Shown: positions 1-64,000 of the stretch, in pieces
How positions within the stretch are numbered: the first letter of the stretch is position 1
How the letters are laid out: each line of letters begins with the position of its first letter
Assembly: GCA_019114205.1 (NCBI GenBank)
Contig: DXFY01000016.1
Span: 1-64,000, forward strand
Direction: 5' to 3'
Source of the DNA: Candidatus Tidjanibacter gallistercoris
GTDB taxonomy: Bacteria > Bacteroidota > Bacteroidia > Bacteroidales > Rikenellaceae
DNA length: 64,000 nt
Program-made: the position numbers and the translations under genes
Notes under the pieces: generated by a model
Database searches by the model: none
Told to the model about the DNA's origin: nothing
The model's input: the letters and a program-made list of their open reading frames with translations, nothing else

Positions 1-188
1 AAATCGTCCGGATTGGCGACTTCATCAAACGGCGCATCACCGTAATAGCATTCAATCGTAATTATCGAAGCCGTATGGTTGATATAGGTATAATACGTAT
101 AATGCGTATAATCCGGATGACAAGAAATAAAACCTAATGCAAACAGGCAACCAACGAACAGGAATACAACAATCTTTTTCATAGTCAT
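1..188 (-). CDS. Putative lipoprotein, N-terminal part (runs off left edge)
   Basis: Reading leftwards, the frame opens at 188 (ATG ACT ATG; a second start at 182) and stays open to the window edge, so only about 62 residues are visible. They begin MTMKKIVVFLFVGC and continue to a lipobox-like FISC, a typical Bacteroidetes type II signal peptide that would give a lipid-anchored Cys. After the Cys come Tyr/Thr/His-rich residues (HYTYYTYINH). I do not recognise the family. Base composition is odd: roughly 39% GC against about 60% in the neighbouring genes, which could mean recent acquisition. The C-terminus lies outside the window. Confidence 0.6.
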   Translation of the reverse strand, partial: MTMKKIVVFLFVGCLFALGFISCHPDYTHYTYYTYINHTASIITIECYYGDAPFDEVANPDD

Positions 189-501
189 AAGGTTTTAATA
201 GATTAGTAATAGGAACTTCTTTACTTAGAAGACGCATAACCGCCGCAATTCGTTGCAGCCGTTTTTACAAATGGAAGCATCGTCTTCCGGATTTGCAATA
301 ACTATTGTCCGGAGGTACACAGGGGAACACACCGGGATTCGTTCCGTGTATGGCAGGGGGGCCGTAGCACGTGTCGGTATGGACAACGGAAAGAACCGTT
401 CGGCAGGGTTTGCGGAAGGGTATTTTGCGTAAGGGCCGTGCGGTGGCCGGCGGGGAGGAGTCGGCTGCTCGGCAGGGCGGAAACGTCGGGCGGCAATCCC
501 C
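189..501. other. Intergenic, no gene seen
   Basis: This stretch separates the divergently placed 5' end of the left-edge lipoprotein from the 3' end of the DUF454-GNAT gene. The part next to the lipoprotein is AT-rich and could hold its promoter, but I find no clean TAnnTTTG box. Short frames over 371-556 are low-complexity Arg/Gly-rich readings of GC-rich DNA and are not supported. Confidence 0.4.
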
Positions 502-1335
502 TTACCGGCGGCGGGGATTCCGATGTAACGGCAGGAGCGTGCGCTCCATGAAATAATGTTCCGTCAGGCTGCCGTCCGGAGCTTCCGCCAGCCCGCTCCC
601 GGTTATCATGAATCCGCTTTTCGCACCGACGGCCACCCCGCTGCCGTTCCGAACGTCCACCGTGAGCCGGATGGTTTCCAGCTTTTTGTAGCGGCAGTAG
701 TATTCGGCGAACAGAAAGGTGTCGCGGGCGTATCCTTTGCCCCGTTCGTGCGCGGCGATATAGGGACCGTCGAAAAGCAGCGTGCCGTCGGTGCATGGTT
801 TCATGGCCGCATAGCCGACGTCCCCTCTTCGGTTGCGCAGCAGGAAGTATCGGAAACCGACCGCCATGCGTGCAGCGACGAGCGATTCGGTTCGTTCGGA
901 GGCTTCCGGGGGTGTCGCGGCGGCGCGGCAGATGCGGCCTGCATCCCTGCATCGCAGCATCCGGAGGTTCTCGTCGGGGGCCATGGTGCGGAAGGAAAGG
1001 ATGTGCGCCGATACCCCTGCGAAAACTGCGGCCAGAGCGATTTTGAGCCAGACGGCTTCGACGACGAACAGGACGCAGGCGAGAATGGCGGCGAACATCA
1101 GCGCGACGGCCGTGATTTTGCTTTGCAGGGTGATGGCCCGTTTCTCGCGGTAGTTGCGTATGTAGGAACCGAGGTAGGGATGGCCCATCAGCCAGCCGTA
1201 CATCCTGTCCGACCCCCGGCAGTAGAGCCATGCCGCCAGCAGCAGAAAAGGGGTGGTGGGGAGCAGGGGGAGGAAGATACCGAGCAGGCCGAGCGAGAGC
1301 GCCGTACTTCCGAGGGCGATGTACAGGATTTTCAT
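502..1335 (-). CDS. DUF454 (YbaN-type) membrane protein fused to a GNAT-like acetyltransferase domain
   Basis: Residues 1 to about 110 (from MKILYIALG) match the DUF454/YbaN inner-membrane family: hydrophobic segments around LGLLGIFLPLLPTTPFLLLAAW, the basic loop SYIRNYREKRAI, then two more hydrophobic helices. After a linker of about 30 residues, the C-terminal 110 residues look like a GNAT acyltransferase. They have a strand pair, an acetyl-CoA pyrophosphate-binding-like RGKGYA, then TIRLTVDVRN and an AKSGF segment resembling the usual N..A...K.GF element. DUF454 proteins are normally about 120 residues, so this is a two-domain fusion. A longer start at 1353 exists, but MKIL fits the family better. 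Function is unknown; a membrane-tethered N-acetyltransferase is my inference. Confidence 0.7.
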   Translation of the reverse strand: MKILYIALGSTALSLGLLGIFLPLLPTTPFLLLAAWLYCRGSDRMYGWLMGHPYLGSYIRNYREKRAITLQSKITAVALMFAAILACVLFVVEAVWLKIALAAVFAGVSAHILSFRTMAPDENLRMLRCRDAGRICRAAATPPEASERTESLVAARMAVGFRYFLLRNRRGDVGYAAMKPCTDGTLLFDGPYIAAHERGKGYARDTFLFAEYYCRYKKLETIRLTVDVRNGSGVAVGAKSGFMITGSGLAEAPDGSLTEHYFMERTLLPLHRNPRRR

Positions 1336-1470
1336 GGGTACAAAGTAAGCCAACTTTGCGGATATTACGCATGCGTACTACGTGCGCAGCGAAGAAACAG
1401 GGGAAGGAAAAAGCCCTTCCCCTGTTTCGTTCCGACCGCGTCCGGCGCGGGCTGCCCTTTACGCGCGGGT

Positions 1471-2418
1471 TCAGAAATTCACCTGGAACCCGATGCCGAG
1501 CACCTCTTTCAGCTGAAGACGCGGAGAACCGGGACTGGTGTCCGTCTTCCCGAACAGAATATCGTCGTCGTATATCATGTTGACGTACAGGTTGGCGGTC
1601 AGCCAGCCCGTAAGGGCGTAGTCGAGCTGAACGTCCCAGTTGATGTCGATGTTCTGCGGATTGTGCAGGTAGTTGGAGTAAAGTTCGAGACGGGAGTACA
1701 GCGACAGTTTCCGCCAGAGCTTCGTGTTCACTTCGGCACGGATGTTCGCACCGAACTCGTTGAGGACGCGGCGGCCGCTCTTCACGCCGAACGAACTGGC
1801 GTCGGAGAGTTTGGTGTCGCAGACGAACGTGGCGCGGTAGGTGGCCGGCGATGCGATGAGGGTCAGCCACGGCGTGGGAGTGTAGGTCAGCCCCAGGCCG
1901 AAGGAGAGATAACCGGGTGCCATGAATTTGGAAATGTAGTCGGTGGAGGATACCTTGTAGTCGTATCCCTTGGCGAACTGTGTATTGAACGTCGCCGTTC
2001 CGCCCAGATAGAGTTTCCGGGCGACGAGCCGTCCGTAGTTGGACGAGAAGTAGATTTTGTCGTTGGTCTTGCGCGTGCCGTCCGTACTCGTGCGGTTGAT
2101 GCCGAAGGCGAGTTCCAGACGGTTCGTCCACAGGTTTTTCGCGTCGTTATAGTCGAGGCTGTAATTGAACGACGCATTGACGGCTATCGACGGGTCGCCG
2201 CCCGCGTTCCAGTTGGAGAACGTGGCCTGCGAGACGTTCAGCCCCGCGGCACCCTTGCTCGTCCAGGGCGATGTCTTTTCCGCTACGGCTTCGGCCTGCT
2301 CCATGACGGCGCGGGCATTTTTCGCGATGTCGTCGGTGGGGTCGGTGGCGGCGGGCGCCTGCGCCGACATGGTTCCTGCGACCAGCGAGGCCGCGGCAGC
2401 GATGTACAATTTCTTCAT
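1471..2418 (-). CDS. DUF3078 domain outer-membrane protein
   Basis: A 315-residue protein with a Sec signal peptide (MKKLYIAAAASLVAGTMSAQA). Its mature part carries the DUF3078 hallmark segment GLNVSQATFSNWNAGG followed by alternating beta strands rich in aromatic residues, and it ends in Phe (GIGFQVNF), as outer-membrane beta-barrels do. DUF3078 proteins are widespread in Bacteroidetes and have no established function; a porin-like or assembly role in the outer membrane is only inference. Length is normal. It stands alone between a DUF454-GNAT gene on the same strand and a divergent pirin gene. Confidence 0.85.
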   Translation of the reverse strand: MKKLYIAAAASLVAGTMSAQAPAATDPTDDIAKNARAVMEQAEAVAEKTSPWTSKGAAGLNVSQATFSNWNAGGDPSIAVNASFNYSLDYNDAKNLWTNRLELAFGINRTSTDGTRKTNDKIYFSSNYGRLVARKLYLGGTATFNTQFAKGYDYKVSSTDYISKFMAPGYLSFGLGLTYTPTPWLTLIASPATYRATFVCDTKLSDASSFGVKSGRRVLNEFGANIRAEVNTKLWRKLSLYSRLELYSNYLHNPQNIDINWDVQLDYALTGWLTANLYVNMIYDDDILFGKTDTSPGSPRLQLKEVLGIGFQVNF

Positions 2419-2776
2419 AATGTTTGTGTTTTATGGCGGTGAATCGTTTTCCCTGTCCCGATGATGCCTGCAAAAATCATGTCATTCCTGCAAATCGCGC
2501 ATCGTTCGGCGTAATTTTGTGATGTCGTGGGCCTTTTGTTTCACGGATGCGGGCCGTCGCTGGTGAAAAAACGTTACCTTTGCCCCTGTTTTTGTCCGGC
2601 GTCGTTCCTTCCGCATCCGCAGTGCGGTGCGTATCGGGTGTGCGGGATAATCGGATGTTCTTGTCTGCCAGAGAATTGAGCACGTGCGGGGACGATACGG
2701 ATGCAGGCTTGTTGGACTGTGCGGTACGATGAGTGGAACGATTTTTGCATTCAATAGTACCGTAGACTTATACATC
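2419..2776. other. Divergent intergenic region with a possible promoter
   Basis: The region lies between the 5' ends of the DUF3078 gene (minus) and the pirin gene (plus). On the plus strand the TACCTTTG at about 2573-2580 fits the Bacteroidetes -7 box TAnnTTTG, but I see no TTTG at the expected 19-21 bp upstream. It would give a leader of about 190 nt for the pirin gene. No gene is supported here. Confidence 0.4.
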
Positions 2777-3508
2777 ATGGAGAAAGTAATTCACCGTTCC
2801 GGAAGCAGGGGGTTTTCCGACAACGGTTGGCTGAAGAGCTACTTTACCTTCAGTTTTGCTAATTACTACGACCCGCGCCGTATCAATTTCGGAGCGATTC
2901 GAGTGTTGAACAACGATACGGTTGAAGGTGGCGAAGGTTTTAAATCGCACCCCCATGATAATATGGAAATCGTGCTCATTCCTACGGAAGGAGCTTTCGA
3001 CCATGCGGATAACATCGGCAACATCACGACCGTATCGGCAGGCGAGGCGCAAATCATCAGTGCGGGCCGCGGCATGGTGCACAACCTCTATAATCACCAC
3101 CGGCAAGCTCCCCTTTCGTATATACAAATGTGGATATTTCCGCGGGAATACGAGCTGGAACCATTCTGTTCGAAAGTGAAACTCGCGGAAACGCCCCGCG
3201 GATGCTGGCAGCCCGTGGTGTCGCCCGTAGGCGGGGAACACGTGCTGCGCATCAATCAGAATGCGTGGGTGTATATAGGCGAGATGGCAGCCGGCACGAC
3301 CATGCGTTACCCCATGAATTTGAGGACTAACGGCGTGTACCTGTTCGTCATGTCGGGGGATGTGTTGATAGCGGGCTCCGAACTCCACGCGGGCGATGCG
3401 GTCGGTCTTACCGGCGTGGATGAGGCGGAGATAGAAGCCGAAACGGATGCGAAGGTGCTCGCCATCGAAGTACCCATGCGCGAGTGGAGCGAATCGACCG
3501 AGGATTGA
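2777..3508 (+). CDS. Pirin family (YhhW-like) bicupin protein
   Basis: The start MEKVIHRSGSRG at 2777 gives 243 residues, the usual bacterial pirin length; in-frame codons upstream have no family counterpart. The N-terminal cupin shows the metal-site segment SHPHDNMEIV and later SAGRGMVHNLYN. In YhhW-type pirins the latter is normally H-S-E-Y-N with His and Glu as metal ligands. Here it reads H-N-L-Y-N, so the Glu ligand appears to be Leu, which may weaken metal binding or quercetinase activity. The C-terminal half is the second, degenerate cupin. The gene is monocistronic and followed by the pyr promoter. Its role is unknown (redox sensing or quercetin 2,3-dioxygenase-like in relatives). Confidence 0.85.
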   Translation: MEKVIHRSGSRGFSDNGWLKSYFTFSFANYYDPRRINFGAIRVLNNDTVEGGEGFKSHPHDNMEIVLIPTEGAFDHADNIGNITTVSAGEAQIISAGRGMVHNLYNHHRQAPLSYIQMWIFPREYELEPFCSKVKLAETPRGCWQPVVSPVGGEHVLRINQNAWVYIGEMAAGTTMRYPMNLRTNGVYLFVMSGDVLIAGSELHAGDAVGLTGVDEAEIEAETDAKVLAIEVPMREWSESTED

Positions 3509-3638
3509 TGCCGCATCCAGCAGCGGGAAAGCCGGCGCATCCGGCAGGGATTTAAGCGGTTTCGGGTTCGGGACGGCGAACTATCGTGCGGACTTCTGCG
3601 GGGCGGAGCAGAACCGTACCGAAAAAAACGGTCTCGGA

Positions 3639-3670
3639 TTTTGAAATTCCGTCGGAATGCCTTAACTTTG
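3639..3670 (+). promoter_or_regulatory. Promoter of the pyr operon
   Basis: A near-perfect Bacteroidetes sigma-ABfr promoter: TTTTG at 3639-3643, a 19-bp spacer, then TAACTTTG (TAnnTTTG) at 3663-3670. Transcription should begin a few bases downstream (about 3676), giving a leader of roughly 205 nt before pyrC that contains a small ORF and an intrinsic terminator. Confidence 0.8.
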
Positions 3671-3697
3671 TCCCAATTTAAGCGATACGAAAACGAG

Positions 3698-3799
3698 ATG
3701 ACGGGAAAGGAGAACGACAGACGGATGGAAAACGGTACCAGGAACTTTTTCACCGGTCGTGCAATCGCCGTTTCCCTCATCGTTCCCGATAATCTTTAG
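3698..3799 (+). CDS. Candidate pyr-operon leader peptide (33 aa)
   Basis: A short ORF (ATG at 3698-3700, TAG at 3797-3799) sits inside the transcript driven by the promoter at 3639. The peptide begins MTGKENDRRM and ends AVSLIVPDNL. Its stop codon overlaps the 5' arm of the terminator hairpin at 3798-3818, so a ribosome reaching the stop would mask the arm. This geometry recalls the translation-coupled attenuators of enterobacterial pyrBI and pyrE, where UTP-dependent RNA polymerase pausing lets the ribosome catch up. A U5 run (3746-3750), a possible pause site, lies about 50 nt before the hairpin. I do not recognise the peptide, and translation is inferred. Confidence 0.5.
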   Translation: MTGKENDRRMENGTRNFFTGRAIAVSLIVPDNL

Positions 3800-3825
3800 G
3801 CAGCTGAACAGGCTGCCTTTTTTTT
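3798..3825 (+). terminator. Intrinsic terminator / putative attenuator in the pyr leader
   Basis: A perfect 7-bp stem AGGCAGC (3798-3804) and GCTGCCT (3812-3818) with a 7-nt loop is followed directly by a run of eight T (3818-3825). It lies between the pyr promoter and pyrC rather than after a gene, so it should act as a conditional terminator for the operon. The leader ORF stop codon overlaps its first base pairs. Confidence 0.75.
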
Positions 3826-3881
3826 GGGCCGGGTTTCCGTCGCTTCCGGAATCGAAGATTTTTATAAAAATATATCGGGTT

Positions 3882-5171
3882 ATGAAAATGCTGCTCAGAG
3901 GAGGTAACGTATATTCCGGCGGAGCGTTCCGGCGTGCCGATGTGCTGCTGGAGGATGGTCGGGTGGTCGCCGTGGGCGATGTGTCCGATGCGGGTGCCGA
4001 AGCGGTGGATGTGACCGGAAAACATGTGCTGCCGGGGTTGATAGACGTGCACGTGCATTTCCGCGAACCGGGATTCTCCTATAAGGAAACCATTGCGTCG
4101 GGCAGCCGTGCGGCGGCCCGCGGCGGATATACGACGGTGTGTACGATGCCCAACCTGAACCCGGCGCCCGATACGGCGGAGCAACTGGAGGTGCAGCTCG
4201 GCATGATACGGAACGAAGCCGTGGTGAAGGTCGTCCCCTACGGGACCATCACCATGCGTCAGAGCGGCGGCGGAGCGCTTTCGGACATGGAGGCCATGCG
4301 CGATGGGGTGGTCGGCTTTTCGGATGACGGGCGCGGCGTGCAGGAGGATGCCGTCATGGAGGCAGCCATGCGCGAGGCCGCCCGGCTGGGAAGGCCCGTC
4401 GTGGCCCATTGCGAGGTGAACGACCTGCTGCACGGCGGGTACATCCACGACGGGGAGTACGCACGCCTGCACGGTCATAAGGGCATCTGTTCCGAAAGCG
4501 AATGGCGGCAGGTGGCGCGCGACATCGAGCTCGTCCGCAGGACGGGGTGTCGCTATCATGTGTGCCACGTCTCCACGAAGGAGAGTGTGGAGCTCGTGCG
4601 CAGGGCCAAGGCCGAGGGACTGCCGGTAAGCTGCGAGACGGCGCCGCATTACCTCGTGCTGACCGACATGGATTTGCAGGAGGACGGACGTTTCAAAATG
4701 AACCCGCCCATCCGCAGCGCCGAAGACCGTGCTGCGCTTCTGGACGGCCTTCTGGACGGAACGATAGAGGTTATCGCAACCGACCATGCACCCCATTCGG
4801 CTGCGGAAAAGGCCAAAGGGCTCGCGGGAAGCGCATTCGGTATCGTGGGGCTGGAAACTTCGTTCCCGGTGCTTTATACCCGCCTCGTGCTGGAGGGCGT
4901 GCTGCCGCTCGAAAAGCTCGTGGAGTTGATGAGCGTGCGCCCCGGCAGGCTGTTCGGTCTGGGCGGAACCATCGAGCCGGGCGCTCCGGCCGACATCGCC
5001 GTCTTCGACCTCGGTGCGCGGTATCGGATAGAAAGCGCCGACTTCCTGTCGCAGGGGCATGCGACGCCGTTCGACGGCTGGGAAGTCCAGGGACGCAACG
5101 TGCTGACGCTCGCGGAGGGCCGACCGGTGTACCGCGACGCCTCGTTCGGAGGCAGCGGCATTGTTGCATAG
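3882..5171 (+). CDS. pyrC: Dihydroorotase (type I)
   Basis: Catalyses reversible cyclisation of N-carbamoyl-aspartate to dihydroorotate, step 3 of UMP synthesis. The amidohydrolase signatures are intact: the metal-binding DVHVHFREPG near residue 50, then VVAHCEVND, HVSTKES, ETAPHYLVLTD and EVIATDHAPHS with the catalytic Asp. Length is 429 residues, as in type I (Bacillus-like) dihydroorotases. I chose MKMLLRGGNV at 3882. The frame is open further upstream (to a GTG at 3759), but that would run through the terminator. It is the first gene of pyrC-K-D-F-E-B, 35 nt before pyrK, and is controlled by the leader/terminator at 3698-3825. Confidence 0.95.
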   Translation: MKMLLRGGNVYSGGAFRRADVLLEDGRVVAVGDVSDAGAEAVDVTGKHVLPGLIDVHVHFREPGFSYKETIASGSRAAARGGYTTVCTMPNLNPAPDTAEQLEVQLGMIRNEAVVKVVPYGTITMRQSGGGALSDMEAMRDGVVGFSDDGRGVQEDAVMEAAMREAARLGRPVVAHCEVNDLLHGGYIHDGEYARLHGHKGICSESEWRQVARDIELVRRTGCRYHVCHVSTKESVELVRRAKAEGLPVSCETAPHYLVLTDMDLQEDGRFKMNPPIRSAEDRAALLDGLLDGTIEVIATDHAPHSAAEKAKGLAGSAFGIVGLETSFPVLYTRLVLEGVLPLEKLVELMSVRPGRLFGLGGTIEPGAPADIAVFDLGARYRIESADFLSQGHATPFDGWEVQGRNVLTLAEGRPVYRDASFGGSGIVA

Positions 5172-5206
5172 ACGGTAAAAGGGTTTGTATTCGGAGCGAA
5201 TAAGGA

Positions 5207-5953
5207 ATGTATAAGAAAGGAATATACGGAATACGTTCGAACGAACCGCTGACGGAGACGGTCTGGCGGATGGTCGTGGAGGGCGACACGCAGTATTTGA
5301 CCGCACCGGGCCAGTTCGTGAACATCGAACTGCCGGGCAGATTTCTGCGCCGGCCCATATCGGTCTGCGATTACGACGGGCATACGATAACGCTTATATA
5401 TAAGGTAGTCGGCGAAGGTACCGCTCAGATGGCCCGCATGAGGCCGGGCGAATGCCTCGATATGCTGACCGGACTCGGCAACGGCTTCGCTGTCGGAGTG
5501 CCGTCGCGGCGGCCGCTGCTGGTCGGCGGCGGCGTGGGCGTACCCCCGCTTTACAACCTTGCGAAGAGGCTTTTGGCCGAAGGACGGCGGGTGTCGGTGG
5601 TGCTCGGTTTCAATACGGCGTCGGAAGTCTTCTATGCGGAGGAGTTCGAGGCGCTGGGAACCGATGTGACGGTCGCTACGGCGGACGGTTCGCGCGGCGT
5701 GCGCGGCTTCGTGACCGACGTGCTTGCGGACGGATGTACGGACTACGATTATGTATATGCCTGCGGTCCCATGCCGATGCTCCGTGCGCTGTCGGGCGCT
5801 GTCCGAGTGCCGGGGCAGTTCAGCTTCGAGGAGCGGATGGGGTGCGGCTTCGGCGGGTGCATGGGATGCAGCTGCCGCACGCGCAACGGCAGCAAGCGTA
5901 TCTGTAAGGAAGGCCCGGTGCTTACGACGGACGAAATCATATGGGAGGAATGA
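5207..5953 (+). CDS. pyrK: Dihydroorotate dehydrogenase B, electron-transfer subunit
   Basis: The FAD and 2Fe-2S subunit that passes electrons from PyrD to NAD+. The N-terminal FAD-binding barrel contains RRPISVCDY. A nucleotide-binding LLVGGGVGVPPLY and YACGPMPML follow, and near the C-terminus lies the cysteine cluster CGFGGCMGCSC followed by a fourth spaced Cys (KRICKEGPV), as in Lactococcus PyrK. At 248 residues the length is normal. Its stop overlaps the pyrD start by four bases (ATGA at 5950), so the two subunits are probably translationally coupled. Presence of pyrK makes PyrD the NAD-linked class 1B enzyme. Confidence 0.93.
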   Translation: MYKKGIYGIRSNEPLTETVWRMVVEGDTQYLTAPGQFVNIELPGRFLRRPISVCDYDGHTITLIYKVVGEGTAQMARMRPGECLDMLTGLGNGFAVGVPSRRPLLVGGGVGVPPLYNLAKRLLAEGRRVSVVLGFNTASEVFYAEEFEALGTDVTVATADGSRGVRGFVTDVLADGCTDYDYVYACGPMPMLRALSGAVRVPGQFSFEERMGCGFGGCMGCSCRTRNGSKRICKEGPVLTTDEIIWEE

Positions 5954-6897
5954 TGGACGCGAAAGAGAAACATACGGCGGCGGCCTGTGCTCCTGACCTG
6001 TCGGTGGAGCTGAGCGGGCTCCGGCTCGACAACCCCGTAATACCCGCCAGCGGTACGTTCGGCTTCGGGGCCGAATTCGCCGAATTTTACGACCTGAACG
6101 TGCTCGGTTCCTTTTCCTTCAAGGGGACTACGAAGGAGCCCCGGTTCGGGAACCCGACGCCCCGCATCGCGGAGTGTACCGAAGGGATGATAAATGCCGT
6201 GGGACTCCAGAATCCCGGCATCGACGCCGTGATTGAGGAGGAGCTGCCGCGTATCGCCCGGATATTCCGCAAACCGGTGGTGGCCAACATCAGCGGGTTT
6301 TCGGTGGAGGACTATGCCTACTGCTGCGAGAAAATCGATGCGCAGGAGCAGGTGGGCATCATCGAGGTGAACATCAGCTGTCCCAACGTGAAGCACGGCG
6401 GAATGAGTTTCGGGACGGTGCCCGAAAGCGCCTACGAAGTGACCAGGGCGGTGAAGGCCGTCACCTCCAAACCCGTGTATATGAAACTGAGCCCTAACGT
6501 GACGGACATCGTAGCGATAGCCAGGGCGTGCGAAGAGGGCGGGGCGGACGGCCTGACGCTCATCAATACGCTGCTGGGCATGCGCATCGACCTGCGCACG
6601 CGCAGGCCCGTCATCGCCAATACGATGGGCGGATTTTCGGGCCCGGCCATTTTCCCGGTGGCGCTGCGCATGGTCTATCAGGTGGCCAAAGCGTGCCGGA
6701 TACCGGTCATGGGATGCGGCGGCGTGGCGACAGCCCGCGATGTCATCGAGATGATGATGGCCGGTGCGACGGCGGTGCAGGTGGGGGCCGAGAACCTGCG
6801 CAACCCGTATGCCTGCAAGGAAATTATCGAAGCGCTGCCGGCCGAAATGGAGCGGCTGGGCATCGCCCGACTGCGGGACATCGTCGGAGTGGCCTGA
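5950..6897 (+). CDS. pyrD: Dihydroorotate dehydrogenase B, catalytic subunit (class 1B)
   Basis: Oxidises dihydroorotate to orotate using FMN. The TIM-barrel shows PASGTFGFG, the substrate loop [22 protein letters not shown] with the catalytic Cys of class 1 enzymes, MKLSPNVTD, and the FMN phosphate site [11 protein letters not shown] plus AGATAVQVG. The start is uncertain: ATG codons occur at 5941, 5950 and 5953. A Shine-Dalgarno-like GGGAGGA precedes the last two, and 5950 gives the ATGA overlap with pyrK, so I prefer it. A short N-terminal extension of about 15 residues is present with either choice. Confidence 0.93.
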
Positions 6898-6977
6898 GGG
6901 ACGGACATGCGGCCGGAATGCGGGCCGCCTGGCGGAACGGAAGACAAGGATTGAAAAGCAATACAGACAGAACGAAA

Positions 6978-7679
6978 ATGACTAAAGACGTGATTATCGC
7001 GTGCGACTTTCCGGGCGCGAAGGAGACTTTCCGGTTTCTCGACCTGTTCACGCAGGAGAAACCTTTCCTGAAAATCGGCATGGAACTCTTTTATGCGGAG
7101 GGGCCCTCGATTGTGAGGGAAATTAAGCGGCGCGGCCACCGCATCTTCCTCGACCTGAAGCTGCACGACATTCCCAATACGGTGAAGAAGGCGATGGCGG
7201 TGCTCGCGCAGCTGGATGTGGATATGACCAACGTCCATGCGGCGGGAACCATCGACATGATGCGTGCCGCACTGGAGGGGCTCACCCGTCCGGACGGTAG
7301 CCGTCCGCTGCTCATCGCCGTGACGCAGCTCACCTCCACCAGCGAGGAGCGCATGCAGCGCGAATTGCTCATCGGAGCGCCGATAAACGATACCATCGTG
7401 CAGTATGCCCGCAATGCGCGGGAGGCGGGGCTCGACGGCGTGGTATGCTCGCCGCTCGAAGCCGGCATGGTGAAGGAGGCGTGCGGAAGCGGTTTTCTGA
7501 CCGTGACGCCGGGCGTCCGTTTCGCCGACGGGGAGAAGGGCGACCAGGTGCGCGTCACCACACCGGCGCGTGCCGCCGAAATCGGTACGGACTATATCGT
7601 GGTTGGGCGTCCCATCACGGAGGCGGCCGACCCGGTGGGAGCATACCGCCGGTGCGTGAAGGAATTCATGATGTCCTGA
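6978..7679 (+). CDS. pyrF: Orotidine 5'-phosphate decarboxylase (short form)
   Basis: Decarboxylates OMP to UMP. The 233-residue protein starts [11 protein letters not shown] and carries the catalytic D-x-K-x-x-D signature in [12 protein letters not shown], then VHAAGT, VTQLTS, a [11 protein letters not shown] phosphate loop and IVVGRPIT. This is the short Bacillus/E. coli-type enzyme, not the roughly 270-residue form that I recall as common in Bacteroides. Long frames running through pyrD in another phase and joining this gene are artefacts. It lies 80 nt after pyrD and 57 nt before pyrE in the same operon. Confidence 0.93.
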
Positions 7680-7736
7680 GATGCGGCGGCCGGAACGGAC
7701 CCGAACTTGAAAATATATTAAAACCGACAGAAAGAC

Positions 7737-8465
7737 ATGGATTTGGCTTTGGAAATGGAGCAAAAAACGACCGACGGCGCCGGATGCTGCTGCCAGGCAG
7801 CCGTGCGGAACGGCGAACTGAAAGAACTCGAACGACAGATAGCGAAAGACCTCCTTTCGATAGGGGCGGTCTTCCTCAGACCGGAAGAGCCCTTTACGTG
7901 GGCGAGCGGAATAAAGAGTCCGATTTACTGCGACAACCGTCTGACGCTGACGGCCCCCCGCGTCAGAGACCACATCGAGGCAGGACTCGCCCGCGTGGTG
8001 AAGGAGCTATACCCCGAATGCGAGGTGCTGATGGGCACGAGCACCGCTGGTATCGCGCATGCGGCCATTACGGCCACGCTGCTCGACCTGCCGATGGGAT
8101 ACGTCCGCGGAAACGCCAAAGACCATGGCCGTACGAATCAGATAGAGGGTCGGCTCGAACCGGGGCAGAAGGTGGTGGTCATCGAGGACCTTATCTCTAC
8201 GGGCGACAGCTGCATCGAGGTGGTTCGGGTGCTGCGGGCCGCCGGTGCGGAAGTGCTCGGCGTGGCCAGCATCTTTACCTACGGCATGCAGACCGGTCTC
8301 GAACACCTGCGCGACGCACAGGTGCGGAACCACAGCCTGTCCAATTTCGACACGCTCGTCGGGGTGGCGGCCGAGAACGGCTATATCCGTCCGGAGGACA
8401 TCCGGCGGCTCGTAGCCTTCCGCGACAATCCCCGCGACGAATCGTGGATTGCGTCCTCCCGGTAG
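7737..8465 (+). CDS. pyrE: Orotate phosphoribosyltransferase
   Basis: Joins orotate to PRPP to form OMP. Key elements are FTWASGIKSPIYCDNR, the dimer-loop segment VRGNAKDHGRTNQIEG and the PRPP-binding VVVIEDLISTGDSC (acidic pair followed by TG). The protein is 242 residues with an N-terminal extension of about 30 residues that includes three consecutive Cys (GCCCQ), longer than the typical 210-residue enzyme. An internal ATG at 7755 would shorten it slightly. It sits between pyrF and pyrB. Confidence 0.93.
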   Translation: MDLALEMEQKTTDGAGCCCQAAVRNGELKELERQIAKDLLSIGAVFLRPEEPFTWASGIKSPIYCDNRLTLTAPRVRDHIEAGLARVVKELYPECEVLMGTSTAGIAHAAITATLLDLPMGYVRGNAKDHGRTNQIEGRLEPGQKVVVIEDLISTGDSCIEVVRVLRAAGAEVLGVASIFTYGMQTGLEHLRDAQVRNHSLSNFDTLVGVAAENGYIRPEDIRRLVAFRDNPRDESWIASSR

Positions 8466-8563
8466 CCGTTCTCGCGGCACGGAATACCGATGCGGGCCGC
8501 CGGCATGCGGGCGGCGACATGAAAAAGATTATCAGTACCCATAACACATAAAACAGGTTTATT

Positions 8564-9649
8564 ATGCATCATCTTATCGACATCACCGACCTGAGCATGC
8601 AGGAATTGCAGGAGATTATCGATCTCGCGCTCGACATCATCGCAGACCGTCCGGCCTACACCGAAAGATGCAAGAACAAGACGCTGGCTACCCTATTCTA
8701 CGAACCGAGTACGCGCACCCGCCTCAGCTTCGAGGCCGCGATGCTCGAACTCGGCGGTAATGTCCTCGGATTCTCGGATGCAAGCACCTCCTCGGTGACG
8801 AAAGGGGAGTCGCTTGCCGATACCATAATGACCATCAACAAGTTCGCCGACATCATCGCCATGCGCCACCCCAAAGACGGCGCTCCGCTCGTGGCGTCGC
8901 GCGTGACCGACATACCGATTATCAACGGCGGCGACGGTTCGCACTGCCACCCGACGCAGACGCTCGCCGACCTGCTGACCATCAAGCGCGAAATGCGCCG
9001 TCTGGATAACCTCGTCATCGGTATGTGCGGCGACCTGAAGTTCGGCCGGACGGTGCATTCGCTCACGAAGGCCATGATGCGTTACGACAACATCCGCTTC
9101 GTGATGATATCGCCCGACGAACTCCGCATGCCGGAGCACGTGCTCGAAGAACTGCGCGAGGCGGGCATCCCGTACACCGAGGTGCGGGATATGGAGAGCG
9201 TGATGCCGGAGCTCGACATCCTCTACATGACGCGCGTACAGCGGGAACGTTTCGATGACCCGGCGGTATACGAGGCGCTCAAAGATACCTACATCCTCGA
9301 TGCGGAGAAGATGAAACTCGCCAAGAAGAACATGGCCGTCCTGCACCCGCTGCCCCGCGTGAACGAAATCGCCGTGGAGGTGGACAAGGACCCGCGTGCC
9401 GCATACTTCCGCGAGGTGGAAAACGGCAAGTTCATGCGTATGGCCCTTATCTGCAAACTGTTCGAATGGGAAAACAAGCGCATGGAGAATCCGCAGCTCG
9501 CAGGAGTGGTCGAGAATCCGCAGAGCGTGAAGTGCCCCAACAAGCGCTGCATCTGCAACTCGGAGAACGTACCCCAGCTCATGCGTCCCGTCGAGGGAGA
9601 ACAGGGTGCGTACCGCTGCGCATACTGCGAAACGTTGATTAAGGAGTAG
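8564..9649 (+). CDS. pyrB: Aspartate carbamoyltransferase catalytic chain with fused PyrI-type zinc-binding tail
   Basis: Condenses carbamoyl phosphate with aspartate, the committed step of pyrimidine synthesis. The first 305 or so residues are a complete catalytic chain: the carbamoyl-phosphate loop [13 protein letters not shown], the mobile loop with [33 protein letters not shown] and [11 protein letters not shown]. Instead of ending there it continues about 50 residues into a zinc-ribbon-like module with Cys324, Cys329, Cys352 and Cys355 (CPNKRC ... RCAYC). This is the Cys pattern of the zinc domain of the regulatory chain PyrI, but the nucleotide-binding allosteric domain is absent, and no separate pyrI occurs nearby. 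It is the last gene of the pyr operon, followed by a terminator. Confidence 0.93.
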
Positions 9650-9675
9650 CGGTATCCGCTGCTGTACCGCATGCG

Positions 9676-9708
9676 GCCGTCCGGGAACAGAGGTTCCCGG
9701 ACGGCTTT
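9676..9708 (+). terminator. Terminator of the pyr operon
   Basis: A 13-bp perfect stem (GCCGTCCGGGAAC at 9676-9688 with its complement at 9693-9705) and an AGAG tetraloop follow the pyrB stop by 26 nt, ending in TTTCGTTT. The T-tract is short but the stem is very strong. Confidence 0.75.
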
Positions 9709-10101
9709 CGTTTCGGGCGGAGACCGGATGTACTCTGTGCGGAGCCGAATCCGGTGTCGGGCGGCGATGCGGTCGTCCCGGTTGTGTGCAGGCGGAACGG
9801 TTTTTTCGCCGGCCTGAACGTGTCGGATGCGGGGAGTGCCGTGCACATGTTGTGCATACATGCAATGTGCCGGAATTACGGAACATACATGGCCGAAAGG
9901 GGAGGGCTGCGAGGCCCTTTTTCTTTCGTATGGATGGCGTATCAGTACTGTCCCGCTGTGCACAGCGATGTTACGCCTTTTACGGGAACCGCCGTCTGAG
10001 CAGGACAAGCGAGCTGCGTCCGTCCGAAACGCATCGTGTTGCGTGCCGCATCGGGAAGGTATCGTCGAAAACGGAAGGATGCTGTCTGCGGATTTATGGT
10101 A
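9709..10101. other. Intergenic, no gene seen
   Basis: Between the pyr terminator and the LRR-lipoprotein promoter. A small hairpin GGGC/GCCC at 9904-9917 followed by TTTTTCTTT could be a second weak terminator. Frames of 70-120 codons here have no recognisable domain and overlap each other. Confidence 0.4.
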
Positions 10102-10132
10102 TTGACGGAATCGCAGGAAAACGGTATTTTTG
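10102..10132 (+). promoter_or_regulatory. Promoter of the LRR lipoprotein
   Basis: TTG at 10102-10104, a 20-bp spacer and TATTTTTG (TAnnTTTG) at 10125-10132, about 24 bp upstream of the ATG at 10156. This gives the lipoprotein its own transcript, independent of the pyr operon. Confidence 0.7.
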
Positions 10133-10155
10133 CGGCACGAATCTGAAATGACTTG

Positions 10156-12321
10156 ATGTCGAAAAGAAGAATGCGAATGAAAAGGATAATACCGTTGCTC
10201 CTGCTGCCGATGCTTCTGGTCTCGTGCGACAAGGCGGGGGAGTGGTTCGGCGGCGGAGGGGAGAGCGGCGCGACTCCTCCGGAGATACGGGTCGAGACCG
10301 TGACCGATGTGAAAGTCACCATCGGAGTAGGAAGTTATGAAGAGACGGAGGGCGTGGAGTTCGGCATCTGCTGGGCGGAACACCCTGCGCCGGGAACCGA
10401 ACAGACCATTGCCCTGTCCGGTCCGGGGATGGCGGTCGAAATCGACGGGCTTGCTCCCCAGACCGAATATTACGCACGCAGTTATGCGCGCGGAGGGAAC
10501 GGTAAGACGACGTTCGGCGACGAGGTGCAGTTCACGACCGACCGGGAGCGTCCGAAAGTCAAGGTCATGGGCTGCAATGTGTTCGACCAGGCGGTGGAAG
10601 TGACATGTATGGCATGGGGGCCCCGTATCGAATCGGTGGGCGTGTGCTGGAATACCGAGGGGGCTCCGAGCACGGAGAACGGCGAATCGGAGGATTGCGT
10701 TTATGATGCCGAAAACGATGTTTATACGGTCACGCTGACCGGGCTCGAAGAGTCTACGCAGTATTACCTGAAAGGATATGTCCGGACGGACGACGGCGCG
10801 ACCTATCTGTCCGAAGAAGAGTTGGATTTCCGTACCGAAGGCGTTTATGTTCCCGACATGTGGGTGAACATGCCTATCGAGCGGGAAGACACCTATGCCG
10901 ATATCACTTATGAAGTGAACGAGGAGCACATCATCCGCCGCGGTCTCTGCTGGGCTGCGGAACCCGAACCCACCGTGGACGATGCGAAGACGGACGACGG
11001 GACGCAGAGCGGTGTGTTGACGGTGCGCATCGAGGGTCTGGAGCCGGCTACGGACTATTACATCCGTCCTTACGTGGTGCTTCCGCACGCGGTAGACGGA
11101 GAGCGGCTTTATTACGGTACCGAGGAGGTTTTCACCACCTACGAGGCCGACGTGTTCTTCGAAGTGCCGGATGCGGTCTTTGCCGCATACCTCGTGGAAG
11201 CATTCGACAAGAACGGCGACGGCAGGGTTTCCGAACGCGAAGCAGCGGATGTTTCCTATATGGACGATTTGGGGTATCGCAACATCGCTTCGCTGGAGGG
11301 CATCGAGCACTTCCCGAACCTGGCGGTCATCCGCTGTCCGGGCAATCGGATAACGAAACTCGACCTGAGCGGCAATCCGAAACTGTTCAACGTGGACTGC
11401 AGCGACAACAACCTGACCGAACTCATTCTGGGGACGAGTGCGCTGGAGATGCTCGACTGTGCCGGCAACGTGCTGACCGACCTGGATATCTCCGGCCTTC
11501 CGGCGCTGCGCGACCTCGATTGCAGCGACAACATGCTGCGTACGCTCGATTGCAGTGCGAACGTCGGTCTGGAGGAACTCTCGTGCAGGGATAATCCGCT
11601 CACGTCGCTGCTCGGTCTCGGCAGTAGTCCGGAACTGAACAAGCTCTATTGCGGGAGCTGCAGTCTGACCGAGCTCGACCTGTCGGCCAATACGAAGTTG
11701 ACGTACCTGTTTTGCGACGACAACGAACTGACGGAGCTCGACCTTTCCCACTGTACGGCCCTGACCAACCTTTCCTGCCGTTTCAACAGTCTGTCCGTGC
11801 TCGATGTGGCCGGCGCGACGCAGCTGCGCGACATCGATTGCGGTTATAACGAGCAAATCGCCGTGCTCGACCTGAGCCGGTGCAAGAAGCTCGAACGTGT
11901 GGACTGTTCCAAAAACCGAATCGCGGAACTCGACCTTTCGGACAATCCGTTCCTTGGCTCCGTGCGCTGCGAGCAGAACGAACTGACGCTGCTGGATGTG
12001 TCGGGCTGTTCTGTACTCGAATCGCTGATGTGTTACGGCAATGCGCTTTCCTCGCTCGATTTGGGCGGCCTTTCCGTACTCGATTTCCTGAACTGCAGCG
12101 AGAACCGGCTCGTTTCGCTCGATACTGGCGATGCGGTGCGGCTGACCACGCTCGTCTGCAACACCAATTCACTTGGGTCGCTGGACGTGTCGCGCAACAC
12201 GTATCTCGAATACCTCGACTGCGGTAAGAACGATATCACGACGCTCGACCTGCGCAATTGCCCCGACCTCGAACCGGGGAACCTGGTCTGCGATTCGTAT
12301 GTGAACGTCGTCTGGAAGTAA
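10156..12321 (+). CDS. Surface lipoprotein with Fn3-like modules, a calcium-loop motif and leucine-rich repeats
   Basis: About 721 residues. A lipoprotein signal (RIIPLLLLPMLLVSCDK) is followed by a Gly-rich linker. Three modules of about 100 residues resemble the fibronectin-III-like domains of Bacteroidetes surface proteins, each closing on a TT-D/FRTE-type strand. A single EF-hand/dockerin-like loop, DKNGDGRVSEREA, comes next. The C-terminal half holds about 15 leucine-rich repeats of roughly 21-22 residues of the pattern L..LDCS.N.LT.LDLS.N, with Cys on the concave face (LDCSDN, LSCRDN, LFCDDN). Start codons at 10156 and 10174 are both possible. Such proteins usually display binding surfaces on the outer membrane; the ligand is unknown. 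It sits alone between the pyr and pur clusters with its own promoter. Confidence 0.85.
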   Translation: MSKRRMRMKRIIPLLLLPMLLVSCDKAGEWFGGGGESGATPPEIRVETVTDVKVTIGVGSYEETEGVEFGICWAEHPAPGTEQTIALSGPGMAVEIDGLAPQTEYYARSYARGGNGKTTFGDEVQFTTDRERPKVKVMGCNVFDQAVEVTCMAWGPRIESVGVCWNTEGAPSTENGESEDCVYDAENDVYTVTLTGLEESTQYYLKGYVRTDDGATYLSEEELDFRTEGVYVPDMWVNMPIEREDTYADITYEVNEEHIIRRGLCWAAEPEPTVDDAKTDDGTQSGVLTVRIEGLEPATDYYIRPYVVLPHAVDGERLYYGTEEVFTTYEADVFFEVPDAVFAAYLVEAFDKNGDGRVSEREAADVSYMDDLGYRNIASLEGIEHFPNLAVIRCPGNRITKLDLSGNPKLFNVDCSDNNLTELILGTSALEMLDCAGNVLTDLDISGLPALRDLDCSDNMLRTLDCSANVGLEELSCRDNPLTSLLGLGSSPELNKLYCGSCSLTELDLSANTKLTYLFCDDNELTELDLSHCTALTNLSCRFNSLSVLDVAGATQLRDIDCGYNEQIAVLDLSRCKKLERVDCSKNRIAELDLSDNPFLGSVRCEQNELTLLDVSGCSVLESLMCYGNALSSLDLGGLSVLDFLNCSENRLVSLDTGDAVRLTTLVCNTNSLGSLDVSRNTYLEYLDCGKNDITTLDLRNCPDLEPGNLVCDSYVNVVWK

Positions 12322-12346
12322 TTGCCGTCCGACTTGCGGCAAGTCG

Positions 12347-12372
12347 CGGCGGGAGGCTTCGGTCTCCCGCCG
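12347..12372 (+). terminator. Terminator-like hairpin after the LRR lipoprotein
   Basis: A 9-bp stem CGGCGGGAG/CTCCCGCCG with an 8-nt loop lies 25 nt after the stop. A smaller hairpin, CGACTTG/CAAGTCG, lies just before it. There is no real T-tract, so efficiency is uncertain. Confidence 0.4.
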
Positions 12373-12454
12373 TGTCCGTATCCGGGGAGGCGGCCGTCGG
12401 GGAACGTTCCGATGCGTGGAACGGCGGACCGACCGAAAAAACGTAGGCAGTCCG

Positions 12455-12485
12455 TTGCGTTTTACGCGGGAATGTATTACCTTTA
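12455..12485 (+). promoter_or_regulatory. Putative promoter of purEKLC
   Basis: TTG at 12455-12457, a 20-bp spacer and TACCTTTA at 12478-12485, one base off the TAnnTTTG consensus. If used, it produces a leader of about 283 nt before purE. A second, poorer box (TATTTTTA) lies near 12753-12760, close to purE, and might serve instead. Confidence 0.5.
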
Positions 12486-12570
12486 CACCTTTAAAGAACG
12501 AAAGGATTGACCGCGGGGGGCGGCGACGAACGTTCCGACGAATTTATTTATGCCTCTAACAGACTCTTTG

Positions 12571-12607
12571 GGTATCCGTACGACAAGGGTCGTGCCTTTA
12601 TTTTTTC
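12571..12607 (+). terminator. Candidate attenuator hairpin in the purE leader
   Basis: ACGAC/GTCGT (with possible outer GGT/GCC pairs) forms a short stem around 12579-12595 and is followed by TTTATTTTTT at 12597-12606. Lying between promoter and purE, it could be a conditional terminator. The stem is weak and I recognise no known riboswitch fold, so this is tentative. Another small hairpin, CCGGAA/TTCCGG, follows at 12611-12626. Confidence 0.35.
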
Positions 12608-12773
12608 CTGCCGGAAGGCTTTCCGGTGGTGCGTGCGGGGCGGCAGTGTCCGGCGCGCGGACGGAGAAGGGGCTGGGGAACGGGCAGAACCCCCGAAAGT
12701 GGAATGAGCCGCTATGACATGGTCGTGTTGTAGCGGTTCGTCATTAGAGCGGATATTTTTAAAGAATGAAGAT

Positions 12774-13247
12774 ATGGCAAAGGTAGGAGTCATCATGGGG
12801 TCGGTGAGCGACTGGGAGGTGATGTCGGCGGCGGCCGAAACCCTCGAAGCGTTCGGCGTGGCGTATGAGAAACGGATTGTTTCGGCGCACCGCACGCCCG
12901 ACCTGCTGGCCGAATATGCCAAGACGGCCAGGGCACGGGGCATCGAGGTAATCATCGCGGGTGCGGGCGGCGCAGCCCATTTGCCGGGCATGGTCGCTTC
13001 CATGACCACGTTGCCGGTGGTAGGGGTGCCGGTAAAGTCGCGGGCGCTGAACGGCCTCGACTCCCTGCTCTCCATCGTACAGATGCCCGCGGGCGTTCCG
13101 GTAGCCACGGTGGCCATCAACGGGGCGAAGAACGCCGCCCTCGTAGCGGTGAGCATCCTCGCGCTGAATGACCAGTCGCTGGCGTCGGCGCTGGAGGATT
13201 TCCGCCGCCGGCAGACCGAAACGGTGCTGATGACCGAATTGCAATAA
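12774..13247 (+). CDS. purE: N5-carboxyaminoimidazole ribonucleotide mutase
   Basis: Class I PurE, converting N5-CAIR to CAIR. The 157-residue protein starts [17 protein letters not shown] (phosphate-binding GSxSDW), then [27 protein letters not shown] and the conserved [16 protein letters not shown]. The start at 12774 is preferred because residues upstream of it do not resemble PurE. It is followed 13 nt later by purK, the usual partner supplying N5-CAIR. Confidence 0.95.
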
Positions 13248-13260
13248 CCATCGACCGGCT

Positions 13261-14388
13261 TTGAAGAGGGTGAAGACCATAGGAATCATAGGCGGCGGAC
13301 AGTTGGGGCTGATGATAGCCGAGCAGGCTGCCGTGCTCGGAGCGCGGACGGTGTGCCTCGATCCGGCTCCGGACGCACCGGCCTTCCGCGTGTGCGACGA
13401 GCATATCGTGGCCGCTTTCGACGATGCCGCAGCACTCGAAGAGTTGTGCCGCCGCAGCGATGCGGTGACGTATGAATTTGAAAACGTGCCGGGCGAAATA
13501 CTCGTGCCGTTGACCGAGCAATACAACATCCCGCAGGGATACCGTCCGCTGTACGATTCGCAGGACCGGATAAGGGAGAAGACCAACGCCCGCGACAACG
13601 GGCTGCGCGTGCCCCGTTTCGCTGAGGTGCACGACCGCGAGTCGCTGCTGAAGGGAATTGCCGAGATAGGCTGTCCGTGCGTCTTCAAGACGCGCACGCT
13701 CGGTTATGACGGACACGGACAGGCAGTGCTGCGCACTCCGGAGGATATCGTCAAAGCGGAACCTTATCTGGGGACGCCTGCCATTCTGGAGGAGTTCGTG
13801 CCGTTCGATTACGAGGCGAGCATCGTCATGGTGAACGACGGGCGGCGCATCGTCAGCTTCCCGATAGGACAGAACATCCACCGCGAGGGCATCCTCGACC
13901 TGTGCCTCGTCCCGGCCCCGCGCATGGACGATGCCGTGCGGGCCTCGCTCGTCGCGCAGAGCGAGGCGTTCATGCGCCGGTGCGGTTATACGGGTATTCT
14001 GGCCATCGAATATTTCGTAAAGGGCGGGGAGCTGTACTTCAACGAAATGGCTCCGCGTCCGCACAACAGCGGTCATTATACCATCGAGGGGTGCACCACC
14101 AACCAGTTCCGCGAGCTGTGCCGCTACCTGCTGGGCGAACCCTTGCAGGAACCGCAGCTCGTGGCGCCGACGGTGATGAAGAACATTCTCGGCGAAGACC
14201 TTGCCGCAGCGCAGACCGTGGCAGCCGAGGTCGCATGCGGCGCACGGCCGGAACCGAAGGGTGGCGTGCACGTCCACCTGTACGGCAAGAGCGTCAGCAA
14301 ACCCAAACGGAAGATGGGGCACATCACCTTCGTGGACACGACTCAGGAGGAGTACGATACCCGCTGGCGGGAACGCTTCGTGCAGTGA
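13261..14388 (+). CDS. purK: N5-carboxyaminoimidazole ribonucleotide synthase
   Basis: ATP-grasp enzyme carboxylating AIR with bicarbonate. It shows the N-terminal GGGQLGLM nucleotide fold, YEFENVP, QDRIREK, the ATP-site strand FKTRTLGYDGHGQ, and the metal ligands in EYFVKGGELYFNEMAPRPHNSGHYTIEG. The frame has no ATG near the N-terminus; it likely starts at TTG 13261 (or GTG 13270), giving 375 residues. It is tightly linked to purE. Confidence 0.93.
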   Translation: MKRVKTIGIIGGGQLGLMIAEQAAVLGARTVCLDPAPDAPAFRVCDEHIVAAFDDAAALEELCRRSDAVTYEFENVPGEILVPLTEQYNIPQGYRPLYDSQDRIREKTNARDNGLRVPRFAEVHDRESLLKGIAEIGCPCVFKTRTLGYDGHGQAVLRTPEDIVKAEPYLGTPAILEEFVPFDYEASIVMVNDGRRIVSFPIGQNIHREGILDLCLVPAPRMDDAVRASLVAQSEAFMRRCGYTGILAIEYFVKGGELYFNEMAPRPHNSGHYTIEGCTTNQFRELCRYLLGEPLQEPQLVAPTVMKNILGEDLAAAQTVAAEVACGARPEPKGGVHVHLYGKSVSKPKRKMGHITFVDTTQEEYDTRWRERFVQ

Positions 14389-14434
14389 GGAGCCCGGCAG
14401 TCGAGACAGGAACGGAGAAAACCGCAAAAGATAT

Positions 14435-17400
14435 ATGGAGAATTACCGTATTTACGTAGAGAAGAAACCGGAATTCAGGGTGGAGGCGCAGAGCCTTCAG
14501 GAGGAGCTGAACGGCAACCTGGGCCTGTCGCTCAGGGGACTGCGTCTGCTGAATGTGTACGACCTGTTCGGCTTTACGCCGGAGCTGCTCGAAAAGAGCC
14601 GTTACGGGGTATTCGGAGAGCTCGTGACGGATGTCGTGACCGACAGCCTCGACCTGACGGGCAGGAAGTACCTTGCCGTGGAGTACCTTCCCGGTCAGTT
14701 CGACCAGCGGGCTTCCTCGGCCGAGGAGTGCGTCATGCTGCTGGAACCCGACGCCGGGGTGAAGATACGCAGCGCGCGGCTGCTGATACTGGACGACGAC
14801 GTGACGGATGCCGACATGGCGCGTATCCGCAAATATTATATCAACGGCGTGGAGTCGCGCGAGAAAAACCTCGCCGTACTCGGACTGAACGAGAACGCCG
14901 AAGTGCGGCCGGTACCCGTACTGGAGGGCTTCACGCGGATGACCGACGGAGAGCTCGCCCCCTATTGCAGGGCCAGCGGACTGGCGATGAATGCCGACGA
15001 CCTGCGTGAAGTGGTGGCTTATTTCCGCCGCGAGGGGCGCGACCCCTCCGAAACGGAGCTCCGGATACTGGATACCTATTGGAGCGACCATTGCCGCCAC
15101 ACCACCTTCACGACCGTGTTGGAGGAGATTACCGTGGACGAGTCGTTCATGAAAGGCGAAATGGAAGGGGCGCTCGACCTCTACCGCCGCATGCGGGAGG
15201 AGTTGGGACGCACCGACAAGCCGGTTTGCCTGATGGATATGGCGACCATCGGGGCGCGTTACCTGAAAAAGAAAGGATTGCTCGCCGACCTGGAGGAGAG
15301 CGAGGAGAACAATGCGTGCAGCATTTACATCAACGTCGATGTGGACGGCCGGCCGCAGCGTTGGCTGCTTCAGTTCAAGAACGAAACGCACAACCATCCC
15401 ACCGAAATAGAGCCTTTCGGTGGCGCCTCCACCTGTCTGGGCGGCGCCATACGCGACCCGCTCTCCGGCCGTGCATACGTCTATCAGGCGATGCGCGTGA
15501 CCGGCGCCGGCAATATATACCAGCCCGTCGGGGAGACGCTCGAAGGGAAACTGCCGCAGCGCATCATCAGTACGAAGGCCGCTGCCGGATATTCGAGTTA
15601 CGGCAACCAAATCGGTCTGGCTACCACGCACGTAAGGGAAATATACCATCCCGACTATGTGGCCAAACGCCTCGAAGTGGGGGCGGTCGCCGGGGCGGTG
15701 AAGGCGGAGCATGTCCGCCGGGAACGTCCCGTGCCGGGCGACATCGTGCTGCTGCTGGGCGGTCGTACGGGGCGCGACGGTATCGGCGGGGCGACGGGCT
15801 CCTCGAAGGAGCACAATGCGCAGTCGCTCGAGGAGTGCGGCAGCGAGGTGCAGAAGGGCAACGCCCCCGAAGAACGCAAGCTGCAGCGTCTGTTCCGCAG
15901 GCCGGAAGTGACGCGCCTGATTAAAAAGTCGAACGACTTCGGCGCGGGAGGCGTCAGCGTGGCCATCGGCGAGCTGACCGACGGACTGGACATATACCTC
16001 GACCGCGTGCCGACCAAATACAGCGGTCTGAACGCTACGGAACTGGCCATCAGCGAATCGCAGGAGCGCATGGCCGTCGTCATCGAGCGTGCGGACCGGG
16101 AGGAGTTCGAGCGTTACTGCGCCGAGGAGAACGTGGAGGCGACGCACGTGGCCGATGTGACCGATACGTGTCGTATGAGGATGTACAACGGGGAGCGGCT
16201 CGTCGTGGACCTCTCCCGCGAATTTATCGACAGCGCCGGGGCCCGGCACTATGCAAGGGCGGCCGTAGCCGGCGTCGAGCGCCGCGACCCGTTCCTGCGC
16301 CGGGTTCAGGGAGCGACGACGGCCGAGAAGATGCGGGCCGTGCTGTCGGACGACAACGTGGTGTCGCAGAAGGGCATGGTGGAAATGTTCGATTCCACGA
16401 TAGGCGCCTCGACGGTGCTGATGCCCTACGGCGGCCGCACGCAGCAGACCGAAACGCAGGTGTCGGTGCAGAAGATACCCGTCGGGGACGGATATACCGA
16501 TACGGCCAGCATCATGACGTTCGGCTTCAATCCCTTCGTTTCGGCATGGAGCCCCTACCACGGTGCGGCTTACGCCGTCGTGGAGGCGGTGACGAAAGCG
16601 GTTGCGGCGGGTGCGGCGTACGAAGGGATGCGTTTCTCCTATCAGGAGTATTTCGAGCGCATGACCGACGACCCGCATACGTGGGGCAAGCCGCTCGCGG
16701 CCCTGCTCGGCGCACTGAAGATGCAGGAGGCGCTGGGATTGCCATCCATCGGCGGCAAGGACTCCATGAGCGGTACGTTCAGGGATATCGACGTGCCGCC
16801 GACGCTCATCGCTTTCGGCATCACGACCGTAGATGCCGACCGGGTGATAAGCCCGGAATTCAAGGAGGCCGGCCACCGCATTTACCTCATCGAACACCTG
16901 CCGCTGCACAACTATATGCCCGATACGGAGGTGTTGAAAAAGAACTGGTCTTACGTGCACGAACGGATTGCGGCGGGCGATATCGTCTCCGGCTGGGCCG
17001 TCGGTTTCGGCGGCGTGGCGGAAGCCGTCGCCAAAATGTCCTTCGGCAACCGAATCGGGGCCGACATCCGGGTGAACGAACGGGAACTGTTCGGCTTCGG
17101 GTACGGCTCTATCGTGGTGGAAAGCCGTGCGGAGCTCGACTGGCCGGGGGCGGTGGAACTCGGCCGTACCGTCGCGGAGGAGGCGGTGACGGTCAATGGC
17201 GAACGGATGGCCCTCGACGAACTGCTGGAAGCCAATACGGTGAAATTCGCCGCGGTATATCCCGACAGGGGAACGACCGAGGCGCCCGTCATGCAGCACG
17301 AGCCGCAGCCGGTACGGTTCGAATATCCGGGTCCGGCAAAGGAACATCCGGTGGCCTACCTACCTTCGTTTCCCGGTACGAACTGCGATTACGATACGGC

Positions 17401-18145
17401 TAAGGCGTTCCGCCGGGCGGGTGCCGAGGTGACGACGAGCGTTTTCCGCAACCTGTCCGGTGCCGACGTGCTGGCGTCCATCGACGAAATGTGCGGCCGG
17501 ATAGCCGCCTGCGACATCTTCGTGCTGAGCGGCGGCTTCTCGTCGGGCGACGAACCGGACGGCAGCGGCAAGTTCATCGTGAGCGTACTGAACAACGCCC
17601 GAATCAAGGAGGCGATACACGGACTGCTCGACCGCGGCGGTCTGATACTCGGCATCTGCAACGGCTTCCAGGCGCTCGTGAAATCGGGTCTGCTGCCTTA
17701 CGGGAGGCTCGGAACGCTGACGCCCGATTCGCCGACGCTCTTCCGCAACGACGTGAACCGCCATATTTCGCAGACGGTGCGCACGCGGGTGGCCTCGACG
17801 AATTCGCCGTGGCTCGCCGGATTCCGTACGGGCGAACTGCATACCGTCGCCGTCAGTCACGGCGAGGGCAAGTTCGTGGTGAACGAACGGCAGGCTAAGG
17901 AGCTTTTCGAGGCAGGCCAGGTGGCTTTCCAGTATGCCGATGCCGACGGGATGCCGACCGGCAGGGCGCCTTTCAACCCCAACGGCTCCTATTACGCCAT
18001 CGAGGGTATCGTGAGCCGCGACGGTCGGATACTCGGCAAGATGGGACACACGGAGCGTTACGAACCCAACCTGTTCCGCAACATCGCCGGCAACAAGACG
18101 CAGGACATCTTCGGCAATGCGGTGCGGTATTTCAGAAAGAAGTGA
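14435..18145 (+). CDS. purL: Phosphoribosylformylglycinamidine synthase (single-chain form)
   Basis: Converts FGAR to FGAM using glutamine and ATP. The 1236-residue protein is the large fused type. It has an N-terminal PurS-like region (MENYRIYVEKKP), then paired synthetase domains with YWSDHCRHTTF, KNETHNHPTEIEPFGGAST, FGAGGVSVAIGEL and GGKDSMSG. The C-terminal class I glutaminase has the nucleophile Cys in LGICNGFQAL and a His in the segment GHTERYEPNLF. Because the glutaminase is fused, no separate purQ or purS is needed, and none is present. Start MENYRI at 14435 follows purK by 46 nt. Confidence 0.95.
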   Translation: MENYRIYVEKKPEFRVEAQSLQEELNGNLGLSLRGLRLLNVYDLFGFTPELLEKSRYGVFGELVTDVVTDSLDLTGRKYLAVEYLPGQFDQRASSAEECVMLLEPDAGVKIRSARLLILDDDVTDADMARIRKYYINGVESREKNLAVLGLNENAEVRPVPVLEGFTRMTDGELAPYCRASGLAMNADDLREVVAYFRREGRDPSETELRILDTYWSDHCRHTTFTTVLEEITVDESFMKGEMEGALDLYRRMREELGRTDKPVCLMDMATIGARYLKKKGLLADLEESEENNACSIYINVDVDGRPQRWLLQFKNETHNHPTEIEPFGGASTCLGGAIRDPLSGRAYVYQAMRVTGAGNIYQPVGETLEGKLPQRIISTKAAAGYSSYGNQIGLATTHVREIYHPDYVAKRLEVGAVAGAVKAEHVRRERPVPGDIVLLLGGRTGRDGIGGATGSSKEHNAQSLEECGSEVQKGNAPEERKLQRLFRRPEVTRLIKKSNDFGAGGVSVAIGELTDGLDIYLDRVPTKYSGLNATELAISESQERMAVVIERADREEFERYCAEENVEATHVADVTDTCRMRMYNGERLVVDLSREFIDSAGARHYARAAVAGVERRDPFLRRVQGATTAEKMRAVLSDDNVVSQKGMVEMFDSTIGASTVLMPYGGRTQQTETQVSVQKIPVGDGYTDTASIMTFGFNPFVSAWSPYHGAAYAVVEAVTKAVAAGAAYEGMRFSYQEYFERMTDDPHTWGKPLAALLGALKMQEALGLPSIGGKDSMSGTFRDIDVPPTLIAFGITTVDADRVISPEFKEAGHRIYLIEHLPLHNYMPDTEVLKKNWSYVHERIAAGDIVSGWAVGFGGVAEAVAKMSFGNRIGADIRVNERELFGFGYGSIVVESRAELDWPGAVELGRTVAEEAVTVNGERMALDELLEANTVKFAAVYPDRGTTEAPVMQHEPQPVRFEYPGPAKEHPVAYLPSFPGTNCDYDTAKAFRRAGAEVTTSVFRNLSGADVLASIDEMCGRIAACDIFVLSGGFSSGDEPDGSGKFIVSVLNNARIKEAIHGLLDRGGLILGICNGFQALVKSGLLPYGRLGTLTPDSPTLFRNDVNRHISQTVRTRVASTNSPWLAGFRTGELHTVAVSHGEGKFVVNERQAKELFEAGQVAFQYADADGMPTGRAPFNPNGSYYAIEGIVSRDGRILGKMGHTERYEPNLFRNIAGNKTQDIFGNAVRYFRKK

Positions 18146-18227
18146 ATCGAAACGAACCGGTCCGCCGCAGTGCGGATGCAGCATAAAACAGTATGAATAA
18201 AACGAATAAATAAAATTTCCGACGACT

Positions 18228-18935
18228 ATGGAACAACGCGAAATGCTCTACGAGGGCAAGGCAAAACAGGTATTCCTGACGGACGACCCCGACCTGATTG
18301 TCATCCACTACAAAGACGACGCCACGGCATACAACAATGTGAAGAAGGCGACTATCGAGGCGAAGGGGCTGCTCAACAACCAGATATCCACCATCATTTT
18401 CAAATATCTGATTGATAACGGCATACCGACTCATTTCATCGAACAGCTCAACGACCGCGACCAGCTTTGCCGCCGCGTGACGATTTTCCCGCTGGAGGTC
18501 ATCGTGCGCAACGTCATCGCCGGTTCGATGGCCAAGCGCCTCGACATTCCGGAGGGTACGAAACCCTCGAACACCATCATCGACATCTGCTACAAGAAGG
18601 ACGAACTCGGCGACCCGCTCATCAACAACGACCATGCCGTGGCGCTCGGCATCGCCACCTACGAGGAGCTGGACGAAATGTTCGCGCTGACGCGCCGGAT
18701 TAACGTGCTGCTGACCGACCTGTTCAAGAAGCTGGGTATTACGCTCGTGGACTTCAAAATCGAGTTCGGCAAGACGAGCGACGGCAAAATCGTGTTGGCC
18801 GACGAGATAAGCCCGGATACCTGCCGCCTGTGGGATTCGGCGACCAACGAGAAACTCGACAAAGACCGTTTCCGCCGCGACCTGGGCAAGGTGCGCGAGG
18901 CTTACGAGGAGATACTCAACAGGCTGACGAAATAG
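18228..18935 (+). CDS. purC: SAICAR synthase
   Basis: Adds aspartate to CAIR. The 235-residue bacterial-type enzyme has [45 protein letters not shown]-like [12 protein letters not shown] and the substrate-binding [12 protein letters not shown]. It closes the purE-K-L-C unit: a strong terminator follows 16 nt after its stop. Confidence 0.95.
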
Positions 18936-18951
18936 GCAGGACAGGATACGT

Positions 18952-18997
18952 TCCGGTCCCGTAACGACGTTTGCAGATACGGGACCGGATGTTTTTT
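18952..18997 (+). terminator. Terminator after purC
   Basis: A 12-bp perfect stem (TCCGGTCCCGTA at 18952-18963, complement at 18978-18989) with a 14-nt loop, then TGTTTTTT. It separates purEKLC from purFMNHD. Confidence 0.85.
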
Positions 18998-19038
18998 CCG
19001 GACGATGCCCGAAAACGCATGTACGGAGGGATTTTCCC

Positions 19039-19069
19039 TTGCGTGTGTGGTGTCGTTTTTTTATTTTTG
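19039..19069 (+). promoter_or_regulatory. Promoter of purFMNHD-folD
   Basis: TTG at 19039-19041, a 20-bp spacer and TATTTTTG at 19062-19069, fitting the Bacteroidetes consensus. The leader to purF is about 65 nt and contains a GC-rich inverted repeat (around CCGGCGGCGTCGGCCGC), possibly structured. Confidence 0.75.
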
Positions 19070-19141
19070 ACGAATCTATCGGCATGCCGGCGGCGTCGGC
19101 CGCAGCGGGCCGGGAGGATATTTATTTGGAGGACAAAGCAA

Positions 19142-20554
19142 ATGGCTAATTATCAGGACAGGCAAATCCATGAGGAGTGCGGGGTGTTCGGGGTGTTCGG
19201 TGTCGGGAATGCCGCATCGCTGACCTACTACGGGCTCCATTCGCTCCAGCACCGCGGCCAGGAGGGGTGCGGCATCGTGAGCGTGGATAACCGCGTATTC
19301 CATCGCGTGAAGGGCGAGGGGCTCGTGACGGAAGTGTTCAACGAGGACAACCTGCGCACGCTCACGGGGAACATGGCAATCGGACACGTGCGCTATTCGA
19401 CGACGGGCGGCGGCGGCATCGACAACGTCCAGCCCTTCATGTTCATGCACAGCACGGGCGATTTTGCGCTCGCGCACAACGGCAACCTCGTGAATTCGCG
19501 CCAGCTCAAAAACTTCCTCGAAGAGCGCGGCAGCCTGTTCCACTCCACTTCGGACAGCGAGATTTTTGCCCACCTCATCAAGAAGGAGACCGACAGCCGC
19601 GACCGCATCTTCCCCATTCTCGAAGCGCTGAACATGGTCGAGGGGGCGTTCGCGCTGCTCATCATGACGGCCAGCAAGATATACGCCTGCCGCGACAAGC
19701 ACGGCCTGCGTCCGCTCTCGATAGGACGGCTGGGCGACGGGTACGTGGTGAGCAGCGAAACGTGCGCCTTCGAGGTGGTGGGTGCCGAGTTCATCCGCGA
19801 CGTGGCTCCCGGCGAGGTGGTCATCATCGACGTGAACGGCCTGCAAAGCGTGGACTATTCCAAATTCAAGCACTACAACATGTGCGCGATGGAATACGTC
19901 TATTTCGCCCGTCCCGACAGCGACATCGAGGGCACCAACGTGCATGCCTTCCGCAAGGAGACGGGGCGCATGCTCTACGAGGAGGCTCCGGTGGATGCGG
20001 ACATCGTCGTGGGCGTTCCCGATTCGAGCCTCAGCGCCGCCATCGGTTACAGCGAGGCGAGCGGTATTCCCTACGAAATGGGGCTCATCAAGAACAAATA
20101 CGTGGGGCGTACCTTCATCCAGCCTTCGCAGGAACTTCGCGAGAAAGGGGTGCGGATGAAACTCTCGCCGGTGCGGAGCATCGTCGAGGGGAAGAGGCTG
20201 GTCATCGTGGACGACTCCATCGTGCGCGGCACCACTTCGCGCCGCATCGTGAAGATGCTCCGTCAGTCGGGCGCTAAGGAGATACACATGCGTATCGCCA
20301 GCCCGGCGATTACCCATCCGTGCTTCTACGGCGTGGACATGTCCACGTACGACGAGCTGATATGCGCACGGGAGCAGGATTCGGAGACGGTGCGCAAAAT
20401 CATCGGGGCCGATTCGCTCGTGTGGCTGTCGCCCGAAGCGCTCTACAAGGCAGCGGGCGGACGGAAAGAGTTGTGCATCGCCTGTTTCAATGGCCGTTAT
20501 CCGACGGCGCTCTACCAGTCGATACACGAAGTGAACAAGGACAAGAAATGTTGA
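19142..20554 (+). CDS. purF: Amidophosphoribosyltransferase
   Basis: First step of purine synthesis: PRPP plus glutamine to phosphoribosylamine. An 11-residue propeptide (MANYQDRQIHE) ends before the sequence ECGVFGVFG, whose Cys is the Ntn-glutaminase nucleophile. The C-terminal phosphoribosyltransferase carries VIVDDSIVRGTTSRR. Cys residues in KHYNMCAMEY, ITHPCFYG and ELCIACFNG match the four [4Fe-4S] ligands of the B. subtilis-type enzyme, implying an oxygen-sensitive protein suited to an anaerobe. Length is 470 residues. It heads the second pur unit and has its own promoter. Confidence 0.95.
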   Translation: MANYQDRQIHEECGVFGVFGVGNAASLTYYGLHSLQHRGQEGCGIVSVDNRVFHRVKGEGLVTEVFNEDNLRTLTGNMAIGHVRYSTTGGGGIDNVQPFMFMHSTGDFALAHNGNLVNSRQLKNFLEERGSLFHSTSDSEIFAHLIKKETDSRDRIFPILEALNMVEGAFALLIMTASKIYACRDKHGLRPLSIGRLGDGYVVSSETCAFEVVGAEFIRDVAPGEVVIIDVNGLQSVDYSKFKHYNMCAMEYVYFARPDSDIEGTNVHAFRKETGRMLYEEAPVDADIVVGVPDSSLSAAIGYSEASGIPYEMGLIKNKYVGRTFIQPSQELREKGVRMKLSPVRSIVEGKRLVIVDDSIVRGTTSRRIVKMLRQSGAKEIHMRIASPAITHPCFYGVDMSTYDELICAREQDSETVRKIIGADSLVWLSPEALYKAAGGRKELCIACFNGRYPTALYQSIHEVNKDKKC

Positions 20555-20578
20555 TTGCATACGAAAAACGAAATATTT

Positions 20579-21604
20579 ATGGCAAAGAGTTATGAAGAGG
20601 CAGGCGTGAACCTCGAAGCGGGTTACGAGGGGGTGAGACGCATCAAGAAACACGTCGCATCCACGGCGCGTACCGGCGTGATGGGCAACATAGGCGCGTT
20701 CGGCGGCATGTTCGACCTTTCAAAACTCGGAGTCGCCGAACCGGTACTCGTCAGCGGAACGGATGGCGTGGGCACCAAGCTGAAGATAGCCATCGAGATG
20801 GACCGGCACGACACCATCGGTATCGATGCCGTGGCCATGTGCGTGAACGACGTGCTCGCGCAGGGGGCCGAACCCATCTTTTTCCTCGACTATATCGCGC
20901 TGGGCATCAATGACCCGGTGAAGGTGGAAGCCATCGTGTCGGGGGTGGCCGACGGCTGCCGGCAGGCGGGGTGCGCTTTGGTGGGCGGCGAGACGGCCGA
21001 GATGCCGGGCATGTATGCCGGAGACGACTACGACATCGCGGGCTTTACCTGCGGCGTGGTGGAAAAGGCGCGGCTCATCGACTGCTCCAGGGTAGCGGTC
21101 GGAGACGTGCTCGTGGGTATCGCATCGAGCGGTGTGCATTCCAACGGCTTCAGCCTCGTGCGCAAAATTGTGGCGGACAACGGACTCTGTTTGGAAAAGG
21201 TCTATCCCGAACTCGGCGAACGGACGCTGGGCGAGGTGCTGCTGACTCCTACGAAAATATACGTGAAACAGGTGCTCGACGTGATTGCACAGTGCGACGT
21301 ACACGGCATCAGCCACATTACCGGCGGCGGGTTCGACGAGAACATTCCCCGCATCCTGAAGGAAGGACAGGGTATCGAGGTAGAGGAGGGAACCTGGGAA
21401 ATCCTTCCCGTGTTCCGCTTCCTCGAAAAGTACGGGAAAATCGACCACCGCGAAATGTTCAATATCTTCAACATGGGTATCGGTATGGTCGTCGCCCTGC
21501 CCGAAGGCGATGCGGCGAAGGCCGTCGCGATACTCGAAGGCTACGGCGAGCGGGCGTCCGTTATCGGGCGCGTCACTGCTGCCGAAGGCGTGGTCATCCG
21601 GTAG
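20579..21604 (+). CDS. purM: Phosphoribosylformylglycinamidine cyclo-ligase (AIR synthase)
   Basis: Closes the imidazole ring of FGAM. The 341-residue protein starts [11 protein letters not shown] and shows [42 protein letters not shown] and [15 protein letters not shown], all standard PurM elements. It starts 24 nt after purF. The upstream in-frame ATG at 20555 is unlikely. Confidence 0.95.
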
Positions 21605-21712
21605 AGACCGCATTTACGAAGCGCCCTGCGGCGGGCGAAGCGGGATACGGCGGCCGGGCCGCCGCGAGGCCTGCGAAAACCGGCGGGGCGGAAAAGCATG
21701 TGAAAAAACAGA

Positions 21713-22303
21713 ATGATGCGAAACGAAGGAAAAGCGAGACTCGCCGTGTTCGCCAGCGGCAACGGCAGTAACTTCGAGGCGATTGCCGCGGCGTGCGCCG
21801 ACGGGCGTCTCGATGCGCAGGTCGTGTTGCTCGTGTGCGACCGACCGGGGGCCTATGTGTGCGAGCGGGCCGCCCGGTTCGGGGTGGAGACGTTCGCGTT
21901 CCGGCCGAAGAGCTACGAATCGAAAGAGGCATACGAACGGGAAATCGTGCGGATGCTCGACCGGCGGGGCGTGGAGCTCGTCTGTCTGGCCGGCTACATG
22001 CGGATACTTTCCCGCGCGATGCTCGATGCCTACGGCGGACGCATCATCAACATCCACCCCTCGCTGCTGCCCGCCTTCAAGGGCGCGCATGCCATCCGGG
22101 ATGCGTTCGAGTACGGCGTGAAGGTCTACGGGGTGACGGTACATTACGTCAGCGACGAGCTCGACGGGGGAAAAATCATCGCCCAGCGGGCTTTCGAATA
22201 TACCGGAGGCGATGCGGAAGAGCTGGAGGCGATGGTCCATGCGGTGGAGCATCCGCTCTACGTGGAGGCCATAACCGGACTGCTTGCGGGCCGCGGCGCA
22301 TAG
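21713..22303 (+). CDS. purN: Phosphoribosylglycinamide formyltransferase (folate dependent)
   Basis: Transfers formyl from 10-formyl-THF to GAR. Motifs: VFASGNGSNFEAI (phosphate loop), LAGYMRILS, the catalytic Asn-His in INIHPSLLPAFKG, and VHYVSDELDGG with the catalytic Asp. The 196-residue length is typical. Two adjacent ATG codons at 21713 and 21716 are possible. The 108 nt before it hold only GC-rich sequence with small inverted repeats. Confidence 0.93.
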   Translation: MMRNEGKARLAVFASGNGSNFEAIAAACADGRLDAQVVLLVCDRPGAYVCERAARFGVETFAFRPKSYESKEAYEREIVRMLDRRGVELVCLAGYMRILSRAMLDAYGGRIINIHPSLLPAFKGAHAIRDAFEYGVKVYGVTVHYVSDELDGGKIIAQRAFEYTGGDAEELEAMVHAVEHPLYVEAITGLLAGRGA

Positions 22304-22541
22304 CGGCATAACCACCGCTCCCGCACGGGCGCCCGTATTTTCGGAAGGGGAACCGTGAAGCAGGGGCGGAGAGCATGAAACGGAAAGAAATAGGGGAGCC
22401 TGCCTGTACGTTCCCATGCATCCGACTGTCGGAAGCAGTCGTGCGTCCCGTCCGAAAGGAGGGGACTGTGTGATGCCTTCGGTCGGGGGGGGCTGTGCAG
22501 GGAGGGGGATATAAATGCAGAAACGAAAAAACAGATACGGA

Positions 22542-24071
22542 ATGAGAGCACTTATCAGTGTCAGCGACAAGACGGGCATCGTCGAATTCGCGGGCGGTTT
22601 GAAGAAACTCGGTTGGGACATCATCGCCACGGGCGGCACCATGAAGCTGCTGCGCGATGCGGGGTTGGAAGTAATCAATATCAGCGATGTGACGGGATTC
22701 CCGGAAATCTGCGACGGTCGCGTGAAGACGCTCCATCCCAAGGTGCACGGCGGCCTGCTGGCCCGCCGCGACGTGCAGAGCCATCTGGATGCGCTGCGTG
22801 AGAACGGTATCGAATTCATCGACATGGTCTGCGTGAACCTGTATCCGTTCCGCCAGACGATAGCCAAAGAGGGCGTCGCCATGGAGGATGCGATAGAGAA
22901 TATCGACATAGGCGGCCCGTCGATGCTCCGCAGTGCGGCCAAGAATTACCGCGACGTGACGGTCGTATGCGACCCGCAGGATTACGGACAGGTACTCGGC
23001 GAAATCGGGGCCGAAGGCAATACGCGCCCCGAAACGCGGTTGGCCCTGTCGGCAAAGGCGTTCACCCATACGGCACAGTACGACTCCTGCATCGCCTCCT
23101 ATCTGCGGGAAAAAGCCGGTCTGGAGGAGAAACTGTTCCTCGATTTCGATATCGTGCAGACGCTCCGCTACGGCGAGAACCCCCACCAGCAGGCGAAGTT
23201 CTACCGCGGTGCGTCGCCCGTGCCCTTCTCGCTGGCGTTCGCCCGGCAGCTGAACGGCAAGGAGCTTTCGTACAACAACATACAGGATGCCAATGCGGCA
23301 CTCAACATCGTGCGCGAATTCGACGAACCGTTCTGCGTGGGATTGAAGCACATGAATCCCTGCGGCGCGGCCGTGGGGAGCGACATCCGCCAGGCGTGGG
23401 AGAAGGCGTACGAAGCGGACAAGGTGAGCATCTACGGCGGTATCGTGGCAGTGAACCGCGAGCTGGATGCGGCGACGGCACTGGCCATGAAGCCCGTATT
23501 CCTGGAAATCGTCATCGCTCCTTCGTTCTCGGAGGAGGCGCTCGAAATATTGACCAAAAAGAAGAACCTGCGCCTGCTCGAAGTGGACATGACGCGCAGC
23601 GGTGAGCGCGAACGCCAGTTAGTGAGCGTGAACGGCGGCCTGCTCGTACAGGACCTCGATACGGAAACCCGTACCGTGACCGAGGCGATGACCGTGACGA
23701 AGCGGCGGCCCGATGCCGCGCAGCTCGCCGACATGAATTTTGCTTGGAGCATCGTAAAACATGTGAAGTCCAATGCCATCGTGGTGGTGAAGGACGGCTG
23801 TACGGTAGGTATCGGTGCGGGGCAGATGAACCGCGTGGGTTCGGCCGAAATCGCCCTGAAAGAGGCCCGAAGCAAGGGATTGACCCAGGGACTCGTGCTC
23901 GCGTCGGACGGTTTCCTGCCCTTCGACGATACGGTGACGCTGGCGGCGGGATACGGCGTGTCGGCCATCGTGCAGCCCGGCGGCAGCATCCACGACGGGG
24001 ATTCCGTCGCGAAAGCCGACGAACTGGGTATTGCCATGGTATTTACGGGCGAACGTCATTTCAAACATTGA
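22542..24071 (+). CDS. purH: Bifunctional AICAR transformylase / IMP cyclohydrolase
   Basis: Last two steps to IMP. The N-terminal MGS-like cyclohydrolase domain begins MRALISVSDKTG with TGGTMKLL and KTLHPKVHGGLL. The C-terminal transformylase has LRYGENPHQQA, the catalytic KHMNPCG and FLPFDDTV. Length from 22542 is 509 residues; a start at 22515 would add nine that lie outside the domain. A 238-nt gap after purN has no promoter I can defend, so it probably belongs to the purF unit. Confidence 0.95.
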   Translation: MRALISVSDKTGIVEFAGGLKKLGWDIIATGGTMKLLRDAGLEVINISDVTGFPEICDGRVKTLHPKVHGGLLARRDVQSHLDALRENGIEFIDMVCVNLYPFRQTIAKEGVAMEDAIENIDIGGPSMLRSAAKNYRDVTVVCDPQDYGQVLGEIGAEGNTRPETRLALSAKAFTHTAQYDSCIASYLREKAGLEEKLFLDFDIVQTLRYGENPHQQAKFYRGASPVPFSLAFARQLNGKELSYNNIQDANAALNIVREFDEPFCVGLKHMNPCGAAVGSDIRQAWEKAYEADKVSIYGGIVAVNRELDAATALAMKPVFLEIVIAPSFSEEALEILTKKKNLRLLEVDMTRSGERERQLVSVNGGLLVQDLDTETRTVTEAMTVTKRRPDAAQLADMNFAWSIVKHVKSNAIVVVKDGCTVGIGAGQMNRVGSAEIALKEARSKGLTQGLVLASDGFLPFDDTVTLAAGYGVSAIVQPGGSIHDGDSVAKADELGIAMVFTGERHFKH

Positions 24072-24251
24072 CGGATACGGCCGGGAGTGCGCCGGGTGGC
24101 CGGGATTGTGGGGCTGTGCGATGGAGTGCGGTGTACTGTCCGGGTATGCTGGGAAGGCGTTGGCGGACGTCGGGCCGGAAAGGGACTTTCGCATGGATTC
24201 CGAAGCGGAGAGGCAGTGCGCGGTGAGGCGCTGCGGCAGAAGAAACAGAAT

Positions 24252-25532
24252 ATGACAGAAAATAACGAACCTATGAAAGTGCTTGTTGTGGGCGGCGGTG
24301 GCCGTTGCCATGCGATTGCGGATGCCCTCGGCCGTTCGCCGAAGGTGGATAAAATCTATTGTGCGCCGGGTAATGCCGGTACGGCGGCGGTGGCCGAGAA
24401 CGTACCGCTGAAGGATACCGATGTGTCGGGACTGCTGGCCTTCGCGCGGGAGCGGGGCGTGGACCTGACGGTGGTCGGGCCGGAGGCGGCATTGCAGGCC
24501 GGAATCGTGGATGCGTTCCGGGAACACGGGCTCCGCATCTTCGGCCCTACCGCGGCTGCGGCCCGTATCGAAACGAGCAAGGAGTTCGCCAAGGAACTCA
24601 TGATGCGGCACGGGATACCGACGGCCGCTTACCGTCCGTTCGACGACTACCGCGAGGCGCTGGATTACGTGGCATCGCGACCGTTGCCTGCGGTGCTCAA
24701 GTACGACGGACTGGCCGCCGGTAAGGGGGTGGTCGTCGCACAGACCATGCAGGAGGCGGAGGAGGCCCTGCGCGACATGCTGCTCGACGACCGGTTCGGC
24801 CGCGGGCGGGTCATCGTGGAGGATTACCTCGAAGGACCGGAATTTTCGTTCATGTGTTTCGTGTCGGGTTCCCGTGTCTGGCCGATGCCGCTGGCGCAGG
24901 ACCACAAGCGGGCTTTCGACGGCGACCGGGGGCCCAATACGGGTGGCATGGGCGCCTACTCGCCCGTACCGTTCATCGGCGAGGAGGAGCGCCGGTTCGC
25001 GCTGGACAACATTATGAAAAAGGCGGCTGCCGCACTGGTGCTCGAAGGGCTGCCCTTTACGGGCGTGCTGTACGGCGGACTTATGAAAACGAAAGAGGGC
25101 ATCAAGGTCATCGAGTTCAATGCCCGTTTCGGCGACCCCGAAACGGAAGTGGTGCTGCCGCGCCTGAAGAGCGATATTTACGACATCTTCGCGGCGGTAG
25201 CCGACGGCGGGACATTGGAGGAACCCGTGTGGGACGACCGGGCGGCGCTGGGTATCGTGATGGCTTCCAAAGGCTATCCGGGTTCCTGCGAAAAGGGGTT
25301 CCCGATAGGGGGGCTCGATACCCTGCACGATTCGGATATCATCGTGTACCACATGGGAACCGCGTCGGCCGACGGAAGGACGGTGACCTCCGGCGGACGT
25401 GTGCTGATTGCGGTCGGGCGCGGGGATACGCTGGCCGAAGCCCGGCTGAAGGCGCTGGAAGGCGTAGGCAGGGTGGAGTGCGGCAACCTCTTCTACCGAA
25501 CCGACATAGGGGCCGCGGCTCTGGGGCGCTGA
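24252..25532 (+). CDS. purD: Phosphoribosylamine-glycine ligase (GAR synthetase)
   Basis: ATP-grasp enzyme joining glycine to phosphoribosylamine. It shows VVGPEAALQAGIVD, LKYDGLAAGKGVVV, ALAQDHKRAFDGDRGPNTGGMGAYSP-type segment and VIEFNARFGDPETEVVLPRL. The usual N-terminal signature GGREHA reads GGRCHA here, with Cys in place of a Glu that is nearly invariant in the PurD proteins I remember. The rest of the active site looks intact. Starts at 24252 (MTENNEP) or 24273 (MKVLVVGGGG) are both plausible. Confidence 0.93.
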   Translation: MTENNEPMKVLVVGGGGRCHAIADALGRSPKVDKIYCAPGNAGTAAVAENVPLKDTDVSGLLAFARERGVDLTVVGPEAALQAGIVDAFREHGLRIFGPTAAAARIETSKEFAKELMMRHGIPTAAYRPFDDYREALDYVASRPLPAVLKYDGLAAGKGVVVAQTMQEAEEALRDMLLDDRFGRGRVIVEDYLEGPEFSFMCFVSGSRVWPMPLAQDHKRAFDGDRGPNTGGMGAYSPVPFIGEEERRFALDNIMKKAAAALVLEGLPFTGVLYGGLMKTKEGIKVIEFNARFGDPETEVVLPRLKSDIYDIFAAVADGGTLEEPVWDDRAALGIVMASKGYPGSCEKGFPIGGLDTLHDSDIIVYHMGTASADGRTVTSGGRVLIAVGRGDTLAEARLKALEGVGRVECGNLFYRTDIGAAALGR

Positions 25533-25623
25533 GGCTCTGAGGCTCCGGGGCGCATGAACCGGGATGCGGAAAATTTGTACGGAACGTCAGTATGTGGCGG
25601 AAGAAATAAATTGAGAAGCGATT

Positions 25624-26484
25624 ATGGTAATAAGCGGGAAAGAACTTTCGATGGAGATGAAGCGGCAGATGGCCGCGAAGGTGAAAGAACTCGAACAGGA
25701 ATACGGCCGGGTGCCGCACCTGGTCGTGGTGCTCGTCGGCGACGACCCAGGCAGCGTTTCCTACGTGACCGGCAAGGCCAAGGCCGCCGACGAAATAGGC
25801 ATCCGGAATACCACCGTCCGTAGGCCTGAAACGATTACCGAGGCGGAGATGCTGGCTCTGATAGAGGAACTGAATACGGACGACGGGGTGGACGGCATCC
25901 TCGTGCAGCTTCCCCTGCCGAAACATATCGATTCGGACAAGGTCATTGCGGCGATAGACCGTGGCAAGGATGTGGACGGATTCCATCCGCTCAACGTGGC
26001 ATCGCTCTGGCTCAGGCAGGAATGCCTGCTTCCCTGTACTCCGAAGGGCATCATCCGGCTGCTCCGGAGTACCGGAACGGAGATTGCCGGCAAACGTGCC
26101 GTCGTCATCGGTCGCAGCAACATCGTGGGGCTTCCGGTGGCGAAACTGTTGCTGGACGAGAATGCGACGGTGACGATTGCGCACAGCCGGACGAAGAACC
26201 TGCCCGAAGTGACGCGCGAGGCCGATATCCTCGTGGTGGCTATCGGAAGGCCGAAATTCGTCACTGCGGATATGGTGAAGCCGGGAGCGGTGGTTATCGA
26301 CGTCGGTGTGAACCGCGACCCGGCGACGGGCAAGCTGTGCGGCGATGTGGATTTCGAGGCCTGCGAACCGGTGGCCGGCATGATAACGAAGGTGCCGGGC
26401 GGTGTGGGGCCCATGACTATTACTATCCTGATGGAGAATACCATAGAGGCTTTCCAGCGGCGTATGGAACGCGCCCGCCGATAG
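25624..26484 (+). CDS. folD: Bifunctional methylenetetrahydrofolate dehydrogenase / cyclohydrolase
   Basis: Makes 10-formyl-THF from methylene-THF, the one-carbon donor for PurN and PurH. It shows SYVTGKAKAADEIGI with the catalytic Tyr and Lys, DGILVQLPLP, KDVDGFHPLN, the NADP loop VVIGRSNIVGLPVA and the terminal GGVGPMTITILMENT. Length is 286 residues. It lies 91 nt after purD and probably ends the purine transcript, tying folate flux to purine synthesis. Confidence 0.95.
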   Translation: MVISGKELSMEMKRQMAAKVKELEQEYGRVPHLVVVLVGDDPGSVSYVTGKAKAADEIGIRNTTVRRPETITEAEMLALIEELNTDDGVDGILVQLPLPKHIDSDKVIAAIDRGKDVDGFHPLNVASLWLRQECLLPCTPKGIIRLLRSTGTEIAGKRAVVIGRSNIVGLPVAKLLLDENATVTIAHSRTKNLPEVTREADILVVAIGRPKFVTADMVKPGAVVIDVGVNRDPATGKLCGDVDFEACEPVAGMITKVPGGVGPMTITILMENTIEAFQRRMERARR

Positions 26485-26502
26485 GAAGGGCCGGAAGAAG
26501 AA

Positions 26503-26560
26503 ACCGTCGTCGCGACGGTCGGGCGGCATGTATCTTCACGGTACATGCCGCCGCTTGTTT
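26503..26560 (+). terminator. Double hairpin terminator after folD
   Basis: Two consecutive hairpins follow folD. The first is ACCGTCG/CGACGGT (26503-26519) and the second is a strong 11-bp stem GGCGGCATGTA (26522-26532)/TACATGCCGCC (26542-26552). They are followed by GCTTGTTT. Confidence 0.6.
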
Positions 26561-27228
26561 CGGTCGTTGCCGTCGTCGCGGCGGGTATGGTTGCCTTGGG
26601 AGCGAATCGGGGTTCGGCCGGTGCCTGTAAGGTTTTCGGAACAGTCGGACTGAACCCGTTGTTGGCCGGTTTCGGAAAGGAGTCGTTGAAGGTGCGGTTG
26701 GCGACCGCGGCTGCATTCATGCCGTTACAAAGATGCTGCACGGTTTGCGCATCAGGCCGTCGGGCGGCGCCTCGTCCGTCGTGTCGGGGCGCAGGTGCCG
26801 CACTGACGGAATCGCTGTGCGCCCGGTCGGATGCTTCCTGTTGCATGCGGCTCCCGCTTCGCACTTCGGCGGCCGGCGTCGCAGGTTCCGGAACTTCGCG
26901 CACCGGTAGTCGGGATACTGCACGGCCCTGAGGAATACGCGGCCCGGTACGGACGAACCGTCACGGGCTGCAAAAGGCCGGTGCATGCTCAGTCGATACC
27001 GCATCAGGGATATTTCTAGTGCAATCCGTGACCGGAGACTGCACCTGTCTGTGCGCCTGTTCGGGAGGCGGTATCGGTACATTCCTGCAACAGAGGAAGT
27101 TCGTTCCTGCTGCGGGAAACGGCCTCTCGTCTGCGGTCGTGCGGCGAGAGCGGGGAATGGAAGACATATTCCGCGGAGCGCAGGGATTCGTTAAAATAAG
27201 GGAATGATTTCGAGCGGATTTTTCTTTC
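26561..27228. other. Long intergenic region, no gene seen
   Basis: Roughly 670 bp between the folD terminator and the transporter promoter. Overlapping frames of 60-130 codons on both strands are Arg/Cys/Ala-rich, carry no recognisable motif and have no promoter. I see no tRNA-like cloverleaf. Confidence 0.4.
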
Positions 27229-27252
27229 TTTGAAATAAAGAAGGTATCTTTG
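27229..27252 (+). promoter_or_regulatory. Promoter of the AspT/YidE-type transporter
   Basis: TATCTTTG at 27245-27252 is a clear TAnnTTTG box. The upstream element is less clean: TTTG at 27229-27232 is too close, and a TTTCTTTC tract lies at the canonical distance. The leader to the ATG at 27323 is about 65 nt. Confidence 0.6.
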
Positions 27253-27322
27253 CGCCGTTTTGTAAACCGAAAACCGAATTAATCGATTAACGCGCGGTCA
27301 CGCGCAAACTTTGACTTAGTTT

Positions 27323-28990
27323 ATGGAGTGGTTCAGGGAGCTCGTCTTCGGTACCGGGATAGCTCATTCTATTCTGTTGCTGGCCTTGGTGATTGCCGTG
27401 GGAGCGGCATTGGCCAAGATTAAAGTCGCCGGCGTATCTTTGGGTATGACATGGATACTGTTCGTAGGTATCCTGGCCAGTCATTTCGGCCTCGTGCTGG
27501 ACCCGGTGATTCTGGGATTCATCCGGGATTTCGGACTTATCGTCTTCATCTTCGCCGTCGGCATGCAGGTGGGGCCGAGCTTTTTCTCGTCATTCCGCAA
27601 AGGAGGATTGAAACTTAACGGGTTCGCTGTGCTGGGCATTGCCCTGAGCGTGGGATGCGCCCTGATTATAGCCGAATTGGCGGACGTGAAGCTCACCACG
27701 ATGACCGGTATTCTCTGCGGGGCAGTGACCAATACGCCCGGTCTGGGGGCGGCGCAGGAGGCGTACCACGATGCGACCGGCGTCAGCGACCCGGCCATAG
27801 CCATGGGGTATGCGGTGGCCTATCCGCTCGGCGTCATCGGTATCATTCTTTCCATGATATTGCTCCGCGTGATTTTCCGCATCAACATCGACGCGGAAAA
27901 CAGACGGCTCGAAGAGGCTCGCCGCGACGACCCGACGGCGACTGTCATCATTTCCGTGAAAGTAACCAATCCCGTATTCTCCGGAAAGCGGATTGCGGAC
28001 ATGAAGAACCTGTGCACCAATCGTTTCGTCATTTCGCGCATCATGCGTCCGGACGGTTCGGTGGATATCGCGGCGGGGCATTCGGTCATCGATATCGACG
28101 ACGTGCTCTATATGGTGGTTTCGGCAAAGGATGCTCCGCGCGTGGCATCCTTCATCGGCGAGCAGGTGGAAGTGGACGACGACAAGTGGCGTGAAGAGAA
28201 TCAGAAATACGTTTCGCGCCGTATCGTCATTACCAAGCCGCAGATTAACGGCCGCTATCTCGGCGACCTGAAACTTCGGAACAACTTCGGCGTGAACGTC
28301 ATTCGTGTGAACCGTGCCGGTATCGACCTCGCTGCGAATGCCAACCTTCAGCTCCAGATGGGCGACCGGCTGACGGTGGTCGGCGAAGAGGCGGCTCTTC
28401 AGGATGTAGCCGGCCTGCTCGGTAATCAGCTCAAGAGGCTTCGTCATCCCAACATCATTCCGATATTCATTTGCTTGTTGCTCGGCGCTCTGCTCGGAAG
28501 CATTCCGTTCTATTTCGGCAACATTCCCCAGCCGGTCAAACTCGGTCTTGCGGGCGGTACGCTCGTTGTCGCCATCCTCGTGGGACGGTTCGGTCCGAAG
28601 ATGCGCATGATTACCTATACGACCGTCAGCGCCAACCTGATGCTTCGCGAAGTGGGCATTTCCATGTTCCTCGCTGCTGTAGGGCTCGGTGCAGGCAGCG
28701 GGTTCGTGGAGACGATAGTCGCAGGGGGATGGAAATGGATTGGATACGGTTTCATCATCACGGTGCTGCCTTTGCTCGTTACGGGATTCATCGCACACAA
28801 GTGGGGAAAGGTCGATTACTTTACGTTGATGGGTATGATGGCCGGCGGAACGACCGACCCGCCCGCGCTCGCTTTCGCATCCAGCGTGGCGCCCAACGAC
28901 CTGCCTGCGGTCGGATATACGACGGTGTATCCGCTTACCATGTTCCTGCGCATCATTACGGCACAAATGCTCATTCTGCTTGCGGTGTAA
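27323..28990 (+). CDS. Putative transporter of the AspT/YidE/YbjL duplication family (AAE type) with two RCK_C domains
   Basis: The 555-residue inner-membrane protein has two membrane halves of about five helices each (from residue 10 and from about residue 375). Between them lie two cytosolic TrkA-C (RCK_C) domains, VTNPVFSGKRIADM... and ITKPQINGRYLGDLKL.... The halves carry the repeated family signatures GAVTNTPGLGAAQEAY and GGTTDPPALAFAS. Relatives include the aspartate:alanine antiporter AspT and uncharacterised YidE/YbjL. The substrate here cannot be told from sequence; the RCK_C domains suggest ligand gating. The gene stands alone. Confidence 0.9.
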   Translation: MEWFRELVFGTGIAHSILLLALVIAVGAALAKIKVAGVSLGMTWILFVGILASHFGLVLDPVILGFIRDFGLIVFIFAVGMQVGPSFFSSFRKGGLKLNGFAVLGIALSVGCALIIAELADVKLTTMTGILCGAVTNTPGLGAAQEAYHDATGVSDPAIAMGYAVAYPLGVIGIILSMILLRVIFRINIDAENRRLEEARRDDPTATVIISVKVTNPVFSGKRIADMKNLCTNRFVISRIMRPDGSVDIAAGHSVIDIDDVLYMVVSAKDAPRVASFIGEQVEVDDDKWREENQKYVSRRIVITKPQINGRYLGDLKLRNNFGVNVIRVNRAGIDLAANANLQLQMGDRLTVVGEEAALQDVAGLLGNQLKRLRHPNIIPIFICLLLGALLGSIPFYFGNIPQPVKLGLAGGTLVVAILVGRFGPKMRMITYTTVSANLMLREVGISMFLAAVGLGAGSGFVETIVAGGWKWIGYGFIITVLPLLVTGFIAHKWGKVDYFTLMGMMAGGTTDPPALAFASSVAPNDLPAVGYTTVYPLTMFLRIITAQMLILLAV

Positions 28991-29016
28991 CCCGCAGGTT
29001 TTCCAGAACTTATTAT

Positions 29017-29051
29017 CGATGCAGGTCTTTACGGCCTGCATCGGTTGTTTT
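29017..29051 (+). terminator. Terminator of the transporter gene
   Basis: A 9-bp stem CGATGCAGG (29017-29025)/CCTGCATCG (29035-29043) is followed by GTTGTTTTCC, 27 nt after the transporter stop. Confidence 0.7.
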
Positions 29052-29508
29052 CCGGTGCGATGTCGCATACATGATGTCGGATTGCTGTGTATTCGTCGGC
29101 TGCCGGTCGTACATGTGATTGCGTGTCGGGATATGTCGTGAAAAGGGCGGTCGGGGGACTGGGGCGGCTTTTGCGGGATGATGCGGGGAAGGGGGGGTTC
29201 TCCTGAAAGAGTGTGTCGTTCTGCGGTTCGGGCGGTGCGGTTGTACCCGACCAGTCAGCAGTGTTTCCGGGCGACATATCGCGGTTTTTGCGAGGCTGCG
29301 AATCGCGTGCGAAAGAATGGCCGGCAGCCGTAATGTCGGTACGGTTCGGGCCGGATGTACGTTCGGTGGCGTATGCCTCGAATCATCCGGCGCGGTACTT
29401 GTGAGGCGTCCGGTCTGGAGGCGGCTGCACGCCGCGGGCGCTCCGGTACGGGTGGTACGGAATCCGGTTCGCGGTGGTTTGAAGGCCCTGTTCCGCCGGG
29501 GATATGCC
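29052..29508. other. Intergenic, no gene seen
   Basis: About 460 bp between the terminators of two convergent units. The short frames here are compositional artefacts; no repeats or RNA genes were recognised. Confidence 0.4.
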
Positions 29509-29548
29509 ACACGAAAAGGCCCGCATCTTGATGCGGGCCTTTTCGTGT
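29509..29548. terminator. Perfect 19-bp palindromic terminator between convergent units
   Basis: ACACGAAAAGGCCCGCATC (29509-29527) is exactly mirrored at 29530-29548 around a 2-nt centre. The GC core is flanked by A4 and T4, so it can terminate in both directions. It lies 28 nt beyond the PepSY gene stop on the minus strand. Confidence 0.8.
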
Positions 29549-29576
29549 CGTTTCATGAGAGCATGCTTTCCGGAAA

Positions 29577-31163
29577 TCATGCACCGCCGCTTCCGGTCGT
29601 ACCGGTACGTTTGCCGGAGCGTTTTTTGTTCTTGCGGAAAGTCCGGCGATACAGGATATACCCCGTAAGCAGTATCACGATAAACAGTGTTCCGGAGAGG
29701 AAAACCCACAAATTGGAGATGATGCTGCCGAACAGGTTTGCATAGATGCGTCCCACGTGTACTTCGAGACTCAAATGCCACAGGGACATGCGCCCGTCGG
29801 CGAAGTCTTCGGGCATCACCGCAAAGTCGGCGTCGCCGTGCAGCGAACGGGCCCCTTTGGAATATTCGAAAGCGAACGGCCCGTCTGCAAAATCATCCGA
29901 ATAACCGCTGACCGCGTGTCCGAAAACGGGCATGCCGCCCCTACGGACATATTCTTCGGAAGTGAACGCGTCGTAACTGCGGCCTTCGCTGCGGTTCCAG
30001 CGGTACAGGCCGCTGAACGAACCTACCATCCACTGCGTACTGTCCTGCTGGTGCAGCACGTTCACGCCCATGACGCTGACGGGCGGTGCACCTGCGAGCC
30101 TTACCGGGGTATCGGTAAAGTCTCCGATTGTATAGAACCCTCCGGAGGCGTACAGCAGCCAGTCGTGCGTATAACGGTCGTAACGCAGCGCCCGGAACTT
30201 GTCGTGCCACGGATTGGGACTGTCGAGTGCGGAACCGGGCGGCGGAGCCGTTTTGCCGCGCACGACGGCCAGCATCAGCGGCGGCCTCAGGCACATGCCC
30301 GTTACGGCTATCAGCAGCAGGAAGAACAGGAACCAACTGCCGGCCTTGTTGTGCCAGGTCATCGAACCCCGCATGAGGGATACGCTCCTTTTGGTGCTCC
30401 GGTTCCTTTTGTTCCGGCGCCTGATTATCCCCGGACATATTAGAAGCACGATGCCGGTGATGCACAATACGATGGTCAGCACGCCGATGAGGTCTATGAA
30501 CAGGCGTCCCGGAATGCCGAACAGCTCGCCGCTGTGCAGCGTCCAGATTATACGGAACCATGTGGTGGAGTTGTCGTATCCTTCCGGGGCGGGCAGTTCG
30601 ATTTTTTCGAAGTCCGTATACGGTGCCTCGGCAATGAAGATATGCGAACGTCCCATGACCGCCAGCCGGCCGCTGTCGTCCGCATCGATGTCGGAGAGTC
30701 GTTCGCCGGCATCGAGTTCCTCTACATGCTGCCACGCATGACGGGACGGGATGTAGCGGTACAGGTCGAACGTCGTGGCCGCGAACACGTTTCCGTCGGA
30801 GGTGCGGACGATGTTGGTAACGCTGTTGTTGTCCGCTCCGCGTTTCATCCCCTCGCCGTAAGGCGCGAAGGAACGGTGCAGGGTATCGGTCAGCCAGATG
30901 CCGTTGTTGCCGTACACCAGTAGTGAGTCGGCAGTCAGCGGGAACGTCCCGCGAACGGAACCGTTGTTCCAATTGTCGTACCGGTAGCCGGGCGGCAGTA
31001 GCCTGCGCGGAATGTCGCACGAGGCGAACGTTCCGCGGTGGTTCAGAAAGATACCCGATACCGCGAACATGAGCAGGAAGAAAGTGAATACGAGTCCCAC
31101 CCATTTGTGCCATTTCTTCAGGCGGCGCGTCCCCTTTTTCCGACGCGGACGCTTTCCTGTCAT
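29577..31163 (-). CDS. PepSY-associated membrane protein of a heme/iron uptake locus
   Basis: About 528 residues. A basic N-terminus and KKWHKWVGLVFTFFLLMFAVSGIFLNH form the first helix, followed by a periplasmic beta-rich sensor-like domain, a helix pair around residues 215-245, a helix with WHNKAGSWFLFFLLLIAVTGM and a last helix near the C-terminus (WVFLSGTLFIVILLTGYILYRR). Helix-embedded W-H-K motifs are typical of PepSY_TM proteins found with siderophore or heme receptors, some of which reduce iron. The ATG at 31163 overlaps the TonB-receptor stop by four bases (ATGA); a start at 31175 is also possible. The overlap suggests translational coupling with the receptor. Confidence 0.85.
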   Translation of the reverse strand: MTGKRPRRKKGTRRLKKWHKWVGLVFTFFLLMFAVSGIFLNHRGTFASCDIPRRLLPPGYRYDNWNNGSVRGTFPLTADSLLVYGNNGIWLTDTLHRSFAPYGEGMKRGADNNSVTNIVRTSDGNVFAATTFDLYRYIPSRHAWQHVEELDAGERLSDIDADDSGRLAVMGRSHIFIAEAPYTDFEKIELPAPEGYDNSTTWFRIIWTLHSGELFGIPGRLFIDLIGVLTIVLCITGIVLLICPGIIRRRNKRNRSTKRSVSLMRGSMTWHNKAGSWFLFFLLLIAVTGMCLRPPLMLAVVRGKTAPPPGSALDSPNPWHDKFRALRYDRYTHDWLLYASGGFYTIGDFTDTPVRLAGAPPVSVMGVNVLHQQDSTQWMVGSFSGLYRWNRSEGRSYDAFTSEEYVRRGGMPVFGHAVSGYSDDFADGPFAFEYSKGARSLHGDADFAVMPEDFADGRMSLWHLSLEVHVGRIYANLFGSIISNLWVFLSGTLFIVILLTGYILYRRTFRKNKKRSGKRTGTTGSGGA

Positions 31164-33361
31164 CTCAGTCTCCATCTCAATGCAATGTAATAGGTTCGTC
31201 CAGGCGAAATGCTGGAATAGAAACTCGAAAAACGCGGCGTGTAACCGAACAGGTTATTGATGCCGAGACTCAGCGAAATATTGAAGGGCAGGGGAATGTC
31301 CAGCGACAGACGCCATATCGTATAGCCTTCGTAGTGTACCTTGTAGTCGGCCGTCTGTTCGATGCCCGACACGTCGCCGTCGTCGATGACCCCTACGCCG
31401 TAGGTATCCATCCCGCTCAGCCACTTTCCGCACAGACTGAGCGTGGGACTGTACCTGCGGCTGATGAACGTCGCGGTATAATCCGCCTTGAACGTCGCCG
31501 TATGCGGCCTGACGGTGGAGTTCTTTCCGAGGTCGTCTTTGACGAACGTATAGCTCCCCTGCAGCGATACGCAGCGCCCGATGCGCTGGGTGACCGTCAG
31601 TTCGGTACTGAACACGCGTGCATGCCCCACGTTGCGGTACTGTATGGTATCTTCGTGCAGCCATACGGAATTGATTTTATTCTGTATGTCGGAATATTGC
31701 GCCATTGCGGTTATCGCCGTCTTGCCGAAACGCATGTCGGCGGAGATGTTGAAGTTGTTGCTAATCTCGGCCTTCATGTCGGCATTGCCCACAATCTGGA
31801 ATCCGCCGCCGTAGGGGTGCCACCAGTTCGTGTACAGTTCCTTGAGCGTCGGCGAACGGAATCCCCCCGCGTAGCCGCCGCGGATGGCGATGTTCTCGAC
31901 CGGACGGTACATGAATGCGATGCGGGGCGTCAGGTGTCCCTTGAACTGCGAATGATAGTCGTAACGCAGGCCTGCCACGAGCGTAAGGGGCTTGAGCAGC
32001 TGCCACTCCTGTTGCGTGAAGACCGACCAGGTATAGGCCTCGCGCTTGTCGTTGGCTCCCTCCGAATCGAACATGTAGGTCATCAGCATGTCCGACATGA
32101 AGTCGGCTCCGGCTACGATGTAGTGCTTGTCCTTGATGGAAAGGTCGTACAGCAGACTCGTGCGGAACTGGCTGTTCTCGTAATTCTTTTCCGTTTCGTC
32201 GAGCAGCATGTAGAAGTCGTATTTATCGTACCGGTCGTAGTACGCGCTCAGCGAAAAGTTTTGATTGTCGGCGATTTTCCAGTTCAGCTTGCCTCCGCCG
32301 TTGTAATCGTAGAACCTGTCGCGCACCTTCGTACCGTCGATACCGCCCGGATTGCGTTCGTTGAAAAAGTAACCGCCCCGCAGCTCCAGATTCAGCTTGT
32401 CCGAAATGTTGAAGGTTAACTTGGGCGTGATGTTGTAACTCGTATATCCGGCCACGTACGAATCGCCCTGCGGCTTTTCCACGATTGTCCCGTCCGGATA
32501 TATCTCTTCGAGCGGAGCGCGTTCCTTCAGGAGATAAGGCGACATGGATTTATAGGTTCCCGTAACGCTTACGGTTCCCCATTTCAGTTTGGAGGAGACC
32601 GTGAGGTTGCCGTTGATTTCGTTGCGGCTTCCGTAACGTGCGCCCGCATTGATTTGGAACGGTTCGTCCGGCTTTTTCGTGATGATGTTGATGACGCCCC
32701 CCACGGCATTGGAGCCGTACAGGGACGAGGAGGCGCCCTTGACGATTTCGATGCGCTCGATATTGTCCATGTCGATGCGGTTGTAGTCTATGTTGTCGAA
32801 CGACTCGCCCGCCATACGTTCGCCGTCGACGAGGAACAGTACGTATTTGCCGCCGAAGCCGAGCATGTTGATGTTGGCGTAACCGCCGTTGTTGGTGAAC
32901 TCGACGCCGGGGATTTCGTACTCCAGCAGGTCGCGGAACGATGCCTGCTGCATCTTTTCGAGCGAATGTCCCGATATGACCTGCGTGGCAATCGGCACGT
33001 CGAGCAGTACGCGTTCGGTACGCGTTGCGGTGACGACCACCTCGTCTATTTCGCTGCTTCGCTCGCTCAACGGTATCCGGATTCCGGAAACGTCTCCCTC
33101 GACGGTAATTTCTGCGGTGTTCTTGTCATAACCCAGCACCCATGCTTCCAGCGTCTGTTGGCCGCCGGGTACCTTTTCGAGCAGAAACGTACCGTCTTCT
33201 GCTGCCGTCGTTCCCTTGTACGTCCCTTTCAGCGAAATGCTCGCGAAAGGAATGGGATTGCCCGTGGCCTTGTCCACGACACATCCGGAGACGGTATGAT
33301 TCTGTGCCCAGACTGCCTGGGCCGTACATGCGCAGATGATGAATACTAATAGTCTCTTCAT
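31160..33361 (-). CDS. TonB-dependent outer-membrane receptor, HmuR-like
   Basis: The 733-residue receptor has a signal peptide (MKRLLVFIICACTAQAVWAQ) and a carboxypeptidase-regulatory-like domain (SGCVVDKATGNPIPFASISLKG). A TonB box-like segment (IDEVVVTATRTER), a plug domain (VFLVDGERMAG-like LFLVDGERM, RIEIVKGASSSLYGSNAVGGVINII) and a beta-barrel ending in an aromatic/Arg C-terminus follow. The barrel is of the BtuB/HmuR size class, not the 1000-residue SusC class. It lies between an HmuY-family lipoprotein gene upstream and a PepSY gene downstream, so heme is the most likely cargo. I did not find a diagnostic His pair that proves it. Confidence 0.9.
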   Translation of the reverse strand: MKRLLVFIICACTAQAVWAQNHTVSGCVVDKATGNPIPFASISLKGTYKGTTAAEDGTFLLEKVPGGQQTLEAWVLGYDKNTAEITVEGDVSGIRIPLSERSSEIDEVVVTATRTERVLLDVPIATQVISGHSLEKMQQASFRDLLEYEIPGVEFTNNGGYANINMLGFGGKYVLFLVDGERMAGESFDNIDYNRIDMDNIERIEIVKGASSSLYGSNAVGGVINIITKKPDEPFQINAGARYGSRNEINGNLTVSSKLKWGTVSVTGTYKSMSPYLLKERAPLEEIYPDGTIVEKPQGDSYVAGYTSYNITPKLTFNISDKLNLELRGGYFFNERNPGGIDGTKVRDRFYDYNGGGKLNWKIADNQNFSLSAYYDRYDKYDFYMLLDETEKNYENSQFRTSLLYDLSIKDKHYIVAGADFMSDMLMTYMFDSEGANDKREAYTWSVFTQQEWQLLKPLTLVAGLRYDYHSQFKGHLTPRIAFMYRPVENIAIRGGYAGGFRSPTLKELYTNWWHPYGGGFQIVGNADMKAEISNNFNISADMRFGKTAITAMAQYSDIQNKINSVWLHEDTIQYRNVGHARVFSTELTVTQRIGRCVSLQGSYTFVKDDLGKNSTVRPHTATFKADYTATFISRRYSPTLSLCGKWLSGMDTYGVGVIDDGDVSGIEQTADYKVHYEGYTIWRLSLDIPLPFNISLSLGINNLFGYTPRFSSFYSSISPGRTYYIALRWRLR

Positions 33362-33492
33362 TTATATTCCCGATTGTTTTAAAGAAGATTGCCGTCGAGC
33401 GTAGGGCCGCCGACGGCAATTCAAAGAATTTCGGATTGTCGGCTCTTGCAATGTATGTTTACTTCCGCATTCCGAAAAAATAGCTGTCCGTA

Positions 33493-34104
33493 TCAGAACT
33501 TCGTACTGCCGTCGGCATTGTACTGATATTTGAAACTGATGTAAGCTCCTTCGTTCTTAGCGCTCTTGTAGTCGTAAATCTGAAGCTTCACGTATTTGCC
33601 GTCCGCCGTTTTTACGACATACACGTAGTTGTGATACGTATATTTGGGGGGAGGGTTGCTTGTATCGATGGTAATCCATCCGGAAAGAGTCTGCGAGAAA
33701 GGCTCCTCCGCGGTTTCGATGCCGGTTCCGGTGAAGTTCGTGGTTATGGTGCCAATCTCGTCTTTTACGTAACCCGAAGCGGGAGCTTCGGTCACGGCGT
33801 TCCAATCGGTTTCCTGGGTGTTGACCGCTTCGCCCTGGCCTATTCCCGATGCACCGCCGTTCAGCCTGAGGTCTCCGCGGTGGAAGGCTATGTCCCACGA
33901 AAGGTCGTTCTGGTAGTCGGATACTTCGACGATTTTATCTTCGGAGAACGAAAAGTATACCCAGTCAGTATAGGATGTAGCGTCGAGGAACTTGTAATCC
34001 TTGACATTGCCGCCGGTTACCTCTTCGCCGCCGGTCTTTTCGCAAGAGGCGAAAAGCATCGCAGCACATACGGTAAATGATAATAATTCGGTGAGTTTCT
34101 TCAT
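33493..34104 (-). CDS. HmuY family heme-binding lipoprotein
   Basis: The 203-residue protein has a lipoprotein signal (SFTVCAAMLFASCEK). The HmuY fold signatures follow: YTDWVYFSFSEDKIVEV, DLSWDIAFHRGDLRLNGGASG, and C-terminal KYVKLQIYDYKSAKNEGAYISFKYQYN. In Porphyromonas HmuY, heme is held by two His in the middle of the protein. By my alignment the corresponding stretches here (around FTGTGIETAEE and GWITIDTSNPPP) lack His. The mature protein has no Met (the ligand used in some Tannerella and Prevotella relatives) and only two His, in AFHRGD and TYHNYV. Heme ligation must therefore differ, or the ligand is something else. First gene of the hmuY-receptor-PepSY locus. Confidence 0.88.
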   Translation of the reverse strand: MKKLTELLSFTVCAAMLFASCEKTGGEEVTGGNVKDYKFLDATSYTDWVYFSFSEDKIVEVSDYQNDLSWDIAFHRGDLRLNGGASGIGQGEAVNTQETDWNAVTEAPASGYVKDEIGTITTNFTGTGIETAEEPFSQTLSGWITIDTSNPPPKYTYHNYVYVVKTADGKYVKLQIYDYKSAKNEGAYISFKYQYNADGSTKF

Positions 34105-34690
34105 ATCGTAAATGAATTAAAATTGATGCCGCAAAATTATCCTTCCACGTTTATTATATAAATCCCATATTGTAGGTAATATTCCTGCCTTTCGTACATA
34201 TAATATATCATGTCCGGCAAGGCGGAACGGCCCGCGGTCGTTGTGCGGCCCGCAACACTCCATGTGTTTCCGTGCGGTAAGGCATTGGTGGCGGACCTAA
34301 TCGGTAGACCGGAGGATTCATTATTCGTCGGTATAAGTCGGGAAGACCGTATTTCGGATGTTCGGGAAAAACGGTTCGAGGGCAACCGTGCACGTAGGGT
34401 ATGGATTCGGGCTGCATCGCTGCGGCCGGTTGCCCATTTTCGCAGCGAAGGTTCCGGGACGGATGTGTCGACCTGACCGCCTGCCGTATTTAAGTATGCT
34501 GCGGATGTGGTAGGTTGCGGTACATTTTTCGGTTCTGGAAGGTCTTGCTCCGATATCGTACAGCTGCCGCAGGTATGGCATGTGCATGGTACAGACAATA
34601 GCGAAGCGGGCGCATCGGGGCCGCGGCATCCCATGCGCATGCGGCGGGAGGAAGGGGCGTAGGGGGGCACGGAACGGTGGTACGGTCGTG
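34105..34690. other. Intergenic region upstream of the heme locus
   Basis: The first 60-100 bp are AT-rich and hold the hmuY-like promoter. On the minus strand TAATTTTG lies at 34132-34139, and a TTTA replaces TTTG 19 bp further up (to 34162). The rest is GC-rich without a supported gene. Long minus-strand frames here are Arg/Pro/Thr-rich artefacts. Confidence 0.45.
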
Positions 34691-34735
34691 CACCGAATCG
34701 AACCGAATCGGACCGGACCGAACCGAACCGGACTG
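34691..34735. repeat. Pentanucleotide tandem repeat (RACCG/AATCG)
   Basis: Nine imperfect 5-bp units alternate ACCGA, ATCGA, ACCGG and close variants. Part of the array has a 10-bp period (CACCGAATCG then AACCGAATCG). It lies in non-coding DNA between the heme locus and the histone-like gene. Confidence 0.7.
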
Positions 34736-34812
34736 GCGTAATGCTCGTGCCGAAATCGGTTGTTGCAGCGACGGCACGGAGGAAGGACACCGGACCCTCC
34801 CGTTCCTGCGGA

Positions 34813-34841
34813 AAAGAAAAGGCAACTCTGAAGGAGTTGCC
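34813..34841. terminator. Bidirectional terminator beside the histone-like gene
   Basis: An 8-bp stem GGCAACTC (34821-34828)/GAGTTGCC (34834-34841). On the minus strand, the sense of the histone-like gene, it is followed by TTTTCTTTT; on the plus strand by TTGTTGGTTTTT. Confidence 0.75.
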
Positions 34842-34866
34842 TTGTTGGTTTTTCGTGTCTGTCTTC

Positions 34867-35040
34867 TTATTTGGAAGCTTCTACGGATTCTTTCCTGAAT
34901 TCTTTCATGAGTTTGGAAATTTCCAGGGCTGCCTTGCGGGCACGGGTTCCTGCGGCCTTGTTGTTCTTCGTCAGCTGAAGGTTGGCGTTCGTCTGGAAGA
35001 TTTCGATTTGTTCGTTGATTTTGTCTAACAATGTCTGCAT
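34867..35040 (-). CDS. Small histone H1/Hc1-like protein (57 aa)
   Basis: A 57-residue protein beginning MQTLLDKINEQIEIFQTNAN with a central NNKAAGTRARKAALEISKL and ending KESVEASK. This is the short helical histone H1-like (Hc1) protein found as a single small gene in many Bacteroidales: an amphipathic Lys/Arg-rich helix pair with the A-G-T/A-RARKA signature. DNA binding or nucleoid compaction is inferred from the family. The gene is framed by a consensus promoter and a strong terminator, so it is an independent, probably highly expressed, unit. Confidence 0.85.
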   Translation of the reverse strand: MQTLLDKINEQIEIFQTNANLQLTKNNKAAGTRARKAALEISKLMKEFRKESVEASK

Positions 35041-35084
35041 AGTTCTATAGTTTTTTAAGATTTAGGTTATCGCTTCTTCTTTTG

Positions 35085-35114
35085 CAAAATTATACAAAAA
35101 AACGGTTTCTCCAA
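35085..35114 (-). promoter_or_regulatory. Promoter of the histone-like gene
   Basis: On the minus strand: TTG (35112-35114), a 19-bp spacer and TAATTTTG (35085-35092), a full match to the Bacteroidetes consensus, about 45 bp upstream of the start codon. Confidence 0.8.
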
Positions 35115-35163
35115 GATTTACAGCTTTTTTTGCGGGCCGGCACAGTTCCTTTAATTTGGGAAA

Positions 35164-37614
35164 TTATTCTTTTTTTCTTTTTAATTTTTTCCAGAACAGT
35201 CGGATACGCGTTTTAAACGTCATCTTTTTTTCGTTGCCGTATCCGTAACCATACCCGTATCCGTAACCATACCCGTATCCGTAGGTAGAGGTTTCGCGCG
35301 TGTACCTTCGTGCCGCACCGATGTCGGTGATGATGACGTTCATGTTGCGCAGCGTCTTGCGGTCGTTGAGGATGTTGATACCTGCCAGACTGCGTTTGAA
35401 CGACTTGCCCACGCGTACTGAGAAGACCGTCAGGTCGGCGATTCGGTTGATGAGCATGGTATCGGTCACGAGCCCGATGGGCGGCGTATCCACCACTATA
35501 TAGTCATACATCTGCTTCAGTTCCTCGAACGTCTGCGTTATCCGGTCGCCCATGAGGAGTTCGGCGGGGTTCGGGGGAATGACGCCCACATAGAGTACGT
35601 CCACGTTGTGCATGGCGTTATGGCTGATGAGGTTGTCGAGGTTCTCCTCTTTTTTGACCAGATAATTGACCAAACCTTTGGTCTGCCTGCGTCCGCTGAT
35701 TTTTTCCGAGAGCGAAGCCTTGCGCAGGTCGAGGTCCACCAGCAGTACCTTCTTGCCTGCTATGCCCAGCGTCAGGGAAAGGTTGATGGAAACGAAACTT
35801 TTTCCTTCGCCAGGCATGGAGGAAGTGACCATGATGACCTTACCGCCCTGCGGCATGGTGAAATCCAGATTGGTACGCACCATGCGGAAAGCTTCCGTAA
35901 CGACGTCCCTGCTGTTCGGAGAGACGATTTTGTCGTTGTGCATGCCGGCGACCTTGGAAGGTATCGCGCCGATAATCGGAACGTGTATGTTGTTTTCGAC
36001 TTCGCCTACGCTGCTTACCTTCACCCGGAGCTGTTCGAGCAGGTATATGATGACAGCCGGTACGACGAGGCCGACGATGAAGAACAGCAAAACGAGCATG
36101 GACCGATGCGGAGCCACGTGGTTGGGATTGACGAGCGCCGGGTCGATGACCTGGGCGACGGGAGTGGTCGCAACCATGGAAAGCGCCGTTTCTTCCCGCT
36201 TGTTGAGCAGGTAGGTGTAGAGCGCCACCTTGATTTCCTGATTCCGTTCGATGGATACGGTTTCGCGTTCGAGGTAGGGGATGTTGCTTATCTTATCCGA
36301 TACCTGTGTCAGCGTTTTCTGTAACGATTCTTTCTGGATGTTCAGCGACTTGGACAGGTTGTCGATGGACTGTCGGAGTGATTGTTGCGATGAAATGATT
36401 TGCGTGTGCATTTCCCGGATAACCGGATTGTTGTCCGAAGTTTCCGTACCCAGTCTCATCCTTTCCAGAACCAGTTCATTGTATTTGTTGATGGCATTCG
36501 CAAGAGACTGGTCGCTGATACCGATATTCACCGGCAGGATGCCGATTTCTTCCTCATCGTCGAGAATATCGTCTATGGCCTGGAGCATTTCCAGTTGTAT
36601 TTCGGTTTCGAGCAACTGAGTGTTGTAATCCCGCGAGGTTTCCAGCGACAGTCTCGTTTCGGATATGATGTCCACCGCCGAGTTGTCGCTTTTGAATTTT
36701 TCGATGGCCGTATCTACATCGGACAGTTCGTTTTCCACGATGCCCAGACGTTCGTCGATGAACCGGATGGTCGCTTCGGCAGTCTTCCTCTTACTGTTGA
36801 TGGCCTCGTCGTTGTAGACTTCGATGAGTTTGTTCGTCAGTGCCGCTGCCTTTTGCGGGTTGTTGTCCGTCAGGGAAACATGGACGATGTTGGAATATTT
36901 CTGGGCGAGGGAAACATTCAAAGCGCCTTTCGAATAGGCTTCGGCCGCATTGCGTATGGGATTTACATGGATTTTAATGGTATTGTCCATTTTCGCATCA
37001 TTCCATACGGCGGTATTTCTGTACAGCCGAAAAATACCTGCAGTGTCGGTGACAGGCTCACCGAACTTGCCCGTTATTATTTTTTCCGTACGTTTTTGGG
37101 AAGGCAGCCTGTATTCGAGTATCGCCCGGAAACCGTTACCCTTTTCGTCAATGGATTTGATGCTGATGTTGAATGGATAGCGTATGGTATCTGCGGCGAG
37201 GTTTACGGGGGATTTCTGTGCTGTGAGATAATTGTATCTGAATTTCGATTTTGTCGAATAAATGATATTTGCGTCCAGCTCCGACACGACCCGTTCCATG
37301 ATGGAGCGGGAAGACATGATGAGCAGTTCGTCTTCCACGCTGTTGCTCGTACGGTACATCATGCGGCCGGGCATGAATCCCGTAAGGTCGCTGTTCGATG
37401 ACCGATTGTATTGTTCGTCAATCAGTACCATTGCCGAAGAACGATACACGTCCGGACGGGAGAGCGCGTACACGACGCCGATACAAGTGAATACGAGCGC
37501 TGATAGAGCGAACCAGTACCAGTTGAATGCGATGAAATCGAAGATGTCCCGGAGAGTTATCGATTTACTCCCGTCTTTCTTGTCGTCTATAATCTCTTTG
37601 TTGTTCTCGGTCAT
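35164..37614 (-). CDS. Polysaccharide co-polymerase / BY-type tyrosine autokinase (Wzc-like)
   Basis: The 816-residue inner-membrane protein controls export and chain length of a surface polysaccharide. It has an N-terminal helix (FNWYWFALSALVFTCIGVVYAL), a long Wzz-type periplasmic domain with coiled coil and a second helix (MLVLLFFIVGLVVPAVIIYLL). The cytosolic kinase has Walker A SSMPGEGKSFVSINL, Walker A' VLLVDLDLRKAS and Walker B DYIVVDTPPIGLVTD. The C-terminal Tyr cluster, the autophosphorylation target, is a run of eight Tyr-Gly pairs encoded by an 18-bp DNA repeat, then a basic tail. It lies downstream of the Wza-like gene; no glycosyltransferases are nearby. Confidence 0.93.
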   Translation of the reverse strand: MTENNKEIIDDKKDGSKSITLRDIFDFIAFNWYWFALSALVFTCIGVVYALSRPDVYRSSAMVLIDEQYNRSSNSDLTGFMPGRMMYRTSNSVEDELLIMSSRSIMERVVSELDANIIYSTKSKFRYNYLTAQKSPVNLAADTIRYPFNISIKSIDEKGNGFRAILEYRLPSQKRTEKIITGKFGEPVTDTAGIFRLYRNTAVWNDAKMDNTIKIHVNPIRNAAEAYSKGALNVSLAQKYSNIVHVSLTDNNPQKAAALTNKLIEVYNDEAINSKRKTAEATIRFIDERLGIVENELSDVDTAIEKFKSDNSAVDIISETRLSLETSRDYNTQLLETEIQLEMLQAIDDILDDEEEIGILPVNIGISDQSLANAINKYNELVLERMRLGTETSDNNPVIREMHTQIISSQQSLRQSIDNLSKSLNIQKESLQKTLTQVSDKISNIPYLERETVSIERNQEIKVALYTYLLNKREETALSMVATTPVAQVIDPALVNPNHVAPHRSMLVLLFFIVGLVVPAVIIYLLEQLRVKVSSVGEVENNIHVPIIGAIPSKVAGMHNDKIVSPNSRDVVTEAFRMVRTNLDFTMPQGGKVIMVTSSMPGEGKSFVSINLSLTLGIAGKKVLLVDLDLRKASLSEKISGRRQTKGLVNYLVKKEENLDNLISHNAMHNVDVLYVGVIPPNPAELLMGDRITQTFEELKQMYDYIVVDTPPIGLVTDTMLINRIADLTVFSVRVGKSFKRSLAGINILNDRKTLRNMNVIITDIGAARRYTRETSTYGYGYGYGYGYGYGYGNEKKMTFKTRIRLFWKKLKRKKE
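35237..35283 (-). repeat. 18-bp coding tandem repeat (Tyr-Gly)n
   Basis: The unit CCGTATCCGTAACCATAC (plus strand) occurs twice perfectly (35237-35254, 35255-35272) plus 11 bp of a third copy. On the minus strand each unit encodes three Tyr-Gly pairs of the kinase tail. Copy number could change by slippage without shifting the frame. Confidence 0.85.
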
Positions 37615-37647
37615 GTGAACGTCTGGTTATAGGATTGGGGGATGTTG

Positions 37648-38442
37648 TTATCTGCCGCTTACGCTGGTTATGTAGAAGATGAGCATGGCGATGGAACTCG
37701 CCAGGGTGCCGAGCGATACGATGGTGGGGAAATTCATCTGGAAAGCCGAGGTTTCGCGGGCCCTGGCGTTGATGGGGTCCACATAGACTACATCGTTCTG
37801 CTGCAAATAATAATAAGGTGAGTCGAATATTTTTTTCGATTTGATGTTAAGCCGGCCGATTTCCCGTACTCCGTCGGTTTCCCTGATGACCACGACGTTC
37901 TCCCGATCGCCGAATTCGGTCATGTCGCCGGCCATGCCGAGTGCTTCGAGGATGGAAACCCGGTCGCCGGTGATGCGGAAGGTTCCCGGTTTTTCGACTT
38001 CTCCGATAACCGTTATGTTGAAGTTGAGGAAGTTGATGGTTACGATGGGGTCGGGCATGTATTGCGTGAGCATGCCCTTAATCATTTCCGCCACTTCGTT
38101 CCGCGTCATGCCGGCTATGTGCAATGTCCCCAGCGTCGGGAAGTCGATGTTGCCTTCCGGGTTAACCGTATAGCCTTCGAGCTCCTGCCGCGACTGTGCC
38201 TGCGGAGTTACGGCCGACATCTGTGCCCTGACGCTGTACAGGTTGAAGGGGACGGCGAGTTCCGGTTTGGAGGACGACACGATGATGGAGAGCAGGTCGC
38301 CGGGTTTGATGATGTTGGTGTATGTATTGAGGTCTTCCATTTCGCCGGCGGCGGCATCTTGAAGATAGGCGATGTTCTTCGAGGAACCGCATGAAACCAT
38401 GACGGCAGTTGCCGCACAGAGGACCAGGAGTCGTTTGAGCAT
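37648..38442 (-). CDS. Polysaccharide export outer-membrane lipoprotein (Wza-like)
   Basis: From MLKRLLVLCAATAVMVSCGSS (lipobox VSC) the protein has 264 residues. A poly-export domain (YTNIIKPGDLLSIIVSS, NPEGNIDFPTLGTL) is followed by an SLBB domain (INITVIGEVEKPGTF-type segment and ILEALGMAGDMTEFGDR) and a C-terminal hydrophobic helix (VSLGTLASSIAMLIFYIT) that could cross the outer membrane as in Wza. A frame extension upstream to 38514 would run through the promoter and is rejected. It is 33 nt from the kinase gene; the pair forms the export machine. Confidence 0.92.
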   Translation of the reverse strand: MLKRLLVLCAATAVMVSCGSSKNIAYLQDAAAGEMEDLNTYTNIIKPGDLLSIIVSSSKPELAVPFNLYSVRAQMSAVTPQAQSRQELEGYTVNPEGNIDFPTLGTLHIAGMTRNEVAEMIKGMLTQYMPDPIVTINFLNFNITVIGEVEKPGTFRITGDRVSILEALGMAGDMTEFGDRENVVVIRETDGVREIGRLNIKSKKIFDSPYYYLQQNDVVYVDPINARARETSAFQMNFPTIVSLGTLASSIAMLIFYITSVSGR

Positions 38443-38484
38443 GTCGTTTCTGAATTCAGGATAGTTAATATGTTCAACAGGACA

Positions 38485-38514
38485 CAAATATACGTTATTT
38501 TCCCCGACCGGCAA
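38485..38514 (-). promoter_or_regulatory. Promoter of the wza-wzc-like pair
   Basis: On the minus strand: TTG (38512-38514), a 19-bp spacer and TATATTTG (38485-38492), a consensus match, about 43 bp upstream of the Wza-like start codon. Confidence 0.8.
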
Positions 38515-38764
38515 ACACGGCGGGTTTTTTATTCTCGATATGGCAGCGGACGGGATGGCTTCATGCGGGGATTTCCATATTTACTGTGAGTTGATATTCG
38601 GCGAAATTAGGATAGGAAGACGATGCGGAACGTTCCGCATGACCTTGCCCGGTCTTGTTCCGGCGTGGGGCGACCGTCCTCCGGCACGGGACAGACCATT
38701 CCGCCGGTATTTTACGCATTGGTCGGACGGGCGGCCGGCACTGAACGGTGCCGGTTCGGAGACG
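38515..38764. other. Spacer downstream of ispE, no gene seen
   Basis: Together with the promoter this makes a gene-free stretch of about 320 bp. A hairpin CCGGCAC/GTGCCGG at 38735-38754 follows ispE on the minus strand but lacks a T-tract, so terminator function is doubtful. Confidence 0.4.
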
Positions 38765-39577
38765 TTACAGTTGCAGGACGAATACGCCTTTGCCGGCAGG
38801 GTAATCCGGTAGGTCGGCGAAGAGCCCGTAGAGCGCCGACCCCGAACCCGACATGGAGGCGTACCGTGCTCCGGCTTCGTAAAGCTTCCGTTTGACGGCG
38901 GCAAGTTCGGGATGGGCGGCGAATACCGTTGGCTCGAAATCGTTCGCGACCGCCTCCCTCCATGTATTCATGGGGCGTGCCAGCCGTTCGGAAAGCGGTT
39001 CTTCCGGCATCCGGGGCGTTATGCCCGCGTACGCCTCGGCCGTAGATACGGAGACGGCCGGTTTGACGAGCACCATCCACCAGCCTTTCAGGTCGATGGG
39101 GGCGGGCCGCATCGTTTCCCCGCGGCCGGAGCAGAGCTGCGGCGCGTCGTGCAGGAAGAACGGCACGTCGCTGCCCAGGGCGAGCGCCATGCATTCGAGG
39201 TGTCCGGCATCCGTTTCGAGGGCGAACAGGGAATCGAGCATGCGTAGGGCGAAGGCGCCGTCCGCCGAGCCGCCGCCGAGTCCGGCCCCCGATGGGACGG
39301 ATTTGTGGAGGTGCATCCTGACGCCGCCGATGCCGTATGCCTCGTGCATGAGGCGCCAGGCTTTCATGACGATGTTGTCCTGCGGCGAGCACTCCGACAA
39401 TGCGCCCGATACGGTGAGTACGGGCGTTTGCGCTCCGTCCGCCGCCGGGACGATTTCCAGACTGTCGCAAAGTCCGCGCACGGGGTACATTACGGTTTCT
39501 ATGTCGTGGTATCCGTCCGGACGCTTGCGCAGGACGTCCAGTCCGATGTTCACCTTGCAGTGCGGGAAAGCAATCAT
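38765..39577 (-). CDS. ispE: 4-diphosphocytidyl-2-C-methyl-D-erythritol kinase
   Basis: GHMP kinase of the MEP isoprenoid pathway, phosphorylating CDP-ME. It shows KVNIGLDVLRKRPDGYHDIETV, the ATP loop KSVPSGAGLGGGSADGAFALR, LGSDVPFFL with the catalytic Asp, and the C-terminal MSGSGSALYGLF. The 270-residue length is normal. It is divergent from the GSCFA gene, 86 bp away. Confidence 0.94.
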   Translation of the reverse strand: MIAFPHCKVNIGLDVLRKRPDGYHDIETVMYPVRGLCDSLEIVPAADGAQTPVLTVSGALSECSPQDNIVMKAWRLMHEAYGIGGVRMHLHKSVPSGAGLGGGSADGAFALRMLDSLFALETDAGHLECMALALGSDVPFFLHDAPQLCSGRGETMRPAPIDLKGWWMVLVKPAVSVSTAEAYAGITPRMPEEPLSERLARPMNTWREAVANDFEPTVFAAHPELAAVKRKLYEAGARYASMSGSGSALYGLFADLPDYPAGKGVFVLQL

Positions 39578-39635
39578 GGGTGACTGTTGGTTTGTTCGAA
39601 TCGTTCAAAGGTATGCAAAATCGAGGCAATTTTCC

Positions 39636-39643
39636 TAATTTTG
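39636..39643 (+). promoter_or_regulatory. -7 box of the GSCFA gene
   Basis: TAATTTTG fits TAnnTTTG and lies 20 bp before the ATG at 39664. The upstream element is a poor match (TATG instead of TTTG), so this is a partial promoter call. Confidence 0.5.
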
Positions 39644-39663
39644 CGGTCTGTTGGCATTTTCCC

Positions 39664-40632
39664 ATGAAGTTCAGGACAGAGATAGTGGTGAACCGGTCGG
39701 GGTTTACCATAGACCATGCGCGGCGCGGTTTCCTGGCGGGCTCGTGCTTTTCGGAACATATCGCCGACCGGCTGCGGGCGGCGAAGTTTCCCGTTGAGTC
39801 CAATCCGTCGGGGATTCTGTTCAACCCCGCTTCCATTGCGCGGATGTTCCGCCGGCTCAACGAAGGACGTCCCTATACGGAGTCGGAGCTGACGCATGCC
39901 GGCGGCCTGTGGTTCAGCTACGACCACCACGGTGCGTTTTCGCGTGCTTCCGCCGAAGAGACGCTCGTTGCCGTGAATGCTGCCCTTCGGGAAGGAGTGG
40001 CGGCGCTCGCCGGGGCGGACTACGTCGTGGTGACGTTCGGTACAGCCTGGGTGTACCGTCTGACCGCGGACGGGCGCACGGTGGCCAACTGCCACAAGCA
40101 GCCTTCGGCATGTTTCCGGCGCGAACGGCTTTCCGCGGGGGAGATTGAGGCCGAGTACGGAGCGCTGCTGGAGGGGCCGCTGAAGGGAAAGCAGGTGCTG
40201 CTGACGGTAAGTCCCGTGCGGCATGTGAAGGACGGGCTGGAGGAGAATTCGCTCAGCAAGGCCGTGCTGCGCACGGCAGCCGCAGCGCTTGCGGAAGATT
40301 TCCGCGATGTGTATTATTTCCCTTCTTTCGAAATCATGAACGACGACCTGCGCGATTACCGTTTTTATGAAGAGGACATGGTGCATCCCTCGGCGCAGGC
40401 GGTGGATTACATTTGGGACAAGTTCGCCGAGTTTGCCATGGACCCCGACACGCGGGCGCTGCTGCCGCGGCTGGACAAGCTCGATGCCGCCATGCGCCAC
40501 CGGGTGATGCATGCCGGCAGCGCTGCTGCCGCGGTATTCCGGGAGTGTTCGCTGAAGCTGGTGGAGGAGTTGCAGGAAGCGCTTCCGGGCGTTGATTTCA
40601 GTCCGGAGCGGGAATACTTCCGCAGCCTTTGA
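39664..40632 (+). CDS. GSCFA domain protein (SGNH-hydrolase-like)
   Basis: From MKFRTEIVVNR the protein has 322 residues. The defining motif appears as LAGSCFSEHIADRL near residue 25, followed by ESNPSGILFNPASI, VVTFGTAWVY, LLTVSPVRHVKDGL and DDLRDYRFYEEDMVHPS. The Ser of GSCF, the T-F-G-T-A block, SPVRH and the D-M-V-H segment correspond to the block residues of SGNH-type esterases, so a hydrolase on an esterified surface or cell-wall substrate is plausible. No substrate is established for the family as far as I know. Start 39664 is preferred because the promoter box lies within the longer frame. Confidence 0.88.
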   Translation: MKFRTEIVVNRSGFTIDHARRGFLAGSCFSEHIADRLRAAKFPVESNPSGILFNPASIARMFRRLNEGRPYTESELTHAGGLWFSYDHHGAFSRASAEETLVAVNAALREGVAALAGADYVVVTFGTAWVYRLTADGRTVANCHKQPSACFRRERLSAGEIEAEYGALLEGPLKGKQVLLTVSPVRHVKDGLEENSLSKAVLRTAAAALAEDFRDVYYFPSFEIMNDDLRDYRFYEEDMVHPSAQAVDYIWDKFAEFAMDPDTRALLPRLDKLDAAMRHRVMHAGSAAAAVFRECSLKLVEELQEALPGVDFSPEREYFRSL

Positions 40633-40746
40633 TTGGCTGCGTTCGCATTTCCGGCTGCCCCGGCGGGTATTGTTCCGGAGACCGGGCGGTCGTTTTTATT
40701 GTCGGCAGGTCATCCCGCCGGTGCCGAAGCCGTTCGGTTTGCGTTG

Positions 40747-40913
40747 TCTTTAGCATAAGAGCAGGCTTCGTTCGGCAGAGCCGGTGATGAAAACTTCGTT
40801 TTCTTTTGCCGCTACGCTCGTCTTTCGCTATCTTTAGAGAAGACAGGATTCGGCTCGGCAGTGACAAAATCGAAAACTCAGTTTTCTTTTGTCTCTGCGC
40901 TCGCCTTTCGCTA
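40747..40913 (+). repeat. Tandem duplication (about 83 bp x 2) carrying a promoter
   Basis: Unit A (about 40747-40830) and unit B (40831-40913) both begin TCTTTAG, share AAGA.AGG.TTCG..CGGCAG, GAAAAC....GTTTTCTTTTG and CTACGCTCG/CTGCGCTCG, and end CTTTCGCTA. Each contains TTTTG, a 20-bp spacer and TATCTTTR. Unit A ends its box in TTTA and unit B in TTTG, so B has the better promoter. The copies are about 70-75% identical by eye. Confidence 0.75.
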
Positions 40914-40919
40914 TCTTTG
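40889..40919 (+). promoter_or_regulatory. Promoter of the PafA-like/sufE unit
   Basis: TTG at 40889-40891, a 20-bp spacer and TATCTTTG at 40912-40919, inside the second repeat unit and 25 bp before the ATG at 40945. The degenerate copy lies 83 bp upstream (40806-40836). Confidence 0.75.
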
Positions 40920-40944
40920 TCCGTTCAAAATTATCCGTTGCCTT

Positions 40945-42585
40945 ATGAGGTTTTGCAGGATTATCCTTTCGTTCGTGGCGGTGACCTTCGCGTCCCGCAG
41001 TGCTGCCGCACAGCCTTCGGGGGCGGTGGTCGAACGCCCGGCGCTGGTCGTCAATATGGTGGTCGGGGGACTGCCCTACGATTTTTTCGTCCGGTTCGGG
41101 CATAACCTGTCCGGGGAAGGGTTCCGTCGTTTCATGGACGAAGGCATGGTGTTCACCGAAGCGCGTTACGACTACATGCCTACAGACCGGGCTTCGTCGC
41201 TGGCTACCGTGACGACCGGTACCTATCCCTCCGTGCACGGCGTCGTCGGGGCATCGTGGTACGACGTGCTGACCGGGGCCGAAGTGGAACTTGTCGCCGA
41301 CCCCGACGCATCGGGTTTCGGCTGTGATTACGGCGAGGGCTGTTATTCCAATGCAAACCTGATAGCTCCGACGCTGGGCGACCGGCTGGTAGCCGAAAAT
41401 CCGCGGAGCAAGGTGCTCAGCATCGCCGCAGACCCCGTTTCGGCCATCGTCATGGCGGGACTCGGCACGACGGCCTACTGGGTGGATACGGCTACGGCAG
41501 GATGGACTTCTTCCAGCCGCTACATGCTCTACCTGCCCGGATGGGTGGAAACGTTCAACGACCAGTATAAAGGCAATACCTATTTTTCCGAATGGTTCTG
41601 GGCGCCGCAGCTGGCTCCCGAACGTTATGTGAACAGGCGCTACGACCGGGTCGAAATGCCCGAAGAAGGGCCTTTCCGCAGGCTCGCGCCTGCCGGTGCG
41701 CTGCCGGAGGCCGCCGGCGGAGGACGCTACGCACCGGTCTTCGCCACGCCGCTGGCGAGCGACTTAGTGGCCGATTTCGTGCGGCAGGCCGTCGTGCGCG
41801 AGGAGCTGGGCAGGGATGATGCGCCCGATATGCTGAACGTCTGTTTCGATGCGCCGCGAGACATCATCGCCCGTTACGGCCCGGAATCGGTCGAGGCGGA
41901 GGACATGTTCTATCAGCTCGACCGCACCGTCGGTTCGTTGATGACCTTCATCGCGGCGCAGGTGCCCGAAGGCCGGGTACTGTTCGTTCTGACGTCCGAC
42001 CACGGCGGCAGCAGCGCCTACGACGCGGCGGTTCCGCAGCGGGAGCGTTTCAGCGGCGAACAGTTCCGAACTATCATCAACAGCTTCCTGTGCGCCCAGT
42101 ACGGCGGGGAGGAGTGGGTGGCCGGGTATGCGAACCGCAGGCTTTACATCAACCGCCGCGAGGCGTTCAACCGCAATCTTTCCCTGGATGAGGTACAGCG
42201 CCGCGCGTCGGATTTCGCGCTTCAGTTCCGCGGTATCTGTCGCGTGGTTCCTTCGTGCGACCTGCGGGGCGGGTCGGCGAGCGACGCCTACATGCAGCGG
42301 CTGCGGAATGGCTATTTCCCGAAGCGGTCGGGTGACCTGCTCGTGGACCTGGAGCCCGGCAGAATCGAGGAGGTTCCGGGCGTACGTGCTGCGGCCGGGT
42401 CGGCATACGATTACGACATTCATGTGCCGCTGATGATGACCGGATGCGGTCTCCCGCACGCTGTGGTTACGGATGCGGTGGACATGGCCTCGCTGCCGGT
42501 GACATTGGCGCGGATTTTGGGCATTCAGCGGCCGGAGGCCGCGACCGCCGGGGCAATCGTCCCGGTCGTGAAATATACGGAATGA
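40945..42585 (+). CDS. PafA-family alkaline phosphatase homologue, probably catalytically dead
   Basis: 546 residues with a signal peptide (FVAVTFASRSAAAQ), colinear with the secreted phosphatase PafA: ERPALVVNMVV, YDYMPTDRASS, YPSVHGVVGASWYD, YGPESVEAED, FVLTSDHGG, GYFPKRSGDL, YDYDIHVPL. Compared with PafA from memory, the active-site residues are replaced. Asp38 is Gly41, nucleophile Thr79 is Arg82, Asn100 is Ala103, Lys162 is Ala162, Arg164 is Pro164, the zinc ligands Asp305 and His309 are Arg and Ala, and His486 is Ala. Only the Asp-His pair of the SDHG motif remains. The fold is kept but zinc and phosphate binding should be lost. It is 12 nt upstream of sufE and probably co-transcribed. 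The start at 40945 fits the promoter; an in-frame GTG at 40861 does not. Confidence 0.85.
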   Translation: MRFCRIILSFVAVTFASRSAAAQPSGAVVERPALVVNMVVGGLPYDFFVRFGHNLSGEGFRRFMDEGMVFTEARYDYMPTDRASSLATVTTGTYPSVHGVVGASWYDVLTGAEVELVADPDASGFGCDYGEGCYSNANLIAPTLGDRLVAENPRSKVLSIAADPVSAIVMAGLGTTAYWVDTATAGWTSSSRYMLYLPGWVETFNDQYKGNTYFSEWFWAPQLAPERYVNRRYDRVEMPEEGPFRRLAPAGALPEAAGGGRYAPVFATPLASDLVADFVRQAVVREELGRDDAPDMLNVCFDAPRDIIARYGPESVEAEDMFYQLDRTVGSLMTFIAAQVPEGRVLFVLTSDHGGSSAYDAAVPQRERFSGEQFRTIINSFLCAQYGGEEWVAGYANRRLYINRREAFNRNLSLDEVQRRASDFALQFRGICRVVPSCDLRGGSASDAYMQRLRNGYFPKRSGDLLVDLEPGRIEEVPGVRAAAGSAYDYDIHVPLMMTGCGLPHAVVTDAVDMASLPVTLARILGIQRPEAATAGAIVPVVKYTE

Positions 42586-42597
42586 TTCAGTACGGTT

Positions 42598-43029
42598 ATG
42601 GCAATGACAGATAAGGTACAGGACGAAATCGTCGAGGAATTTTCGGCGTTCGACGAGTGGCTCGACAGGTACGAAATGCTTATCGGCCTCGGAAACGAGC
42701 TGCCTCCCATGGACCCGTCGCACCGGAACGAACAGCACCTGATTGAAGGGTGCCAGTCGCGTGTCTGGGTGGATGCACGGCTCGAAGGGGGTAGGGTATA
42801 TTATTCGGCGGACAGCGACGCCATCATCACGAAAGGCATCATCGCCCTGCTCATCCGGGTGCTCGACGGGCGCACGCCGCAGGAGATACTCGATACGGAG
42901 CTTTATTTCATCGACCGTATCGGGCTGCGCGAAAACCTTTCGCCCACGCGGGCCAACGGGCTGGCGGCGATGGTGAAGCAGATGCGGTTGTACGCCCTCG
43001 CTTTTGCGGCGGCGGACGGCGGGCGGTGA
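42598..43029 (+). CDS. sufE: SufE-type cysteine desulfuration protein
   Basis: Accepts persulfide sulfur from SufS for Fe-S cluster assembly. The 143-residue protein shows FDEWLDRYEMLIGLG, the active-site loop IEGCQSRVWV with the acceptor Cys52, ITKGIIALLIRVLDG and LSPTRANGLAAMVKQM. It lies 12 nt after the PafA-like gene and 24 nt before a MIP18-family gene, forming a small Fe-S maturation pair. No sufBCDS is visible here. Confidence 0.93.
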   Translation: MAMTDKVQDEIVEEFSAFDEWLDRYEMLIGLGNELPPMDPSHRNEQHLIEGCQSRVWVDARLEGGRVYYSADSDAIITKGIIALLIRVLDGRTPQEILDTELYFIDRIGLRENLSPTRANGLAAMVKQMRLYALAFAAADGGR

Positions 43030-43053
43030 CGGTGTGGAACGAACAGGCATAAG

Positions 43054-43374
43054 ATGGAACCGAACGACATATTGCGTGTGGAGCAGGACATAATCGCCAC
43101 GCTCAAGAACATATACGACCCGGAAATACCGGTCAATATCTACGATTTGGGTCTCGTGTACGACATCGACTATGCGCCCGACGGTGCGGCCGCCATACAG
43201 ATGACGCTGACGGCGCCCAACTGTCCCATGGCCGACATGCTCGTGGAGGATGTCCGGACGCAGGTGGAGAAAATACCCGGTGTGGAGCGGGTACAAGTGG
43301 AACTGGTGTTCGACCCGCCCTGGGACAAGGATATGATGAGCGACGAGGCCAAGCTGGAACTCGGATTCATGTAA
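43054..43374 (+). CDS. MIP18/DUF59 family Fe-S assembly protein (SufT-like)
   Basis: 106 residues of a single DUF59 domain: LKNIYDPEIPVNIYDLGLVYDI with the conserved D-P-E-I, then TLTAPNCPMADML with the conserved Cys, and FDPPWDKDMMSDEAK. The family helps insert Fe-S clusters into apoproteins. Adjacent to sufE in the same orientation, which supports that role. Confidence 0.92.
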   Translation: MEPNDILRVEQDIIATLKNIYDPEIPVNIYDLGLVYDIDYAPDGAAAIQMTLTAPNCPMADMLVEDVRTQVEKIPGVERVQVELVFDPPWDKDMMSDEAKLELGFM

Positions 43375-44136
43375 GGAGTACCGGCAGTCGTTGCGGGGCT
43401 GTCGCAGCGCGGTACGGAAGGGATGCGTGCGGTGGAAACGGTATCCGACTGCACGCTGTTCGTTTTTGCCGCATGGATGGAGCGGACGGACCGGTGAGCC
43501 GTGCGCGCTGTTCGGGCTGTCCGTCCGGAGTTGTCGGTTTGGCCGTTCTGCCGGGAGGGTGCAGTTCGGGCAGCCGGCAAAGCCGGCCGGTTAGTGTACG
43601 GCCCGAACGTTATTGTTGCGCCGTTCGTCTGTATTGTTCTCCTGCGTCATTTGGCTGTATTTTCGTCCGTATCGTTCGTTTGCATTTGCATCGGTATGGT
43701 GCTTTCCTTTGGTGTTTGTTTGGGCCGGGTGGTGCGGTTTGCCGTTGCTTCGGTTCCGCATTTGCCGTCTGTGTGCCTGACCGTACACGCTCCGGAGGTA
43801 TCCGACCGTTCGTTGTGTATTTTTAGCGACTTTTTGCATTTCCTGTTTTTACGACTGCTTCCGGCAGTCGTGCCGTTCGCCTGTTCTTTTGTTTCCTCGG
43901 TTGTGCCGTTCGCCGAAGGCCTGGGGGGCGGACGCCGACAGATGCTCCCGGTTGTGGCTTTCGTGCATGCCGTTCGGCTGGTTCGCTTCCGCAGCTTTGC
44001 AGTGCCGCGCCTCCGGCGGGACACGCACCTGCCGGTACGGAGGCTTCCGAACGGGTGCGGTCGCTGCTTTTATGCACTCCGGGCCGGCCGAACGCTCCGA
44101 CCGGAAGTCGGAAACCGGCGTTTTTTTCGCAGTATG
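43375..44136. other. Long intergenic region, no gene seen
   Basis: Roughly 760 bp. Frames up to 220 codons run through it in both directions but are Arg/Val/Ala-rich with no domain or signal. The middle part (43600-43760) is T/G-skewed on the plus strand. A hairpin ACGACTGC/GCAGTCGT lies at about 43849-43869 without a T-tract. I see no tRNA or repeat array. Confidence 0.4.
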
Positions 44137-44168
44137 TTGGTGTATTATGTCCGTATTTGCTAATTTTA
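44137..44168 (+). promoter_or_regulatory. Putative promoter of the DUF2851 gene
   Basis: TTG at 44137-44139, a 21-bp spacer and TAATTTTA at 44161-44168 (one base off consensus), 24 bp before the ATG at 44192. Confidence 0.5.
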
Positions 44169-44191
44169 CGACCGTTTGTGTTGTTTGTGCT

Positions 44192-45481
44192 ATGAAGACG
44201 GACGGCGATATATTGCGGCTCGTGTGGCCGCATCTGGTCGGAACGGAGACTTTCGTGCCGGAAGGCGGCAGTTCGCTGAAGATACTGAAGGCGGGCGAGG
44301 AGGATGCCGGAAGCGGTATGTATCGTTCGGCGGATATCGAAGCGGACGGGGTGCGCCGTCGGGGCGACGTGCTGTTCGGCGCTGCGGGAGCGGAGGGTTC
44401 CCGCAGCGCTCCCGTGCTCCCTGCCGCCGCACAGTATGCCGTACTTCAGGTGGTTTCCGCTCCTGCACCGTGTCTTTACGATGCCGGCGGAGAGCGTATT
44501 CCGCAGTTGGTCGTACCCGTTCCGCAGCGGTTGCGGGATGCGGTGGCTTCTCTGAGGGCCGGGGCGGGACGGTACGAGTGCGGGGTGTGGCTGGGCGATT
44601 TGCCCGCCGCCAAACGCATTTCCTTTCTGGACAGGCTCGTGGTCGAACGCCTCGACCGGAAATGCCGGGATGTGGTGCAGGTGCTGGAAGGATGCGGCGG
44701 CGACTGGGCGCAGACGCTCTACACGATGCTCTTCCGGGCCATGGGCGGTAACCGCAACAGGGAGCCGTATATCGAACTCGCCTCGCGTGCCACTCACCAG
44801 ATGGTGCTGCGCGAGCGGAGCGATATCGAATTGGTCGAGGCGCTGCTGCTCGGCACTGCCGGCCTGCTGGACGGGTGCTTTTTCGACGATTACATCAAGC
44901 GCCTGAACGACCATTACCTGTATCTTTCGCGCAAGTACGGCATCCGGCCCATGCGTGCAGGCGAGTGGGTGCATTCCGGGATACGGGCGCAGAACAGACC
45001 CGTGACGCGCATCGTGCAGCTCGCCTCGTTCGTCGCCCGCAGCGATTTCATGTTCGACAGCGTGGCGGAATGCCGGACGCGGGCGGACGTGCATGCGCTT
45101 TTCGATACGGAAGTGTCCGGCTACTGGGCGACGCACTACGTACCCGACGGTTCGGGAGAGCGCTGCCCGCGGCGCATCGGCCCCGAAAAAGCCGACCTGA
45201 TTGCGATAAATGCCGTAGTGCCGGTGCTCTTTGCTTACGGCCAGCGTACCGGCCGGCCCCTGCTGAAGGATGCCGCTTTCGAGCTGCTGGGCGACATTCC
45301 GCCCGAAAACAATTCCATCGTGCGCGGCTGGAGCGGTATGGGCGTTCCCGTGCGCAGCGCCCTCGATTCGCAGGCCCTGCTGCAGCTGCGGAACGAATAC
45401 TGCGCCCGCGGTCGCTGCACCGACTGCCGTGTCGGGAAAAGTATAATAAAAGTCGGCGATAAGGCGTTCTGTTTCCGATAA
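44192..45481 (+). CDS. DUF2851 family protein
   Basis: From MKTDGDILRLVWPHLVG the protein has 429 residues, the normal length for this Bacteroidetes-specific family of unknown function. Recognisable features are a central region AQTLYTMLFRAMGGNRNREPYIELA, the segment KRLNDHYLYLSRKYGIRPM, GIRAQNRPVTRIVQLA and a C-terminal Cys cluster CARGRCTDCRVG, which might bind metal. The open frame extends upstream to 43889, but that part lacks similarity and would contain the promoter. A soluble cytosolic protein is predicted. Confidence 0.85.
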   Translation: MKTDGDILRLVWPHLVGTETFVPEGGSSLKILKAGEEDAGSGMYRSADIEADGVRRRGDVLFGAAGAEGSRSAPVLPAAAQYAVLQVVSAPAPCLYDAGGERIPQLVVPVPQRLRDAVASLRAGAGRYECGVWLGDLPAAKRISFLDRLVVERLDRKCRDVVQVLEGCGGDWAQTLYTMLFRAMGGNRNREPYIELASRATHQMVLRERSDIELVEALLLGTAGLLDGCFFDDYIKRLNDHYLYLSRKYGIRPMRAGEWVHSGIRAQNRPVTRIVQLASFVARSDFMFDSVAECRTRADVHALFDTEVSGYWATHYVPDGSGERCPRRIGPEKADLIAINAVVPVLFAYGQRTGRPLLKDAAFELLGDIPPENNSIVRGWSGMGVPVRSALDSQALLQLRNEYCARGRCTDCRVGKSIIKVGDKAFCFR

Positions 45482-45523
45482 AATAGGTATATTTACCGGC
45501 TCAACAGGAAACATGAAACGAAG

Positions 45524-48500
45524 ATGGACATCTTATCGAAAGTAATCAAGACATTTTTCGGAACCAAGAGCGACAAGGACCGCAAGGAAATCCAGCCCTA
45601 CGTGGACCGTATTCTCGCCTTGTACCCGCAAATCGACGCCCTGTCGAACGACGAGCTCCGTGCCCGCAGCGCCGCCTTGCGGCATGACATCGCGGAGACG
45701 ATACGGCCCGACGAGGAGCGGATAACCCAGCTGAAGGGAATACTCGAACAGCTGGAGACATCGCTTGAGGAGAAGGAACGTCATTCGCGCGAAATAGACC
45801 GGCTGACGAAAGAGATAGACGACAAGATAGAGCACAAGCTCGACGAAATACTGCCCGAAGCGTTCGCCATCATGAAGTCCACCGCGCGCCGTTTCGCGGA
45901 GAATCCGACGATAGAGGTCACCGCGACGCAGTTCGACCGCGACCTGGCCGCGACGAAGGATTTCGTTACGATAGAGGGAGACCGGGCCGTTTATTCCAAC
46001 AGCTGGATGGCCGGAGGCAATACCGTGACGTGGGACATGGTGCATTACGACGTGCAGCTCTTCGGCGGCGTCGTGCTGCACAAGGGACGTATCGCCGAAA
46101 TGGCGACGGGCGAAGGCAAAACGCTCGTGGCCACGCTCCCGGTATTCCTGAACGCTCTGGCCGGCAAGGGCGTGCACGTCGTTACGGTGAACGATTACCT
46201 TGCCCGTCGCGACTCGGAATGGATGGGGCCCATGTACGAATTTCACGGACTGTCGGTGGACTGCATCGACAACCACCAGCCCAACTCCGCTGCCCGGCGC
46301 AAGGCTTACATGGCCGACATCACCTTCGGTACGAACAACGAATTCGGTTTCGACTACCTGAGGGACAACATGGCCATCCAGCCGCAGGACCTCGTACAGC
46401 GCAAGCACCATTTCGCCATCGTGGACGAGGTGGACTCGGTGCTTATCGACGACGCGCGGACGCCGCTCATCATTTCCGGGCCGGTGCCCAAGGGCGACGA
46501 CCAGCTCTTCGACCAGTACCGCGGGTTCATCGAACAGCTTTACAACGTACAGCGCAACTTCGTGAACGACCTGCTCGGCCGGGCGCGCAAGCTCATCGGC
46601 GAGGGGAATACCGAAGAGGGCGGCGTGCTGCTCTACCGGGCGCACAAGGGACTCCCGAAATACAAACCGCTCATCAAGTTCCTGAGCGAGGCGGGTAACA
46701 AGGCCCTGATGCAGAAGGTGGAGAACACCTACATGCAGGACAACAACCGGCGCATGCCGGAGATTACGGACGAGCTTTTCTTCGTCATCGACGAGAAACT
46801 AAATTCCGTGGAGCTGACCGACAAAGGGCACGAATTTCTCGCCCGTAACGTCGGCGAGGACGGTTTCTTCGTGCTGCCCGACATAGGCGCTTCCGTGGCC
46901 GAAATAGAGAAAAGCGACCTGAGCGCCGAGGAGAAGACGGCCAAGAAGGACGAGCTCATCAACGAATATGCCGTGAAGTCCGAACGGGTGCATACCATCA
47001 ACCAGTTGCTCAAGGCGTACAGCATGTTCGAAAAGGACGTGGAATACGTCGTCATCGACAACAAGGTGAAAATCGTGGACGAGCAGACGGGGCGTATCAT
47101 GGAAGGGCGCCGCTACTCCGACGGGCTGCACCAGGCTATCGAGGCCAAGGAGCGCGTGAAGGTGGAGGCGGCCACGCAGACATTCGCCACCATCACCCTG
47201 CAGAACTACTTCCGCATGTACCACAAGCTGGCCGGCATGACCGGTACGGCCGAAACGGAAGCGAGCGAATTTTGGAGCATCTACAAACTCGATGTCGTCG
47301 TCATACCGACCAACCGGCCGGTCATCCGCGAGGACAGGGACGACAAGATATACAAGACCAAGCGCGAAAAGTACAATGCCGTGGTCGAGGAAATCGTCTC
47401 CCTCGTGGCCGAGGGCAGGCCGGTGCTCGTGGGTACCACTTCGGTGGAGGTCTCCGAGCTCTTGAGCCGCGTGCTCAAGCTTCGCGGTATCAAACACAAC
47501 GTGCTCAATGCCAAGCATCACCAGCAGGAGGCGCAGGTAGTGGCCGAGGCAGGCCGTGCGGGACAGGTCACCATCGCCACCAACATGGCGGGCCGCGGTA
47601 CCGACATCAAGCTGACGCCGGAGGTGAAGGAGGCGGGAGGTCTGGCCATCGTGGGTACCGAACGTCACGAATCGCGCCGTGTGGACCGCCAGTTGCGCGG
47701 TCGTGCGGGACGTCAGGGCGACCCCGGTTCCTCGCAGTTCTTCGTGTCGCTCGAAGACGACCTCATGCGTCTGTTCGGTTCGGAACGCATCGCCTCCATG
47801 ATGGACCGCATGGGACTGAAGGACGGCGAGGAAATACAGGCCGGCATGATGACCAAGGCCATCGAACGGGCGCAGAAGAAGGTCGAGGAGAACAACTTCG
47901 GCATCCGCAAACGCCTGCTCGAATACGACGACGTGATGAATGCCCAGCGTACGGTCATCTATTCCCGCCGCCGCAATGCGCTGGCCGGAGAGCGGATAGA
48001 CATCGACCGCAACAACATTGTGCTCGATTTTGCGGAAACCTTCGTGGAGAATTTCGGCGAATCGAATTTCGAGGATTTCAGTTTCGAGCTCATCCGTCAG
48101 GTGGCCGTACAGCCCTCGTTTGACGAACAGACTTTCTCGAACGCGAAGAAAGAAGAGCTCGCCGACCTGATAGCGGCCGATATAAACGATGCCTACGAGC
48201 GCCGGGCGCAGTCCGTGGCCGCCACCGCGATGCCCGTGTTGCGGCAGGTGTATGAAAAGCAGGGCGACCAGGTGGAAAACATCTATATTCCGATTACCAA
48301 CGGCAAGCTCGTTTACAACGTACCGGTGAACCTGCGCAGGGCTATCGAAAGCGATGGGGCGGAGATTTACAAGATGTTCACCAAAATCGTGATGCTCACG
48401 ACCATCGACGACAACTGGCGCGACCACCTGCGGCAGATGGACGACCTGCGCCAGAGTGTGCAGAATGCATCCTACGAGCAGAAAGACCCGCTGTTGATAT

Positions 48501-48826
48501 ACAAGCTCGAATCCTACAACCTTTTCAGCGCGATGCTCGAAAAGAGCAACCGCGACGAGTTGTCGATTCTGAACAAGGGGTATATCCCGATGCGTGAGCA
48601 GACCGAACAGAGCGTAAGGCAGCCGAGCAGACCGCAGCAACAGCAGAGTCGCCCCAAGGTGGATATGTCCAAGCTGCAGGCTTCCCGCATGCAGGCCGCG
48701 GCTGCGGCGGGGCAGGGCGACAAGAGCGCTCCTTCTCCCGTACATGTGGAGAAAAAGGTCGGTCGCAACGAGCCGTGTCCGTGCGGCAGTGGCAAGAAAT
48801 ATAAGAACTGTCACGGAGCTTCCTGA
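45524..48826 (+). CDS. secA: Protein translocase ATPase SecA
   Basis: Drives Sec-dependent export through SecYEG. The 1100-residue protein shows Walker A in [43 protein letters not shown], Walker [66 protein letters not shown] and the C-terminal zinc/SecB-binding [18 protein letters not shown]. It is about 200 residues longer than E. coli SecA because of insertions (for example residues 50-110), as is usual in Bacteroidetes. The gene is monocistronic, with a terminator downstream. Confidence 0.96.
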
Positions 48827-48892
48827 TAAGCGGGAAACACTTTATTCCGCCGGCAAGCCTTTGGGGCGTGCAGGACACGGAAAACGATGAAT

Positions 48893-48936
48893 CTGCCGCA
48901 GGAGCATCCGGACGATGCCCTGCGGCAGGTTGTTTT
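48893..48936 (+). terminator. Terminator of secA
   Basis: A 10-bp stem CTGCCGCAGG (48893-48902)/CCTGCGGCAG (48919-48928) is followed by GTTGTTTTT. It lies 66 nt after the secA stop. Confidence 0.7.
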
Positions 48937-48938
48937 TC

Positions 48939-49220
48939 GGAGCTGCACGTTGGCAGTTCGTCCTGCGGTGGATGTGCGAGCGGAGGGGTGTTGTTTCCGG
49001 GAATGCTTTGTTGGATTCGTTCCGAGGAGGTGTCAGCGTACCGTGGGGCGGAACTGTACATTTGGCTGTTCGTCTTGCGGCGGGTATGCGAGCGGAGGGG
49101 GGCGTTGTTTCCGGGAATGCTTTGTTGGATTCGTTCCGAGGAGGCGGTTGTGTACTGTGGGGCGGAACTGTACATTGGCAGTTCGTCCTGCGGCAGGCAT
49201 GCAGTAGGAGCGGGGCACGT
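48939..49220 (+). repeat. Tandem repeat of 111-114 bp (two full copies and a partial third)
   Basis: Copies begin GGAGCTGCACGTTGG at 48939, GGAACTGTACATTTGG at 49050 and GGAACTGTACATTGG at 49164. Copies one and two share a nearly identical core (TTTCCGGGAATGCTTTG, then TTGGATTCGTTCCGAGGAGG); the third stops after GTTCGTCCTGCGG. Both periods are multiples of three, so frames stay open on both strands and give proline-rich or Cys/Gly-rich readings. I consider these non-coding because nothing else about them looks like a gene. Confidence 0.8.
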
Positions 49221-50198
49221 TTCACCGAAAAGATTCGTATGCGTCTGTCCCGCAGAGGCGGATGTAGGCCGGATGCGCAGCCGGATGCGCTCGAAACGGT
49301 TCGGCGCTTATGGAGTGTCGTAGCTGTCGTAGCTCCGTATGAAGCGTGTGGCGGGCATGCGGTCTCGATGTGTTCACAGCGCCGGCGGCCCTTTTGTACG
49401 GTCGTCCCGACCCGCAGCGTTTCGGTGCAGGTTTTCGTAGGCCCTTTGAGGGTACTTGTGAAGGTGGGGATTGCGACGGTTTTTCCTTGCCGTTCCGGTG
49501 GAGTGCTTTAGGATGGGCAGAAGGGCGGGCGGAATCCCGTTCGGGCCTTCGGAACGAGTGTACGGGAATGCGCGGATACGGCAACCAAGTTGCAGCAGCT
49601 GCGGCGAAAATTGCGGTGTGTTGCGGGGCTGTCTCGATGCGCCTTTGCGGAATATAGCATCGGATTGTGTTTTTGGGAATACGCAGTATGCCCCGTTTTG
49701 AGGGCGTCGCGTGTTTCCGACAGCAGCAGGCAAACGGCGGGGGAATCGGGCATTGGCCTCTGCTCCTGTTCCGGAGGGATTAAAGGTGTACGGGGCTGGA
49801 TTGGGTTGCTTTTTGGCAATGCCCGTACCGTTCGCTGCGTCGTAAGGTTTTGCGTGCGGCGGACGGGATGGAATGTTTTTTGGATGCTTTCCGGATAATG
49901 TCGGGCAGGCATGTGCGTTATCATGACGAAGCGTGCGACTGTTGCGGTAAGTCTCTATTCGATGCTGTAGGTAGCAGGAACGGCGTTTGAGTCCGGAACG
50001 GATTCCGCAGTTTTGAAAAGCGGGCTTCCGGTATTCGGTGGCCGTGAAGCAACGGGAGTGCTGAATGAGGGAATCGGAGGGTGCCTTTGCCCGGAAAGTG
50101 CGCAGTTTGTGCAGATGCCCGCCGGCATCGGCAGCAGGGGAGAAGGGCGGTGGCATGCAGTGTGCCACCGTGGGTTTTGACAGAAAAATGAAACAGCG
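49221..50198. other. Long gene-poor region, no gene seen
   Basis: Almost 1 kb between the tandem repeat and the DUF4468-like gene. Several overlapping frames of 60-200 codons on each strand show only composition bias. No tRNA, terminator with T-tract or mobile-element signature was recognised. Confidence 0.4.
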
Positions 50199-50936
50199 AT
50201 GGATATGAAAAACATGTTCGTATTCGCGGCGATAGCAGCCGCAGTGTGTTTGTCGCCGACCGTGTTGCGGGCGGATAACGATACGCTTCCCGTTCCGGCA
50301 TTTCCGTTGGACGCCGCCGGACGTATCGAAATCAGCGGTGCCGGGAGTACGGCTTTGACGCGGCAGGAGCTTATGGCCCGGACGAAAGCGTGGGTATATG
50401 ACCATTTCGAGGAGGCTTCCATCGAGGAGAATCCCTCATCGGGTACCGTGAAGGCGACCGGCAGTTTCCTGATTGCCGAAGAGGAGCGGGAAGACCTGAG
50501 CGTCGCCATGGAAATCATGGATTATACCGTAACGGTCGTTTGCGATGATTTCCGTTATGCGTACGGTATCGACGACGTGGGGGCTTTCGTCGCTACGGCC
50601 GTTCCCGTTACGGTCGCTGCCGCCCCGGAGGAGAATCGGTATGAAATCGTGGACAGCATGTATATTTCCATGCCGGGCGATTATGTGGTGTTGATGGACG
50701 ATGCCTATGCCGAGCGTGCCCGTCTGCGCGGCGAGCTGGAGCAGATGCTGGCGACGGACATATCGAACCTCGGCAGGAACAAGTTGCGCCGATACGAACA
50801 GGAACTGCAAAAGACGGCCGACTGGTTCGGGGCGACGGACGATTATTACCGGCTGGTACGGGCGAATTACATGGCCTGTTACGACCATTTGACTGGCTTG
50901 GCTTCGTCACTTGAGGCAGCGTTGGCGGGCGAATAA
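50199..50936 (+). CDS. Secreted DUF4468-like protein
   Basis: A 245-residue protein with a signal peptide (MKNMFVFAAIAAAVCLSPTVLRA). The mature N-terminal half (FPLDAAGRIEISG ... LTRQELMARTKAWVYDHF, then SGTVKATGSFLI and DYTVTVVCDDFRYAYGID) matches the pattern of the Bacteroidetes DUF4468 domain (TBP-like fold): a G-x-I/x strand, a helix ending in W, a G-x-G strand and a final polar strand. The C-terminal third is helical and charged. Function is unknown; periplasmic location is inferred. Start at 50199 or 50205. Confidence 0.7.
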   Translation: MDMKNMFVFAAIAAAVCLSPTVLRADNDTLPVPAFPLDAAGRIEISGAGSTALTRQELMARTKAWVYDHFEEASIEENPSSGTVKATGSFLIAEEEREDLSVAMEIMDYTVTVVCDDFRYAYGIDDVGAFVATAVPVTVAAAPEENRYEIVDSMYISMPGDYVVLMDDAYAERARLRGELEQMLATDISNLGRNKLRRYEQELQKTADWFGATDDYYRLVRANYMACYDHLTGLASSLEAALAGE

Positions 50937-51093
50937 TGGTTGGCCGGCTGTTGCGCGAATCCGGTGCGGTCCGGGAAAGTTTTTATGCACGCTTCGGAAG
51001 GAAGGAAAGACCGGGCGGCTCGTCCGACGGTTCGGTCGATGCCCGACGGCGGTGCGGAACCTTTTCGAAAAGTCGGGGCCTGCAGGGTGGGTA

Positions 51094-51141
51094 AATCAAA
51101 AGCAGCAAGAGACATTGTAATGTCTCCTGCTGCTTTTGATT
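51094..51141 (-). terminator. Strong terminator between DUF4468-like gene and yidC
   Basis: A 23-bp imperfect palindrome: AATCAAAAGCAGCA (51094-51107) with GAGACATT (51109-51116), mirrored at 51119-51141 with one mismatch and a 2-nt loop. A and T runs inside the arms suggest termination for both the minus-strand yidC unit and the plus-strand gene upstream. Confidence 0.7.
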
Positions 51142-51155
51142 ACCGCTCGATGGAC

Positions 51156-53162
51156 TTACTTCTTGCGTTTCTTGGGTGGCTGGTTTTTCGTGCTCTGCGG
51201 TTTTGCCGTATGGGTTTTCTGGCTGCCGCCGTAGGCTTTCTGCTGTTGCTGGCGCTGCATCTGCTGCTGTTGCCGGAGCGCTTCTTCGTAACGCATCTGC
51301 CATTTGCTCTTTTTCCGTGTGGCGGCGTTGCGGTCGGCTTTCTCGGCATTGCTTTGCAGTTTGGCGAGGAGTTTCTCTTCGTTCACGGAGTACCGGATGA
51401 TGTACATGATTAACATCGTGAAGAGCTGCGAAAGCAGGTAGTAGTAGGTGAGGCCGCTGGCGTAACTGTTGAACCAGCAGAGCATCAGAATGGGCATCAG
51501 GTAAACGGTCATGAACTTCATCCCCGCCATCTGGGGCCCGGCCGACGCGGTCTGCTTGTAGGTCATGCGCGAGTAGAAGAACAGGGCGAGCGCCATGAGC
51601 AGCGTGAACAGGCTTACGTGGTCGCCGTAGAAGGGGATTTTGAAAGGCAGCTGCAGCACGCTGTCGTATGCCGAGAGGTCGTCGGCCCAGAGGAAGTGCT
51701 GGCCGCGCAGCTCGATGGAGGCCGGCAGGAAACGGAACATGGCGATGAGGATAGGCATCTGTATCAGCATGGGGATGCAGCCGCCCATCGGGCTCACGCC
51801 GCATCTCTTGTAGAGTTCCATGACCGCCTGCTGTTTCTTGAGTGCGTCTTCCTGATTCGGGAACCGTTCGTTGATTTCGTTGAGCTGGGGTTGCAGTACC
51901 CGCATCTTGGCGCTCGACATGTAGGACTTGTACGTGAGCGGCAGGATAATCAGCTTGATGATGACCGTCAGAATCAGGATGATGATGCCGTAGTTCGAGA
52001 TGAATTTGCTGAGCCAGTTGAATACGTTGATGGTGAGCCCCGTATTAATCCAGCTGATGAGGCTGCCGCCGAGGGGGATGACTTTTTCCAGTTTCAGGTC
52101 GTACGAACGCATGATGGTGTACTGGTTGGGACCGAAATAGTACTGGAAGGCGTATGTCGTCTGTGCCGGGTCGTACGGTACGGAGAAGGTGGCCGCAAAA
52201 TCCTTTATTTCGCCAGTGCCTTCCTTCTTCGTGTCGAAGCCGACGGCATCGGCCGTGAAGTCGTCCTTCGCAATGAACACCGCCGAGAAGAACTGCTGTT
52301 TGAAGCTGACCCAGTTTACCTTCGTCTTGATTTCCTTGCTGCGCTGGCCTTCCGAGGCGCCGAGTTGTTCGATTTTGCGGGCATCCGGATAGCGGTAGGC
52401 CACCGTGGTGTTCATGTTCTCGTTCTTGTATCCCTTTTCGTTCTGGAGGGTGGTGGCGCTCCAGTCGAGGTTGAAGAACGTTAGATTGGAAGTGTATTCC
52501 TGCATGCCGATGAAATCGACATCGAAATCGACCATATAGTTGTCCGGATAGACCGTATATACGTATTCGATGGCTGCTCCCGTTTCGGCATCGACCGGCA
52601 GCCGCAGGCGGAGGCTTCGAGCGGTTCCGCCGTCGGGCAGGGGCGTTTCGGTCGTCTCGGCGTCGGTGAACACGAAGTCCGCCGTATTGATTTGGGCCGT
52701 ATTGTACGCACGTTTGATGAAGAGTTCCATATCGAACCCTACCGACCCTTCCTTGTACATCATCAGCGGAGCGCCGTCGTACCTTTTATAATCCTTGAGT
52801 TCCACGTTCGTCACGATACCGCCCCGCGACGATATCCATACCTTGAGGAGTTCGTTTTCCAGCATGTAGGTGCGGGCTTCCGCACGGGCGGCCTCGGCGA
52901 GCGAGGCTCCCATGCCTGCCAGAACGAGCGAATCCTGCCGGGCCTGTTCCGCAGCCTGTGCCTGCATCGCATCGCCGGCCGCTTTGCCCGCATCGCCGAG
53001 GGGAATCTCCTCGACGAATCGTTCCGGATGTTCCGCGCGGGCGATGGAGTCGGCCCTGAACTGTTCCTGCTGATATTTTGCGGCCTGTCTGGAGTTGTAG
53101 AAAACGTATCCGAAGAGGATGACGCCGACTATCAGAAGGCCGATGAGTGTCTTTTTATCCAT
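51156..53162 (-). CDS. yidC: Membrane protein insertase YidC
   Basis: The 668-residue inner-membrane insertase has an N-terminal anchor (TLIGLLIVGVILFGYVFYN) and a large periplasmic beta-sandwich domain with LLKVWISSRGGIVTNVELKDY. A conserved five-helix core follows: NYGIIILILTVIIKLIILPLT, then SAKMRVLQPQLNEINERFP, RCGVSPMGGCIPMLIQMPILIAMFRFLP and MTYKQTASAGPQMAGMKFM. A Gln/Lys-rich C-terminal tail (QQQQMQRQQQQK) ends in a basic stretch, likely ribosome-contacting. It is the last gene of a DUF349-pyrG-yidC unit. Confidence 0.95.
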   Translation of the reverse strand: MDKKTLIGLLIVGVILFGYVFYNSRQAAKYQQEQFRADSIARAEHPERFVEEIPLGDAGKAAGDAMQAQAAEQARQDSLVLAGMGASLAEAARAEARTYMLENELLKVWISSRGGIVTNVELKDYKRYDGAPLMMYKEGSVGFDMELFIKRAYNTAQINTADFVFTDAETTETPLPDGGTARSLRLRLPVDAETGAAIEYVYTVYPDNYMVDFDVDFIGMQEYTSNLTFFNLDWSATTLQNEKGYKNENMNTTVAYRYPDARKIEQLGASEGQRSKEIKTKVNWVSFKQQFFSAVFIAKDDFTADAVGFDTKKEGTGEIKDFAATFSVPYDPAQTTYAFQYYFGPNQYTIMRSYDLKLEKVIPLGGSLISWINTGLTINVFNWLSKFISNYGIIILILTVIIKLIILPLTYKSYMSSAKMRVLQPQLNEINERFPNQEDALKKQQAVMELYKRCGVSPMGGCIPMLIQMPILIAMFRFLPASIELRGQHFLWADDLSAYDSVLQLPFKIPFYGDHVSLFTLLMALALFFYSRMTYKQTASAGPQMAGMKFMTVYLMPILMLCWFNSYASGLTYYYLLSQLFTMLIMYIIRYSVNEEKLLAKLQSNAEKADRNAATRKKSKWQMRYEEALRQQQQMQRQQQQKAYGGSQKTHTAKPQSTKNQPPKKRKK

Positions 53163-53253
53163 GCTCGATGTTTCGTGTTTGCGTGTTTTGTCTGTGCGGA
53201 CCCTGCGTCCGCCGGGTTATCTTTTCGTTCGGGATGCTTCCCCCGCATGCACA

Positions 53254-53281
53254 CGGCCTGCGTCGGTTTGCGCAGGCCGTA
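53254..53281. other. Hairpin between pyrG and yidC
   Basis: A 10-bp stem ACGGCCTGCG (53254-53263)/CGCAGGCCGT (53272-53281) with an 8-nt loop and no T-tract on either strand. It may tune mRNA stability or partly terminate between pyrG and yidC. Confidence 0.5.
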
Positions 53282-53302
53282 CATGCCTTTGGGCTTTGCG
53301 GG

Positions 53303-54928
53303 TCAGGCCTCGCGGCTGCGTGCCACCGCCGCGGCGACGAACGCCTTGAAAAGCGGGTGGGGCCGGCTGACCGTACTTTTGTATTCCGGATGGTATTGTA
53401 CGCCGATGAACCACGGGTGACCTTCCAGTTCCACCGCTTCCACGAGGTTGGAATCCGGATTGACTCCTACCGGCTTCATGCCGGCCTTCTCGAAGGCGTC
53501 GTAATAGTCGTTGTTGAATTCGTAGCGGTGCCTGTGGCGCTCATGAACGAGCCCGGAGGAGTATGCGTCGTACAGTTTGGACGGCTGCGCGATGCGGCAC
53601 GGGTAGGCGCCCAGCCGCATGGTGCCGCCCTTCTCCATGACTCCCTTCTGTTCCTCCATAAGGTCGATGACCGGATGGGCCGTCTTGCGCATTTCGGTGG
53701 AGTCCGCGTCTTCGTAACCCAGGACGTTGCGGGCGAATTCGATGACGGCGCACTGCATGCCGAGGCAAATGCCCAGAAACGGAACGCCGTTTTCACGGGC
53801 GTAGCGGACGGCCGTTATCTTGCCCTCGATACCCCGGTGGCCGAAGCCGGGAGCCACGAGAATGCCGCTCATGCCGCCCAGCGCCTCGCCGACGTTATCC
53901 GGAGTAATCATTTCGGAGTTCACGTAGGTCAGGTTCACGTGTACATGGTTCGCCGCACCTGCGTGTACGAACGATTCGACGATGGATTTGTAGGCATCCG
54001 GCAGCTCGGTATATTTGCCCACGAGGGCTATCCGTACCGTGCTGTCGTAATGTTTCACCTTATTGACGAATTCTTCCCATTCCCGCAGGTCGGGTTCCCG
54101 GTCTGCCGGCAGGTCGAGTTTTTCGAGAATCGTTTCGTCCAGGTGCTGCGCATGCATCCGCAGGGGTACTTCGTAGATGGTCGGCACGTCGATGGATTCG
54201 ACCACCGCACGGGGTTCCACATTGCAGAACAGGGCCACCTTGCGCCGGATGTCCTGACTGAGCTCCTTCTCGGTGCGCAGTACGAGGATATCGGGCTGGA
54301 GACCGTTCTCCAGCATCATTTTCACCGAATGCTGCGTCGGCTTGGTCTTGAGCTCGCCCGAAGCCGACATGTAGGGGACGAGCGTCAGGTGTACCACGGC
54401 CGAATTTTTCAGGCCGAGTTCGTAACGAAGCTGGCGTACCGCTTCGATGTAGGGGAGCGACTCGATGTCGCCCACCGTGCCGCCCACCTCGGTGATGACC
54501 ACGTCGTATTCCTTCTTGCTGCCCAGCAGCTTGATGCGGCGCTTGATTTCGTCGGTGATGTGGGGAACGACCTGTACCGTCTTGCCGAGGAAGTCGCCCC
54601 GGCGTTCCTTGTTGATGACCGTCTGGTAAATCTTCCCCGTGGTTACGTTGTTGGCCTTCGAGGTCGTTATCGACGTGAAACGTTCGTAATGCCCCAGGTC
54701 GAGGTCGGTTTCGGCCCCGTCTTCGGTGACGTAGCATTCGCCGTGCTCGTACGGGTTGAGCGTACCGGGGTCCACATTGATGTACGGGTCGAGTTTCTGG
54801 ATGGTCACCGAATAGCCGCGTGCCTGAAGCAGACGCGCTATGGACGATGAAATGATGCCTTTGCCAAGCGACGACGCCACACCCCCCGTGACGAATACAT
54901 ACTTGGTCGGTGTACTGTTTTCGGACAT
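53303..54928 (-). CDS. pyrG: CTP synthase
   Basis: Aminates UTP to CTP with glutamine. The 541-residue protein has the synthase domain with [15 protein letters not shown] (P-loop), [20 protein letters not shown] and [15 protein letters not shown]. The C-terminal glutaminase has [19 protein letters not shown] (nucleophile Cys) and [10 protein letters not shown]. It completes pyrimidine nucleotide synthesis started by the pyr operon but is regulated separately. It begins 2 nt after the DUF349 gene, so co-transcription is almost certain. Confidence 0.96.
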
Positions 54929-54930
54929 GA

Positions 54931-56931
54931 TTACTTATCTTCCTGCTCCTGTTGGGAATCGATTAGTTTTATCTTTTCTATCGTGTCGGCCATCTCCTGT
55001 TTGGCCCTGGCGATTTTGGCCTCGACTTCGCGTATCATGGCTTCCGCGTTTTTGGAACGTGCAAAGAATCCGATGTTGTTCTCCAGCGTGGCGATGTCGC
55101 CTTCGAGCTGGCGCACCTTGTTGTACAGCCGGTCGCGTTCGAACCGCAGCCGTTTGTCGCCGCTGCTTTTCAGGTCGGATACCTTCGAGCGGAAACGGTC
55201 CATGCTGCGCTCGCGTTCGCCGCCGCGCAGTGCCGCGAACATGCCGTCCACCACGGTTCTGTAACGTTTCTGCACCTCGTCCTTCTGCCGGATGGGCACG
55301 AAGCCGATTTCGTTCCAGCGCCTCTGGAACTCCTTTATCATGTCGAATCCGCCTTCGGCTATGTCGGCCGCTTCCATCTCTTCCAGCAGGGCGAGTTTCG
55401 CTTTCAGGTTTTCTTCGTGTTGGGCGTCCACTCCGGAGAAGTGGGCCGATTTGCGCTCGAAGAACCGGTCGCACGCCGCACGGAACCGCTTCCATACGGC
55501 ATCCGAATAGCGGCGCGGTACGGGGCCTATCTCTTTCCACCGTTTCTGGAGTGCAATCAGCTCGTCGGTCGTCTTCTTCCACTGCTCGCTCTCCTGAAGC
55601 GATTCGGCCTGTTCGCATATCTCGGTCTTGAGCTGCAGGTTGGTGTCCATCTCCGATTTGAGCTGTTCGTAGAATTCGCGTTTCTGTTCGAAAAACCGGT
55701 CGCAAGCGTTGCGGAACCGCTCGTAGATGCGGGCGTTGTCCTTCTGCGGGGCGAAGCCGATGGTTTTCCACACCTTCTGAATTTCGATGAGCCGCTCCGA
55801 GGCCTTGTTCCATTCCTTGCGCGTGGTGAGGATTTCCGAAGTGAGCTCCTCGGCCTTGACGCAGAGTTCCGTCTTCAGTTCGAGGTTGTGTTTCTGTTCC
55901 TCCTTGATTTTCTCGAAATATTCCTGATGCTGCTTGTTGATGCGCGTGCTCGCCTCCTTGAAACGTTCCCAGAGCGCCTCCTTGTATTCGTTGGCCACGG
56001 GGCCCGTTTCGCGCCACTGGTCGTGCAGGTCCTGGAGCTTGCGGAATGCCGTCACTACCGAAGGTTCCAGAACGAGCGCTTCGGCGGCCTCGCAGAGCTG
56101 TACCTTCGCTTCGTAGTTGCGCTTCAGGTCGAGGTCGCGCAGCTCCTTGTTGATTTTGATATAGTTGTAGAAATTCTCTACGTGCAGGTTGTACGTTTCC
56201 CAGAGTTCCTTCACGTTGGCCTGCGGGACGAGTCCCGTGTCGCGCCAGCGCTGTTGCAGTTCGCGGAACGTGTTGAAGGTGCTGTTCATGGTCTCGCTGC
56301 CGTTCACCAGCTCTTTCAGTTCCTCGATGATTTGCAGTTTGGTTTTCAGGTTCTCCTCTTTTTCCCTCTCGATGTTGGCGAGATATTCCGCCCTGCGCCG
56401 ACGGTACTCGGAGAACAGCTCTTTCAGACGTGCTTCGTCGGCATCGGGCTGCGATGCGAAATCTTCCGCTGCGCCGCCCCCTTCGACGAATGCACGCTTG
56501 TGCTGTTCGTATTCGGCGCGGTGGAGTTTGTAGAACGCCACCTTCACCGCTTCGGCCTCGCGCCGTATCTGTTGTACGGGCTTCGATTCCAGCAACGACG
56601 CAAACAACTCCACGAGCCGGTGTTTGTCCAGCCGCGAGATGTCTTCCAGGTTGCGGGCCGTCTCGGCGTCGGAACGTTCCGCCTGCGCGCGTTCCTCGTC
56701 GGTATCCTCGCCCATGTCGAGTTCCGGCTGGGCGGCGTCGAGCACTGCGTTCTCCTCGTCGAAATTCACCGTTTCCACGGCTTCTTCGGCTGTCTCGTCT
56801 GTTTCGGGAGCCGTTTCCGCTGCCGGCACTGCGGCGGCAGCAGCCTCCTCGCGTACGGTTGCGTTCTGCACATCTTCGGCCTGGCCGACATGTTCCTCAG
56901 GAACAGGAATGTTGGTTTTCTCGGTAGCCAT
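54931..56931 (-). CDS. DUF349 repeat protein
   Basis: The 666-residue protein has an acidic, low-complexity N-terminus (residues 1-105, Glu/Ala/Thr-rich) followed by five DUF349 helical repeats, each about 70-75 residues. They are marked by a W near the middle and a G-x-[VI/FA]-P turn: [51 protein letters not shown] coiled-coil tail ([14 protein letters not shown] ... [13 protein letters not shown]) ends it. No enzymatic motif is present; a cytosolic scaffold is likely. The family is widespread and uncharacterised. It is the first gene of the unit with pyrG and yidC. Confidence 0.9.
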
Positions 56932-56980
56932 CTTCAGCGATTTAGTTCGTTACTTTGCCCGGCACTATTCAGGCAACTTA

Positions 56981-56988
56981 CAAAAGTA
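56981..56988 (-). promoter_or_regulatory. -7 box of the DUF349-pyrG-yidC unit
   Basis: On the minus strand TACTTTTG fits TAnnTTTG and lies 50 bp before the start codon at 56931. A TTG lies 22 bp further up, slightly longer than the usual spacer. Confidence 0.55.
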
Positions 56989-57135
56989 GTCCTTTTTTTG
57001 CGAAAAATCCCAATATGGAGCAGCGATTCGCCCGAATATGTCGTTTTTCCGTCTCCCGTACCGCCGCTGCAGGGGCCTTGCGCAGACCGGTCGCAAATAA
57101 TCCCGCGGCGTTCTCCGGCGACACGTTTTTTTCAC

Positions 57136-57143
57136 TACATTTG
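57136..57143 (+). promoter_or_regulatory. -7 box of crcB
   Basis: TACATTTG fits TAnnTTTG, 39 bp before the ATG at 57182; the -33 region is weak (TTC). I looked for a fluoride (crcB-motif) riboswitch upstream and did not recognise one. Confidence 0.5.
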
Positions 57144-57181
57144 TGCCTGCGCAATTACAGCCGTTTCACCCGGATACGACT

Positions 57182-57553
57182 ATGTTAAAGGAGGTTTTGC
57201 TCGTGGGGGCGGGCGGTTTCGCAGGCAGTGCCCTCCGATGGGCCGTCTCGGCGGCGATAGCGTCGTGGGCAGTATCGTGCGGTTTTCCCGCGGGGACGTT
57301 TGCGGTGAATGCGGCGGGCTCTTTCATCATCGGTCTGGCAGGGGCGCTGCTTCCGCCGGGCGGGTGGCAGCTATTCGCCATGACGGGGTTCTGCGGCGGG
57401 TTCACCACCTTTTCGGCCTTTTCGCTCGAAGTGCTGCGCATGCTGCGTGCCGGTCAGGGCGGAACGGCTGCGGTATATATAGCAGCGAGCGTGGCGGTGT
57501 GTCTGCTATTCGCAGGACTCGGCCTGTGGCTCGGCGAAAAGATACCGCGGTGA
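57182..57553 (+). CDS. crcB: CrcB/Fluc fluoride channel
   Basis: A 123-residue four-helix membrane protein that exports fluoride as an antiparallel dimer. It carries the GAGGFAGSALRWAVS start, FPAGTFAVNAAGSFIIG with the conserved Asn, and the Phe-box region GFCGGFTTFSAFSLE. Start MLKEVLLVGAGG at 57182 is chosen; a GTG further up (57143) falls in the promoter box. It lies 75 bp before ackA, with no terminator between. Confidence 0.93.
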   Translation: MLKEVLLVGAGGFAGSALRWAVSAAIASWAVSCGFPAGTFAVNAAGSFIIGLAGALLPPGGWQLFAMTGFCGGFTTFSAFSLEVLRMLRAGQGGTAAVYIAASVAVCLLFAGLGLWLGEKIPR

Positions 57554-57628
57554 AGGCGCTGCTTCCCCGATTCGTACAGACAGACGATTGTTACATTTAT
57601 ATATTCTAACCTACTCATTAAGGAAGAA

Positions 57629-58843
57629 ATGGTAATTCTTGTATTGAACTGCGGCAGTTCGTCGATAAAGTATCAGGTTATCGACATGGTTTCTCCGCGC
57701 CAGAACGCACTTCTGGCCAAGGGGCTCGTAGAACGTATCGGCATCGAGGGAGGTGTCATCACCCACAAGCCGACCGGCAAGCCGCGTCTGGAGCTGACTA
57801 CCGACATCCCCAACCACACGAAGGGGATAGACCTTATTTTCAAAGCCATTACCGACAGCGAATCGGGTGTCGTCGCTTCGCTGGACGACATTCGTGCCGT
57901 GGGACACCGCGTGGCGCACGGCGGCGACTTCTTCGCCGAGAGCGTACTCGTGGACGACCGGGTAATCGGTCAGATAGAACAGCTCGTGGAGCTGGCCCCG
58001 CTGCACAATCCGGCCAACCTGAAAGGTATCTATGCCGTAAGGGAGCTGTGTCCGGCCGTGCCGCAGGTGGTGTGCTTCGACACGTCGTTCCACCAGACCA
58101 TGCCTCCGCGCAGCTATATTTACGGTCTGCCTTATAAATACTACGAAAAATACCGCGTAAGACGCTACGGGTTCCACGGTACGAGCCACAAATTCGTGGC
58201 GCAGAAGGGGTGCGAACTGGCCGGCCTCGATTTCGCGAAGGCAAAGGTGGTCACCTGCCATATCGGAAACGGCGCATCGGTGGCTGCCGTGGACGGCGGC
58301 CGGAGCATCGACACCTCGATGGGCTTCACGCCGGTGGACGGTCTGCTGATGGGGACGCGCTGCGGCGAAGTGGACCCCGGCGCGCTGACCTACATCGCCG
58401 ACAAGGAACACATGACCGGCAACGAGGTGTGGGGCATGATTAACAAGCAGGCCGGCGTGCTCGGCATCACGGGCCTTTCGTCCGACATGCGCGACATCGA
58501 GCAGGCGGCGGCCGAGGGCAACGAGCGGGCACAGCTGGCGCTGGACGTGTACTATTACCGTGTGAAAAAATATGTGGGCGCCTATGCCGCCGCGATGGGC
58601 GGGCTCGACCTGGTGGTATTCACCGGCGGAGTGGGCGAGAACGACCCGGTGCTGCGCGAATACGTATGCAGCGGCATGGAGTTCCTCGGTCTGGAGTTCG
58701 ACGCCGACATCAACCGCGGCCTGCGGGGTAAGGATACAATTCTGACCAAACCCTCCTCACGCGTGAAGGCGGCGCTCATCGCCACGAACGAGGAACTGGT
58801 GATTGCTACCGATACTTTCAATATCGTAGAAAAAATCCGGTAA
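57629..58843 (+). CDS. ackA: Acetate kinase
   Basis: Makes ATP from acetyl phosphate. The 404-residue ASKHA-fold protein has VLNCGSSSIKYQVID, AVGHRVAHGGD, VVCFDTSFHQTMP, RRYGFHGTSHKFV, VTCHIGNGASVAAVDGG and VFTGGVGENDPVLREY. A weak promoter-like TACATTTA lies at 57592. No pta is adjacent; the phosphotransacylase downstream is of the Ptb type and has its own promoter, so the acetyl-phosphate source may be elsewhere or Ptb may be broad in specificity. Confidence 0.95.
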   Translation: MVILVLNCGSSSIKYQVIDMVSPRQNALLAKGLVERIGIEGGVITHKPTGKPRLELTTDIPNHTKGIDLIFKAITDSESGVVASLDDIRAVGHRVAHGGDFFAESVLVDDRVIGQIEQLVELAPLHNPANLKGIYAVRELCPAVPQVVCFDTSFHQTMPPRSYIYGLPYKYYEKYRVRRYGFHGTSHKFVAQKGCELAGLDFAKAKVVTCHIGNGASVAAVDGGRSIDTSMGFTPVDGLLMGTRCGEVDPGALTYIADKEHMTGNEVWGMINKQAGVLGITGLSSDMRDIEQAAAEGNERAQLALDVYYYRVKKYVGAYAAAMGGLDLVVFTGGVGENDPVLREYVCSGMEFLGLEFDADINRGLRGKDTILTKPSSRVKAALIATNEELVIATDTFNIVEKIR

Positions 58844-58863
58844 TCGTTTCGATTCGGTACGAA

Positions 58864-58928
58864 CCGGTTGTCCTGCAATAATAAATCCGCAGAAAACTTT
58901 GTTATTTGCAGGACAATCGGTATTTTTG
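58864..58928 (+). terminator. Terminator of ackA overlapping the ptb promoter
   Basis: A 15-bp stem (58864-58878 with 58906-58920; core TTGTCCTGCAA/TTGCAGGACAA, one G-U pair) with a 27-nt loop is followed by TATTTTTG. The 3' arm forms most of the spacer of the ptb promoter, and the T-tract is its -7 box, so one sequence serves both roles. Confidence 0.65.
58899..58928 (+). promoter_or_regulatory. Promoter of ptb-buk
   Basis: TTG at 58899-58901, an exact 19-bp spacer and TATTTTTG at 58921-58928, 35 bp before the ptb start codon. It matches the Bacteroidetes consensus. Confidence 0.8.
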
Positions 58929-58963
58929 ACGACTCTTTGTATAAACCGCAGATTTAAATCATC

Positions 58964-59869
58964 ATGATTCAGCATTTAGACGACCTCGTAGCAAAGGCTA
59001 AGGCGAGGGGAAAACGCAGGCTCATCGTAGCCTACGGACAGGATTCGCACACGCTCGAAGCTGTCAATGACGCCGTGGAGGCGGGTATCGTGGACGCCAC
59101 GCTCATCGGCGACCCGAAGGAAATCGAAAAGGTATGCAAGGCCGAGGGCATCGACATGTCCCGTTTCACGATTGTCGCCGAGAGCGTGGACGTAAACTGC
59201 GTCCGCATCGCCGTGCAGATGGTCAGCGAGGGTAAGGGCGACGTCCTGATGAAGGGCCTCGTTTCGACCGACAAATACATGAGGGGCATTCTGAACAAGG
59301 AGTTCGGCCTCGTGCCCCCGAAAGGCGTGCTCAGCCACGTGACGGTGATGGAGATTCCGGCTTACCACAAGCTCCTTACCATAGGCGACGTAGCCGTCAT
59401 CCCCTACCCGGATTTCGCACAGAAGACGGCCATTGCCAAATACATCATCCAGACGGCCAGGAAACTCGAAATCGATGTGCCCAAGGTGGCCTGCATCGCT
59501 CCGAGCGAACAGCTCCTGCCCGGCGTACAGTCCTCCGTGGAGGCGACGCTGCTGGCCAAGATGGGCGAGCGCGGCCAGCTCGGTACGAAGGTATACATCG
59601 ACGGCCCGCTGGCACTCGACGTGGCCATCAACAAGGAGGCCGCAGCCACCAAGAAGCTGGACAACCCGGTAGTGGGCGATGCCGACTGCCTCGTGTTCCC
59701 GAACATCGACGCGGGCAATGTCTTCTTCAAGTCGTGCACGAAGTTCGGCGGTGCCGAGCTCGCGGCCATGGTGATGGGGGCGAAGGTTCCGTGCGTACTC
59801 ACCTCGCGCGGCGATTCCAAGAAAACGAAGATGTACTCGATAGCACTCGCGTGTCTGTCTGCAAAATAG
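58964..59869 (+). CDS. ptb: Phosphate butyryltransferase-type phosphotransacylase
   Basis: 301 residues of the PTA/PTB family: VLMKGLVSTDKYMRGILNKE, SHVTVMEIPAYHKLL, IAPSEQLLPGVQSSVEA, IDGPLALDVAINKEAA and LVFPNIDAGNVFFKS. The length and its pairing with a butyrate kinase 10 nt downstream favour butyryl- or branched acyl-CoA over acetyl-CoA as substrate. It converts acyl-CoA to acyl phosphate. Confidence 0.88.
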   Translation: MIQHLDDLVAKAKARGKRRLIVAYGQDSHTLEAVNDAVEAGIVDATLIGDPKEIEKVCKAEGIDMSRFTIVAESVDVNCVRIAVQMVSEGKGDVLMKGLVSTDKYMRGILNKEFGLVPPKGVLSHVTVMEIPAYHKLLTIGDVAVIPYPDFAQKTAIAKYIIQTARKLEIDVPKVACIAPSEQLLPGVQSSVEATLLAKMGERGQLGTKVYIDGPLALDVAINKEAAATKKLDNPVVGDADCLVFPNIDAGNVFFKSCTKFGGAELAAMVMGAKVPCVLTSRGDSKKTKMYSIALACLSAK

Positions 59870-59879
59870 AGAGGAAGCG

Positions 59880-60947
59880 ATGTACACCATATTAGCGATA
59901 AACCCCGGTTCCACTTCGACCAAGGTGGCGATATATCAGGACGATAAGGCGGTACGCGAGCTCACGCTCCGCCATTCGACCGAAGAACTCGCCCCCTTTG
60001 CGGGCGTACTCGACCAGTTCGACTTCCGTAAGAAAATCATCCTCGACGCCATGAAGGAGGCGGGCATCACGCTCTCCGATATCGATGCGGTCATCGGCCG
60101 CGGCGGGCTCATCAAACCCGTCAAGTCGGGTGTATACGAGGTGAACGAAACGATGATAGACGACATCCGCCACCGTCCGCTGGGGCAGCACGCTTCCAAC
60201 CTCGGAGCGCTGCTCGCCTACGATATCGCCAAAGAAGCCGGAGCGAAAGCCTTCATGGCCGACCCGGTGGTGGTCGACGAATTGCAGGATGTGGCGCGGA
60301 TTACCGGTCATCCAGACATCGAGCGCATGTCCATTTTCCATGCCCTGAACCAGAAGGCCATGGCACGCGCCTATGCCGAGAAGAAGGGGATGCGTTACGA
60401 AGACCTGAACCTGATTGTCGTGCATTTGGGCGGCGGTATTTCGGTCGGGGCGCACCGCAAGGGCGAGGTTATCGACGTGAACAATGCGCTCGACGGCGAA
60501 GGCCCGTTCTCTCCGGAGCGTGCCGGCGGGCTTCCCGCGCTGGCCGTCGCCAAATGGGCGGCGAGCGGGAAGTACGATATCAAACAGATTGCCAAGTTCA
60601 TCAACAGCCGCGGCGGGTTCGTGGCGCATTTCGGTACGAACAGCGCGATGGAGATATCCAAACGTGCCGAAGAGGGCGACCGTCGTGCCGCACTCGTGCA
60701 GGACGCCATGTGTTACAGTGTCGGGAAAGAGGTGGGCATGATGGCTGCCGTTCTGAAAGGGAAGGTCGATGCCATTATCCTGACCGGCGGTATCGCCCAC
60801 GACGAGTATGTCTGCAAGTACATAGCCGACATGGTGTCGTTCATTGCGGAAGTGGTCGTGATGCCCGGCGAGAACGAACTGGAGGCACTTGCGGGCAATG
60901 CCCTGCGTGTGCTCGAAGGAAAACTCACTCCGAAGGTATACGAATAG
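59880..60947 (+). CDS. buk: Butyrate kinase
   Basis: 355-residue ASKHA kinase: LAINPGSTSTKVAIY, DAVIGRGGLIKPV, RPLGQHASNLGA, IVVHLGGGISVGAHRKGEVIDVNNALDGEGPFSPERAG and IILTGGIAHDE. Together with Ptb it makes ATP while releasing butyrate, isobutyrate or isovalerate, in line with amino-acid-fermenting gut Bacteroidales. Followed by a clear terminator. Confidence 0.93.
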   Translation: MYTILAINPGSTSTKVAIYQDDKAVRELTLRHSTEELAPFAGVLDQFDFRKKIILDAMKEAGITLSDIDAVIGRGGLIKPVKSGVYEVNETMIDDIRHRPLGQHASNLGALLAYDIAKEAGAKAFMADPVVVDELQDVARITGHPDIERMSIFHALNQKAMARAYAEKKGMRYEDLNLIVVHLGGGISVGAHRKGEVIDVNNALDGEGPFSPERAGGLPALAVAKWAASGKYDIKQIAKFINSRGGFVAHFGTNSAMEISKRAEEGDRRAALVQDAMCYSVGKEVGMMAAVLKGKVDAIILTGGIAHDEYVCKYIADMVSFIAEVVVMPGENELEALAGNALRVLEGKLTPKVYE

Positions 60948-60974
60948 AACTGTTGCCGTTTCGCAATTACAGGA

Positions 60975-61006
60975 ATCCCTGCACGGACAGCGTGCGGGGA
61001 TTTTTG
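60975..61006 (+). terminator. Terminator of ptb-buk
   Basis: An 11-bp stem ATCCCTGCACG (60975-60985)/CGTGCGGGGAT (60991-61001) with a 5-nt loop and TTTTG tail, 27 nt after the buk stop. Confidence 0.8.
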
Positions 61007-61866
61007 TTGCCGGCCGGCGGGTACCGATTCAGGGGGCCGGTGCAGGGTACATCCGGCGGGGGAGTATTGCGGCAGACGGTACCGGAGCGAACTTGGGAAA
61101 AGAGATACGGGCGGAGGACGGGTATGGGATGCTGCTGCGGTGCCGGGGCGTTGTATGGTTTTCGCTTTCCGGAACGTTTCGTGCGCAGCGGTGCGCGGCG
61201 TGCGGCAGGATGCAGGAAACCGCACGGCCCTTTTGGAGGGGCGGGCTTTCAGTCCGCTTCGTCGGCTCGAAGCGGTGGTATGGGATGTGGCTGCCGTCCG
61301 GAATATCTTCCGGCGGGAAATAGCTGGGGATACCTGCGGGCCGTTCGCCCGGACATCTTCCGGGCGGAAGGGCGGGGTGTGTGCCGGAGGCAATCGACTG
61401 CCGGATGAAGGGGCGGTGTATGAAAGGTATTATGCGGGAGTTCCGGCTTCCGGGAGCCGGTTTCCGGACAGGCGGATATGCTGTCCGAATGCGCGTACCC
61501 TCGTATTTCTGTCGGGGGCTGAGGAAGGCGGCGGAAATATGGAGGTCTGAAGTTCGACTCCGCGTCGGCCCTATGGGTTGCTCCGGTCTTTGTACCGCAA
61601 CATCAGGACGAGATTTGCGGGGAGACAGTTTTACAGTGCGCGGCTTCTGAATTATCTTCCGGTCGGGCCGACGGGAGGGGGGGGCGCCGAATGATGAATA
61701 AACGATGCCGTGCACCTTTTTGAAGACTGTTCGCTGTCGCTTTGCGTTTCGCAACAGCACCGGATGGGAACTGTTTTGTAAGGTTGCGTGTCATCCCGTG
61801 TTGCCCGTCCGAATGAAAAGCCGGGTTCGTGCGCACGGACGTATGGTGGGAGCGGGGTGCCGCAGC
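61007..61866. other. Long intergenic region, no gene seen
   Basis: About 860 bp between buk and the convergent phosphatase gene. Both strands carry spurious 130-240-codon frames. Around 61548-61580 a segment AAGTTCGACTCC...GTCGGCCC resembles the 3' end of a tRNA gene, but no matching 5' half or T-stem pairing is present, so it is at most a remnant. A G-run (GGGGGG at about 61678-61683) follows. Confidence 0.4.
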
Positions 61867-62340
61867 TTACGGCTTTCGGGCCGTGTACGCAAGCAGACCG
61901 TCGCAGGCATCTTCCAGCAGGTCGAGAACGAGTTCGAAACCTTCCCTGCCTTCGTAATAGGGGTCCGGAACGTGGTCGTAATCGTGTCGGCTGCTGAAAT
62001 CCGTCATGCGGTAAATTTTGGCCTTGTCATCGAGCGTGAAGGCCAATCGGTCCAACGCATCGTAATTGCGTTCGTCCATGACGACCAGCATGTCGAACCG
62101 ACTGAAGTCCTCATCGCGTACGGGACGGGCCCGATGGGTGAGGCGGTATCCCCTTCGTCCGGCCGCCTCGCGCATGCGCGGGTCGGGCAGGTCACCGCTG
62201 TGGCCCGCATACGTTCCCGCCGAGTCGAACTCATAACGGTCGCCGAGTCCTGCCGCTTCGGCTTTGCTGCGCATGATTGCTTCTGCGGCGGGCGAACGGC
62301 AGATGTTTCCCATACATACGAACAGTATCTTCTTTTTCAT
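61867..62340 (-). CDS. Low-molecular-weight protein-tyrosine phosphatase
   Basis: From MKKKILFVCMGNICRSP the 157-residue protein has the C-x5-R-S active-site loop at the very N-terminus and the general-acid Asp in the C-terminal DPYYEG motif. It could reverse tyrosine phosphorylation by the BY-kinase at 35-37 kb, although such phosphatases are usually next to their kinase. A frame extension to 62400 runs into the promoter and is rejected. Confidence 0.92.
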   Translation of the reverse strand: MKKKILFVCMGNICRSPAAEAIMRSKAEAAGLGDRYEFDSAGTYAGHSGDLPDPRMREAAGRRGYRLTHRARPVRDEDFSRFDMLVVMDERNYDALDRLAFTLDDKAKIYRMTDFSSRHDYDHVPDPYYEGREGFELVLDLLEDACDGLLAYTARKP

Positions 62341-62368
62341 TTCCTGTCGCAGTGTTTCGAATGCGGTG

Positions 62369-62400
62369 CAAAGATAATGTTTTTGCGCCGCTATCCCCAA
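62369..62400 (-). promoter_or_regulatory. Promoter of the LMW phosphatase
   Basis: On the minus strand: TTG (62398-62400), a 21-bp spacer and TATCTTTG (62369-62376), 28 bp before the start codon. Confidence 0.7.
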
Positions 62401-62436
62401 AACGAAGATGCTGCAAATCCGGTGCCTCTCCTGCGC

Positions 62437-62758
62437 TCCGGATTTTCCGACAGGCGAGCGGAACCGGTTTTCTCCGAAGTGCGGTTGCGGGAATCGCAGC
62501 GGGAGCGGACACCGGCCGGGGGCAACGGGAACGGATGCTGCCTTGTGTCTGTCCCCTGCGTCGTTTTGAAGTGTACTTTGTGCACCTTTGGCTTGCGCAG
62601 CAGTCGGATGAAGCAGCTGTGGGGCTGGGTACGTACTTTTAGAAGGGCATGCGGCGGCACGGAGCCGGAAGTCGGCATCATTTCCGTTGCAGGCTGCACA
62701 AGTACCGCCTTGCGCGGGATGCCATGGCCGGCGGACATTCCGGATTTTCCGACAGGCG
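62437..62758. repeat. Exact 20-nt direct repeat pair
   Basis: The same 20 bases (TCCGGATTTTCCGACAGGCG) occur at 62437-62456 in the intergenic region and at 62739-62758 within the 3' end of the helical-repeat gene, where they encode RLSENP on the minus strand. The intervening 62457-62677 holds no gene. Confidence 0.7.
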
Positions 62759-63340
62759 CCGAACGAGGTCGGTCAGGCTTTCGGGAATCCAGCCGATGCG
62801 ACGTCCCAGGTCGGAGAGCAGGTCGACCTGCCACACTTTGACGGCGACCGGAACGGAGTCGTCCGTCAGCAGGTCGAAACAGCGTCCTGCGAGCAGTTCG
62901 GTTTCCTCGTCATCGAGCGTTACGGCTTTCCGGCGCAGCATATCGCACAGCAGTTTGGAATAGATGCGCTGGACACTGTTATTGTCCGTGCGGAAGAAAT
63001 CGTCGAGCAGGACGGCGGCCCGTTGTTCCAACGGCATGCTGTTCCTGGTATAGGCGGATTCGAGCGCCCACGAAGCGCGGAATGCGACGCGCGCATCGAC
63101 ATCGCGGGCGAGCGCCAACGTTTCGTCCCACAAGCCTTCTTCGGCGACGAACTGTCCGAACGTGCGGTTCGTTCCTTTCGTCAGGCTTCCGGCAAGGAGC
63201 AGGCTGCGGAGCGTTGCTCCGTCGATTGGTTCGGTTGCCGCCAGGCAGGGGGCTTCTTGTTTCCGCCCTGCTGCAGGCGGTTCCGTCGGGCGGCAGTATG
63301 TTTTTGCCATGTTCGGTTTCGTGTTACAATTTACGTGCAT
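62678..63340 (-). CDS. Uncharacterised HEAT/ARM-like helical protein
   Basis: 220 residues, or 210 from the ATG at 63310 (MAKTYCRPT). After a variable N-terminus the sequence is all-helical, with paired-helix pattern: LRSLLLAGSLTKGTNRTFGQFV, DVDARVAFRASWALESAY, EQRAAVLLDDFF, VQRIYSKLLCDML, PVAVKVWQVDLLSDLGRR and PPAMASRARRYLCSL. This resembles a small ARM/HEAT-like family of Bacteroidetes, in which blocks such as V.FRA.WALE recur; this resemblance is from memory and uncertain. No enzymatic motif, signal peptide or membrane helix. Function unknown. Confidence 0.65.
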   Translation of the reverse strand: MHVNCNTKPNMAKTYCRPTEPPAAGRKQEAPCLAATEPIDGATLRSLLLAGSLTKGTNRTFGQFVAEEGLWDETLALARDVDARVAFRASWALESAYTRNSMPLEQRAAVLLDDFFRTDNNSVQRIYSKLLCDMLRRKAVTLDDEETELLAGRCFDLLTDDSVPVAVKVWQVDLLSDLGRRIGWIPESLTDLVRRLSENPECPPAMASRARRYLCSLQRK

Positions 63341-63934
63341 GCGGCGAATCGCTTCCTTCGGCGGGCATGGCGTGCAGCTTTCATTTCGGACGCGGATGCA
63401 TCCGCTTTTACGAACTTATGTCCGCCGTGGCTGGATAAGGAGGCGAAATACGCGGTTTCCCGGTACCTGCGCGGACCCCTTATGTCCGTTGCCTCGTTGC
63501 CGCACGGCCTGCGTCTTTTCCGTTTCGTAGGCTGAGGGAACGGGGGCGAGCGCAGAGGTTCTGTTCAGGCCGTTGCTGCAAAGACGAAGTATGTACAGCC
63601 GAATCCTTTTCGCGCATTCGGAGCGGTCCGGACTGCCTTCCGAAGGATTGCAGTATAGACCGGCCGCATGCAAGATGCGTTCCGACGCATTGTCCGGTTG
63701 CATGTCCGGTTTCATTCGCACCGTTTCCATGCCGTTTTTCTGACATGGCGGGAACAAGTTCCCCGCGGCGGGCACAGTTCCAGTACGAATGGAGCCGTGC
63801 GTCACGATTTCCTGGCCCGCACCGGTCATTCGCAGAGCGTACACCCGGAGTATTTCCGTGAGGGGACGTGCCCGTTGCGGTACCATCTTGTCGTACCGGT
63901 TCCGGATAGGCCCGCGGGGATGGATGCGGGAGGT
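63341..63934. other. Intergenic, no gene seen
   Basis: Almost 600 bp of GC-rich sequence with only spurious frames (for example a minus-strand frame over 63416-63886 without domain, signal or promoter). Confidence 0.4.
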
Positions 63935-64000
63935 TACCGGTATCGGATGAACGGTATTTCGTACGTGTGCAGTTCTTCGGCCTCCTCCGTGGCGGGGAAA
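63935..64000 (-). CDS. Possible C-terminus of a gene running off the right edge
   Basis: On the minus strand a frame reads from the right edge to a TAA at 63935-63937 and ends ATEEAEELHTYEIPFIRYR, a plausible protein C-terminus with balanced composition unlike the surrounding spurious frames. Only about 20 codons are visible, so neither reality nor family can be established. Confidence 0.3.

Follow-up and report, generated by a model that had tools for sequence, protein, structure and literature searches.

A putative ribosome-coupled attenuator with a predicted start-codon lock before the pyrimidine operon of Tidjanibacter and its relatives

The region upstream of pyrC in Candidatus Tidjanibacter gallistercoris is probably a ribosome-coupled attenuator that controls the pyrimidine operon and can lock the translation of its own leader. 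A sequence-only reading of the window (the whole stretch of 64,000 nucleotides analysed here) had proposed a translation-coupled attenuator at this place. We found support for this proposal, as the leader ORF, the position of its stop codon and the hairpin are kept before pyrC. That reading overlooked a third element, a conserved complementarity over long range by which the last ~45 nt of the leader ORF are predicted to pair with the ORF's initiation region. We give about an even chance to a kinetic, initiation-gated version of the attenuator, in which the start would stay open until the polymerase reaches the terminator, the ORF's own U-rich tail would then lock it, and UTP would set the time window. 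The elements of the locus are the following:

3640-3670, + strand: Bacteroidota-type promoter, with a -33-like TTTG at 3640-3643 and a -7 box, TAACTTTG, at 3663-3670 (from the sequence, the relatives and the consensus in PMC7366714)
3684-3718, core 3692-3710, + strand: predicted 5' arm of the lock helix, covering the initiation region and the AUG (from folding and family statistics)
3698-3799, + strand: leader ORF of 33 codons plus TAG at 3797-3799 (from the sequence and the relatives)
3756-3794, core 3768-3784, + strand: predicted 3' arm of the lock helix, in the distal third of the ORF (from folding)
3761-3796, + strand: U-enriched distal ORF, candidate region of UTP-sensitive pausing (from base composition)
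3798-3825, + strand: intrinsic terminator, a hairpin at 3798-3818 followed by a T run (-13.7 kcal/mol; kept before pyrC with altered stem sequences)
3882-5171, + strand: pyrC, dihydroorotase, first gene of the operon (NF006837, 530.7 bits; TIGR00857 above cut-off)
5207-9649, + strand: pyrK, pyrD, pyrF, pyrE and pyrB (profile matches)

The coordinates given earlier for the promoter, the ORF, the overlap of stop codon and terminator, and the layout upstream of pyrC were all reproduced when the sequence was re-read. Both promoter boxes fit the Bacteroides consensus, TTTG / TAnnTTTG (PMC7366714), and TAnnTTTG was found in the relatives at the same place as in the window; a sigma-70 scan is unsuited to this phylum. 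Transcription would start at about 3675, 5 nt past the -7 box. Given this start site, the 5'UTR of the ORF is 23 nt long, the most frequent length in Bacteroides thetaiotaomicron mRNAs (PMC7366714). The hairpin consists of 8 pairs (7 Watson-Crick and one U-G) with a GAACA loop, and the T run extends to 3825. The first two bases of the hairpin are overlapped by the stop codon, and the ATG of pyrC follows at 3882.

By itself, the terminator was within chance expectation, with 4 found and 4.2 expected from shuffles. The composite arrangement is beyond chance. Defined as TAnnTTTG, ATG, ORF and a stop at the terminator stem, it occurred once in the 64-kb window, both strands included, and in 14 related loci (~185 kb) it was found only before pyrC, in 10 of the 14. 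Inspection of the sequence revealed no leader before upp, and there was none near pyrG within the window.

The genes of the operon, in the order pyrC-pyrK-pyrD-pyrF-pyrE-pyrB, serve de novo pyrimidine synthesis; the Alistipes operon has the order pyrC-carA-carB. Seven near-complete Tidjanibacter genomes (the window's own, G000, and G001, G004, G005, G007, G014 and G015) gave no match above cut-off to either subunit of carbamoyl-phosphate synthase (carA, carB), all with the remainder of the pyrimidine operon, and carAB adjoins pyrC in the relatives G010, G012, G013, G016 and G017. In PyrB (8564-9649), the C-terminal residues 312-360 match the end of PyrI, its zinc-domain part; the protein joins catalytic and regulatory portions but lacks the nucleotide-binding domain. 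The PyrC proteins of Tidjanibacter and Alistipes share ~60% identity with Clostridia proteins and only ~30% with other Bacteroidales PyrC, which suggests horizontal transfer. Outside these genera, this kind of pyrC was found mainly in Clostridia, and the arrangement was not visible to the eye in a dozen Clostridia pyrC upstream regions. The other Rikenellaceae genera gave only distant pyrC matches.

For the comparison across relatives, 87 upstream regions of this pyrC type were used: 23 from Tidjanibacter, 60 from Alistipes (genus g148) and 4 others, one of which (L056) is a duplicate of L275. The Tidjanibacter sample comprises all 23 genomes of the genus, which we take to belong to the family Rikenellaceae. 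The arrangement before pyrC was kept in 23/23 Tidjanibacter genomes, and an automatic test detected it in 76 of the 87 loci. Once the loci were inspected by hand, a promoter-proximal ORF was recognized in 86 of them, L255 being the exception; some of the hand-inspected leaders had a GTG start or an ORF continuing through the hairpin. Two automatic picks (L057 and L284) were wrong and were removed, which left 74 leaders for statistics. In these, the start codon lay 9-34 nt past the -7 box, the ORF had 26-49 codons, and the stop was positioned from -10 to +13 nt relative to the stem start. A stop at the stem was present in the frame of the ORF in 74/74 by selection, and in the other two, unselected frames in only 1/74 and 4/74. 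The upstream gene order varied among the relatives, and the leader remained with pyrC. The comparative check thus bore out that the ORF, the place of its stop and the hairpin are all retained before pyrC, although the stem sequence varies (62 distinct sequences in 76 loci).

Two variants of the leader were noted. One Tidjanibacter clade (L010, L012, L013, L014, L017, L020 and L023) has an inverted repeat, GCAAAT...ATTTGC, around the leader start codon. In L275 (= L056), a 78-codon leader ORF crosses the terminator and has a stop codon that overlaps with the start region of pyrC (TCATGAGC), a geometry like that of pyrL in Escherichia coli.

Synonymous substitution had been expected as the signature of the ORF, and this expectation failed. 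The pN/pS ratio was 0.65 over 14 independent pairs, with 1.00 and 0.84 out of frame, and the pair formed by the window and its closest relative (L002/L003) gave 1.43. Purifying selection on the leader peptide was weak, and the preference of changes for third codon positions was not significant (p 0.47). These ratios indicate that translation and the stop position matter, and that the peptide does not. The peptide sequence is under hardly any constraint, and the leaders instead retain their start, their length, a stop placed at the hairpin, the hairpin itself and a U-rich end. No run of codons for a regulating amino acid and no motif shared between clades was found in the leader peptides. The motif FWQQDYWSG occurs mid-ORF in L240-L258 and similar Alistipes leaders, where it is maintained mostly via synonymous changes; it could have a role as peptide or as RNA.

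Toward its end, the ORF becomes rich in U. Over the 74 leaders, U made up 0.21-0.25 of the first half of the ORF; counted from the stem, its fraction was 0.39 between -30 and -16 and 0.56 between -15 and -1. Among two-fold codons, the share of NNT climbed from 0.52 to 0.76 in the same direction, so the enrichment does not come from amino-acid choice alone. It is milder in the window, with 33% U in the last 36 nt and 10% in the first 48 nt. A U5 run at 3746-3750 had been put forward as the pause site. This run is present in the window, but it is not a general feature, and conserved U-richness is found in the ~45 nt that precede the hairpin. The U-rich ends could also be there for pairing with the A-rich start region, instead of for UTP sensing.

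This pairing was seen throughout the family. Minimum-energy folds contained at least 10 pairs between the ORF end and the start region in 72/74 leaders. Pairing of the 3' arm was most frequent between -23 and -15, relative to the stem. When ORF ends were exchanged between leaders of one genus, the duplex energy changed from -22.1 (native) to -17.0 kcal/mol (swapped), with a permutation p of 0.0002 in each genus, and the effect held separately for the 5'UTR and for the first codons. Dinucleotide shuffling of the ORF end gave a mean z of -1.30, compared with controls of +0.58 for the ORF middle, +0.17 for pyrC's own start and +0.17 for the reversed start region. Because the leaders are related and not fully independent, the permutation and Mann-Whitney p values overstate, and a test by sequence clusters (shared 8-mers) is fairer; it gave negative values in 40 of 43 clusters (p 4e-11). 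When synonymous codons were redrawn with the same usage, pairing became weaker in 65/74 leaders (z -1.36), an excess which points to selection acting on the RNA. The pairing of the ORF end with the start thus appears to be selected, beyond the composition, swap and synonymous-codon nulls. RNAalifold on MAFFT alignments recovered little besides the terminator, since these alignments fail to bring the 5' arm into register, and for this reason the alignment-free swap and shuffle tests were used.

Folding of growing transcripts placed the closing of the start codon late in the ORF. The predicted AUG opening energy was 3.6-4.2 kcal/mol for RNA ends 70 to 40 nt before the stem, and then 5.0 at -30, 6.4 at -20 and 10.2 kcal/mol at -10. 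It rose in 71 of the 74 leaders, and the rise over the last 50 nt was 6.31, compared with 0.12 in 100 control genes (p 2e-24). In the window, it was 1.4 kcal/mol for an RNA ending at 3766 and 13.3 kcal/mol for one ending at 3784. For the window leader alone, an opening energy of 10.7 vs 6.9 kcal/mol was not significant, 30 of 300 shuffles being as high, and the claim of a lock therefore rests on the family.

In the proposed mechanism, the polymerase would start near 3675 and soon expose an unstructured initiation site of the ORF. A ribosome that has loaded and stays close behind would end on the stop codon and cover the base of the hairpin, no terminator would form, and the operon would be transcribed. 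If no ribosome has loaded by the emergence of the last ~45 nt, this stretch would pair with the initiation region and shut the AUG, and the terminator would form unopposed. The lock would be a deadline for ribosome loading, and the U-rich end of the ORF would tie the time window to UTP. At low UTP, the polymerase would be slowed while the start codon is open, resulting in read-through; at high UTP, it would pass, the RNA would lock, and transcription would terminate. The order and timing of the opening and closing of the start codon are predictions of the folding model. Three further points are our inference: the ribosome would keep this hairpin from forming, the lock would operate in vivo, and the signal would be UTP or pyrimidine supply. 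In E. coli, an intrinsic terminator that follows a stop codon by a few bp hardly acts during translation of the ORF, and it is fully functional again beyond ~27 nt from the stop (PMC4824070). Our literature search found no direct demonstration of transcription-translation coupling in Bacteroidota.

The leader resembles that of E. coli pyrBI (pyrL) in its anatomy: a pyrimidine operon, a short translatable leader ORF, a U-rich stretch (weaker in the window) and a terminator before the first gene, which translation should suppress (PMC10135430). The polymerase on pyrL runs ahead and terminates when UTP is abundant; when UTP is scarce, it pauses, so that the ribosome prevents the hairpin (PMC10135430). 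The pyrL ORF, however, extends through the terminator to within 3 nt of pyrB, whereas the Rikenellaceae ORF ends at the hairpin base, and only a few Alistipes leaders run through the terminator. The start-codon lock also differs, being significant in the Rikenellaceae family but not in pyrL, where the opening energy was large but within the shuffles (15/100). The Shine-Dalgarno region of the E. coli K-12 pyrL (L299) was predicted to pair with a pyrimidine tract, UCUUCCCG, not beyond shuffles. The first gene and the phylum differ as well, and there is no evident sequence relation. Given the read-through geometry of pyrL and its lack of a significant lock, the Rikenellaceae leader is best described as pyrBI/pyrE-like in its presumed working, by analogy, and not as a homologue. 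In the E. coli pyrE attenuator (rph-pyrE), the stop codon of the translated ORF adjoins the terminator stem; this ORF is a full gene, rph, and not a dedicated leader.

Other known attenuators were also compared. The Bacteroid-trp leader (RF01692) is likewise a candidate RNA of a Bacteroidetes biosynthetic operon (PMC2864571), but it belongs to another operon, and the window had no Rfam match to it. Rfam searches at gathering and relaxed thresholds gave nothing convincing; weak matches to isrD, suhB and ncS54, below cut-off, are probably the terminator itself. The PyrR attenuator of Firmicutes (RF00515) controls pyr operons by attenuation too, but it requires PyrR and a conserved binding loop. 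It was rejected, as no PyrR was found above cut-off in the 23 genomes and RF00515 was unmatched. The lack of a codon run for a regulating amino acid speaks against an amino-acid leader-peptide attenuator.

We weighed four other explanations of the locus. In a plain attenuator of the pyrBI/pyrE type, the ribosome would act at the stop, pausing would be UTP-sensitive, and the long-range pairing would have no role of its own. The anatomy and the U-rich end would suffice for it (PMC10135430), E. coli pyrL has no significant lock, and neither has the window leader taken alone. Even so, we consider it unlikely: over 43 clusters, the pairing is stronger than in the dinucleotide, swap and synonymous-codon nulls, and the AUG closes at one defined place, unlike in the 100 control genes. 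If the long-range helix were instead a pause hairpin, formed behind the polymerase and holding it within the U-rich tract so that it falls into step with the ribosome, the pairing of the 3' arm at -23 to -15 would place the polymerase in the U-rich last 15 nt. Such a hairpin would have a loop spanning some tens of nt, its 5' arm covers the initiation site and would block the very ribosome that is awaited, and the pause in E. coli pyrL is unresponsive to NusA and to compensatory hairpin mutations (PMC9291695); all this makes a pause hairpin very unlikely.

The signal could also be sensed by the leader peptide, responding to an amino acid or a stalling ligand (trp/his or TnaC-type) and not to UTP. 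For amino-acid operons of Flavobacterium, attenuation by leader peptides has been proposed (PMC9723704), and the retention of FWQQDYWSG in one Alistipes group, with largely synonymous changes, would agree with it. With no single-codon run, no cross-clade motif and a near-neutral pN/pS in both the family and the window pair, we regard peptide sensing as highly improbable. Finally, terminator-like sites are common, and the one before pyrC might be there by chance, belonging to an ordinary small gene or to the gene upstream. This scarcely credible reading was already disfavoured: the leader stays with pyrC despite a differing upstream gene order, its peptide is not conserved, and its stop is at or inside the hairpin.

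Leaders of a similar kind were found elsewhere in the order. A scan of the pyrB upstream regions in 108 other Bacteroidales flagged 10 in which an ORF stops at a terminator. At least six of these, from other families, look like leaders (L133, L134, L166, L217, L218 and L234), and of these six only L217 had the lock. Pyrimidine attenuation may therefore have arisen more than once in the Bacteroidales. Short ORFs have been noted in long 5'UTRs of B. thetaiotaomicron (PMC7366714). The sequence-only reading knew of no described pyr attenuator of this type in Bacteroidota, and we found no report of one in the open-licence literature either, which leaves room for a report outside it.

If the preferred reading of a ribosome-coupled attenuator with a lock is true, ribosome-coupled nucleotide-sensing attenuation, discovered in the enterobacteria, would exist also in the distant phylum Bacteroidota, and transcription-translation coupling would be implied there. 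To our knowledge, textbook attenuators do not have a lock step; here, the signal would be the loading of a ribosome in time, and not its position alone. As the design needs neither a protein regulator nor a ligand pocket, it should be easily moved and tuned in Bacteroides.
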